The position numbers were made by a program, and so were the translations under genes. A DNA stretch of 35,761 nt from Paludibacteraceae bacterium (GTDB taxonomy: Bacteria; Bacteroidota; Bacteroidia; Bacteroidales; Paludibacteraceae). This document shows positions 1 through 35,761 of the stretch, in pieces; within the stretch, counting starts at the first letter, position 1, and each line of letters starts with the position of its first letter. The stretch spans positions 1 to 35,761 of the forward strand of contig JAGBZD010000066.1 in assembly GCA_017628395.1 (NCBI GenBank). The letters are read 5' to 3'. The notes under the pieces were generated by a model that worked only from the letters and a program-made list of their open reading frames with translations, made no database searches and was not told the DNA's origin.

Positions 1-60
1 CCATCGTTTCGGACGGATACTCTGCGGACAGGCGTTCTACTGTTTGGCTCCACCTTTTTT
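1..60 (-). CDS. IS3-family transposase OrfB, N-terminal fragment (cut by window edge)
   Basis: In the -1 frame relative to OrfA the minus strand reads RWSQTVERLSAEYPSETM up to the window edge. This resembles the N-terminus of Bacteroidota IS3 OrfB proteins, which carry the DDE integrase domain further on. No independent start codon is evident, so expression is probably as an OrfAB frameshift product. Only about 20 residues are visible and the catalytic domain is outside the window. Confidence 0.6.
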
Positions 61-393
61 TAGCAGGTCGATGCCGTCTTCTTGTTTGATAATCTCAAGA
101 AGGCGCTCATAGCCTGTAACGCGGAGTTTCTGGTACTCCACTTCGCGACGGAGACGCTCGTTCTCCACACATAGGTTCTCTAGAGCTTGGTCTTTTGCAT
201 CCATGTGTTTCGAGTTTGAGTGCAAAGATACACTTTTTTCTTGACTCTTGCAAGAAGTAAGCCATGTATTGAGCGTGCGTTGGGGAATTTTCCACTTGGT
301 ATAACATTCCACTTGGCTCATACCTGACTGAAAATAATCATCCAAAACTTGTTGCTTGAATGATGCAGAATAACGATTTAGAGTTCGCTTCAT
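37..393 (-). CDS. IS3-family transposase OrfA
   Basis: This 118-residue protein is the DNA-binding first subunit of an IS3-type transposase. Residues 1-50 hold a helix-turn-helix of the family type (SASFKQQVLDDYFQSGMSQ, then a second helix near WKIPQRTLNTWL). Residues 70-105 form a leucine-zipper-like coiled coil (LENLCVENERLRREVEYQKL) that normally mediates multimerisation. The length is normal for OrfA. It ends next to a run of seven A on its coding strand, with orfB continuing in the -1 frame, the usual IS3 arrangement for making the OrfAB fusion. Family assignment is good; the IS group is not determined. Confidence 0.85.
   Translation of the reverse strand: MKRTLNRYSASFKQQVLDDYFQSGMSQVECYTKWKIPQRTLNTWLTSCKSQEKSVSLHSNSKHMDAKDQALENLCVENERLRREVEYQKLRVTGYERLLEIIKQEDGIDLLKKGGAKQ
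55..61 (-). promoter_or_regulatory. Putative -1 frameshift slippery site in the IS
   Basis: Seven consecutive A on the coding (minus) strand, read as CTA AAA AAA G in the OrfA frame, match the A-AAA-AAA type of slippery heptamer. A -1 slip here joins OrfA to the OrfB frame. No downstream pseudoknot was identified. Confidence 0.55.
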
Positions 394-461
394 AAAACAT
401 GAATCTTAATAATTGATACTTTTTGTTCATTTTATGAGTAAACCTATTTCAGTATAAGACA

Positions 462-949
462 GTGCGTTTTGTTAAGATTCGCCCCTTCCACTGGTTTAGT
501 GCTACGGGGTCCCCGAAAAAGCGTGCTTTTTGGGGTGCATATCGCGGCTATCCCCACGAGAAATCCCCGCCTTTCTTTGTCCATTATCTCGAAAATATTC
601 GGGATATCCTTGTGTCCCGCCACCTGTCATGCCTTTGCCAGTGGTCTGGCAAATATCCTCCGTTCCCTATCGGTCACTTCGGAACAACCGGAACATCCGT
701 CCTTCTTCATCAGTCCTATGCTCAACGGTGTCCCGTCTCGCGTGTCCCGATTTCCTTCCAGCTACCGGTCTAGTGCTCGGCGGTAGTTCGCCAAGTATCT
801 TCCACCCTTCGATTCAGTTCTCGTGGCTATCCCCACGAGCATTTCTTTGATCCCTTCTCGCATCTCTTGCGGACCTTCTCCTACCATTTATCAAGCGTAC
901 ATTGAGAATCATTAAATTGTATTCAACCTTGCAAACATCCTAATGTTTG
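462..949. other. Gene-free stretch with degraded repeats
   Basis: Overlapping open frames exist on the plus strand, but none shows a recognisable domain, a credible start or coding-like composition. The stretch contains internal repeats: GGTTTAGTGCT versus GGTCTAGTGCT at about 493 and 767, and GGCTATCCCCACGAG at about 546 and 828. It also holds a palindrome shared with 22.1 kb. I read it as non-coding repeat debris beside the insertion sequence. Confidence 0.5.
506..537. repeat. GC-rich hairpin repeat, copy 1
   Basis: CCCCGAAAAAGC at 511-522 pairs with GCTTTTTGGGG at 525-535, with one bulged G and a 2-nt loop. The same arms, including the flanking GGGGTCCCCG and GGGGTGC, recur at 22141-22177 with a 5-nt loop. 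Role unknown; a terminator-like or short interspersed palindrome. Confidence 0.65.
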
Positions 950-979
950 TTGTTATATCGAAAAAAAGCACTACCTTTG
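950..979 (+). promoter_or_regulatory. Bacteroidota sigma-ABfr promoter for the 1049-3411 operon
   Basis: A TTG at 950-952 is followed after 19 bp by the -7 box TACCTTTG at 972-979, about 70 bp before the start codon. This matches the phylum's consensus (TTG, 19-21 bp, TAnnTTTG). Confidence 0.7.
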
Positions 980-1048
980 TCGCGAAATACAAACACCGTT
1001 GTCATTAAACCCTTTAACTGATTTGTCTAACTTAAAAACTTTACGACT

Positions 1049-1843
1049 ATGCAAACACAAGAACCCATCAATTCTGAGATGCAGGAGCAAGACACCCCGC
1101 AAGCATCAGCTAAACTCTCATCTCAAAAAGATTACTTCTCCATCGCACTTTCAACCATTCTAGGTGGAGCCACAGCACTAACCATTATCGCTCTCTTTGT
1201 TGGCGTTATCATTGCTGTCATCTTTGGCATTCAATGTGGCTATAATCGTTGGTTCTCAATGGATAACTTGGTCGCGGTTGGCAACGCGGGCTATTACTAC
1301 GACGCAGAAAACCATAGCTTCGTTGATCCCACACCACATCGCCGTGTCATCAAGGGGTGTACATCTCTGCAATACGCAGGTAGTGACACTATTGGCATCG
1401 TACAGATGGATAACGACAAGTATCGCTATCTCAATTTAAACACACTCTCTTTCCTCAATGACCACCAATACGACTATGCCTACTCGTTCTATGATAACCG
1501 TGCTATGGCATTGACCAACGATACCTTATATTGTATTAACATCCAAGGCGATGTCATCAACTCCGAACTCTCAAACTGGCTCTATCTATCCATCACGCCC
1601 CTTACCTATTCCATTATGTCGGAGGACGAAGATGGATATACAACCACCAACCACCTGCCTACTAACTTCTACCTTTACGAAGATATCAACCATGCTTATG
1701 GCCTAATGTCCTCTAATTTCACCCGCCTGACCCAACCGCTTTTTTCTGACATATCAGCACTAACACAGAATGTTTTTCTCTGCGAATATGAATACTCCGA
1801 AATAAGCGTATTAGTCAATCAAAACGGAGAAATAATCAAGTAA
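1049..1843 (+). CDS. Membrane-anchored hypothetical protein with WG-like beta repeats
   Basis: A 264-residue protein of unknown function. Residues 1-28 are polar. Residues 31-61 are a strongly hydrophobic membrane segment (ALTIIALFVGVIIAVIFG). The remaining 200 residues look extracytoplasmic or cytoplasmic beta-repeat sequence, for example KYRYLNLNTLSFLNDHQYDY followed by NDTLYCINIQGDVI. These resemble WG-type repeats (Y-x-Y-I/L-N-x-x-G), though loosely. It has its own promoter and lies 23 bp upstream of the AAA+ ATPase gene on the same strand, so the two are probably co-transcribed and may act together. The repeat assignment is by eye and weak; the membrane segment is clear. Confidence 0.7.
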   Translation: MQTQEPINSEMQEQDTPQASAKLSSQKDYFSIALSTILGGATALTIIALFVGVIIAVIFGIQCGYNRWFSMDNLVAVGNAGYYYDAENHSFVDPTPHRRVIKGCTSLQYAGSDTIGIVQMDNDKYRYLNLNTLSFLNDHQYDYAYSFYDNRAMALTNDTLYCINIQGDVINSELSNWLYLSITPLTYSIMSEDEDGYTTTNHLPTNFYLYEDINHAYGLMSSNFTRLTQPLFSDISALTQNVFLCEYEYSEISVLVNQNGEIIK

Positions 1844-1866
1844 ATCACCTCAAATTCCCTACTACA

Positions 1867-3411
1867 ATGATCACTCTAAGCCAAATAATACAAAGTGAGG
1901 ATAATTTCGATTATCCTTCGTATATGCTAAATATCTTTGAAACACTCGGCATTGACTATGCGATATGCAAGAACCAAAACGAACTCTTCGAGGGTGTTAA
2001 TCCCGATAGTATTCTAGTCAACGATAATTGGAAAGAACACATTGATTTAGTGGAAGTTGTCAAATCTCCACCGCCTCATACGGATTATATTTACTATCCG
2101 TCCGAGTACCTACGGGGCAAACCATGGGATTCTTCTTGTACAGTCTTCGCTCTGTTCTCAATACTATACAAACTGATGACAGGTCAAATCCCATATGTCA
2201 ACCACCTTCCTGAAACAATGTTCAACACAGAAGATAGTATCAAGTTCCTATTAAAAGCGCGTAAAAATCAGTTACTTGACTTATCGTTAATACCACCTTC
2301 TTTGCGTAGCATGTTTTCCAAGGGATTGAGCATTCCGCGTAAATACCGTTACAAATCTATAGATGCATTTATTGATGACTTCATGGTACTCCTGCCCGTA
2401 GCATTGAGTGAAACCATTAGTCATTTTACGCTTGAATCGTCTCAAGAACCAACACCAGATCAAGAGTCAGACTACGAAATAGACGAAAATCTCGAACAGT
2501 TCGAGCAACAAATCGACTATTTCAAGCTAATCACTTCCAGTCAAACAGAATTTTTCTTGCCCATCCAAAAAGATACAGAGGGCAGTTTGGATGACCTTGT
2601 GGGCTTGTACGATCTCAAGCAGTACCTCCGTCATGGAGTGCTCGCTATCATGAAGAACCCTGAGAAGGCACGCAAATACAAACTCGCCATCCCTAATGGT
2701 ATCCTTCTATATGGGCCTCCTGGATGTGGTAAAACCACCATTGCGCAGAAGTTTGCTGCGGAATGCCAAATGAATTATGCCATTGTGAACGCACAAGACA
2801 TCGCTTCTACATTCGTACACGGCACACAGCGCTTGGTCAAACAACTCTTCCAACAAGCCGAGCAAAATGCCCCAATAGTATTGATTCTGGATGAGATTGA
2901 AACCATGGTACCCAATCGCAATGACCCGAGTATGGTCAAGACGGCAGAAGACACCAATGCTTTTTTATCCGAAATGAATAATTGCGGTGAGCGCGGTATC
3001 TTTCTCATTGGTACCACCAATCGCCCACAATTCATGGATAGTGCGATCTTACGCAGTGGACGCTTTGACAAACGCGTGTATGTTCCGTTGCCTGACGAGC
3101 AAACGCGCAAAGAACTCTTCCGCGCCTATTTAGCAGGTCGTCCTATCGACACGAACATTGACTACCAACGCCTTAGCCGTTTAACATCGGGCGGGTATAT
3201 ATCTTCGGATATTCGCCAGATTTGTGACGAAGCAGCAGCTCGTGCATTCCATGATGATGCTATCATTACCCAACAGCTCCTTGAGCAAGTCATTCGTGAG
3301 GGTGGACCTTCTGTCAATAAAAACGAACTAAAGACATACGAAGAAAGCCGTAAACATATAGATCCAGCCATACATCATACGGCATCTCTTAATCAAATAG
3401 GATTTCGTTAA
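1867..3411 (+). CDS. AAA+ ATPase with an N-terminal pseudokinase-like region
   Basis: 514 residues. The C-terminal half (about 240-480) is a classical AAA module: Walker A GPPGCGKTT at 283-291, Walker B IVLILDEIETM at 337-347, sensor-1 GTTNRP at 382-387 and an arginine-finger region SGRFDKR at 397-403, all intact. The N-terminal half resembles the C-lobe of a protein kinase. GVNPDSILVN at 43-52 sits like a catalytic loop without HRD, YYPSEYLRGKPWDSSCTVFA at 76-95 resembles the APE and helix-F region, and YKLMTGQIPY at 101-110 follows it. Residues 190-215 form an acidic linker. It is probably an unfoldase or remodelling ATPase steered by the kinase-like domain. The ATPase call is firm; the pseudokinase reading is by motif pattern only. 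Confidence 0.85.
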   Translation: MITLSQIIQSEDNFDYPSYMLNIFETLGIDYAICKNQNELFEGVNPDSILVNDNWKEHIDLVEVVKSPPPHTDYIYYPSEYLRGKPWDSSCTVFALFSILYKLMTGQIPYVNHLPETMFNTEDSIKFLLKARKNQLLDLSLIPPSLRSMFSKGLSIPRKYRYKSIDAFIDDFMVLLPVALSETISHFTLESSQEPTPDQESDYEIDENLEQFEQQIDYFKLITSSQTEFFLPIQKDTEGSLDDLVGLYDLKQYLRHGVLAIMKNPEKARKYKLAIPNGILLYGPPGCGKTTIAQKFAAECQMNYAIVNAQDIASTFVHGTQRLVKQLFQQAEQNAPIVLILDEIETMVPNRNDPSMVKTAEDTNAFLSEMNNCGERGIFLIGTTNRPQFMDSAILRSGRFDKRVYVPLPDEQTRKELFRAYLAGRPIDTNIDYQRLSRLTSGGYISSDIRQICDEAAARAFHDDAIITQQLLEQVIREGGPSVNKNELKTYEESRKHIDPAIHHTASLNQIGFR

Positions 3412-3468
3412 TATGGTTTGCCAGTCAATCGCTGTGTTGTTACGAACGGGAATTTTGTTAAAATATTC

Positions 3469-3521
3469 ATCTTTTGTTTGCCCACCAATGCAATTGCATT
3501 CTTTTGGGCAAAACAAAAGAT
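3469..3521. repeat. Interspersed palindrome, copy 1
   Basis: Imperfect palindrome whose arms include TTTGCCCACCAATGCAA and TTGCATTCTTTTGGGCAAAA, bounded by ATCTTTTG and CAAAAGAT. It is one of four copies in the window (the others start near 23208, 23979 and 24601), all upstream of a plus-strand gene. Confidence 0.85.
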
Positions 3522-3528
3522 ACCCCTC

Positions 3529-3577
3529 GATTTTTATATATTTTTGCAGGCACAGTGTGCCGTATTTTTGTTCAAAA
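3529..3577. repeat. Repeat element with TATTTTTG arms, copy 1
   Basis: GATTTTTATATATTTTTGCA and CGTATTTTTGTT flank a central GGCACAGTGTGCC palindrome. The same flanks surround different centres at 23272-23327 and 24102-24157. Function unknown. Confidence 0.65.
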
Positions 3578-3578
3578 G

Positions 3579-3617
3579 ATTGACGACAATTGACAACCTT
3601 AATTGACAATAATTGTC
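3579..3617 (+). promoter_or_regulatory. Phased ATTGAC box array, copy 1
   Basis: ATTGAC begins at 3579, 3589 and 3602, and ATTGTC at 3612. The first and last pairs are each exactly 10 bp apart. The array ends 35 bp before the phosphoesterase's first possible start. Similar arrays lie upstream of three other genes in the window. Confidence 0.6.
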
Positions 3618-3652
3618 TTTAATAATGAATTTAATATCAGTTTCTTCATCAA

Positions 3653-4444
3653 ATGTATCACTCTAATATATACTCTACTATGCAACTTTATATTTTATCT
3701 TTCCCAGAAGTTCAATCCATCGTTTTCTGCGGTGATATCCACGGTGATTTCATCGCTTTGGTGGATAAACTCCGCCAGACTGACATTCACGATGCATTGA
3801 TCGTCATAGCTGGTGACTGCGGCTTTGGCTTTGAGGCTCCCGATTACTATGAGGATACCTACCAGAAAATCCTCCGCCACCTTCATGCCTACAACCTTTG
3901 GATTGTAATGTTTCGTGGCAACCATGATAATCCTGCCTATTTCAATGGGGACAAACGCATCACGCACGAGCGTTGGCAAACGGTTCCTGATTATACCATT
4001 TTGCAGGCATGCAATCATAATATTCTCTGTGTAGGTGGGGCTATTTCTATTGATCGCCAAATGCGTTTGCAATGGATGGATATACGCCCCGAACATGAGG
4101 CTTATTGGATAGATGAAGCACCCGTGTATAATCCAATGGCGTTAGATTCTCTCTCTGAACAAGGAGTAAAAATTGATACCGTTGTATCGCATACAGCTCC
4201 TTCCTTTTGCGAGTTGCAAACCAAACGTGGTTTGTCTTCATGGTGCATGAAAGATTCAGCACTTTGGAATGACACTACCCAAGAACGCCAAACAATGGAT
4301 GATATTCACGCCCATCTATTGCGTGATAAGCACCCGTTGAAGCATTGGTACTATGGTCATTTCCACCAATCCCGGCACTCACATATTGATGGAATCAACT
4401 ATACTTTATTAGACATTATGGAGTTGCAAGAACTTATCAATTGA
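3653..4444 (+). CDS. Calcineurin-like metallophosphoesterase
   Basis: A complete metallophosphoesterase of up to 263 residues. The family's metal-binding motifs appear in order: GDIHGD near residues 27-32, GDCGFG near 54-59, RGNHDN near 89-94, the histidine of VSHTAP near 181 and YGHFHQS near 235. This implies a dinuclear metal site and phosphoester hydrolysis; the substrate cannot be told. Two starts are possible, ATG at 3653 or ATG at 3680. The second leaves 13 residues before the first motif, which is more typical. The gene stands alone on the plus strand behind the mosaic repeat leader and has no visible signal peptide, so a cytoplasmic enzyme is likely. Confidence 0.88.
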   Translation: MYHSNIYSTMQLYILSFPEVQSIVFCGDIHGDFIALVDKLRQTDIHDALIVIAGDCGFGFEAPDYYEDTYQKILRHLHAYNLWIVMFRGNHDNPAYFNGDKRITHERWQTVPDYTILQACNHNILCVGGAISIDRQMRLQWMDIRPEHEAYWIDEAPVYNPMALDSLSEQGVKIDTVVSHTAPSFCELQTKRGLSSWCMKDSALWNDTTQERQTMDDIHAHLLRDKHPLKHWYYGHFHQSRHSHIDGINYTLLDIMELQELIN

Positions 4445-4530
4445 TTTACGATTTGAGCCTTCATTCGATGAGTTATCTTGCGAAATTAAACTAAAAAATA
4501 CAAATTTCGCCACCAATCAACACACATAAA

Positions 4531-4564
4531 TAGCGAAATTAAACAAAAAACATTAATTCCGCTA
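4531..4564. repeat. Inverted repeat in AT-rich spacer
   Basis: TAGCGAAATTAA at 4531-4542 pairs with TTAATTCCGCTA at 4553-4564 with one mismatch. The right arm recurs exactly at 4851-4862, making a 12-bp direct repeat around the segment just before the peptide locus. Confidence 0.6.
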
Positions 4565-4572
4565 CTAAACTC

Positions 4573-4603
4573 TTGCAAATCTCATAGAATTATTGTACCT
4601 TTG
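4573..4603 (+). promoter_or_regulatory. Promoter upstream of the AT-rich peptide locus
   Basis: TTG at 4573-4575, a 20-bp spacer, then the -7 box TACCTTTG at 4596-4603. The next complete gene starts 275 bp downstream. In between lie a broken ORF start and a conserved hairpin. Confidence 0.7.
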
Positions 4604-4622
4604 CAGCGATTTTAAACTATAT

Positions 4623-4673
4623 ATGGTTATGCAATTGATAGGAAGATCTAAAGAAATTCAAAAATACCAATAG
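4623..4673 (+). pseudogene. Remnant start of an ATP-binding protein gene
   Basis: A 16-codon frame beginning 20 bp after the -7 box contains LIGRSKEIQKYQ and then a stop. This resembles the N-terminus of Bacteroidota ATP-binding proteins of the DUF234/DUF4143 kind, which begin with a GRxxEI signature just before the P-loop. No P-loop follows, so I read it as the stump of a gene replaced by the downstream island. The similarity is short and only suggestive. Confidence 0.35.
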
Positions 4674-4679
4674 GCAAGA

Positions 4680-4701
4680 CCTGCAAAGCCGTAAGAGCAG
4701 G
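4680..4701 (+). promoter_or_regulatory. Conserved leader hairpin, GC variant
   Basis: CCTGC at 4680-4684 pairs with GCAGG at 4697-4701 around the loop AAAGCCGTAAGA. Copies at 11832-11853 and 14997-15018 have CCTAC/GTAGG and loop AAAGCTGTAAGA. The stem change is compensatory, which supports an RNA structure in the 5' leader. The flank GCAAGA before the stem is also conserved. Confidence 0.55.
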
Positions 4702-4878
4702 AGTAAAAACATGTAGTACGATAGGCGACAAGGCAGAAAAATTTAGAGAAGGTCAACACGGGGTAGAAGAGAAAATGTCTCTAACACCTCCTCCATACAC
4801 GGAGAGAGAAGAATGCCAAAGAACGAGATAACTAATGATTCAAACTTTTTTTAATTCCGCTAACGGTTAGAATTACTT
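4702..4878. other. Leader without a recognised gene
   Basis: Between the hairpin and the PP-loop gene only very short frames of 13-18 codons exist, none with a convincing signal. A 12-bp direct repeat TTAATTCCGCTA ends at 4862, matching 4553-4564. Confidence 0.4.
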
Positions 4879-5799
4879 ATGGGTGAATGTGTAACGATAG
4901 ATCAACTTGTAAACATAGAGCAATGTGAAATTTGTTGTACGCCAGTGGGGTATCCTAATGTCATATTTTACAGGAATAATGGACGAACACTTTGTGCAAA
5001 TTGTTATAAGATGATAAAAGAAGAAAAAATAGATCGAGAATATGAAAAAAATAATTTTCTAAAATTATTAGACTCGATTAAGAATACTGATAAAAGATAT
5101 CATGCTATTTTTGCTTATTCTGGAGGTAAAGATAGTACGGTTGCACTATACTCAGCAATAAAAGACTTTGGTCTGAAATTACTTGTATTTAACTTTGATA
5201 ATGGATTCAAAGGAGAACGCGTCATTAATAATATAAATAATGTGATTAGAGACCTCAATGTAGATTTCTATCAGATTAAGTCTCAAACAAGATATACAAT
5301 CATTCAAGATATCAACAATTCTATCTTTCCATGTGGGAGGTGCTCCTCATTAAAGACTCTATATCCGATGTTGACTAAAATGTTTGATGTAAAGTATGTA
5401 ATTACGGGCATTGAATGTGTTTACAATAATGAAGTCATTCGAAATAGAGGCACATTCTATCAGATAAATTGGCCCGCAGTATTTAATTGGAGCAAGAATG
5501 ATATTGAAAGTCGAATTAAAAACATTCCTTGGGAAGACCCTAATTATGGACCATTTGATTCCGATTGTTTATGCCCTATAATTGCATTGAGAAAAATATA
5601 TGGTTCAAGTGTATCTCCGAATCTTGATCTGTACTATGGCAAAAAAGAACAGCATGTTGTGCCATATTATGCGAGGTTAGTAAGGTATGGTGCCATTTCA
5701 AAAGCAGACTTCTATAAAATCATATGCACAAATTTAATCGTAGATAATGAGTGCTTAAAAGAAGAATTTGAAAAAATAGCACGTGAAAATGGAAACTAA
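4879..5799 (+). CDS. PP-loop ATP pyrophosphatase, N-acetyl-sugar-amidotransferase-like
   Basis: 306 residues. The PP-loop AYSGGKDSTVALYSA (79-93) marks an enzyme that adenylates its substrate before a nitrogen or sulfur nucleophile attacks. FNFDNGF at 104-110 follows as in WbpG-type amidotransferases. The N-terminus holds a zinc-ribbon-like set (C16, C19, C20, C39, C42). Two more clusters, PCGRC (C152, C155) and DCLC (C230, C232), could bind an iron-sulfur cluster as in TtcA-type thiolases. First gene of an AT-rich operon; its end overlaps the amidohydrolase start. In this setting it may activate a peptide carbonyl or carboxylate, which is inference. A sugar amidotransferase remains possible, but no polysaccharide genes are nearby. 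Confidence 0.75.
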   Translation: MGECVTIDQLVNIEQCEICCTPVGYPNVIFYRNNGRTLCANCYKMIKEEKIDREYEKNNFLKLLDSIKNTDKRYHAIFAYSGGKDSTVALYSAIKDFGLKLLVFNFDNGFKGERVINNINNVIRDLNVDFYQIKSQTRYTIIQDINNSIFPCGRCSSLKTLYPMLTKMFDVKYVITGIECVYNNEVIRNRGTFYQINWPAVFNWSKNDIESRIKNIPWEDPNYGPFDSDCLCPIIALRKIYGSSVSPNLDLYYGKKEQHVVPYYARLVRYGAISKADFYKIICTNLIVDNECLKEEFEKIARENGN

Positions 5800-6733
5800 T
5801 TACAAAGAATACATTAAAGGAATATTAACGAATACTGCCCATATAATTGACACCCATACACATATAGGGGTTGCTATTGGCAAGTATGTTAAAGGCTTGG
5901 GCGGGTATTGTCAGTCTTTAGAGGAATTGAGACTGAAAATGTTATTGAATGAAGTAGATCTCTCATTTGTTTTTCCATTTCCCGAAATGGAAGGTAATTT
6001 TTTGTCGAATATTAAGCAAAATAATGGTCAAATATTTACGAGGGAAGATTTCGATTACCAACTCTCAAACCTTAATATGGTGAATGAAATAATTAATAAA
6101 CATTACAACATGTTTATTCCTTTTATGATTATCAATCCAAAAAACAACACTGATCATATAATCAACTTTTTCAAAAAAAATAACCAATATTTATTTGGAT
6201 TTAAAATACATACAAAATCAAACGACATCTCTCCCGAGGAGATAACCGATTGTAAATTTTTAGATTTCTGTAAAAGTAATAAGTTACCCATTATATTCCA
6301 CTCACGTGCGTGCGATGAAAGATATTCATATCATTCTATACTTAAATTTGCAAAAAAAAATCCCTCAATAAATGTTTGTGTAGCTCATGCTGCAGGTTTT
6401 GATAAGCATTTTTATAGTGAGATACAAAATTTTAATAATGTATATTTTGATGTCTCCCCGTTGTTGTATTTATGTAAGCATGCTAGTGACGGAAATAAAA
6501 ATATAATATCCAAGGAACCAGTTGATATTGACTTTGAGAATCCAAGAGAAGTTTTATATATGTTATATACTTTGGCTCCGCAGAAAATCTTGTGGGCTAC
6601 TGACGAACCGTGTGGGCGTAGCAATAGTCACACATATAAATTACAGGTTGATATAATAAAACAAATGAGTAAAAATGTGATAGCACAGATAAAAAAAAAT
6701 ACAATAAAATTCCTATATCATGAAGAAATTTAG
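5783..6733 (+). CDS. Amidohydrolase-superfamily metal-dependent hydrolase
   Basis: About 314-316 residues of the amidohydrolase (TIM-barrel) superfamily. The ordered metal motifs are present: HTHIG near residue 24, lysine in FGFKIH near 140, histidine in PIIFHSR near 173, histidine in VAHAAG near 200 and aspartate in WATDEP near 275. It would hydrolyse a C-N, C-O or C-C bond in a small molecule or peptide. The start may be the GTG at 5783 or the ATG at 5789; both lie inside the end of the PP-loop gene, indicating translational coupling. Its 3' end overlaps the radical SAM gene by 14 bp. The substrate is unknown. In a peptide locus it could process a modified side chain or a leader, an inference from position only. 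Confidence 0.75.
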   Translation: MKMETNYKEYIKGILTNTAHIIDTHTHIGVAIGKYVKGLGGYCQSLEELRLKMLLNEVDLSFVFPFPEMEGNFLSNIKQNNGQIFTREDFDYQLSNLNMVNEIINKHYNMFIPFMIINPKNNTDHIINFFKKNNQYLFGFKIHTKSNDISPEEITDCKFLDFCKSNKLPIIFHSRACDERYSYHSILKFAKKNPSINVCVAHAAGFDKHFYSEIQNFNNVYFDVSPLLYLCKHASDGNKNIISKEPVDIDFENPREVLYMLYTLAPQKILWATDEPCGRSNSHTYKLQVDIIKQMSKNVIAQIKKNTIKFLYHEEI

Positions 6734-7685
6734 AAAAATATACATAAATATAAATTCAATATGTAACTGCAAATGTGTAAATTGCATTCTGTCTGAGGAT
6801 TCTAGAAAAATGCATGATGAATTATCTATAGATGAAATCAACAATTTGGTTGACTCTATTCCTCAAATCACAGATAATCAACATTATAATATTGCTGAAG
6901 TTAGTGGGGGTGAACCAACTCTTCACAAGCATTTTATTGAAATTGTTAAGATTCTTCAGAGTGCTAAGACAAAAGGTCATTTACACAAGATTGCGCTATT
7001 GACAAATGGTTTAACAGCCTCAAACAAAGCATTTTGTAGTGATATTTCTCAGTACATTGATGATGTAGTTATAACGTTGTATGATACAAATCCTATTAAT
7101 CATGATTGGTTTACAAATGTATCAGGTTCTTTTGTTGATAAAATTGCTGCGATAGACAATTTTTTAGAATGCGGTGTTAATGTTCATATAAAATTGCTAG
7201 TAATAAGACCATCATATCAAAGGCTACCAGAAATAGCAGAATTTATAAATCAGAAGTGGGGAAACAAAGTTCATGTTGCAATAAACGGAACCCATTATAC
7301 GGGTGACGCTCACAGAAATAACGATGTGTTGTTTATTAAGAATCAAAATGCTAAGCCATATATAGAAAAAGCATTAGATATATTAATAATGAATAAAACT
7401 ATTGTTAGTGTATTCTTCCCTTTATGTATTCTTGATCCAATATACTGGCAGTACTCTCCCAGGGGATTTAAAGATGTTATAGATGCATCTCTATCAATAT
7501 CTCCTAAATATAAAATCGGGAAGGCCGATAGACTTCTTGACGAGTTTATTCATAGAAATGATGTATGTGAATCTTGTTTGTTGGTAGAAAGATGCAACTG
7601 GCCATGGAAGAGATATTGTGAAATTTTAGATGAGCAGGAGATTATCGAAGCGAAAAACAATATGTATAAAAATATAATAAATTGA
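6720..7685 (+). CDS. Radical SAM enzyme with C-terminal auxiliary-cluster cysteines
   Basis: 321 residues. The radical SAM motif Cx3Cx2C is C15, C19, C22 in CNCKCVNC, followed by SGGEPT at 62-67 for SAM binding and LLTNG at 93-97. A cysteine set near the C-terminus (C283, C286, C292, C300; VCESCLLVERCNWPWKRYC) resembles a short SPASM-type auxiliary cluster, common in peptide-modifying enzymes. The start codon lies inside the amidohydrolase gene, and the gene ends 5 bp before a tiny Cys-containing ORF, the typical precursor position. It would make the 5'-deoxyadenosyl radical to modify that peptide, for example by a thioether or carbon-carbon link. The exact reaction is not deducible. Confidence 0.85.
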   Translation: MKKFRKIYININSICNCKCVNCILSEDSRKMHDELSIDEINNLVDSIPQITDNQHYNIAEVSGGEPTLHKHFIEIVKILQSAKTKGHLHKIALLTNGLTASNKAFCSDISQYIDDVVITLYDTNPINHDWFTNVSGSFVDKIAAIDNFLECGVNVHIKLLVIRPSYQRLPEIAEFINQKWGNKVHVAINGTHYTGDAHRNNDVLFIKNQNAKPYIEKALDILIMNKTIVSVFFPLCILDPIYWQYSPRGFKDVIDASLSISPKYKIGKADRLLDEFIHRNDVCESCLLVERCNWPWKRYCEILDEQEIIEAKNNMYKNIIN

Positions 7686-7690
7686 GAATC

Positions 7691-7840
7691 ATGGATAATT
7701 ACGAAACGAATTCAGAAAGAAAGGTGCAAATTATTTCTGGAAAAACTAATCAAACAGTTGAGTTTATTATTAACGATGAATGTTTGGCTAAAGAGAATTA
7801 TGAATGTATTGGATGTAGCAATTCTGACTACGGATCATGA
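7691..7840 (+). CDS. Candidate RiPP precursor peptide (49 aa)
   Basis: A 49-residue ORF starts 5 bp after the radical SAM gene and is followed 13 bp later by a strong hairpin, so it is the last gene of the operon. The N-terminal 30 residues are polar and charged (leader-like, with VEFIINDECLAKENY). The C-terminus YECIGCSNSDYGS concentrates two cysteines and small polar residues, like a modifiable core. There is no GG cleavage motif and no similarity I recognise to a known precursor family. A weak Shine-Dalgarno is normal for Bacteroidota. Reading it as substrate of the adjoining enzymes rests on position, size and composition. Confidence 0.6.
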   Translation: MDNYETNSERKVQIISGKTNQTVEFIINDECLAKENYECIGCSNSDYGS

Positions 7841-7853
7841 TGCTAATTAGCAT

Positions 7854-7904
7854 AAATCAAGAGGATGACACATTTCATTATGTCTTTTGTTATTCTCTTG
7901 ATTT
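7854..7904 (+). terminator. Operon-end hairpin after the precursor gene
   Basis: AAATCAAGAG at 7854-7863 pairs perfectly with CTCTTGATTT at 7895-7904, and a smaller GACA/TGTC stem sits inside. It follows the precursor stop by 13 bp, so a transcript end here is likely, although no long T run follows. Confidence 0.65.
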
Positions 7905-7942
7905 ATCCATCTAATGCATAAACTTGTAATCTAGAAATATAA

Positions 7943-7974
7943 AGCATCCTCAGCAGATTATAATAGAGGATGCT
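7943..7974. repeat. Second hairpin downstream of the precursor
   Basis: AGCATCCTC at 7943-7951 pairs perfectly with GAGGATGCT at 7966-7974 around a 14-nt loop. It may be a terminator remnant belonging to the lost gene before the metG fragment. Confidence 0.5.
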
Positions 7975-8027
7975 CTATGCGTAGTTACTCACAAATTGAA
8001 TAAACTCTTATCAATACGTCTCACATA

Positions 8028-8285
8028 ATGTATGTTTGGTTTGATGCATTAACGAATTACATTTCATCACAAAGAGGTGCCGAGACGGATGATTTTAATA
8101 ATGTTTGGAAAAACACTATACATTTTATTAGGAAAGATCTACTTCGTTTTCATGCTGATATTGGCTGCTATGCTGTTAGCGTTAGATTTACCATTATGAA
8201 AGAGTGTCGTGGCGCATGGTTGATGAAATGTAGCAGACAAGAAAATATCCAACTCTTCTCAAAAAGAAACAAAATCATAGGTTAA
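8028..8285 (+). pseudogene. metG: Methionyl-tRNA synthetase fragment
   Basis: An 85-residue frame matches the middle of the MetRS catalytic domain. YVWFDALTNYISS is the family's WFDA region, HFIRKDLLRFHADI corresponds to the HFxGKDIxxFH block, and RGAWLMK to HGWLMK. The canonical Gly of that block is Arg, the WPA segment is scrambled, and the KMSKS loop is replaced by unrelated residues before the stop. N-terminal HIGH and C-terminal domains are absent. This is a decayed piece of a second metG, embedded in the peptide locus. The resident essential metG must lie elsewhere. Confidence 0.75.
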
Positions 8286-8368
8286 AATTATAGAAACATG
8301 TTCTAATTATTGCACCTAAGTTATATATGCAAAAGCATGTATGATGAGTATAAAACTTCGGGAATTAA

Positions 8369-9142
8369 ATGAGAGATAATATTTTATCATTATGTGAAAT
8401 GCCATATAAAGCGGTTCCCCTTTTTTTAAAACAAGAGGTGGAATCGTTGTATTTATATGATACTATTTATATTGGAAGTGAGTTTTGTTGGGAGAAATTG
8501 TATCCTAGTGGAGGCTGGAGTCAAATAATTGATTTATGTCATCAAATGCATAAAAAAGTATTTTTTGTCCTTCCAATCCTTTTAGAGCGGTTTAATGATT
8601 TTTTTAAAGTTATTGTTTGTGCTCTTGTGCAGCATGGTATAGACGGTTTTGTTGTTAATGATTATGGAACATTATGGTATATGGTCAATAATTATTCAAC
8701 ATTAGATATCGTTATTGGTCGATTGTTGTTAAAGTCAGCAAGAGATTATTTAAAGTCTAATGATGTCAATATACAGTGTCGTTTCCCGATGGAAATAATA
8801 AATATTGTTCATCGTTTTAATTGCGTTAGAATAGATGTTGATTATAATGTGTTGTCTTATGACATTAAAGAAACTATTGATATTGAAATAGGTGTGCACA
8901 GTACATGCTATATAACATCAACTACTCTTTGTGACTATATACTTTACAATCAGGATAAAGATGGTGTGATAGGAAGTAGGTGTGAATATAATTGTTATAA
9001 GGAATTTACTTTTCTTCCTAATAGTCCATTATTTAAGTTGGGTAATGCATTATTATTCTTGCAGCAAGCGGATTCTATTAAATACGCTGATAAGATTATT
9101 GTTGATATAATATGTAATAAGATTAAATCAGATATAATATGA
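8369..9142 (+). CDS. U32-family protein, UbiV-like
   Basis: 257 residues resembling UbiV, one half of the UbiU-UbiV [4Fe-4S] complex that hydroxylates ubiquinone precursors without oxygen. YIGSEFC (34-40) matches the UbiV segment holding its first cluster Cys, and C40, C180, C188 and the C-x3-C pair C205/C209 roughly reproduce the UbiV pattern. GFVVNDYGTLWYM at 93-105 is the U32 barrel strand. The stop overlaps the start of the UbiU-like gene (ATGA), so the two are translated together, as for ubiV-ubiU partners. Quinone synthesis genes are not nearby, so the substrate here may be different, perhaps the peptide. That last step is inference. Confidence 0.6.
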   Translation: MRDNILSLCEMPYKAVPLFLKQEVESLYLYDTIYIGSEFCWEKLYPSGGWSQIIDLCHQMHKKVFFVLPILLERFNDFFKVIVCALVQHGIDGFVVNDYGTLWYMVNNYSTLDIVIGRLLLKSARDYLKSNDVNIQCRFPMEIINIVHRFNCVRIDVDYNVLSYDIKETIDIEIGVHSTCYITSTTLCDYILYNQDKDGVIGSRCEYNCYKEFTFLPNSPLFKLGNALLFLQQADSIKYADKIIVDIICNKIKSDII

Positions 9143-10038
9143 AAATAATGGTTCCATTAAACCCTTATTACTCGGTATCCGAGTTAGTGCAAGCAGGAGC
9201 TGATGGTTTTTATCTAGGCTTCATTCCGAATCATTGGTTGAGGGCATTTCAAAATGGTAATTTTATCAATAGAAGAGGGCATAATTTTTCTGTCAATTTT
9301 ACTGAAAACACAATCATTAATGCTTTAGAGTTGTGCCATGAATATGGTGTTCCTGCTTATTGTACATTTAATAATCATCAGTATACTCAGTGCGAATTAG
9401 AACACATTAAGCGCGCTATCAATTTTTTAGCGGAATACAATATTCATGGTATAATAGCATCAGATATCAATGTTTTAGAATATTGCAAAACGATTCATAT
9501 GCCAACAACACTAAGTACATGTGCGACTGTTTATAATAGATATTCCTGCGAATTTTATAAATTATTCGGCGTTAATCAAATAATACTCCCTAGAGATATT
9601 ACATTGTCTGAAATGGAAAATATTATAGCATGTGTTCCAGATGTAGAATGGGAAACTTTTATTTATCATTCACATTGTCGTTTTAGCGAAAGTGTATGTT
9701 TGTCCAATCATGGTTTATATGGTAATATATGTAAACGTTTCCGTAATTCTCCACAAATTTTGTGTAAAAATAAAGAGTATAAAAGAACAGTAGACTACTA
9801 TTACAACAAACCTCTTGGCTCATGTGGTTTGTGTGAAATTTATAAAATGAATCAAATAGGAGTTACGTGGTTAAAAATTGTTGAGCGAACTTTGCCTAAT
9901 ATTGTAATAAAGGAAACATGCAAAAAAGTTAAATATGCTATTGATTTGATGAATTCTGTAGACTCTGAATCTGCATTCCAACGAAATATTCAATCTAAAG
10001 AAATGTGTGTAAGAGGTAATAACTGTTATTACAAATAA
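9139..10038 (+). CDS. U32-family protein, UbiU-like
   Basis: 299 residues of the U32 'peptidase' family. SELVQAGADGFYLGF at 14-28 is the opening of the TIM barrel, PRDITLSEMENI (151-162) matches the family's RELSLEEI, and a Cys set follows: C180-x6-C187 (as in UbiU), C198, C209, then CGLC (C229, C232). This suggests a [4Fe-4S] cluster. Family members include UbiU and the RNA hydroxylases RlhA and TrhP; true protease activity is poorly supported for them. Its start overlaps the UbiV-like stop by 4 bp, implying a heterodimer. A role in O2-independent hydroxylation within this locus is my inference; a peptidase role cannot be excluded. Confidence 0.7.
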   Translation: MKIMVPLNPYYSVSELVQAGADGFYLGFIPNHWLRAFQNGNFINRRGHNFSVNFTENTIINALELCHEYGVPAYCTFNNHQYTQCELEHIKRAINFLAEYNIHGIIASDINVLEYCKTIHMPTTLSTCATVYNRYSCEFYKLFGVNQIILPRDITLSEMENIIACVPDVEWETFIYHSHCRFSESVCLSNHGLYGNICKRFRNSPQILCKNKEYKRTVDYYYNKPLGSCGLCEIYKMNQIGVTWLKIVERTLPNIVIKETCKKVKYAIDLMNSVDSESAFQRNIQSKEMCVRGNNCYYK

Positions 10039-10099
10039 CAATAACTGAAAATAAACAAGATTTATATGATTTATTTGAAATACTGAAACTGTTGTTACA

Positions 10100-10957
10100 A
10101 TGGATTTAAACAAAAGTAATGTTGAAAGGATTGGGAATATACCTATTTGTATAGAAGAGTATGAAATGCTTTTATATGAGAACATTCGAGAACAATTAAC
10201 AAGTGATAATAAAATACTACACCATTTGACTCGGTCAGCAAATGAACATGTTATTAATAAACTGAATTTGTTTTATCATGACTCACGGTTTACAAAAATT
10301 ATAATACTAGCAGGTAGGGTGTATTGTGAAGAATGTTGGGATACAAGAAAAGATTTCTTTTTTGAGATGAAAAAACGAAATAATCATTCTAAACGATACT
10401 GGGATTCAGTGAAATGTTCTTACAATAAGGTTGCTCAAATTCCAGTATGGTACATCTATGAGTCAATCGGTATGGGGGAACATGGCCTTATAGTTAAAAA
10501 TACAGATAATAAGGTAGAAAAAATATGGTATTCAAATTTATCAAATGTTGAGTGTGTTTTTTATACTTACTTAAAAACGAATTATATGACTATTTTTCCA
10601 CGAGTTTATTATGTTTCAACTGATAGAGTAATCATGGAGAAACTTAAAGTCGGTCTAATGAGTACTCATGAATTGTTGCCTTATATTACTTATATTGATA
10701 AATTTGTTAAAGTAAGGAATGATTTATTTGGTTTTAGGGAAAAGTATGTAGATTGGGATGAACTCTCTCAGTATCTGGGGGAATATCATTGGTTCTACCA
10801 ATACTTGAAAGAGATTGAAAAGGGATTAAATACTATATTGGGGGTAATGTCAATTGGTGACTTATCAAGTAGCAATATTGGTTTTAGGAGCGATGGAGAT
10901 GTAGTCTATTTTGACCCTATTTATAAGGCTTTAGAATATAATATGGGAGTTTTATAA
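10100..10957 (+). CDS. Protein-kinase-fold phosphotransferase-like protein
   Basis: 285 residues. The C-terminal segment GDLSSSNIGFRSDGDVVYFD (253-272) matches the kinase-fold catalytic loop and metal site: D254 for the catalytic Asp, N259 for the metal Asn and D272 for the DFG Asp (here FDP). A beta-hairpin near 127-145 (HGLIVKNTDNKVEKIWYSN) could be the N-lobe with a nucleotide-binding lysine. The first 120 residues are unassigned. It follows the UbiU-like gene by 61 bp and is the last AT-rich gene of the island. It could phosphorylate the peptide, a small molecule or act in self-protection; none of these is shown by the sequence. Confidence 0.55.
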   Translation: MDLNKSNVERIGNIPICIEEYEMLLYENIREQLTSDNKILHHLTRSANEHVINKLNLFYHDSRFTKIIILAGRVYCEECWDTRKDFFFEMKKRNNHSKRYWDSVKCSYNKVAQIPVWYIYESIGMGEHGLIVKNTDNKVEKIWYSNLSNVECVFYTYLKTNYMTIFPRVYYVSTDRVIMEKLKVGLMSTHELLPYITYIDKFVKVRNDLFGFREKYVDWDELSQYLGEYHWFYQYLKEIEKGLNTILGVMSIGDLSSSNIGFRSDGDVVYFDPIYKALEYNMGVL

Positions 10958-11003
10958 AATTACAATTCGTAAACCCGAAATGAAATAAAAACAAATACTA
11001 ACT

Positions 11004-11590
11004 ATGTTATCTCCAAATTTTGATACATCTGAGTCTGAAATACCACTGAATGCTCTCACACCAGATTTCCCTCATTTATCCAATCGCCTTGCCTATTTGC
11101 TTCAACATTCCAATTTGCCAGACAAATATGGCTGGGTGTCAGTTGATGTACTATGTAAAGAATCTGGCTATAAAGAACATATCATCCGAACACTTGTCCT
11201 ATTTGATGACAAGGGGCGATTTATATTCTCAGACGACCAGATGAAGGTACGCGCTTTATATGGACATTCTATCAAGATAGAGAGTGATGCTGTACCCATG
11301 CAACCACCTGCCGTGCTATATCATGGAACGGCAGTGAAAAGTCTTGCTTCCATTTTGAAGAAGGTATAAAACCGATGAGTCGTGCTAAAGTTCATTTATC
11401 TCCAACTTATGGCATGGCTTACTTCGTAGGAGGACGCCATGGCATGCCAGTCGTCCTTGAAATCAATACTGCCGCGATGGCATCAGATGGATATGTTTTC
11501 TACAAAATCACCAACGATGTTTGGCAAACAGATTACATACCCCAAAAATATATAAAGGGGATAGCTGATTTGCCCTATGCAGCAAAATAA
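11004..11590 (+). pseudogene. kptA: RNA 2'-phosphotransferase (KptA/Tpt1) homologue, frameshifted
   Basis: Two adjacent frames together match the intact copy at 13045-13632. The first ends ...SLASILKKV-stop; the second resumes with KPMSRAKVHLSP. Comparison with copy 2 (CATTTTTAAAG) indicates a lost T in the run near 11353-11356. The NAD-binding motif YHGT and the GHS motif are intact in the first part, unlike copy 2. KptA transfers an RNA 2'-phosphate to NAD. Just upstream, 10974-10988 reads GAAATGAAATAA, which matches the tail (NEMK-stop) of the gene preceding copy 2. This copy is thus the right part of a duplicated gene pair cut by the AT-rich island. A base-calling error in the T run is an alternative. 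Confidence 0.75.
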
Positions 11591-11752
11591 TCGAAATCAT
11601 AATCCAATCCTATTGAATCCCCATAGATCTCCTTTGTGGGTCACTTAATGCATAGGAAAACCTATACTGAACTGCACTAATCTAAAATCTTTTTCATAAA
11701 AAAAACTGCACTAATCGCAAAAATTGGCGAATTAGGGCATTATAACACATTA

Positions 11753-11799
11753 TGCAAGGTTGCAAAGGTTGTATATATAATATATATACAGTACCTTTG
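11753..11799 (+). promoter_or_regulatory. Promoter with TGCAAGGTTGCA palindrome, copy 1
   Basis: The perfect palindrome-with-spacer TGCAAGGTTGCA at 11753-11764 lies just upstream of TTG (11769-11771). A 20-bp spacer and TACCTTTG (11792-11799) follow. The same arrangement recurs at 13789 and 14918, so the palindrome is a candidate operator next to the -33 element. Confidence 0.7.
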
Positions 11800-11831
11800 C
11801 AGCAAATTTCAAAATACTTGAAAAAGCAAGA

Positions 11832-11853
11832 CCTACAAAGCTGTAAGAGTAGG
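11832..11853 (+). promoter_or_regulatory. Conserved leader hairpin, copy in unit 1
   Basis: CCTAC/GTAGG stem with loop AAAGCTGTAAGA, 18 bp before the small CxxC gene. It covaries with the copy at 4680-4701. Confidence 0.55.
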
Positions 11854-11870
11854 GATAAAATCTAAGTCTT

Positions 11871-11990
11871 ATGGAAATGAGTAAATGCAAAAATTGTGAC
11901 AAGCCCACACCAAAGCCAATTCTCGAGAAATTTAATGGATTATGTATTACCTGTGAAACGATGCGCAATAAGCACATCAAATTCTTTTAA
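11871..11990 (+). CDS. Tiny CxxC...CxxC zinc-ribbon-like protein, copy 1 (39 aa)
   Basis: The 39-residue product contains KCKNCDKPTP and GLCITCETMR, two CxxC pairs 18 residues apart, as in a single zinc ribbon. It is strongly basic at the end (MRNKHIKFF). A second copy at 15036-15155 encodes the identical protein even though four bases differ, all at synonymous third positions (CCA/CCG, TTA/TTG, ATT/ATC, ACC/ACA). That is good evidence that the frame is translated and under selection. It sits behind the palindrome promoter and conserved hairpin, 57 bp ahead of a second small gene. Function unknown; a nucleic-acid or protein-binding adaptor is possible. Confidence 0.8.
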   Translation: MEMSKCKNCDKPTPKPILEKFNGLCITCETMRNKHIKFF

Positions 11991-12022
11991 TTTAACAACA
12001 AAACCTTAAAACCGACGGGCCG

Positions 12023-12040
12023 ATGGGGTATAACAGGCAA
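12023..12040 (+). promoter_or_regulatory. Conserved leader motif ATGGGRTATAACAGGCAA, copy 1
   Basis: The 18-mer occurs at 12023, 13888 and 15188, each time just before a small gene's start (ATG 24-25 bp later). As codons it begins MGYNRQ. At 12023 and 15188 this frame is out of phase with the gene, so it is an overlapping upstream ORF or an untranslated signal. Confidence 0.5.
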
Positions 12041-12047
12041 AACCACT

Positions 12048-12206
12048 ATGAAAGTAGAAGAGTATGAGGACAAGACCACGTTTATCGCAGATTCGGGTTA
12101 TTCCATCAAAGTTGAAACAGTTCATCGTAGTGATTGTTCTAGTGATTCGGACTATCATTGGCAATGTGACCGCGCTCGTGAACGTGCAGAAGAGCATGAG
12201 AAGTAG
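12048..12206 (+). CDS. Small acidic hypothetical protein, copy 1 (52 aa)
   Basis: A 52-residue product starting MKVEEYEDKTTFIADSGY and ending RARERAEEHEK, with a polar middle containing two cysteines (SDCSSDSDYHWQC). The copy at 15213-15371 differs at three bases: two synonymous and one giving Asp to Glu, which supports translation. It lies in the same transcript as the CxxC protein, after the conserved ATGGGRTATAACAGGCAA motif. No family recognised. The charged C-terminal helix could bind a partner. Confidence 0.7.
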   Translation: MKVEEYEDKTTFIADSGYSIKVETVHRSDCSSDSDYHWQCDRARERAEEHEK

Positions 12207-12215
12207 AAAAATGCT

Positions 12216-12244
12216 AGGAAGTAGTCGCTAAGTGACTACTTCCT
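12216..12244 (+). terminator. Hairpin after unit 1
   Basis: AGGAAGTAGTC (12216-12226) and GACTACTTCCT (12234-12244) form an 11-bp perfect stem with a 7-nt loop, 10 bp after the small gene's stop, followed by a T-rich stretch. A probable transcription terminator. Confidence 0.7.
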
Positions 12245-12289
12245 AATATTGTATTTTGTAATCACAACATCTATTCTAGTTCCAAAACC

Positions 12290-13024
12290 ATGACCACCCC
12301 TCATCGCATATACCCCAACTGAAGCGAAGTTGCGCAGGAATATACTAACCTCGTTAAGCAATTCGTTGAAACGAAATATCCTCGCGAAGAGTATATCAAA
12401 TGCTTCTTTGACTTATACGAAGTGAATCCTATAGACAATAGTGTGATACATTTGGAAAAGATATACTATCCCACAAAAGAGGGATATATCCATATGTTAG
12501 TTGCACTATTGACTTATCCCGATATTACATTCCAAGATTTACCAATGTATATCCCCCAAGAGGTATATGACCATATGTTAGTAGGTCTTCGTTTTCCACG
12601 ATATGGACATGTTTGCAACCTGTCTATACATCCTCGGCATCGCAAACCCATTGCCGTAGAGATGACAACACTTCAGCAAGATGCACGCGAAATCGCAGGA
12701 GAAGATATGTATTCTTTCCTTTTGCCACCCTCCCATCAACAAGATGCATTTCAAGAATTAGCAGTATATCTCGAATGTCGCAGGATGGAAATAAAAGTAA
12801 CGCACGTTAAAGAAGACGCACTCAGGTTCCTCACGTTCAGCAAGATAGATGCCGAAAAAGTACAACAACTGCTCAACGTGTCAGACTTCCGAGGAATAGA
12901 AACAGCACTGAATGATATGTACAATACATTACCTACAGAAGAACAAGCAGATTTATTCTGGCTAATCCACTGGCTTGATCGGAATGACCTAAAATACGAT
13001 TACATTAGAAACGAAATGAAGTAA
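12290..13024 (+). pseudogene. Hypothetical protein interrupted by an in-frame TGA at codon 11
   Basis: From ATG 12290 the frame reads MTTPHRIYPN, then TGA at 12320-12322. It continues without interruption (SEVAQEYTNLVKQFVETKYP...) for 233 more codons to the stop at 13024. Downstream GTG 12422 could give a 200-residue product, but the residues between the TGA and that codon look like normal coding sequence, so the real start is probably 12290. TGG (Trp) would fit as the ancestral codon. Genes nearby end normally in TGA, so the code is standard. No family recognised; the product is acidic and helical without signal or membrane segments. It precedes kptA copy 2 by 20 bp, and its tail is duplicated before copy 1. 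Confidence 0.6.
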
Positions 13025-13044
13025 AAACCAAATACTAATTAACT

Positions 13045-13632
13045 ATGTTACTCCAAAATATTGATACATCTGAGTCTGAATTACCACCTAATGCTTTCAC
13101 TCCAGAATTTCCTGCTCAATCTAAACGCCTTGCCTATCTGCTTCAACATTCCAATTTACCAGATAAATATGGTTGGGTGTCAGTTGATATACTATGTAAA
13201 GAATCTGGCTATAAAGAATGTGTCATCAGTGCACTTGTCTTATTTGATGACGACGGGCGATTTATTTTCTCGGATGACAAGACAAAGGTGCGCGCGTTAT
13301 ACGGACACTCTATCAAAATAGAGAGTGACGCAATTCCAATGCCCCCTCCTAATGTGCTATATTATGGAATAGTAGAGAATAGTTTGCCCCTCATTTTTAA
13401 AGAAGGTATAAAACCGATGAACCACACAAGACTTCATTTATCTCCAATCTATGGAAAGGCTTACTTCTTAGGAGGATACCTGAGTATGCCAGAAGTACTC
13501 GAAATCAACAGTGCAGCAATGGCAGCAGATGGATATGTTTTCTATAAAATCACCAACGATGTTTGGCAAACAGATTACATACCCGCAAAATATATAAAGG
13601 GGATAGCTGATTTACCATATGCATCAGAATAA
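13045..13632 (+). CDS. kptA: RNA 2'-phosphotransferase (KptA/Tpt1) homologue, altered active site
   Basis: A full-length 195-residue KptA-type protein: an N-terminal winged-helix part (RLAYLLQHSNLPDKYGWVSV), the GHS motif (ALYGHSIKIES) and a C-terminal ADP-ribosyltransferase-like fold (RLHLSPIYGKAYFLGG ... YVFYKITNDVWQTDYIP). In the family and in copy 1, the NAD-binding segment reads LYHGT. Here it is LYYGI, so both the His and the Thr are changed. The protein may therefore be inactive or bind rather than cleave NAD. It lies 20 bp after the TGA-interrupted gene and is probably co-transcribed. Family call is firm; loss of activity is inferred. Confidence 0.85.
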   Translation: MLLQNIDTSESELPPNAFTPEFPAQSKRLAYLLQHSNLPDKYGWVSVDILCKESGYKECVISALVLFDDDGRFIFSDDKTKVRALYGHSIKIESDAIPMPPPNVLYYGIVENSLPLIFKEGIKPMNHTRLHLSPIYGKAYFLGGYLSMPEVLEINSAAMAADGYVFYKITNDVWQTDYIPAKYIKGIADLPYASE

Positions 13633-13741
13633 TCGAAATCATAATCAAGTGCTATCGAAACCCCATAGATCTCCTATGGTGGTCGCCTAATTCATAGGTA
13701 AATCTACACAAGACTGCACTGATTGCAAATTTAGCGAATTA

Positions 13742-13769
13742 AACCCAAATCGGTCATTAGATTTGGGTT
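13742..13769. terminator. Perfect hairpin after kptA copy 2
   Basis: AACCCAAATC at 13742-13751 pairs with GATTTGGGTT at 13760-13769, 10 bp with an 8-nt loop. A probable end of the kptA transcript, though no T tract follows. Confidence 0.5.
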
Positions 13770-13788
13770 AAAGCATTATAATACATTG

Positions 13789-13835
13789 TGCAAGGTTGCA
13801 AAGGTTGTATATATGAAATATATGCAGTACCTTTG
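13789..13835 (+). promoter_or_regulatory. Promoter with TGCAAGGTTGCA palindrome, copy 2
   Basis: Palindrome at 13789-13800, TTG at 13805-13807, 20-bp spacer, TACCTTTG at 13828-13835. Same layout as copies at 11753 and 14918, but it drives a different gene. Confidence 0.7.
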
Positions 13836-13887
13836 CAGCGTGATTCACTTCACATCGTACATATAAACCTTAAAAACCGATGTGCCA

Positions 13888-13905
13888 ATGGGATATAACA
13901 GGCAA
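13888..13905 (+). promoter_or_regulatory. Conserved leader motif ATGGGRTATAACAGGCAA, copy 2
   Basis: Same 18-mer as at 12023 and 15188. Here the ATG is in frame with the gene at 13912, so it could also serve as that gene's start (adding MGYNRQLV). Confidence 0.5.
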
Positions 13906-13911
13906 TTGGTT

Positions 13912-14343
13912 ATGAAAACAGTTTTAAACGGATTTATTAGTTCTATTATTTCTAAAATTGAAAACGGATATGATGATGTAGCAACACTAACTCCTGATGT
14001 TGAGAGTATCCCGTTTGCAATGAATAACTGGATTCAGATCTCAGGAGCTTTGTTTTTTGGTAGAGAACTCCAAGATGATATCACTGTAACGATATGCTTG
14101 GAAGGATGTAATTCAGACAAGTTGCCAATCTATCAGAAATATGGATATCATAGATATGACAACGATGAAGGAATTACAAAATGTTATCACTGGGACGAGA
14201 GGAATAACATTGCTAATGAAGTTGAGGATATTGTTGTCACATTAGTCGGAGCAGCCAATGCGAATGCATTTGCAAGTGATGAGATGTTTATGAAAATCAT
14301 AACAGACCAACAAAGTGCTCACGAGGCCGAGACTCGTAAGTGA
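13912..14343 (+). CDS. Hypothetical protein (143 aa)
   Basis: I chose ATG 13912 (MKTVLNGFISSIISKIENGY) because the upstream in-frame ATG at 13888 belongs to a leader motif that is out of frame in its other copies. The product is mixed alpha/beta with segments such as WIQISGALFFGRELQDDITV and EDIVVTLVGAANANAF, and no signal peptide or membrane span. No family recognised. It has its own palindrome-bearing promoter and so appears co-regulated with the two duplicated CxxC units. Confidence 0.65.
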   Translation: MKTVLNGFISSIISKIENGYDDVATLTPDVESIPFAMNNWIQISGALFFGRELQDDITVTICLEGCNSDKLPIYQKYGYHRYDNDEGITKCYHWDERNNIANEVEDIVVTLVGAANANAFASDEMFMKIITDQQSAHEAETRK

Positions 14344-14508
14344 AAAAAAACACATTTGACAGTTTGCCTATGTACTGCAACCCTTACGCCATTTATAATT
14401 TTCTTTTTGGCTTGGATATTCGGAGAATTGTAGATTGATATCTGTTAAATAGACACGTATATCAACAAAATATATAACGAACATCATAACTCCTTAAAAT
14501 CGCACACT

Positions 14509-14910
14509 ATGATTATTACAGATCTTACTATTATTGACCGTCTCGCAGAAGAGGCGTATGCAAACCATCCAATCTTTTCTGTTGATCTGGCGGACTATGC
14601 AAACCTTAAACGTGCTTCAGATTACATCAAGGCTGTTAAGTTAGAGACTCCTTCGCTAACACAAGAATGTTTCGACAAACTTTCTCAACTAATACAAGAG
14701 ATGGGTACAGATGGTATGGACGAAGTTATTTTGCATATCACTTGCAACGGCAACTATTCTGATGATGTTACGACAAAGGGCATTATTGAGTTATTGGTGC
14801 AGATACATAATATCAATCCTAATGCTTGTTTAATGCATGGTGTTAGTAGCAAAGATAGTGATGAAAGCGGTTATGCAATTCTCCTGCTTGTAGGCTACAC
14901 ACAGAAATAA
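14509..14910 (+). CDS. Small protein resembling the FtsZ/tubulin C-terminal domain
   Basis: 133 residues. Residues 70-131 follow the pattern of the FtsZ C-terminal (GTPase-activating) domain: MDEVILHITCNGNYSDDV for the A-x-G-x-L-x-N-I-T-G-G strand, then a helix, then NPNACLMHGVSSKDSDESG for DANIIFGxxxDxxLGDE, then YAILLLVGY for VTVIATGF. The GTP-binding N-terminal domain is absent, and residues 1-60 are an unrelated helical part. It could be a stand-alone domain of this fold with an independent role. The resemblance is by eye, without a search. The preceding 165 bp contain no clear promoter. Confidence 0.5.
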   Translation: MIITDLTIIDRLAEEAYANHPIFSVDLADYANLKRASDYIKAVKLETPSLTQECFDKLSQLIQEMGTDGMDEVILHITCNGNYSDDVTTKGIIELLVQIHNINPNACLMHGVSSKDSDESGYAILLLVGYTQK

Positions 14911-14917
14911 TACATTA

Positions 14918-14964
14918 TGCAAGGTTGCAAAGATTGTATATATGGTATATAAGCAGTACCTTTG
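14918..14964 (+). promoter_or_regulatory. Promoter with TGCAAGGTTGCA palindrome, copy 3
   Basis: Palindrome 14918-14929, TTG 14934-14936, TACCTTTG 14957-14964. Confidence 0.7.
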
Positions 14965-14996
14965 CAGCAAATTTCAAAATACTTGAAAAAGCAAGA

Positions 14997-15018
14997 CCTA
15001 CAAAGCTGTAAGAGTAGG
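14997..15018 (+). promoter_or_regulatory. Conserved leader hairpin, copy in unit 2
   Basis: Same CCTAC/GTAGG stem and AAAGCTGTAAGA loop as in unit 1. Confidence 0.55.
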
Positions 15019-15035
15019 GGTAAAATCTAAGTGTT

Positions 15036-15155
15036 ATGGAAATGAGTAAATGCAAAAATTGTGACAAGCCCACACCGAAGCCAATTCTCGAGAAATTTAA
15101 TGGATTGTGTATCACATGTGAAACGATGCGCAATAAGCACATCAAATTCTTTTAA
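15036..15155 (+). CDS. Tiny CxxC...CxxC zinc-ribbon-like protein, copy 2 (39 aa)
   Basis: Encodes exactly the same 39 residues as 11871-11990 despite four base differences, all synonymous. Two CxxC pairs suggest a zinc ribbon. Same promoter, hairpin and downstream partner gene as copy 1, so both copies appear functional. Function unknown. Confidence 0.8.
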   Translation: MEMSKCKNCDKPTPKPILEKFNGLCITCETMRNKHIKFF

Positions 15156-15187
15156 TTTAACAACAAAACCTTAAAACCGACGAGCCA

Positions 15188-15205
15188 ATGGGATATAACA
15201 GGCAA
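15188..15205 (+). promoter_or_regulatory. Conserved leader motif ATGGGRTATAACAGGCAA, copy 3
   Basis: Third copy of the 18-mer, 25 bp before the ATG at 15213 and out of frame with it. Confidence 0.5.
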
Positions 15206-15212
15206 AACCACT

Positions 15213-15371
15213 ATGAAAGTAGAAGAGTATGAGGACAAGACCACATTTATCGCAGATTCGGGTTATTCCATCAAAGTTGAAACAGTTCATCGTAGCGAAT
15301 GTTCTAGTGATTCGGACTATCATTGGCAATGTGACCGCGCTCGTGAACGTGCAGAAGAGCATGAGAAGTAG
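15213..15371 (+). CDS. Small acidic hypothetical protein, copy 2 (52 aa)
   Basis: Identical to the product of 12048-12206 except Asp to Glu in HRSECSSDSDYHW. Follows the CxxC gene by 57 bp. No family recognised. Confidence 0.7.
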   Translation: MKVEEYEDKTTFIADSGYSIKVETVHRSECSSDSDYHWQCDRARERAEEHEK

Positions 15372-15378
15372 AAAAGAT

Positions 15379-15417
15379 GAGGATGTGTCAGCATTTTGAC
15401 ACACCCTCACATTTTTT
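15379..15417 (+). terminator. Terminator after unit 2
   Basis: GAGG plus TGTGTCA (15384-15390) pair with TGACACA (15397-15403) plus CCTC, followed by ATTTTTT. The core GTCAGCATTTTGACACACC resembles the terminator loop at 25609-25650. Confidence 0.75.
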
Positions 15418-15463
15418 AGCTCACTTTATCCTTGAATTATTTTCTAATATCATAAAAAAAATG

Positions 15464-15471
15464 TACCTTTG
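15464..15471 (+). promoter_or_regulatory. -7 box of the carboxyethylornithine-synthase-like gene
   Basis: TACCTTTG, 67 bp before the start codon. No well-spaced TTG upstream was found. Confidence 0.6.
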
Positions 15472-15538
15472 CATCGATTTTTAAATATACACACAATGTA
15501 GGATTGCTCTACGATACAAACAAATATACGAATTTATT

Positions 15539-16471
15539 ATGAAAATAGGTTTTATTACTCCAAACTTCCCTTTCGAAAAACGCGTTGCCATATTACCACA
15601 ACAAGTGCGCGAGAGTCCTAATGAAATTGTCATTGAATATGGATTTGGTACTACAATGGACATCGCTGATACAGAATATGCTGATGCAGGAGCCGTTGTA
15701 ATGAGCAGAGAGGATATCTTTGCACAATGCGATATTATCTTTTCTCTAAAATTAATCCAGCCAAGCGATTATGACATGATTCGTAAAGGACAAATCATCG
15801 CTGGATGGACACATCCTATAGGTTCTGGAAAAGAGTTTATGAAAACGCAAGCAGAACCTAAAGAATTAGTAATGATTGATCTTGACAACATATACCCCTC
15901 TGTTTACTACAAAGGGAATGCGTATAAGATACCTTTCATACAACCTAATTTCATTAGACAAAATAGTGTGTTCGCAGGTAGGGCAGCAGTACTACATGCA
16001 CTTATGAGTTTCGGCTTATGGCCAGACAATAATACACGCGTGGCTATTTTATCCGCAGGTAATGTAGCACAAGGGGCATTTGAAACAATCGCAAAATGGA
16101 ATCCTGACATAAGAATGTTCTACCGAAAAACGATGACGGAATTCTATGAGACAATCAGTGAATATGACATCATCATTAATGGTATTGAAGTGGATAGTCC
16201 AACAGAGCATATTTTGACTACAGAACATTTAAATCAAGTAAAATCCAATTGTTTGATTATTGATGCAGCGTCCGATGCCAATGGGGCAATAGAGGGAACA
16301 CATTATGTCTCCTTAGGTAATCCGTTATATAAATTAGGTAATGCCACTGTTTATTGTGTAAATAATGCACCTACAGTCTTATATCGCAATGCAAGTAAGG
16401 TGATTAGCGAGGCATTCGCTAAAGTGTTTTATAATCAGAAAATTGAACCTTTTTTGGATCTTATTAAATAA
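15539..16471 (+). CDS. ceo: N5-(carboxyethyl)ornithine synthase-like dehydrogenase
   Basis: 310 residues of the alanine dehydrogenase/transhydrogenase superfamily, closest to carboxyethylornithine synthase. That enzyme joins ornithine (or lysine) to pyruvate by NAD(P)H-dependent reductive condensation. The AlaDH-type pyruvate residues are in place: R15 in EKRVAILP, K71 in SLKLIQPSDYD and H92 in GWTHPIGSG. The dinucleotide loop is VAILSAGNVAQGAF near residues 168-181. The length fits this subfamily rather than the longer alanine dehydrogenase. It has its own -7 box and lies 61 bp before the next gene, at the head of the second peptide locus. It could make a small metabolite or alkylate an amine of the peptide; the second idea is speculative. 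Confidence 0.75.
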   Translation: MKIGFITPNFPFEKRVAILPQQVRESPNEIVIEYGFGTTMDIADTEYADAGAVVMSREDIFAQCDIIFSLKLIQPSDYDMIRKGQIIAGWTHPIGSGKEFMKTQAEPKELVMIDLDNIYPSVYYKGNAYKIPFIQPNFIRQNSVFAGRAAVLHALMSFGLWPDNNTRVAILSAGNVAQGAFETIAKWNPDIRMFYRKTMTEFYETISEYDIIINGIEVDSPTEHILTTEHLNQVKSNCLIIDAASDANGAIEGTHYVSLGNPLYKLGNATVYCVNNAPTVLYRNASKVISEAFAKVFYNQKIEPFLDLIK

Positions 16472-16491
16472 CATATCCAACTAGTCTTATA

Positions 16492-16499
16492 TACCTTTG
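16492..16499 (+). promoter_or_regulatory. -7 box of the second peptide operon
   Basis: TACCTTTG, 33 bp before ATG 16533. It gives the unknown gene, the radical SAM gene and probably the precursor their own transcript, separate from the ceo-like gene. Confidence 0.6.
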
Positions 16500-16532
16500 C
16501 ACAAAATAAGTAACAACTAAAATATAAACACA

Positions 16533-17693
16533 ATGGAAGCACATTTTTCTCGAATCTCATGTTGGATTTTTAATCGTCCAGTTCCCCCAATGCCTATAGA
16601 CGCTATCGTGTATTATGAGAGTAGTTGGGATATTCAAACAAATACCTATGTTAAGGAGAATTTACAGAAAATCAACGATGCGCTAAGCACCTATCCTAGT
16701 GGGTACTGTCGCTTCCAATTGTTCTATGTCCCTCAACCAACAATCCAAGAGTTTGGCACAGAGGAAGAGAGATTGCAGAATCTAGAACGCAAAGCTGCAT
16801 TATATCATGATGCAACGTCTCCTTTCGAGGGAACAATATCGTGTGCACTCATGCAAGACAAAGGTCATGAAGAATATACTAGCCAGAGAGTCATGACCTT
16901 TAATATAGAAGATTGTACAGAGCAAGCCATAATCACCGCTATTCGCTATATGGCTGCGCTAGCGGATGATTTTAAAGATGAGGTACTAACCAGATCTGGT
17001 TCGATTCCTGCTAAATATCGTCAAATGTGGCAAGTGGATCTTGCTGTGGAGTGCAAAGAACTATATGATTCCGTAGATGACTGGCTCTCTGGAAAATATG
17101 AAATGTGTTTTACCCAACCGATACTTAAATTTGACGATGCTACCCATCGTTTGTGGTTCGTCAAAAATAATGGAGAATTAGATGAAGAATTCATTGTCAA
17201 ACAGCATGACTTATTAGCGCAAGCGTTCTATATCCTGATGTGGAATCACCCCGAAGGAATTAAAGACTCTGACCTGTACTACAATGAGGAAGAGAATAAT
17301 GAAGCAAAAAAAATACGAGTTGATGCTTTAAAAAAGGAGTTTGTGGAGTATTATAAAATTATGAGTCCAGACTCGTACAGAGATTCCAATGAAAGGATGC
17401 TTATACATTATCAAAAACAGATAAATTATTTTTGCGATAAAGAAAATCGTAACGAACGAAGCATTGCTCGTTCGCGTATTAAAACTGCATTCATGGAGCA
17501 TGAGACAAAACGTGTGCACAAGTTGTTTGCTGAGAAAGTAACATCATACTATGCATTTACTGGAAAAGAAGGCATTATCAAAGCTGAAAACATCGACCCA
17601 GTAAACAATCCGAATTACAATCGAACTACAATTATTTTACCCGACGAGCTCAAAATAAATATCATAAAGCATAATGCAAATAAGCAATCTTAA
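16533..17693 (+). CDS. Unknown protein coupled to the radical SAM gene (386 aa)
   Basis: 386 residues, soluble, no signal peptide or membrane segment, and no motif I recognise. Residues 1-120 begin MEAHFSRISCWIFNRPVPPM and look alpha/beta. Residues 240-340 are charged and helical (EEENNEAKKIRVDALKKEF, ENRNERSIARSRIKTAF). Its 3' end overlaps the radical SAM gene by 20 bp, so the two are translationally coupled and probably act together. It might be a recognition or partner protein for the maturase; this is only positional. Confidence 0.65.
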   Translation: MEAHFSRISCWIFNRPVPPMPIDAIVYYESSWDIQTNTYVKENLQKINDALSTYPSGYCRFQLFYVPQPTIQEFGTEEERLQNLERKAALYHDATSPFEGTISCALMQDKGHEEYTSQRVMTFNIEDCTEQAIITAIRYMAALADDFKDEVLTRSGSIPAKYRQMWQVDLAVECKELYDSVDDWLSGKYEMCFTQPILKFDDATHRLWFVKNNGELDEEFIVKQHDLLAQAFYILMWNHPEGIKDSDLYYNEEENNEAKKIRVDALKKEFVEYYKIMSPDSYRDSNERMLIHYQKQINYFCDKENRNERSIARSRIKTAFMEHETKRVHKLFAEKVTSYYAFTGKEGIIKAENIDPVNNPNYNRTTIILPDELKINIIKHNANKQS

Positions 17694-18993
17694 CATATCT
17701 ATAACAGGGTACAAATTATCGTATTACAACTTTTTCCTAACATACGAATCGGGAGAATCTGTTATCTTCAACTCACTCTATCGCTCTCTGCTGGCTTTTA
17801 ATCCAGAAGAGACATACAACCTGCATCTCGGACAAATCTCCGAAGTCTGCAAAAACGAGTTGATTGACAATCATATCCTAATACCTAATGATTGGGATGA
17901 ATTGACTTGCTACGAAGAAGCGTTTACTAATGCCAACAACCACTCCGAGGTACTTTCCTTGGCAATAATGCCAACTCTTGCTTGCAATTGTGCATGTCCA
18001 TATTGCTTTGAACGAAAAACATCTGCAAAAATGGATCAGCAAACCGAGCAAGATATTTTGGATTGGATAGTACAGCAATTACCTGCATACAAGGTGCTAT
18101 CAGTGGATTGGTTTGGAGGAGAACCATTGTTACATAAAGATATTATTCAGCGCATGTCCCAACAACTCATCTCCAAATGCAAAGAATTTGGGGTCATATA
18201 TACGGGAGCTATTACTACCAATGGGGTACTCATGAATAATCAAAAGGTTATTGACATGTTTAAAGATTGTCAAATTAATAATGTGCAAATTACGTTTGAT
18301 GGTGGACAATCTGCTCATGATGCGCAAAAGTTTTTGAATAACGGTAGAGGCACATACCTACAACTACTAAAAAATGCAAAATTATTCTCTGAATCCAACC
18401 CTAATTTGAAATTACGAGTTAGAGTAAATGTGTCCGATGCAAATTACCATACAATTGATGCTCTATTACACGATTTAGAACCTTTTAAAAATAATATTGT
18501 TATTTTCTTTAGATGGGTATACGCTAATGGAGCAAGTAATTGGACAAACTATTCAGAACGAGAGAAAGGCAATAATCCCTATAAAGGCATCTATCTACTT
18601 CAAAAATCAGCACTTGAGAAGGGGTTTGCTGTCGATGATCAATATGACAAACCTCAACTGCGCTTCTCACATTGCGAAGCCGATTCTCAAGGATTTTACA
18701 CCATTGATCCCCTTGGAAACCTTTATGTATGTGTACATGAATACGATGCCAAATATGCAGTTGGAAATGTTAAACAAGGTGTCTTAGAAGACAAACTAGA
18801 AGATTATATTAATTTCCGTCAAACCAACGCATTTATAGACCAAGAGTGTCGGCAATGTAAACTTCTTCCCATGTGTAACGGAGGATGCAGACGTTATAGA
18901 ATCAATCACAAAAAACATTTGTGTATTGATGAAAAGCAAAGCATAGAATTGTATATTGACATGCTATATCAAAAGTCATTACTAAATCTATAA
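17674..18993 (+). CDS. Radical SAM/SPASM peptide maturase
   Basis: 439 residues. The N-terminal region, about 1-85, resembles the peptide-binding domain common in SPASM maturases (YYNFFLTYESGESVIFNSLY). The radical SAM cysteines are C104, C108, C111 in LACNCACPYC, with WFGGEP at 146-151 and TTNG near 181-184. The C-terminal SPASM set is complete: C334, C353 in LYVCVHEY, then C392, C395, C401, C405 in ECRQCKLLPMCNGGC and C417. SPASM enzymes carry two auxiliary [4Fe-4S] clusters and modify ribosomal peptides. A 43-residue Cys peptide gene follows 40 bp downstream and is the likely substrate. Confidence 0.9.
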   Translation: MQISNLNISITGYKLSYYNFFLTYESGESVIFNSLYRSLLAFNPEETYNLHLGQISEVCKNELIDNHILIPNDWDELTCYEEAFTNANNHSEVLSLAIMPTLACNCACPYCFERKTSAKMDQQTEQDILDWIVQQLPAYKVLSVDWFGGEPLLHKDIIQRMSQQLISKCKEFGVIYTGAITTNGVLMNNQKVIDMFKDCQINNVQITFDGGQSAHDAQKFLNNGRGTYLQLLKNAKLFSESNPNLKLRVRVNVSDANYHTIDALLHDLEPFKNNIVIFFRWVYANGASNWTNYSEREKGNNPYKGIYLLQKSALEKGFAVDDQYDKPQLRFSHCEADSQGFYTIDPLGNLYVCVHEYDAKYAVGNVKQGVLEDKLEDYINFRQTNAFIDQECRQCKLLPMCNGGCRRYRINHKKHLCIDEKQSIELYIDMLYQKSLLNL

Positions 18994-19033
18994 AAATACT
19001 TACAATATTGTTTAATTTTAATATTTTGTTATT

Positions 19034-19165
19034 ATGCAAACATTAAGAAAGTCGAACTTGCAAATTTTGACAGCAAACCACAAAGTGGCTTTTATGTCAA
19101 ATCCAGATTGGTCGTCCAACTCTGTTGTTAATAATCGCTATGTATGCGCTTGTTCTGCAGAATGA
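19034..19165 (+). CDS. Candidate RiPP precursor peptide (43 aa)
   Basis: A 43-residue ORF lies between the radical SAM/SPASM gene (40 bp upstream) and a strong terminator (20 bp downstream). The N-terminus MQTLRKSNLQILTANHKVAF is amphipathic and leader-like; the C-terminus NNRYVCACSAE has two cysteines spaced by one residue. No known precursor family recognised. Size, position, the adjacent SPASM enzyme and the Cys-ended tail match the peptide at 7691 in architecture. There is no sequence similarity beyond the clustered cysteines. Confidence 0.65.
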   Translation: MQTLRKSNLQILTANHKVAFMSNPDWSSNSVVNNRYVCACSAE

Positions 19166-19185
19166 TTAGATGAACAACCTGTTGT

Positions 19186-19216
19186 CAGCAGCACCTCACA
19201 CGGTGCTGCTGTTTTA
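19186..19216 (+). terminator. Terminator ending the second peptide locus
   Basis: CAGCAGCACC (19186-19195) and GGTGCTGCTG (19202-19211), 10-bp stem, then TTTTAT. The stem is the same as at 20913 and 22042. Confidence 0.85.
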
Positions 19217-19310
19217 TAGCACATGTTAATACACAACTGCGACAAAATGACCTCAAAATAGTTAAATCCACAAATTCTTACGCCCATATTTGGTCATATC
19301 ATAAAAAAAC

Positions 19311-19318
19311 TACCTTTG
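19311..19318 (+). promoter_or_regulatory. -7 box for the AlbA-type regulator gene
   Basis: TACCTTTG, 24 bp before ATG 19343. The spacing suggests a very short 5' leader. Confidence 0.6.
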
Positions 19319-19342
19319 CGCAAAGATTCGGCTTTATTTATC

Positions 19343-20675
19343 ATGACAGAAAGTAATCGTATAGAATTCAAACGCGAACTGACCAAGGAATTGGATATTG
19401 AACGCGAGGTGGTTGCATTCCTTAACTATCGTGAGGGCGGTATTATCTATATTGGTATCGATGATAGCGGTCAAGCTGTTGGAGTACAGGATATAGATGG
19501 GATATGCTCAGAATTAAGGATAGAATTCGTAATGGCATATCGCCTTCTCCTATGGGATTATTTGATGTTACTATTGAGCAGATTAATCACATCCCTGTTA
19601 TCAAAATCTTTATCGCAAGTGGTACAGAGAAACCATATTATAAAACCAAATTCGGCTTATCCGAAAGAGGTTGTTTCTTGAGAGTTGGTACTGCTGCAGA
19701 ACCCATGACACCAGAGCAGATAGCCAATCTATATCAACAACGTATCCACAACTCAATTCATAATATACCATCACCACGCCAAGACCTAACATTTAATCAA
19801 CTTCGCATTTATTATGAAGAGAAGGGTATGCACCTCAATGACCAATATTTGCGTACACTGGAGCTCTCACAGATGATGGAATACTCAATTATGTTGCCTA
19901 TCTATTAGCAGATGAGAATGGTAATTCTATGAAATTAGCTCGTTATGCTGGCACGGATAGATACGAGCTTATTTCCAATAATGAATATGGATATACTTGC
20001 CTACTTACTGCTACACAAAAGGTATTGGATAAATTGGATGTAGAAAACAAAGTGCATTCTGTCATCACGCCTACAGGTCGGCATGATACACACCAATGGG
20101 ATAAATTGGCTCTTCGCGAAGCCGTAATCAATGCTATTGTGCATAACAACTATAACTATGGTGCTCCCGCTAAGATTGAGCTATTCTCAGACCACTTGGA
20201 AATAACTTCTGTCGGACATCTTCCTGAAGGAATGAGTCAAGAAGATTTCTTTAGTGGTATGAGTATGCCCCGCAATAAAGAACTGATGCGCGTTTTCCGT
20301 GACATGGAAATGGTAGAGGCACTTGGTTCTAGTATGATGCGTATTTTACGAACCTACGGTAGAGAGAATTTCCAGTTCGGAGACAACTTTATACGCTTAT
20401 CTATTCCTTATGTAGGCATAGTTTCTGACCGAATGGATGACCGAATAAAAAATAACGAACAACTAACTGAAAGACAGTTAATTATCTACAATATCCTACA
20501 GGAAAATGCGTTGCGTTCTGACCGAATAAATGACCGAATAACAACTCAATATCTTATTGATAAATTAAATCTATCCGACCGTACAATTCGTCGAGAATTG
20601 ACCATCTTAAAAGAAAAAGGGCTTATAACTCGTGTTGGTTCTCGCAAAATAGGTTATTGGGAACTTGCGAAATAA
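19343..20675 (+). pseudogene. AlbA_2/Schlafen-type ATP-binding DNA-binding protein, two frameshifts
   Basis: Three consecutive frames make one protein of the COG2865 type. Frame 1 from ATG 19343 has the AlbA_2 start ESNRIEFKRELTKELDIERE and GGIIYIGIDDSGQAVGV. Frame 2, from about 19500, continues MLRIKDRIRNGISPSPMGLF and SERGCFLRVG. Frame 3, from about 19870, reads DDGILNYVAYLLADENGNSM and then an ATPase-like part (LREAVINAIVHNNY) and a C-terminal winged helix (NLSDRTIRRELTILKEKGLI). The first shift lies at roughly 19490-19510, the second at 19862-19878. Such proteins regulate transcription or act in defence. The last part alone (from ATG 19929) could still be made. Two sequencing errors are an alternative. 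Confidence 0.8.
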
Positions 20676-20707
20676 GATATTGCAAACCACCCCCTGATTG
20701 AATAATT

Positions 20708-20848
20708 ATGGCACAACCAATTCAAGCAATTCCTACTCTTTGCGGTTTAGAAGCAAAACGATTTGAGCAGGCAGCGATGAGTACCGAAGCCAGTCCTGGC
20801 ACGCAAGATTATCGCCATCAAGCGCAGGTCGTTACCGCATACCTATAG
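20708..20848 (+). CDS. Small hypothetical protein, antitoxin-like (46 aa)
   Basis: A 46-residue ORF (MAQPIQAIPTLCGLEAKRFE...) 32 bp after the AlbA-type gene and 65 bp before a terminator. The opening PIxAIPTLxGxEAxRF resembles the short N-termini of some Bacteroidota antitoxins, a resemblance from memory only. No toxin gene is directly adjacent; the RhuM-type gene starts 243 bp downstream behind its own promoter. It may be a truncated gene. Confidence 0.45.
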   Translation: MAQPIQAIPTLCGLEAKRFEQAAMSTEASPGTQDYRHQAQVVTAYL

Positions 20849-20912
20849 ACATCTAATGTCTTGTGACTCTCAACATAAAAGTTAATTAATCTACTATCAT
20901 ACTTATCCCCCC

Positions 20913-20944
20913 AGCAGCACCCTCATACGGTGCTGCTTTTTTTC
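20913..20944 (+). terminator. Terminator, identical to that at 22042
   Basis: AGCAGCACC (20913-20921) and GGTGCTGCT (20929-20937) with loop CTCATAC, then a T run. The whole hairpin is the same as at 22042. Confidence 0.85.
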
Positions 20945-21054
20945 ATCTTTTTAAGACACCAAGTTCCCTTTCTCTCTTGACCTCTTTTAATAAAAAAAGT
21001 GCATTTTTTGTAAAATTCTTTGAGATACTGACAAGTTTTAGCAGTTTGATGTAG

Positions 21055-21062
21055 TACCTTTG
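21055..21062 (+). promoter_or_regulatory. -7 box for the RhuM-type gene
   Basis: TACCTTTG, 28 bp before ATG 21091. No correctly spaced TTG was found. Confidence 0.6.
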
Positions 21063-21090
21063 CAGCAGATTTCAAAAAACATGCAAAATT

Positions 21091-21954
21091 ATGGGTACCA
21101 ACAACCAAATCGTAGTTTATCAAACTGCTGACAATCAAATACAAATTAATGTAACATTAGAAAATGAAACAGTGTGGCTAACACAAGCACAAATAGCAGA
21201 GTTATTCCAAAAAGATCAGTCCGTTATAGCACGTCACATAGCTAATATTTTCAAAGAAGGTGAATTAGACAAGGAGAGTAATATGCAAATTTTGCATAAT
21301 ACTTTATCAAAATATAAGCCAACAGCTATTTATAATCTAGATGTGATTATTTCGGTTGGTTACCGTGTGAAGAGTCAACGTGGTGTACAATTCCGCCAAT
21401 GGGCAAATCGAGTAATAAAAGATTACATGCTCAAGGGGTATGCAATCAATCAGCAAATGCTTGCTATGGAAGAGCGTATTGGAAGACAACTGCAAGACCA
21501 TACCTTACAAATACACGACTTACAAGAAAAGGTAAACTTCTTCGTTCGCACAAGCCTACCTCCCCACCAAGGCATCTTCTACAATGGTCAAATCTTTGAC
21601 GCATACACCTTTATCAACGACCGCATACGCGAAGCAACCACGCGCATCATTCTCATTGACAATTACATTGACGATAGTGTCCTCACCATACTATCCAAAC
21701 GAGCAGACAAAGTGGCGGCTACCATCTATACCAAAAAACCAACCGCACAACTGCAACTGGATATTCAGAAGCACAACGCGCAATATCCTCCGATAGATAT
21801 TGTTACCTTTGACCGCTCTCACGACCGCTTCCTTTGCATCGACGAGACGGTCTATCACCTCGGTGCCAGTATCAAAGACTTAGGCAAAAAGTGGTTCGCC
21901 TTCTGCCGCATGGACATGCCCACATCCGAACTATTGCAAAAATTACCTGTATAG
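21091..21954 (+). CDS. RhuM-family protein with PLD-like C-terminal region
   Basis: 287 residues. Residues 1-120 are a RhuM-type domain: TVWLTQAQIAELFQKDQSVI is the helix-turn-helix-like start, then YNLDVIISVGYRVKSQRGVQ and FRQWANRVIKDYMLKGY. Residues 165-287 look like a phospholipase-D-type fold: IILIDNYIDDSVLTILS, then HDRFLCIDETVYHLGASIKD ending KKWFAF. RhuM proteins are named after a Salmonella pathogenicity-island gene and are common in accessory regions; their biochemical role is unsettled. Here the gene stands alone with its own promoter and the shared cassette terminator. Confidence 0.85.
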   Translation: MGTNNQIVVYQTADNQIQINVTLENETVWLTQAQIAELFQKDQSVIARHIANIFKEGELDKESNMQILHNTLSKYKPTAIYNLDVIISVGYRVKSQRGVQFRQWANRVIKDYMLKGYAINQQMLAMEERIGRQLQDHTLQIHDLQEKVNFFVRTSLPPHQGIFYNGQIFDAYTFINDRIREATTRIILIDNYIDDSVLTILSKRADKVAATIYTKKPTAQLQLDIQKHNAQYPPIDIVTFDRSHDRFLCIDETVYHLGASIKDLGKKWFAFCRMDMPTSELLQKLPV

Positions 21955-22041
21955 TCCGACTAACATGCTTATTCCGACCTCGCGGACTTCCCCGCGAGCA
22001 TAACTATCGTCTTTTATTCTGCATTTGCAATCTCTCCTTCC

Positions 22042-22073
22042 AGCAGCACCCTCATACGGTGCTGCTTTTTTTT
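22042..22073 (+). terminator. Terminator after the RhuM-type gene
   Basis: AGCAGCACC (22042-22050), loop CTCATAC, GGTGCTGCT (22058-22066), T run. Confidence 0.85.
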
Positions 22074-22140
22074 AGGGATTTATATATCAGTTGGCACTTA
22101 CATGATATTCCTTGAGCGCGGCAGGGAGTTGATTGCCGGC

Positions 22141-22177
22141 GGGGTCCCCGAAAAAGCCTCCTGCTTTTTGGGGTGCT
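22141..22177. repeat. GC-rich hairpin repeat, copy 2
   Basis: CCCCGAAAAAGC (22146-22157) pairs with GCTTTTTGGGG (22163-22173). The arms and flanks match 506-537; the loop is CTCCT instead of GT. Confidence 0.65.
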
Positions 22178-22410
22178 TTGCAAGTTGTTGAAAAAGAAAT
22201 GTTGTTATTGTTGTTGATTGACATAATTCTTGTCGTTTGGGGGTGCAGTTTCAACATGTATATAGTTCCCTTTTTTTATATACCTATTCCCTTATCCCAA
22301 AAACCATAACTTTCAAAAGTAAACCTAAAACAGTATTATTGGCGTATTGTGTGGTCCATAAAGACATGCCCAAAAATCACTCAAGTTAAACCCTTTAATA
22401 CTTAATTGTT
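22178..22410. other. Intergenic stretch before the 22411 gene
   Basis: No gene or clear -7 box recognised. A T-rich run and TATATACC lie near 22270-22285. The start region TTAAACCCTTTAATACTTAA resembles the one before 1049 (TTAAACCCTTTAACTGATTT). Confidence 0.35.
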
Positions 22411-22950
22411 ATGGTAACACCAACAAACGCCCAACTCGGCAAACTCCTTGCCTCTTATTTTTCTACTAGTAACGATGCGCTTGCTATCAATTTCCGTAGG
22501 CACTATGCGCCAACTCCTATTCTCACTTCTCCTCGCAAAACTCCAGCAAAGCACCCTGTACCTCGTGTGACCACCGCAACCTTCACCTATCGCTGGCTCG
22601 CTACAGCGCCCCAACGCATCACAACGCTCTATCAGTATCTCCTCCGTGCCAAATGGATAGCAGCGGACACCAATCCCGATGATTTCCTTGCTATCTTCTC
22701 AGGGGGAACTACCAACTGCAAGATTCGTTGGATTAGTAAGAAAACACATCTTGTATACCTCTTCCGCCTCCTGACAGATCGCCAATATATCTCCACGCCG
22801 AAAGGTATCGGCAGATGGATGATTGTCGGCAACCACTTCGTTGATACGCGTCACCGTCCTTTTGCTTTCCTCAACAGCCAGCGAATACCAGTAAAAGCAC
22901 AACCTGCTATCGAACAATTAGCCGAACTTCTAAATATAGCAAATCACTAA
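22411..22950 (+). CDS. Hypothetical protein (179 aa)
   Basis: 179 residues, basic, no membrane span. The N-terminal 60 residues are Pro/Thr-rich (TPILTSPRKTPAKHPVPRVT). The C-terminal half has the pattern CKIRWISKKTHLVYLFRLL, then GRWMIVGNHFVD, loosely like the C-terminus of RteC-type regulators of Bacteroides conjugative elements (I-x-W-x-x-x-x-x-L-x-Y-L-F). That similarity is weak. The stretch before it (TTAAACCC...TTAA) is like that before the 1049 gene. Codon use is GC-richer than in the peptide loci. Function unknown. Confidence 0.6.
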   Translation: MVTPTNAQLGKLLASYFSTSNDALAINFRRHYAPTPILTSPRKTPAKHPVPRVTTATFTYRWLATAPQRITTLYQYLLRAKWIAADTNPDDFLAIFSGGTTNCKIRWISKKTHLVYLFRLLTDRQYISTPKGIGRWMIVGNHFVDTRHRPFAFLNSQRIPVKAQPAIEQLAELLNIANH

Positions 22951-22962
22951 ATGACTGCACAA

Positions 22963-23102
22963 ATGTATGCGTAGCAAAAAAAGTTCAAAAAAATCACTCC
23001 TATCGTAATTGCCAGATTATCAAGTGTTCACAATTAGAGGAGTGTGCATATTTTTGCTTTCAATCCCAAAATGTATGCACAAAATCCTTGCTGCGCATAC
23101 AT
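22963..23102. repeat. 140-bp segment bounded by inverted repeats
   Basis: ATGTATGCGTAGCA (22963-22976) and TGCTGCGCATACAT (23089-23102) are inverted with one mismatch (G-U as RNA). A further ATGTATGC at 23071 can pair with the right arm. There is no ORF inside. It could be a miniature inverted-repeat element or structured RNA. Confidence 0.5.
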
Positions 23103-23207
23103 TTTTTGCAGCATTATTATAGAAACGCGTCCACAGAAAGGACACTGCCCAACATGACAAAGTTAAATCACTTAAATTAATTGAAAGAATGACAAACATT
23201 GTTATAA

Positions 23208-23264
23208 TTTTTGTTTTGTCCACCAATGCAGTGTGCTGCATTCTTTTGGACAAAAACAAAAGAT
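23208..23264. repeat. Interspersed palindrome, copy 2 (covarying)
   Basis: TTGTCCACCAATGCAG pairs with CTGCATTCTTTTGGACAA. Relative to the other copies two pairs are exchanged on both sides (GTCCA/TGGAC for GCCCA/TGGGC, and GCAG/CTGC for GCAA/TTGC), so pairing is preserved. Confidence 0.85.
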
Positions 23265-23271
23265 AGTTCTA

Positions 23272-23327
23272 GATTTTTATTTATTTTTGTAGCGAACAAA
23301 GTGAAGCGTATTTTTGTTACAAAAAAA
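23272..23327. repeat. Repeat element with TATTTTTG arms, copy 2
   Basis: TATTTTTGTAGC and GCGTATTTTTGTTAC flank a variable centre (GAACAAAGTGAA), as in copies at 3529 and 24102. Confidence 0.65.
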
Positions 23328-23337
23328 TCATCCTCGA

Positions 23338-23434
23338 ATTGACATAAATTGACGTACAGACGAATGAGCGATGCGAATGAGGCAGATCGTTCGAGCCGTA
23401 TGGCGAGATAAGAACCCAATTGACCTGAATTGTC
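23338..23434 (+). promoter_or_regulatory. Phased ATTGAC array, copy 2, with insertion
   Basis: Boxes start at 23338 and 23348, then at 23419 and 23429 (the last ATTGTC). Each pair keeps the 10-bp spacing, but the pairs are separated by extra sequence containing CGTTCGAGCCGTATGGCGAG. A close copy of that sequence is at about 23804 (CGTTCGAGCCTTTGGGCGAG). Confidence 0.55.
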
Positions 23435-23453
23435 TTTACAACAAATTCCCTCG

Positions 23454-23479
23454 CCGCTCGAGGAAGTTGATTCGAGCGG
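23454..23479. repeat. Hairpin before the 23522 gene
   Basis: CCGCTCG (23454-23460) pairs perfectly with CGAGCGG (23473-23479) around a 12-nt loop, about 40 bp before the start codon. Possible leader structure. Confidence 0.4.
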
Positions 23480-23521
23480 AAGTTGTTTTAGTTGTTTTTA
23501 AATTTTATATATCCTATCAAT

Positions 23522-23797
23522 ATGAAACAAAAACATTTCGTCATCATCTCCATTCCCTGCCAAAGCGCAGCCGAGATGCTCCAAGCTAAAGAGGCAGTCC
23601 TCTTTCATTTGGAAACCCTCAATCCCGAGTTTACTACCAAGGGCACCACCCTCACAGTCAAAGTCATTCCTCTTGACCCTCAACTCTTCCTTCCCGACGA
23701 GGCATGCGACATCATCCGCCAAACCCTCGCCCAATCTCTCACCTTCAATCATTGCTGGACCTGTACTCTCCAGAGCATTGAAACCTTGAAACTTTGA
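23522..23797 (+). CDS. Hypothetical protein (91 aa)
   Basis: 91 residues from ATG 23522 (MKQKHFVIISIPCQSAAEML). The pattern of strand FVIISIP, helix, strand LTVKVIPL, helix EACDIIRQTLAQSL and strand CWTCTLQSIETL suggests a small alpha/beta sandwich. No family recognised. The mosaic leader (palindrome, TATTTTTG element, ATTGAC boxes, hairpin) lies upstream. Confidence 0.55.
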   Translation: MKQKHFVIISIPCQSAAEMLQAKEAVLFHLETLNPEFTTKGTTLTVKVIPLDPQLFLPDEACDIIRQTLAQSLTFNHCWTCTLQSIETLKL

Positions 23798-23978
23798 AAT
23801 AATCGTTCGAGCCTTTGGGCGAGATAAGAAACAAGCGCCTGGCGCATGAAATTATTAACTTAATTTATTAACCCCGCGTAAGCGTATCCATGCCTATAAC
23901 CTATTACCTATAGCCTGTGCGCTCACGCACCAACCCCCTCTCACGGCATAGAGGATTCTGAACACCGAGTAAAAAACA
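23798..23978. other. Intergenic stretch with repeated segments
   Basis: No gene seen. Contains CGTTCGAGCCTTTGGGCGAG (also near 23388) and the block CCCCCTCTCACGGCATAGAG, repeated near 24558 ahead of palindrome copy 4. Confidence 0.45.
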
Positions 23979-24038
23979 ATCATTTTGTTCTGCCCACCAA
24001 TGCAATTTGTTGCATTCATATGGGCAAGAACAAAAGAT
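23979..24038. repeat. Interspersed palindrome, copy 3
   Basis: TTCTGCCCACCAATGCAA pairs with TTGCATTCATATGGGCAAGA around TTTG. Preceded by the CCCCCTCTCACGGCATAGAG block shared with copy 4. Confidence 0.85.
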
Positions 24039-24047
24039 AAATCTTGC

Positions 24048-24085
24048 ATTGACCATAATTGACAACAAAATTGACGCCAATTGTC
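24048..24085 (+). promoter_or_regulatory. Phased ATTGAC array, copy 3
   Basis: ATTGAC at 24048, 24058 and 24070, and ATTGTC at 24080. Two further ATTGTC boxes, again 10 bp apart, follow at 24166 and 24176, just before the 24216 gene. Confidence 0.6.
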
Positions 24086-24101
24086 TTTAAAACAAGTCCT
24101 T

Positions 24102-24157
24102 GATTTTTAAGTATTTTTGTAGCAAGCGTAGCGCTGCGTATTTTTGTTACAAAAAAC
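24102..24157. repeat. Repeat element with TATTTTTG arms, copy 3
   Basis: Same arms as at 3529 and 23272, with centre AAGCGTAGCGCT. Here it lies after the ATTGAC boxes, the reverse of the order in copies 1 and 2. Confidence 0.65.
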
Positions 24158-24215
24158 ATCTTTGAATTGTCATCAATTGTCTTAAATTTATACTCCCGTT
24201 CATTGCCGAACTAAC

Positions 24216-24521
24216 ATGAGTCAAATCAAATTAGAAGCCCCTTTCACTTCCTTCCGCGGAAAAATCTGCAAACACTCCGACATCATCTTCAAAGAGATGT
24301 ACGGCGAAACCTTCACCTCACAAATCTGTAACCCTCGTACCAAACCTTTCTCAGAAGCCGAATTGGCCCGACAAGAGAAGTTCCGTCAGGCATCCGCTGC
24401 CACCAAGACAGCCTTAACTGACCCTTCCACTCGTACTCCTTATGAAGCCGAGTTCAAAGAGCAAAAGAAGTACAAAACCCTGTATGGTTACATTTTTGCT
24501 AAAGAAATTGCCAAACTCTAA
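24216..24521 (+). CDS. Hypothetical protein, paralogue of 24799 (101 aa)
   Basis: 101 residues, soluble. It shares with the 24799 product the order FRGKICK/ISGKISK near residue 15, KPFSEAELARQEKFRQASAA/KPYTDKERAHRQKFTAVAAA in the middle, then TDP/ADP, and the end KKYKTLYGYIF/TQYKTLRQYIW. The bases before both starts are also alike (ATACTCC-GTTCATTGCCGAA), so the gene and part of its leader were duplicated together. The family resembles hypothetical proteins I have seen in other Bacteroidales; its function is unknown to me. Start chosen at ATG 24216, the only in-frame ATG near the leader. Confidence 0.65.
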   Translation: MSQIKLEAPFTSFRGKICKHSDIIFKEMYGETFTSQICNPRTKPFSEAELARQEKFRQASAATKTALTDPSTRTPYEAEFKEQKKYKTLYGYIFAKEIAKL

Positions 24522-24600
24522 TCCCAGCCTCAAAACCTTCATTCCTTAAACCTTAACCCCCTCTCACGGCATAGAGGATCTCGAACGCCGAGTATAAACA

Positions 24601-24660
24601 ATCATTTTGTTCTGCCCACTAATGCAATTTGTTGCATTCATTTGGGCAGAAACAAAAGAT
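24601..24660. repeat. Interspersed palindrome, copy 4
   Basis: TTCTGCCCACTAATGCAA pairs with TTGCATTCATTTGGGCAGAA. Nearly identical to copy 3. Confidence 0.85.
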
Positions 24661-24669
24661 AATCATTGA

Positions 24670-24709
24670 ATTGACAAAAATTGACAACACCAAATTGACC
24701 TGAATTGTC
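24670..24709 (+). promoter_or_regulatory. Phased ATTGAC array, copy 4
   Basis: ATTGAC at 24670, 24680 and 24694, ATTGTC at 24704: spacing 10, 14, 10. No TATTTTTG element is clear here. Confidence 0.6.
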
Positions 24710-24798
24710 TTAAATAAGTTCCACGAAATATTTGATAATTTTGGGTCTAATTGTTTATAATTTTTGTTATCATACTCCTGTTCATTGCCGAATTCATT

Positions 24799-25131
24799 AT
24801 GGCTATAGTAACCTACGAAGACCCAATTCATCACATCTCTGGAAAAATCTCCAAAAAGTACCGCACGACCTACAACTACCGCAAACAGTCGGAACGCAAG
24901 TACACCTCCGTTCGCGGTGAACGCGACCTGAAGAATAAACCTTACACCGATAAGGAACGCGCACACCGTCAGAAGTTCACCGCCGTGGCAGCAGCAACCC
25001 GCTCTCGTATGGCAGACCCAACAAAACTGAACACCGACATAGCAGCCTTCAAGGCGCAAACACAGTACAAGACCTTGCGTCAGTACATTTGGCACCTTTG
25101 CTCCGAAGAGTACGACCAAGCGAACGCGTAA
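24799..25131 (+). CDS. Hypothetical protein, paralogue of 24216 (110 aa)
   Basis: Starts MAIVTYEDPIHHISGKISKK, is strongly basic in the middle (YRKQSERKYTSVRGERDLKN) and ends in an acidic tail. It shares the K-P-[FY]-x-[ED] and AAATR...DP blocks and the final YKTL-x-x-YI helix with the 24216 product. Start taken at ATG 24799; the longer frame upstream crosses the conserved leader sequence and is less likely. The charge suggests RNA, DNA or structural binding, but that is a guess. Confidence 0.65.
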   Translation: MAIVTYEDPIHHISGKISKKYRTTYNYRKQSERKYTSVRGERDLKNKPYTDKERAHRQKFTAVAAATRSRMADPTKLNTDIAAFKAQTQYKTLRQYIWHLCSEEYDQANA

Positions 25132-25140
25132 CATGACCTC

Positions 25141-25203
25141 CCACGGATTTCACGGATTAGCACGGATACGCGGAACATCTGTGTGAATCCGTGTAATCAG
25201 TGG
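25141..25203. repeat. Inverted repeat of the CACGGATT type
   Basis: CCACGGATTTCACGGATT (25141-25158) against AATCCGTGTAATCAGTGG (25186-25203): 16 of 18 positions pair. CACGGATT is also repeated tandemly inside. A type of intergenic palindrome seen in Bacteroidota genomes; role unknown. Confidence 0.65.
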
Positions 25204-25253
25204 GAAATTATATAACCGCGTTCACTAAACACAAAACATCAAAAACAAAATCT

Positions 25254-25469
25254 ATGAAACAGTTAACAGACATTCAAAAAGAGCGCCTTGTTAAAGCGAT
25301 CAAATACTTGGCTATGGCAATCGCTACCGCCATCGCCATGGCATTAGGACTTACCTCGTGCAATGTAACCCGCACCATCACCACCGAAAGCAGGTCACTC
25401 ACTCGTGGCGATACGGCAGTCATCATCCAATCCAAGACCATCGAATCCTACAACGCCAAAAAGAATTAA
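25254..25469 (+). CDS. Small lipoprotein-like protein (71 aa), 'smalltalk'-like N-terminus
   Basis: 71 residues. After a short basic start, residues 17-37 form one hydrophobic segment (YLAMAIATAIAMALGLTSC) ending in a lipobox-like LTSC, followed by a Thr/Ser-rich tail. The AIATA...LGxTSC part resembles the Bacteroidales 'smalltalk' small proteins, here with a longer C-terminus (DTAVIIQSKTIESYNAKKN). Probably a membrane-attached lipoprotein. Start ATG 25254 places the hydrophobic segment at normal signal-peptide distance; the longer frame from 25200 adds unlikely residues. Confidence 0.6.
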   Translation: MKQLTDIQKERLVKAIKYLAMAIATAIAMALGLTSCNVTRTITTESRSLTRGDTAVIIQSKTIESYNAKKN

Positions 25470-25608
25470 TCAAGGATTACTCTCACAAGGAATTTCTCCC
25501 CCATTACAAGTTGCTCGCTCAGCTCGCAACTATATTTCAAAGGGTATAGGATTGTTTGAATTTTCCTGAAAAGGACTCTTTCTTTCCATCGGAGAGCAAG
25601 TATACACG

Positions 25609-25650
25609 AAAAGGAGGAGGTATCAGCATTTTGACACACCCTCCTTTTTT
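25609..25650 (+). terminator. Terminator before the core region
   Basis: AAAAGGAGG (25609-25617) pairs with CCTCCTTTT (25640-25648) and runs into TTTTTT. The loop holds TCAGCATTTTGACACAC, also found in the terminator at 15379. Confidence 0.75.
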
Positions 25651-25692
25651 ATCCATATTTTGTTTGAAAACTCTACTTTTTTTTCTAAATGT

Positions 25693-25723
25693 TTGGTGAT
25701 TCCAGAAAAAAACCGTACCTTTG
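25693..25723 (+). promoter_or_regulatory. Promoter of the acyltransferase operon
   Basis: TTG 25693-25695, 20-bp spacer, TACCTTTG 25716-25723, 28 bp before the start codon. Confidence 0.75.
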
Positions 25724-25750
25724 CAGCACTGAATCAAAATCTGAGAAGAT

Positions 25751-26773
25751 ATGAAGAAACAGATACATGATGAGAATCGTGGCTATCGAATCCTTCTCCC
25801 TTTTGTGAGTTGGATGTTTAGACATTCATATCGCCACATTAAATATGTAGGCGAAGAGAATATACCACAAGACGGGGCTATAATCTTTGCCCCTAATCAC
25901 ACCAACGCGCTGCAAGATGCGCTGGCGGTACTGTCAATCAATTCTGAACGCAAGGTTTTTGTGGCGCGTGCCGACATCTTCCGTAAACCCCTATTCGCTA
26001 AAATACTCGGGTTTATGAAGATTATGCCTATCCGTCGTATGCGCGATGGAGCAAGCGAAGTACTCAAAAACGACGAAACGATGGAGCGTGCCATCAGCAC
26101 GCTGGAAGAAGGCGTACCCTTCTGCATTCTGCCAGAAGGAACCCACCGTCCCAAACACTCGCTGCTGCCACTGGGAAAAGGTATCTTCCGCATCACATTG
26201 CGCGCTAATGAGAAGTTCGGACACGAGAAACCCATCTATATTGTGCCAGTCGGCTTGGAGTATAGCGACTGGTTCCACCTATGGGACACATTGGTTATCA
26301 ACATCGGCAAACCAATCAACATGACCAAGTTCATCGCCGAGCATGCAGATCTGGAGCAACCAAAACTCATCCTTGCGATGCGCGAAGAACTGACAAACCG
26401 CATGCGCGAACAGATACTTTGGGTACCCGATGATGAGAATTACGAGAAGAACTGGGATGAACTCAGTCACAACCGACCTGCCAACAAAAACTGGTTTCCA
26501 AAACACAGAATGCCTAAGTGGCTATTGCTCTTGATGTTGGTATTGATGTCACCTCTCGCGTTAGTGGCGGGCTTGATTACATTGCCACTATGGCTTGCGT
26601 GGCTTATCATTCGTTGGGCAATCAAAGATCCTGCATTCCATAACTCGGTGCAATTCGTTTGGCAGTTAATCATCATTCCTTTAACAGGATTTATCACCAT
26701 GCCATTCTGGATGTTCTTGCAAGAGTATATGTACTTGGCAAGAAAACTCACCAAACCTGATGAAACGAAATAA
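25751..26773 (+). CDS. 1-acyl-sn-glycerol-3-phosphate acyltransferase (PlsC) family protein
   Basis: 340 residues. Motif I is NHTNALQDA (H50, D56), in the H-x5-D form I associate with this Bacteroidota subgroup. Motif III is PEGTHR at 128-133. These bind and acylate a lysophospholipid or related glycerolipid acceptor at the membrane. Two hydrophobic segments near 253-290 and 300-325 anchor the C-terminus, making the protein longer than a minimal PlsC. It has a good promoter and lies 17 bp before the DUF819 gene, so the two share a transcript. The exact acceptor is not determined. Confidence 0.85.
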   Translation: MKKQIHDENRGYRILLPFVSWMFRHSYRHIKYVGEENIPQDGAIIFAPNHTNALQDALAVLSINSERKVFVARADIFRKPLFAKILGFMKIMPIRRMRDGASEVLKNDETMERAISTLEEGVPFCILPEGTHRPKHSLLPLGKGIFRITLRANEKFGHEKPIYIVPVGLEYSDWFHLWDTLVINIGKPINMTKFIAEHADLEQPKLILAMREELTNRMREQILWVPDDENYEKNWDELSHNRPANKNWFPKHRMPKWLLLLMLVLMSPLALVAGLITLPLWLAWLIIRWAIKDPAFHNSVQFVWQLIIIPLTGFITMPFWMFLQEYMYLARKLTKPDETK

Positions 26774-26789
26774 TTAAAAATTTTGAATT

Positions 26790-27959
26790 ATGGTAAAGGT
26801 TTACATTATTCTCGCTTGCTATATCATTTTCCCAATATTGATTATTGAGGCGTTCAAGCGTTGGACAATTGTCCAAAAAATTGGTACTGTGGTACTTGCG
26901 TATGCAGTAGGTATTATAGCTTCGCTTTGTGGAGTATTCCATTTTGCAGACCCCGCTATAGGTGCCACCTTCAGCAAACTGCAATCTACGATTATGAATG
27001 TGGCAGTGCCTTTGGCAATTCCATTGATGCTCTTCAACTGCGACTTCAAGCTTTGGACAAAGTCGCTGCCTAAAACGGCTTGGGCATTGGTAACAGGTAT
27101 TGTGGCAGTCATTATTGCTTCTATCTCAGGTTATTTCATCTTCCGCAACAATGTGCCAGAGATTGCCAAAGTAACAGGTATGATGGCGGGTATCTACACG
27201 GGCGGAACTATGAACTTCAACGCTTTGGGAGCAGCACTCAATGTGGATCGCTCAGTAATGGCGATTGTACTTGCTTTTCAAATGGTGATTACTACACCTT
27301 ATATATTCTTCCTATTGGGTGGCGGATACAAGATTTTCCGCAAGTTATTGCCATACAAAGACATCACCCACAAAGGTCGTATGGATGAAGACCAAGTCGA
27401 GACCGCCGATGTGGAGAACTACCGCGGTATGTTCGAGAAGAAGAACTTCATCGGCATGATGAAGGGACTGGGATTGAGTTTCATGTTCTTGGCTATTGGT
27501 GCAGGTTTGGCATTGCTCATCACGGGTACACTCAATGAACTCGTAGTCATCCTGACCATTACCACCTTATCTATTATAGCATCGTTCTTCAAACCAGTAC
27601 GCGAGTTGCCAAAGACCTTTGAATTGGGCATGTTCTTTATCCTGATTTTCAGCGTGATTGTGGCTTCGATGTTTGACATCAACAGTGTGAACGGTGGCTC
27701 ACTCTATATCGGTGGCTTTGTGCTATGGATTATCGGTATCTCGGTAGGCTTGCATTTGTTACTCTGCCGCATCGCTAAAGTCAGTGGCGACTTGTTCTGC
27801 GTTTGCCAAGTGGGGCTGCTTTGCTCGCCCCCATTCGTACCACCAATCGCAGGTGCAATGAAGAATAAAAAAGTCCTAATCTCTGGTATTGTAGTGGGCT
27901 TGGTAGGTTATGCAATAGGCACATACCTCGGCGCACTGCTGGCTTGGGTGTTGGGATAA
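26790..27959 (+). CDS. DUF819 family integral membrane protein
   Basis: 389 residues, almost entirely hydrophobic, with roughly ten or more membrane segments. Family-like features are IGTVVLAYAVGIIASL near 32-47, the AxGGTxNFxA-type stretch GIYTGGTMNFNALGAAL in the middle and the glycine-rich end KNKKVLISGIVVGLVGYAIG. DUF819 (YjcL-like) proteins are presumed transporters of unknown substrate. Co-transcribed with the upstream acyltransferase. The next gene starts 27 bp after its stop. Confidence 0.8.
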   Translation: MVKVYIILACYIIFPILIIEAFKRWTIVQKIGTVVLAYAVGIIASLCGVFHFADPAIGATFSKLQSTIMNVAVPLAIPLMLFNCDFKLWTKSLPKTAWALVTGIVAVIIASISGYFIFRNNVPEIAKVTGMMAGIYTGGTMNFNALGAALNVDRSVMAIVLAFQMVITTPYIFFLLGGGYKIFRKLLPYKDITHKGRMDEDQVETADVENYRGMFEKKNFIGMMKGLGLSFMFLAIGAGLALLITGTLNELVVILTITTLSIIASFFKPVRELPKTFELGMFFILIFSVIVASMFDINSVNGGSLYIGGFVLWIIGISVGLHLLLCRIAKVSGDLFCVCQVGLLCSPPFVPPIAGAMKNKKVLISGIVVGLVGYAIGTYLGALLAWVLG

Positions 27960-27985
27960 TAGAAAATAAAGAAGACAACATTATT

Positions 27986-29491
27986 ATGAAGCGTATTTTT
28001 ATTTGTGCAATCAGCATACTGTTTGTATTGCCAACTTTTGCGGCAAAGAAAGAGAAAGTACAACAAGTGGACTCTCTTGGTCGCAAGATTAAAACAGGTT
28101 GGAACTTCGGCGTATTGCCATCCGTGGCATTTGATGCCGACTTAGGCTTTCAAGGCGGTGCGCTCACCAATATCTACTATTATGGAGATGGTTCGCAGTA
28201 CCCAGAGTATATTCACTCTATCTATGCAGAGGCAGCCTACACGACCAAGAATTACGGTATCTTCCGCGTGAATTATGACAGCAAGTACTTAATTCCCAAG
28301 CACCGCCTGACCCTTGACGCCACCTATCAGCCAGATGCAATGTGCGACTTCTATGGTTTCAATGGCTATCAGTCCATTTATAATCAGTCGTTGCATAAGT
28401 GGAACAAAAATCCAGAAAAAATGGATGTTGATACCTATCAATCGCGTGCGTTCTATAAGTACAAACGCAACCTTTTCCGCTTTGCAGCTGATATTGAGGG
28501 GACAATATGGAAGAATATCAAGTGGAATGCAGGTGTTGGCGTACTCGGCTATATGATAGGCGAATGTGACATCGACATGCTCAATGGCAAACATAAATAC
28601 GAATTAGGCGAAGATGGCAAACCGACAGATTCAAAAGCGATGAATCCGGCTATCGAAGGTTTGTACGAGAAATATGTGAAATGGGGGCTTATTGATCAGG
28701 CAGAAGCCGAAGGCGGTTGGCACCCTTATGTGCGTTTGGGCTTAACCTATGACAGCCGCGACCAACGAACTTGCCCTACCAAGGGTATTTATGCGGACGC
28801 GTTCTTTACTTATACCGCAGCATTTGGCAAGCAAGCAGCAGCAGGATATAATCATTTGCAATTCAACTTCAACTTCCGCCACTATGTACCAGTATATCGC
28901 GACCGCGTGACTTTCGCATATCGTATTGGTACACAAAATAATATCGCAGGTCAGTCGCCATTCTATATGAACACCTATCTCAATACCTTGTTTATCCAAC
29001 GCGTGATGTACGAGGGATTGGGTGGTGCGAACTCACTTCGCGGTATCATGCGTAACCGTATCTTAGCCAACGGCTTTGCATATGCGAATGTAGAATTGCG
29101 CTGCAAGGTGGCGAAGTTTGACATCGGTCGCCAACACTTCTATATTGGTTTAGCCCCATTCTTTGATTTGGGTGTGATTACGCAGCCATACGAGTTGGAT
29201 GAGGTGGAAATAAGAAAATTATATGATGAAGATTGCGTTGAAACTGCAGCTAAAATATCAAAAGGCGAAAATGCGGTAATGCCGATGGACTTTGACAAGT
29301 ATTTTAAGTTGGATGAAAAAGGTAACATTGACCAATCAAAGGTCTATATGCCTCACATGGCAGCAGGTCTGGGCTTGAAAGCAGCTATGAACGAGAACTT
29401 TGTGCTTTCTGTAGATTGGGCAATGGCGCTTAACAAACAGGACAATGCGAAGTGGGCGAACTTCTACATCAAGATGGGATATTTGTTCTAA
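27986..29491 (+). CDS. Outer-membrane beta-barrel protein, BamA/TamA (Omp85-type barrel)
   Basis: 501 residues from ATG 27986, chosen because it begins a clear signal peptide (MKRIFICAISILFVLPTFA) while the longer frame does not. The mature part alternates aromatic and polar residues. It contains barrel signatures such as YVRLGLTYDSRDQRTCPTKG and the end ADWAMALNKQDN-type strand finishing in a terminal aromatic (KMGYLF). There are no POTRA domains, so it is a barrel-only surface-antigen-type protein (bacterial surface antigen D15 class), exported to the outer membrane. Substrate or partner unknown. Downstream gene is another barrel, 32 bp away. Confidence 0.75.
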   Translation: MKRIFICAISILFVLPTFAAKKEKVQQVDSLGRKIKTGWNFGVLPSVAFDADLGFQGGALTNIYYYGDGSQYPEYIHSIYAEAAYTTKNYGIFRVNYDSKYLIPKHRLTLDATYQPDAMCDFYGFNGYQSIYNQSLHKWNKNPEKMDVDTYQSRAFYKYKRNLFRFAADIEGTIWKNIKWNAGVGVLGYMIGECDIDMLNGKHKYELGEDGKPTDSKAMNPAIEGLYEKYVKWGLIDQAEAEGGWHPYVRLGLTYDSRDQRTCPTKGIYADAFFTYTAAFGKQAAAGYNHLQFNFNFRHYVPVYRDRVTFAYRIGTQNNIAGQSPFYMNTYLNTLFIQRVMYEGLGGANSLRGIMRNRILANGFAYANVELRCKVAKFDIGRQHFYIGLAPFFDLGVITQPYELDEVEIRKLYDEDCVETAAKISKGENAVMPMDFDKYFKLDEKGNIDQSKVYMPHMAAGLGLKAAMNENFVLSVDWAMALNKQDNAKWANFYIKMGYLF

Positions 29492-29523
29492 TTGACAGAT
29501 AACAGTTAATAGCTGACAGTTTC

Positions 29524-30162
29524 GTGTTGAGAGTAAAGATTATTGTCATTTTAAGCCTTTTCGCTACTATTGCATTTGCGAAAAATGACTCTACTGCTGT
29601 CTTCCAAGGCTATAGCGGTGGAATGATGTTGCATGCAGGTTACTTGTTTGGTAAGAACCCTTCTGCCGTTTTACCCTCTGGCGAAAGTATCAGTCCTCAA
29701 GGTATGACCACGGGTATTGGTGGATCATTGCGCATCAATCTATGGAAGTACCTGCGCGTAGGTTGCGAGGGCTATGTCTCTACTATGAAATGTGGAGCTA
29801 CGGATATGAAAAATGTCTTGCAGTCAGGCAGTTATGTGCGTACAGGATCAGGTGGATTGATTGCTGATGCGTGTTGGCGTATGGAAAAAGTATGGCCATA
29901 TATTGGTGCAGCCGTTGGCGCAGGTGCTATGCGTACACTATCTGTGGTAGAGGGAACAGAGGAAGATTGGCAACCAGAACAGTTCGCCATGCTCACGAAA
30001 CAAGGCTTTGGTTATGTAGATCCATATGTGGGCATTGATTGGTGCATGACGAAGCGTGTCCATTTGACCTTGCGTATGGATTGGATGTTGGCTTTTGCTA
30101 ATAATCAACTGCTGTTGCCTACGGGTCCACGATTCTTCTTTGGCTTTATGTTTTGTCACTAA
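29524..30162 (+). CDS. Small outer-membrane beta-barrel protein
   Basis: 212 residues from GTG 29524 (TTG 29527 is an alternative). The start MLRVKIIVILSLFATIAFA is a signal peptide. The rest is Gly-rich amphipathic strands (GGMMLHAGYLFGK, GGSLRINLWKYLRVGCEGYV, LTLRMDWMLAF) ending in GPRFFFGFMFCH, typical of an 8-stranded barrel. No named family recognised. The stop overlaps the next start (TAATG), so translation is coupled. Confidence 0.7.
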   Translation: MLRVKIIVILSLFATIAFAKNDSTAVFQGYSGGMMLHAGYLFGKNPSAVLPSGESISPQGMTTGIGGSLRINLWKYLRVGCEGYVSTMKCGATDMKNVLQSGSYVRTGSGGLIADACWRMEKVWPYIGAAVGAGAMRTLSVVEGTEEDWQPEQFAMLTKQGFGYVDPYVGIDWCMTKRVHLTLRMDWMLAFANNQLLLPTGPRFFFGFMFCH

Positions 30163-30449
30163 TGAATTTCTCAGGTATCATATTAGGATTAGTTGCCTTT
30201 TTGTGCATTGGTGTTTTTCACCCCTTAGTGATTAAGGGTGAATACTATTTTGGCACCAAATGTTGGTGGGTGTTTGCGTTGGTAGGTGTGCTGATGTTGG
30301 TTGGCTCGCTATTGATTGAAAATATCTACTTCTCTGTAATATTGGGTGTTATATCTTTCTCTTGCTTTTGGTCTATTCTCGAACTCTTCGAGCAAAAGAA
30401 ACGCGTAGAGCGTGGTTGGTTCCCCAAAAATCCTAAACGCAAAAATTAA
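30162..30449 (+). CDS. DUF4491 family membrane protein
   Basis: 95 residues from ATG 30162, which overlaps the preceding stop. Three hydrophobic segments (about 4-20, 35-53, 57-74) and the family-like sequence HPLVIKGEYYFGTKCWWVF, ending in a basic tail (FEQKKRVERGWFPKNPKRKN). DUF4491 is a small Bacteroidota membrane-protein family of unknown function. Last gene before the convergent terminator. Confidence 0.8.
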   Translation: MNFSGIILGLVAFLCIGVFHPLVIKGEYYFGTKCWWVFALVGVLMLVGSLLIENIYFSVILGVISFSCFWSILELFEQKKRVERGWFPKNPKRKN

Positions 30450-30466
30450 CCAATATCATATTACAC

Positions 30467-30497
30467 AAAAAAAGCGCAGAAATGTCTGCGCTTTTTT
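30467..30497. terminator. Bidirectional terminator between convergent operons
   Basis: AGCGCAGA/TCTGCGCT stem with AATG loop, flanked by A7 and T6, so it can end transcripts from both sides (DUF4491 and pfkA). Confidence 0.9.
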
Positions 30498-30538
30498 ATT
30501 TCTATCTTCGGCTTATCCTCGGCTAAACCGTCCAAAAG

Positions 30539-31522
30539 TTAAATACTGAGAATTTGCATCGCAGACCACTTCTCGGCATTGATATCTTTCTTCTGTTTGA
30601 TAGCTTTGCTGAGTGGCACATATACAATCTCGTCATCCTGCAGGCCGACCATGATATTGCGTTGGTCTTCCAACAATGCTTGCACCGCAGCAATACCCAT
30701 ACGGGATGCCAAGATTCGATCGCTGGCAGAAGGCGAGCCACCGCGTTGCAAGTGACCAAGGATAGTCACACGCGAACTAAACTCAGGGTGCGCCTCTTCC
30801 ATCATCTTTGCCACCGCCTGTGCCCCACCCTCAATAGCATGCTCTTGCACAAGCACGATACTGGAGTTTTTGCTCTTGCGTTTACCTTGACCAATGGCTT
30901 CCTCAATCTGCTCAATAATCGTAGCGCGCTCTGGGATAATAGCGGCTTCTGCACCCGCAGCAATCGCAGCATTCAGCGTCAAGAAACCCGCATCACGACC
31001 CATCACTTCTACCAAGAACACACGCTCGTGACTGGTAGCTGTATCGCGAAGGATATCTACGCAATTCATAATCGTATTGAGCGCTGTATCGTAGCCAATC
31101 GTGGCATCTGTACCCCAGAGGTCATTGTCAATCGTGCCTGGGATACCCACCACAGGAATATTAAACTCCTGTGCAAAGAGTCGTCCACCCGTAAATGATC
31201 CATCTCCGCCAATCACAATCAGCGCATCTATCTCTTCGCGCTTGATGGTTTCGTATGCTTGCTGGCGACCTTCTTTGGTGGTAAACTCGGCACAACGCGC
31301 AGACTTGATGATAGTGCCACCGCGTTGGATAATACCACTCACATCTTGCGTAGTAAAGGGTTTTACTTCGCCATCAATGAGACCTTTGTAGCCACGATAA
31401 ATGGCTTTTACCTTGATGTCATTGGATATGGCTGCACGCGTCACCGCACGCAAAGCAGCATTCATGCCTGGTGCATCGCCTCCTGAGGTGAGGACACCAA
31501 TTGTTTTAGGTTTATATTCCAT
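30539..31522 (-). CDS. pfkA: ATP-dependent 6-phosphofructokinase
   Basis: 327 residues, normal for bacterial PfkA. It phosphorylates fructose 6-phosphate in glycolysis. Motifs: [15 protein letters not shown] near 12-26 (ATP site), YRGYKGLI near 42-49, GGDGS at 105-109, PGTIDND at 128-134 with the catalytic Asp, MGRDAGF and [15 protein letters not shown] (sugar-phosphate site). Last gene of the minus-strand operon; the gap to ispH is 17 bp. The Gly in GGDGS favours ATP over pyrophosphate, where Asp is typical. Confidence 0.95.
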
Positions 31523-31539
31523 ATATTCTTGCCTTTAAA

Positions 31540-32454
31540 CTATACACTTTCAACTATATACTTCCTAACCTCTTCCATGAGCCACTTAGGTGTGGAGGTG
31601 GCTCCGCAGACACCCACTTTCTCCGCAGCATGACACTGCTGTAGTATCTCTGGCGTTATGTCTGCTGTGCTACTTACAAAAACCGTGCAAGGATTCACCT
31701 CAAGGCAATTTTGAAATAGCACTTTGGCATTTGACGACTTTTTTCCACCCACAAAAATCACCACATTGTTGCTCTTGGCAAAGTCCTGCAAGCGTTTTAC
31801 ACGGTTGGCTACATTGCGGCAAATCGTATCGTGGTACTCAAAGACAATATCCTCTCCTCTCGCCTCGTCACCTATTCGCCTCATCGCCTTAATCTTATCT
31901 ACAATCTGCTGAAACTCTTCCACACTCTTTGTCGTCTGCGAAAAGAGGTAGATTGAGCGCGTGAAGTCCAGTTTATCAAGGTCATGGATGCCTTCAATCA
32001 CGATAGCCGTATTATTGGTTTGCCCCTCCAGACCAATCACTTCTGCGTGTCCTTTCTTGCCAAAAATAACAATCTGTGCTCCCGTACTTTTTCCGTGCAA
32101 TGCTTGGTATGTCTCTCGAATACGCTTTTGCAATTTCAATACGACAGGGCAAGAGGCATCTATAATCTCTATGCCATTTTGTTGGGCAATACGATAGGTG
32201 CTGGGAGGTTCTCCATGCGCGCGCAGGAGCACGCGTACATTATGTAAGGTGCGCAGGTCGTCATAATCAATCGTCTCTAATCCCAGTTTGTCCAAGCGCT
32301 CCACTTCCTGTCCGTTATGCACAATATCGCCCAAGCAGAAGAGTTGTCCCTTCTGCAATTCGCGTTCGGCAGTCTCAATAGCAGTAGTCACTCCGAAGCA
32401 AAAACCCGAATTTTCATCAATCGTTACAATCACTTTTCCGCTTTCAGTTTTCAC
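31540..32454 (-). CDS. ispH: 4-hydroxy-3-methylbut-2-enyl diphosphate reductase
   Basis: 304 residues. IspH carries out the last step of the MEP isoprenoid pathway using a [4Fe-4S] cluster. The three ligands are C19 (SGFCFGV), C102 (DASCPVV) and C212 (DTICRNVANR); the proton-relay Glu is E138 in GHAEV. HNGQE at 46-50, RAHGE near 78-82, GGKKSSNA near 236-243 and GATSTPKWL at the end complete the family pattern. Its start is 3 bp from the cmk stop. Confidence 0.95.
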   Translation of the reverse strand: MKTESGKVIVTIDENSGFCFGVTTAIETAERELQKGQLFCLGDIVHNGQEVERLDKLGLETIDYDDLRTLHNVRVLLRAHGEPPSTYRIAQQNGIEIIDASCPVVLKLQKRIRETYQALHGKSTGAQIVIFGKKGHAEVIGLEGQTNNTAIVIEGIHDLDKLDFTRSIYLFSQTTKSVEEFQQIVDKIKAMRRIGDEARGEDIVFEYHDTICRNVANRVKRLQDFAKSNNVVIFVGGKKSSNAKVLFQNCLEVNPCTVFVSSTADITPEILQQCHAAEKVGVCGATSTPKWLMEEVRKYIVESV

Positions 32455-32457
32455 CTT

Positions 32458-33153
32458 TCATCGCGTAGCACGGTCAAATATATCAATAATATGCTGCATT
32501 TGCTCCTCGCGTGTCATATGGCTATTGTCCACCACAACGGCATCTTCCGCTTGGCGCAACGGACTCTCTGCACGGTGGGTGTCGCGATAATCGCGCTCGT
32601 TAGTAGCACGAAGAACTTCCTCATAATCAGGATTATCGCCTTTAGCTTGCAGTTCCAAGAAACGGCGTTTAGCACGCACCTCTGGCGAAGCGGTAAGGAA
32701 GAGTTTTAGTTCGGCTTGTGGGAAAACCACCGTACCAATATCGCGACCGTCCATCACAATGCCCTTCTCTCCACCCATAGCTTGCTGTTGCGCAACCAGA
32801 AAGGCACGCACCTCTTTGATTGTGGAGATCTGCGAAGCCAACTCGCCTACTTCCAATGTGCGTATTTGCGATTCCACATCCTCTCCGTTCAGCGTAACAT
32901 GCTGTCCGTCTGGTGTTTGAACAAAACCAATATGTATATTGCCCAATTGCGCCAGCAACGCTCCGTTATCCGATTCACTATATCCGATACCCGCCTGTCG
33001 CGCATACAACGCCACTGCGCGGTACATTGCACCTGTATCTACATAGGTATAACCAGCATACTTGGCCAACGCTTTAGCCACAGTCGATTTGCCACAAGAA
33101 GAATAGCCATCAATGGCAACAATGATCCTATTAACCATTTGACAATTTACCAT
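32458..33153 (-). CDS. cmk: Cytidylate kinase
   Basis: Up to 231 residues. Cmk phosphorylates CMP and dCMP. The P-loop is DGYSSCGKST near residues 15-24, followed by YVDTGAMYRAVALYA. MDGRDIGTVVFPQAELK and FLTASPEVRAKRR are the family's middle blocks. The ATG six codons in (33135, MVNRIIVAIDG) is a more usual start than 33153. Second gene of the porQ-cmk-ispH-pfkA operon, 8 bp after porQ. Confidence 0.93.
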   Translation of the reverse strand: MVNCQMVNRIIVAIDGYSSCGKSTVAKALAKYAGYTYVDTGAMYRAVALYARQAGIGYSESDNGALLAQLGNIHIGFVQTPDGQHVTLNGEDVESQIRTLEVGELASQISTIKEVRAFLVAQQQAMGGEKGIVMDGRDIGTVVFPQAELKLFLTASPEVRAKRRFLELQAKGDNPDYEEVLRATNERDYRDTHRAESPLRQAEDAVVVDNSHMTREEQMQHIIDIFDRATR

Positions 33154-33161
33154 TTACAATA

Positions 33162-34178
33162 TTATTTCAAGAAACTATTAATGTCTGTCGATAGCGACAC
33201 TTGATAGGTGAAGTTGCTGTTGGTGTATTGGCTAAGTGCAAAACCCAAGCGGAACTTGTATATCTTCACACCTGCACCCAATGCAAAACCAGCCAAACTG
33301 CGTACATCGGTCAAGTTCATCTCTGCCTGACGACGGTGGTTATAGCTGAGAGTAAGGTAAAACTTCTCGCTCTTTGGCACAATGTCCACTGCCCAAATCG
33401 TATGGCGGAAAAGCATATCATACCACTTTACATCTGATTCCATTGGTGCTATATCCCAACGCTGTAAGTTATGCATTGTCAGCGACAAACGAATAGGAGC
33501 ATGCTTGAGGCGGTAACTCAAACCCAACTCCAGATTGAGAGGCAACATCTCAGTATGCTGTCCAAAATCATCCTCGTAAAAAGTCTTCAGCTGCCAACCG
33601 ATATTGCGCAAGGTGAGTCCCATTTGAAAAGCAGTATCAGCAGTTTGGAAGTGTCCGCCCACATCTGCGCCCATGGCGAAACTGGTATAAGACTCATATA
33701 CGCTCACAATCGGTTTGAGCGCAACTCCGACACGGAACATCGGACCTAATTGTCTGGCGTACATTAAGTTAATGCAAATATCCTTGGCCGTGAACATTCC
33801 GCCCATCAAGTTGCCATTCTCATCGGCATATGCCATGTTTCCGTAGTCCAGATAATGCACACCCGCAGCAAAATAATTGTCATTGTAGTTATGTCCGTAC
33901 AAGACACTACCAAACATGGTTCCCGCAAGGTAATAGGCATAATTGAGTTGCAGTACCTTATCGGTACGCTCAGTCAATAGCGCTGGGTTGCCGAAAGCCA
34001 TACTAATATCATCATCAGCTATTGACACATTATCGCCACCAAGGGCATTGATTCGCGAGGACACAGGCAAATCAAGAAAGTGAAACACACTGCTACCAGC
34101 CCCTTCAATTTGCGCTTGAAGCGGAAGGGCCACGCCGAGCCAAAATAGCAAGAGGTATATGATTTTTTGTTTTTTCAT
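33162..34178 (-). CDS. porQ: Type IX secretion system protein PorQ
   Basis: 338 residues. The signal peptide MKKQKIIYLLLFWLGVALPL is followed by the PorQ-type start (FHFLDLPVSSRINALGGDNV, MAFGNPALL) and repeated beta-barrel strands through the end. PorQ is an outer-membrane barrel of the attachment complex that anchors T9SS cargo in Porphyromonas and relatives. The neighbouring cmk and ispH recall the order in Porphyromonas, which supports the call. It has its own promoter and is the first gene of the operon. Confidence 0.88.
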   Translation of the reverse strand: MKKQKIIYLLLFWLGVALPLQAQIEGAGSSVFHFLDLPVSSRINALGGDNVSIADDDISMAFGNPALLTERTDKVLQLNYAYYLAGTMFGSVLYGHNYNDNYFAAGVHYLDYGNMAYADENGNLMGGMFTAKDICINLMYARQLGPMFRVGVALKPIVSVYESYTSFAMGADVGGHFQTADTAFQMGLTLRNIGWQLKTFYEDDFGQHTEMLPLNLELGLSYRLKHAPIRLSLTMHNLQRWDIAPMESDVKWYDMLFRHTIWAVDIVPKSEKFYLTLSYNHRRQAEMNLTDVRSLAGFALGAGVKIYKFRLGFALSQYTNSNFTYQVSLSTDINSFLK

Positions 34179-34212
34179 TTCCGTGCAAAATTATCCAAAC
34201 TATTTCAATCTA

Positions 34213-34243
34213 CAAAAGTACTACATTTTTTCTAAATCTCCAA
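34213..34243 (-). promoter_or_regulatory. Promoter of the porQ operon
   Basis: On the minus strand TTG (34241-34243), 20 bp, then TACTTTTG (34213-34220), 34 bp before the porQ start. Confidence 0.65.
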
Positions 34244-34311
34244 GTTTTATAGCAAATAGGAAGTGCTTTTTTACATATTTTATATTGTAGAGCATATTTT
34301 TGGCATTTTTT

Positions 34312-34342
34312 TTGGTAAAACGAAATTTATTTCGTACCTTTG
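34312..34342 (+). promoter_or_regulatory. Promoter of the frd operon
   Basis: TTG 34312-34314, 20 bp, TACCTTTG 34335-34342, followed by a 69-bp leader. Confidence 0.75.
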
Positions 34343-34411
34343 CATGTTGATTGTGTAAACTACGCAAAAATTACAATAAACTAAATAAAAACAATTAAAT
34401 TCAAAACATTT

Positions 34412-35128
34412 ATGATGTGGTTAAAAGATTCATCTATTGGCCGTAAACTGGTGATGAGTATCACCGGTTTGGCTTTGGTTTTCTTCTTGCTTTTCCACGG
34501 TGCGATGAACCTCGCGCTTGTGTTCTCAGAGGAGGCCTACAACGTAATCTGCTCTATTCTTGGAGCTAACTGGTATGCATTGATCGCAACTGCTGGCCTT
34601 GCTTTCTTGGTAGTGTTGCACTTTGCTTACGCACTTTATCTCACCATCCAAAACCGTATGGCTCGTGGTAAAGATCGCTATGCTGTGACTGCGAAACGCG
34701 AAGGCGTTGAGTGGGAGTCAGAGAACATGTTGGTGCTCGGTTTTATCGTAATCGGCTTCCTCGTTCTCCACATGGCTAACTTCTGGTTCAAGATGCAGTT
34801 TACTGAGATTATGCACATCTTGGGTGCACACGATTTCTCTGTATCTGAGTTCGCTCCAACCGATGGCGCTGGTCTCGTTAAGGCACTCTTCACCACTCCT
34901 ATCTGGGGTCAAGTGTACTGCGTACTCTACTTGGCATGGCTCGTTGCTTTGTGGTTCCACCTCCGTCACGGCGTATGGTCTGCACTCCACACCATGGGCT
35001 TCAACAACCTCGTATGGATGAAGCGCGTTAAATGCATTGGTGCTATCGTAGCTACACTCGTAGTAGGTCTCTTCGCTGTAGTAGTTCTCTACTACCTCGG
35101 CTACGGAATTGGCCAACTCTGTGCATAA
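34412..35128 (+). CDS. frdC: Fumarate reductase/succinate dehydrogenase cytochrome b subunit
   Basis: 238 residues with five membrane segments, the single-subunit cytochrome b form of Bacteroidota. The family start is MWLKDSSIGRKLVMSITGLA, and the haem-binding His candidates include the one in LFHGAMNL, LVVLHFAYALY, LVLHMANFW and FHLRHGVWSALHTMGF. It anchors the flavoprotein and iron-sulfur subunits at the membrane and exchanges electrons with menaquinone. Two ATGs occur in tandem (34412, 34415). The downstream gene is frdA, 115 bp away. Confidence 0.93.
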   Translation: MMWLKDSSIGRKLVMSITGLALVFFLLFHGAMNLALVFSEEAYNVICSILGANWYALIATAGLAFLVVLHFAYALYLTIQNRMARGKDRYAVTAKREGVEWESENMLVLGFIVIGFLVLHMANFWFKMQFTEIMHILGAHDFSVSEFAPTDGAGLVKALFTTPIWGQVYCVLYLAWLVALWFHLRHGVWSALHTMGFNNLVWMKRVKCIGAIVATLVVGLFAVVVLYYLGYGIGQLCA

Positions 35129-35139
35129 GAAATAATATG

Positions 35140-35235
35140 GTTCAGTAGCCCTCTGGGCTGTTCAGTATAGTTCAGCGCTTCGCGTTCAACATTGAACAAC
35201 ATTGAACCACTTTGAACAATTTTGAACAAAATTTA
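35140..35235 (+). repeat. Phased TTGAAC/GTTCA repeats between frdC and frdA
   Basis: TTGAAC begins at exactly 10-bp steps (35192, 35202, 35212, 35222). Inverted GTTCA occurs at 35140, 35160, 35170 and 35184. A small AGCCC/GGGCT hairpin lies at 35147-35159. The sequence could fold into a leader hairpin or carry phased binding sites. Confidence 0.65.
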
Positions 35236-35243
35236 AACAACAT

Positions 35244-35761
35244 ATGGCAACAAAAAAAGAAACAGCGCAGGTTATCACCCCTGAAATGGCGAAGATCCCT
35301 GCTGGTCCACTCGAGAAGAAATGGACCAATTACAAAGACCATCAGAAGTTGGTCAACCCTGCCAACAAACGTCGTCTTGACGTGATCGTAGTTGGTACTG
35401 GTTTGGCTGGTGCATCGGCTGCGGCTTCACTCGCAGAGATGGGCTTCAATGTTCTCAACTTCTGTATCCAAGACTCTCCACGTCGTGCACACTCTATCGC
35501 AGCACAAGGTGGTATCAACGCGGCTAAGAACTACCAAAACGATGGCGACTCTGTGTATCGCCTCTTCTACGACACTATCAAGGGTGGTGACTACCGTGCT
35601 CGTGAGGCAAACGTTTATCGTCTTGCTGAGGTGAGCAACAGCATCATCGACCAATGTGTGGCTCAAGGTGTTCCTTTCGCTCGCGAGTACGGCGGCTTGC
35701 TCGACAACCGTTCTTTCGGTGGTGCGCAAGTATCTCGTACTTTCTATGCTAAGGGTCAAAC
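35244..35761 (+). CDS. frdA: Fumarate reductase/succinate dehydrogenase flavoprotein subunit, partial
   Basis: 172 codons from ATG 35244, open at the window edge. The FAD dinucleotide-binding motif [19 protein letters not shown] lies near residues 50-68, and [15 protein letters not shown] near 87-101 carries the His that binds FAD covalently in this family. [13 protein letters not shown] and [11 protein letters not shown] follow as usual. Complete catalytic residues are beyond the window. With frdC upstream, this is the catalytic subunit of the fumarate/succinate enzyme in anaerobic respiration. Confidence 0.95.

Follow-up and report, generated by a model that had tools for sequence, protein, structure and literature searches.

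Gene content and setting of the island

The window analyzed here, a stretch of 35,761 nucleotides from a Bacteroidales contig, contains an island of approximately 30% GC in which seven plus-strand ORFs lie between positions 4879 and 10957. GC content is 0.29–0.33 across 4.5–11 kb and 0.35–0.50 in other parts of the window, in agreement with the AT-rich plus-strand island described in the original prediction. The ORF coordinates likewise agree with the gene overlaps described there: the PP-loop and amidohydrolase genes overlap by 11 bp, the amidohydrolase and radical SAM genes by 14 bp, and the ATG of a short peptide ORF lies 5 bp past the radical SAM stop codon. The UbiV-like and UbiU-like genes further downstream overlap by 4 bp. 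The key parts of the island are rare in the sampled order (Bacteroidales).

Upstream of the first gene (4573–4708, plus strand) is a promoter-like sequence of the Bacteroidales type (TTG...TACCTTTGC), judged against what we take to be the consensus for this order, together with a 5' leader carrying a 28-nt motif at 4674–4701. This motif occurs three times in the window, and a search of the genome (81% complete) with its 24-nt core, allowing up to three mismatches, returned the same three places. A possible stem is formed by CCTGC/GCAGG at 4674–4701 and by CCTAC/GTAGG in the other two copies. Folding of the leader (z −0.74) gave no support for strong RNA structure beyond this short possible stem, and no Rfam model matched at gathering thresholds. 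A role for the island in defense was also rejected, as PADLOC analysis of eight proteins returned just a viperin-like similarity of the radical SAM enzyme (best 36.9 bits).

The PP-loop protein and the amidohydrolase

The first gene (4879–5799, plus strand) encodes a PP-loop ATPase similar to the WbuX N-acetyl sugar amidotransferases. Residues 14–184 match TIGR03573 of NCBIfam (E 2.8e-24; 86.2 bits, under the cutoff of 203.2), an SGGKDS motif begins at residue 81, and cysteine pairs are found at 16/19 and 39/42 (an N-terminal CxxC...CxxC element) and at 152/155, confirming the earlier call of a PP-loop ATPase with extra cysteine pairs. WbuX/WbpG-type enzymes share the N-terminal cysteine-pair element and the PP-loop motif, but the island protein matches their N-terminal half only, and no glutaminase partner was recognized in the island. 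Among 395 genomes of the phylum, nine gave a relative, one of them being its own genome, as did 4 of 391 genomes of the class of the Clostridia genome discussed below; those from other genomes are 25–36% identical.

The second gene (5789–6733, plus strand) encodes an amidohydrolase of family 2, as had been predicted. It matches PF04909 (E 2e-5; 24.9 bits, just under the cutoff of 26.4) and contains HTH, FHS, AHA and TDE motifs, which presumably contribute to the metal site. In bottromycin biosynthesis, a YcaO protein and an amidohydrolase form an amidine. The island may be compared with that system in that a putative ATP-using amide activator is encoded next to an amidohydrolase, but a PP-loop protein stands in place of YcaO, so the comparison is an analogy only.

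The radical SAM enzyme and the candidate precursor peptide

The third gene (6720–7685, plus strand) encodes a radical SAM enzyme (PF04055, E 1.3e-12). Its CxxxCxxC motif and C236, C283, C286 and C292 are invariant in a four-row alignment, which bears out the auxiliary cysteines noted previously. The best NCBIfam match is TIGR03977, the HxsC family (121.6 bits, under the curated cutoff of 267.9). When the family profile was compared with PDB chains, the peptide maturase SkfB ranked first (4e-13) and YydG fourth (2e-7); a cytosylglucuronate decarboxylase ranked between them, and the structural relatives thus include non-peptide enzymes. As in Hxs (His-Xaa-Ser) systems, a radical SAM enzyme of this type is encoded beside a short ORF. 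Unlike those systems, the ORFs between 4879 and 10957 include no HxsB partner, the peptide has no His-Xaa-Ser motif, and there are additional PP-loop, amidohydrolase and U32 genes. Neither a transporter nor a protease was recognized in the island with Pfam and NCBIfam. Comparison with plasmid sequences gave 412 records, all below 60% identity, with hxsC annotated in 16 of 20 among the matches listed; a first scan of genome contigs with the single radical SAM sequence found no relative. A radical SAM gene 10 kb off, at 17674 in the window, encodes a protein closest to ranthipeptide-type maturases.

The predicted cysteine-containing peptide is present as an ATG ORF of 49 residues (7691–7840, plus strand), with cysteines at 31, 39 and 42 and the C-terminus CIGCSNSDYGS. 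It matched no family. In dinucleotide shuffles, an ATG ORF of at least 49 residues arose within 50 bp of the radical SAM stop in 111 of 5000 cases, and anywhere in the 683-bp gap before the UbiV-like gene in 986 of 5000; these statistics are suggestive only. The leader resembles Hxs-like peptides only weakly, with an HMM rank of 109 among 12277 ORFs. Against the peptides of G103, L033, L043 and L038, respectively, 64, 766, 107 and 80 of 3685 null ORFs scored as well, as did 98, 722, 116 and 51 of 1000 shuffles, and tblastn against 174 loci of other genomes returned nothing below E 1.1. The idea that a 52-aa ORF at 12048 duplicates this peptide found no support, since 614 of 2000 shuffles and 294 of 3460 null ORFs were equally good.

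These genes could also be read as a pathway to a small molecule of the amino-acid, sugar or carrier-protein-bound kind. The PP-loop protein and the amidohydrolase would then be amide or amidine enzymes, the radical SAM and U32 proteins would perform tailoring, and the 49-aa ORF would be a chance or regulatory ORF. The amidotransferase family of the PP-loop protein, the decarboxylase among the structural relatives of the radical SAM enzyme, and the not very improbable occurrence of a short ORF near its stop are in keeping with this. Yet Pfam and NCBIfam revealed neither a carrier protein nor an adenylation domain nor a sugar gene in the island, and the radical SAM enzyme is nearest to HxsC, which belongs to a peptide system, and to SkfB. 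Overall, we regard a small-molecule product as somewhat unlikely.

A hairpin and a pseudogene remnant between the halves

A strong hairpin (7852–7906, plus strand), terminator-like or mRNA-stabilizing, begins 11 bp past the peptide stop. The segment 7838–7925 folds with a minimum free energy of −26.9 kcal/mol (z −5.63), and none of 200 shuffles was equally stable; the hairpin is absent from the output of a terminator scan, which requires a T-run. It is followed by a degenerate fragment of a methionyl-tRNA synthetase (MetRS) gene (8028–8285, plus strand; PF09334, E 3.9e-9). By eye, the similarity appears to continue in another frame, and a separate 702-aa MetRS-like frame exists elsewhere in the genome. 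Because these two features part the halves, the island probably comprises two transcription units, and for the same reason the halves may have different histories. The contiguous locus originally predicted stands as regards strand and composition, but is weakened as a single operon.

It could even be that two unrelated sets lie side by side, one consisting of the PP-loop, amidohydrolase, radical SAM and peptide genes and the other of the U32 pair and the last gene, joined by an event that left the MetRS piece. The position of the hairpin and the remnant fits such a junction, as does a clostridial contig, described below, that has a U32 pair and a radical SAM gene and lacks relatives of the PP-loop protein and the amidohydrolase. 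However, both halves are on the plus strand with similar GC and codon-position GC, and the same contig has the radical SAM gene together with the U32 pair. An origin from two unrelated sets is thus considered improbable.

The U32 pair

The UbiV-like/UbiU-like pair of the original prediction is confirmed, with the stronger similarity on the UbiU side. The UbiU-like protein (9139–10038, plus strand) matches PF01136 (E 2e-27), and its family aligns with E. coli UbiU by hhalign (E 3.7e-19), although it scores 80.8 bits against the equivalog NF047963, under the cutoff of 440. C180, C187 and C232 are invariant in an eight-row alignment and C198 is present in seven of the eight rows. Compared with the published UbiU ligands C169/C176/C193/C232, the C180/C187 spacing equals that of C169/C176, the sole identical spacing among the four.

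The UbiV-like, U32-related protein (8369–9142, plus strand) has no Pfam or NCBIfam match. A family-to-family hhalign comparison with UbiV gave E 3.1e-5 (73%), placing C40 on UbiV C39, while the values were E 0.28 against the single E. coli UbiV sequence and E 0.086 against the radical SAM family. HMMER similarity is weak in both directions, with the 3.2 bits obtained with a UbiV HMM being at decoy level. The arrangement C40...C188-x16-C205-x3-C209 is that of the published UbiV motif CXnCX12CX3C, but with x16 for x12. In anaerobic ubiquinone biosynthesis UbiU and UbiV are likewise an adjacent pair with similar four-cysteine patterns. The island differs in its gene order, which is reversed relative to E. 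coli (UbiV-like precedes UbiU-like), in its partly different cysteine spacing, in the lack of an SCP2/UbiT match among the neighbors scanned, and in its radical SAM/short-ORF context.

The last gene and the downstream ORFs

The last gene (10100–10957, plus strand) encodes an unclassified protein with GDLSSSN at 253 and DP at 272, near the C-terminus, which we read as kinase-like motifs. It has no Pfam, NCBIfam or PADLOC match, and its best PDB hit has E 0.68. For the kinase fold originally proposed, these motifs are the sole indication. Two KptA-like ORFs are found downstream. The first, at 11004, is 46 bp past this gene and shares its strand; the second is at 13045. Both are in higher-GC, duplicated DNA, and the first is split into two ORFs.

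PP-loop, U32 and radical SAM proteins all have RNA-modifying relatives, and the island enzymes might accordingly modify RNA or act in a translation-related process. The MetRS remnant inside the island and the KptA-like ORFs beyond it point in the same direction. Among U32 proteins, TrhP and RlhA hydroxylate RNA (PMC10470549). On the other hand, the U32 pair is of the UbiU/UbiV type and the radical SAM enzyme resembles HxsC and SkfB; moreover, the KptA-like ORFs are part of the duplicated, higher-GC region, with the first one broken in two, and the MetRS piece is decayed. We consider an RNA-directed role very improbable.

Recurrence in other genomes

A partial counterpart of the island was found on a 7.7-kb contig (L043) of an uncultured Clostridia MAG, isolate Lapin-023. 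The order is a 96-aa ORF, a radical SAM/SPASM gene, an HxsC-like radical SAM gene, a short ORF, an FkbM methyltransferase gene, and UbiV-like and UbiU-like genes. The radical SAM/SPASM protein is closest in NCBIfam to DynA (136 bits) and HxsB (123 bits), both under the cutoff. The HxsC-like enzyme (TIGR03977, 118 bits) is 24% identical to that of the island (E 6e-19), the UbiV-like proteins are 31% identical over 130 aa (E 2e-10), and the UbiU-like proteins 32%. Relatives of the PP-loop, amidohydrolase and kinase-like proteins are lacking on this contig. Its short ORF directly after the radical SAM gene is an unproven candidate; it tells against a small-molecule product to that extent. Since the radical SAM gene, a short ORF and the U32 pair recur here, the two halves of the island appear to belong together.

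With self-sequences removed, a radical SAM gene was found within 4 kb of 5 of 8 UbiU-type loci and of none of 20 TrhP-type controls, in what is a small, partly biased sample. Within 1.5 kb, the counts were 3 of 8 and 0 of 29. The window and L043 had been found via their own radical SAM genes and the genome of L154 via another, and the radical SAM panel was drawn partly from UbiU-type loci. Five loci had been reached through UbiU alone; two of these had a radical SAM gene within 4 kb (three with the self-hit of L153), and L151 and L152 had none. A further UbiU-type locus (L162, genome G1234) ends at a contig edge and was left out of the count; no link was found between its U32 contig and a radical SAM contig.

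Another locus, L150, again has a UbiV/UbiU-like pair with radical SAM/SPASM, Dph6-like PP-loop, B12-radical SAM and AsnB-like proteins and, by eye, two ABC-transporter-like and two carrier-protein-like ORFs. This locus looks carrier-protein-based, and the U32 pair is therefore no proof of a peptide substrate; the combination of carrier-protein-like ORFs, AsnB-like enzyme and PP-loop protein lends weight to a small-molecule product.

The search for full-operon homologues took 80 of at least 371 confirmed loci. The PP-loop/amidohydrolase/radical SAM set was not found again among 93 non-own loci, later 174 loci; the PP-loop protein matched only loci fetched with it, and the amidohydrolase and the kinase-like protein had no match in either set, the larger one searched with tblastn. 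Of the co-occurrence put forward originally as a check, the radical SAM/short ORF/U32 part was seen, in one Clostridia contig, but the PP-loop set was not. Among plasmids, no relatives of the PP-loop, UbiV-like or amidohydrolase proteins were found, while the UbiU-like protein had six distant records. Viral contigs scanned with UbiU, the PP-loop protein, and alignments of the radical SAM (A1) and UbiU-like (A4) families gave no relative.

Proposed function and significance

On sequence grounds, our preferred reading, about as likely as not, is that the island was acquired horizontally and is an anaerobic natural-product cluster, with RiPP biosynthesis as its likeliest role; the U32 pair would then serve as an O2-independent hydroxylase-type tailoring enzyme. 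In such a pathway, the HxsC-like enzyme would bind the 49-aa peptide by its N-terminal leader and modify the C-terminal half, which is rich in cysteine. Adenylation of an amide or of a carboxylate, in amidine, amide or thio-acid chemistry, may fall to the WbuX-like PP-loop protein; the amidohydrolase would complete or hydrolyze the resulting product, the UbiU/UbiV-like [4Fe-4S] pair would add hydroxyl groups without O2, and the last protein may have a phosphorylation or accessory role. Of the original proposal that the enzymes act on the peptide, what stands is the gene order and the enzyme set itself (several of its family assignments being under curated cutoffs), the rarity of its key parts in the sampled order, and the single recurrence of the radical SAM/short ORF/U32 combination; the choice of the 49-mer as substrate and every catalytic step are what we infer, and the weak leader similarity and the tblastn result lend this choice of substrate no further support.

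Anaerobes require hydroxylation that is independent of O2. UbiU and UbiV hydroxylate in this way (PMC10470549, PMC6747719), and a 2024 review assigns the biochemically characterized U32 oxidases to the synthesis of ubiquinone and the modification of RNA bases (PMC11574389). In one open-access full-text library, no paper was found that ties U32 proteins to radical SAM RiPP biosynthesis. A word search of a Bacteroidales RiPP survey returned no U32, PP-loop, amidohydrolase or HxsC (PMC10352776). PMC9503237 gave an incidental word match only, the words being those of a table of proteins and of a cited reference.

A broader reading, possible but doubtful, is that UbiU/UbiV-like pairs are recurrent O2-independent hydroxylases of anaerobic natural-product pathways, including those of radical SAM-modified peptides, and that the PP-loop/amidohydrolase pair of the island remodels a peptide amide, which would make this a RiPP class with new tailoring chemistry. 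If true, the repeated presence of a U32 pair near radical SAM genes would mean that its chemistry also reaches peptides or natural products of another kind, and the combination of U32 pair and radical SAM gene would offer a concrete co-occurrence handle for mining the genomes of anaerobes.

Organization of the island

All seven ORFs of the original prediction were recovered in a region of the window that is indeed AT-rich (windowed GC 0.29–0.33 at about 4.5–11 kb versus 0.35–0.50 in the rest). On the plus strand, a PP-loop gene (4879–5799) is followed by genes for an amidohydrolase (5789–6733), a radical SAM (rSAM) enzyme (6720–7685) and a 49-aa peptide (7691–7840), and then by a UbiV-like (8369–9142) and UbiU-like (9139–10038) pair of U32 proteins and an ORF with kinase-like motifs (10100–10957). 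The predicted overlaps were also present, with 11 bp shared by the PP-loop and amidohydrolase genes and 14 bp by the amidohydrolase and rSAM genes; the U32 genes overlap by 4 bp. Position 4596, where the island had been taken to start, carries a promoter-like TACCTTTGC. A hairpin (7852–7906; z −5.63) starts 11 bp 3' of the peptide stop codon, and beyond it lies an apparently frame-shifted methionyl-tRNA synthetase remnant (8028–8285; PF09334, E 3.9e-9) that is 47% identical, across 45 residues, to the product of a 702-aa frame at another place in the same genome. Because of the hairpin and the remnant, it is likely that the island consists of two units and that the peptide gene closes the first.

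The island is flanked by a duplicated accessory array, as seen from a 469-bp duplication (11742–12210 and 14907–15375; 96% identity) and from two KptA-like ORFs, a broken one at 11004 and one at 13045. A 28-nt leader motif occurs on the plus strand at 4674–4701, 11826–11853 and 14991–15018, with no other copies in the genome sequence searched; its copies share a possible 5-bp stem with one compensatory change. Downstream of it are two identical 39-aa CxxC...CxxC ORFs (11871–11990 and 15036–15155) resembling the Cys-pair element at the N terminus of the PP-loop protein, a likeness equalled by 10 of 2000 shuffles and 4 of 4051 null ORFs. A second rSAM gene (17674–18993), closest to ranthipeptide/Cys-rich-peptide maturases (TIGR04463, 211/525 bits), precedes by 40 bp a 43-aa ORF (19034–19165) ending in CACSAE, possibly another peptide cluster on the contig.

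Proteins outside the U32 pair

An ORF of the peptide's length so close to the rSAM stop arose by chance in 111 of 5000 shuffles. The peptide matched no named family in any library scanned, and tblastn against 174 loci gave no match under E 1.1; its N-terminal part shows a visible, weak likeness to Hxs-like leaders (RKVQIISGKTNQ vs DRVQVFSEKLGA). The rSAM enzyme is HxsC-like (121.6 bits vs a cutoff of 267.9). Its family profile matched 22 PDB chains, with SkfB on top (4e-13) and cytosylglucuronate decarboxylase (3e-10) and YydG (2e-7) further down; the single sequence matched 7wzv alone. Within the order, 3 of 393 genomes, including its own, have relatives at E 1e-20, and the other two carry what appear, from gene order judged by eye, to be Hxs-type clusters. 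Among the matches listed from the genome collection (80 of 371 confirmed loci), the best near-full-length match had 28% identity and partial short matches up to 35%.

The N-terminal half of the PP-loop protein is WbuX-like (NCBIfam, E 2.8e-24), yet at 86/203 bits, and the amidohydrolase matches PF04909 slightly below the gathering threshold. Together the pair suggests amide activation. Two motifs are present in the last ORF of the island, and the kinase-fold label given to it derives from these alone.

The U32 pair and its recurrence

The UbiU-like protein was clearly assigned by Pfam and hhalign; the UbiV-like protein had no match in Pfam or NCBIfam. When its family (n=8) was aligned to E. 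coli UbiV and five plasmid-borne homologues, the two families matched at E 3.1e-5, with C40 placed on UbiV C39 (compared with E 0.086 for an rSAM control and E 0.0033 for the UbiU family). In HMMER, the UbiV-like model weakly separated two true UbiV proteins (12.8 and 11.9 bits) from the top of 400 decoys (7.6), while the UbiV model scored the window's protein at decoy level (3.2 bits). None of the 197 further genomes sampled in the order carried the UbiU clade (E 1e-40).

U32 relatives were also encoded at 1 of the 93 loci from other genomes that were compared. In the genome sets searched, the PP-loop protein had distant relatives only. That locus, L043, is an uncultured Clostridia MAG contig from a different phylum (UbiU-like, E 1e-26; UbiV-like, E 1e-6), with the order 96-aa ORF, rSAM/SPASM, HxsC-like rSAM, short ORF, FkbM methyltransferase, UbiV-like (two pieces) and UbiU-like. 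Of 148 genomes in its family, 2 carry the UbiU clade, one of them its own; the second locus (genome G1234) ends at a contig end and was left out of the rSAM counts. A U32-side search of 391 genomes of its class found 28 at E 1e-20, divided by match span and frame length into 6 UbiU-type (L043's own and five others, L149–L153) and 22 TrhP-type.

At L149, L150, L153 and L154, rSAM, PP-loop, AMP-ligase or NodU-like genes accompany a UbiV/UbiU-like pair in uncharacterised clusters. L149 encodes UbiU, UbiV-like, a PapB-like rSAM, a NodU-like protein and a B12-type rSAM; L150 encodes UbiV-like, UbiU, rSAM/SPASM, a Dph6-like PP-loop protein, a B12-rSAM and an AsnB-like protein, with transporter-like and carrier-protein-like ORFs noted by eye. 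L153 has an AMP-ligase and a protein similar to the B12-rSAM of L150, and L154, from a Verrucomicrobia genome reached via locus L037, has rSAM, UbiU and UbiV-like genes together. L151 and L152 had no rSAM match.

When 12 rSAM proteins served as the query panel, matches within 1.5 kb were found at 3 of 8 UbiU-type loci versus 0 of 29 TrhP-type controls (assigned from frame length and span; 22 from L043's class and 7 from a further search). For a distance of 4 kb the counts were 6/8, or 5/8 excluding each locus's own proteins, versus 0/20 TrhP-type (20 of the 22 controls from the class, two shortened by contig ends); the panel was drawn partly from UbiU-type loci, so detection favours these and other rSAM kinds in the controls could be missed. 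The window and L043 entered the count via their rSAM. Among the five loci reached from the U32 side alone, 2 had an rSAM within 4 kb (3 with L153's self-match), and this enrichment is suggestive (2/5 vs 0/20; Fisher's exact test, about 0.03, small sample).

Proposed chemistry

The oxygen that UbiU/V add when they hydroxylate ubiquinone precursors comes from a donor that is not O2 (PMC10470549), and a 2024 review places characterised U32 oxidases in ubiquinone synthesis and RNA modification (PMC11574389). In one library of open-access full text, the sole word match for U32 with rSAM RiPPs was an unrelated Enterococcus proteomics study, and a Bacteroidales RiPP survey mentions no U32, PP-loop, amidohydrolase or HxsC protein. 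The overall logic of an rSAM with a short ORF is already known; the rest of the scheme is a proposal. For a U32 pair adjoining a peptide-type rSAM, the simplest role would be the addition of hydroxyls to the rSAM product, and the PP-loop/amidohydrolase pair may activate an amide, with nitrogen or sulfur as alternatives for the added atom.
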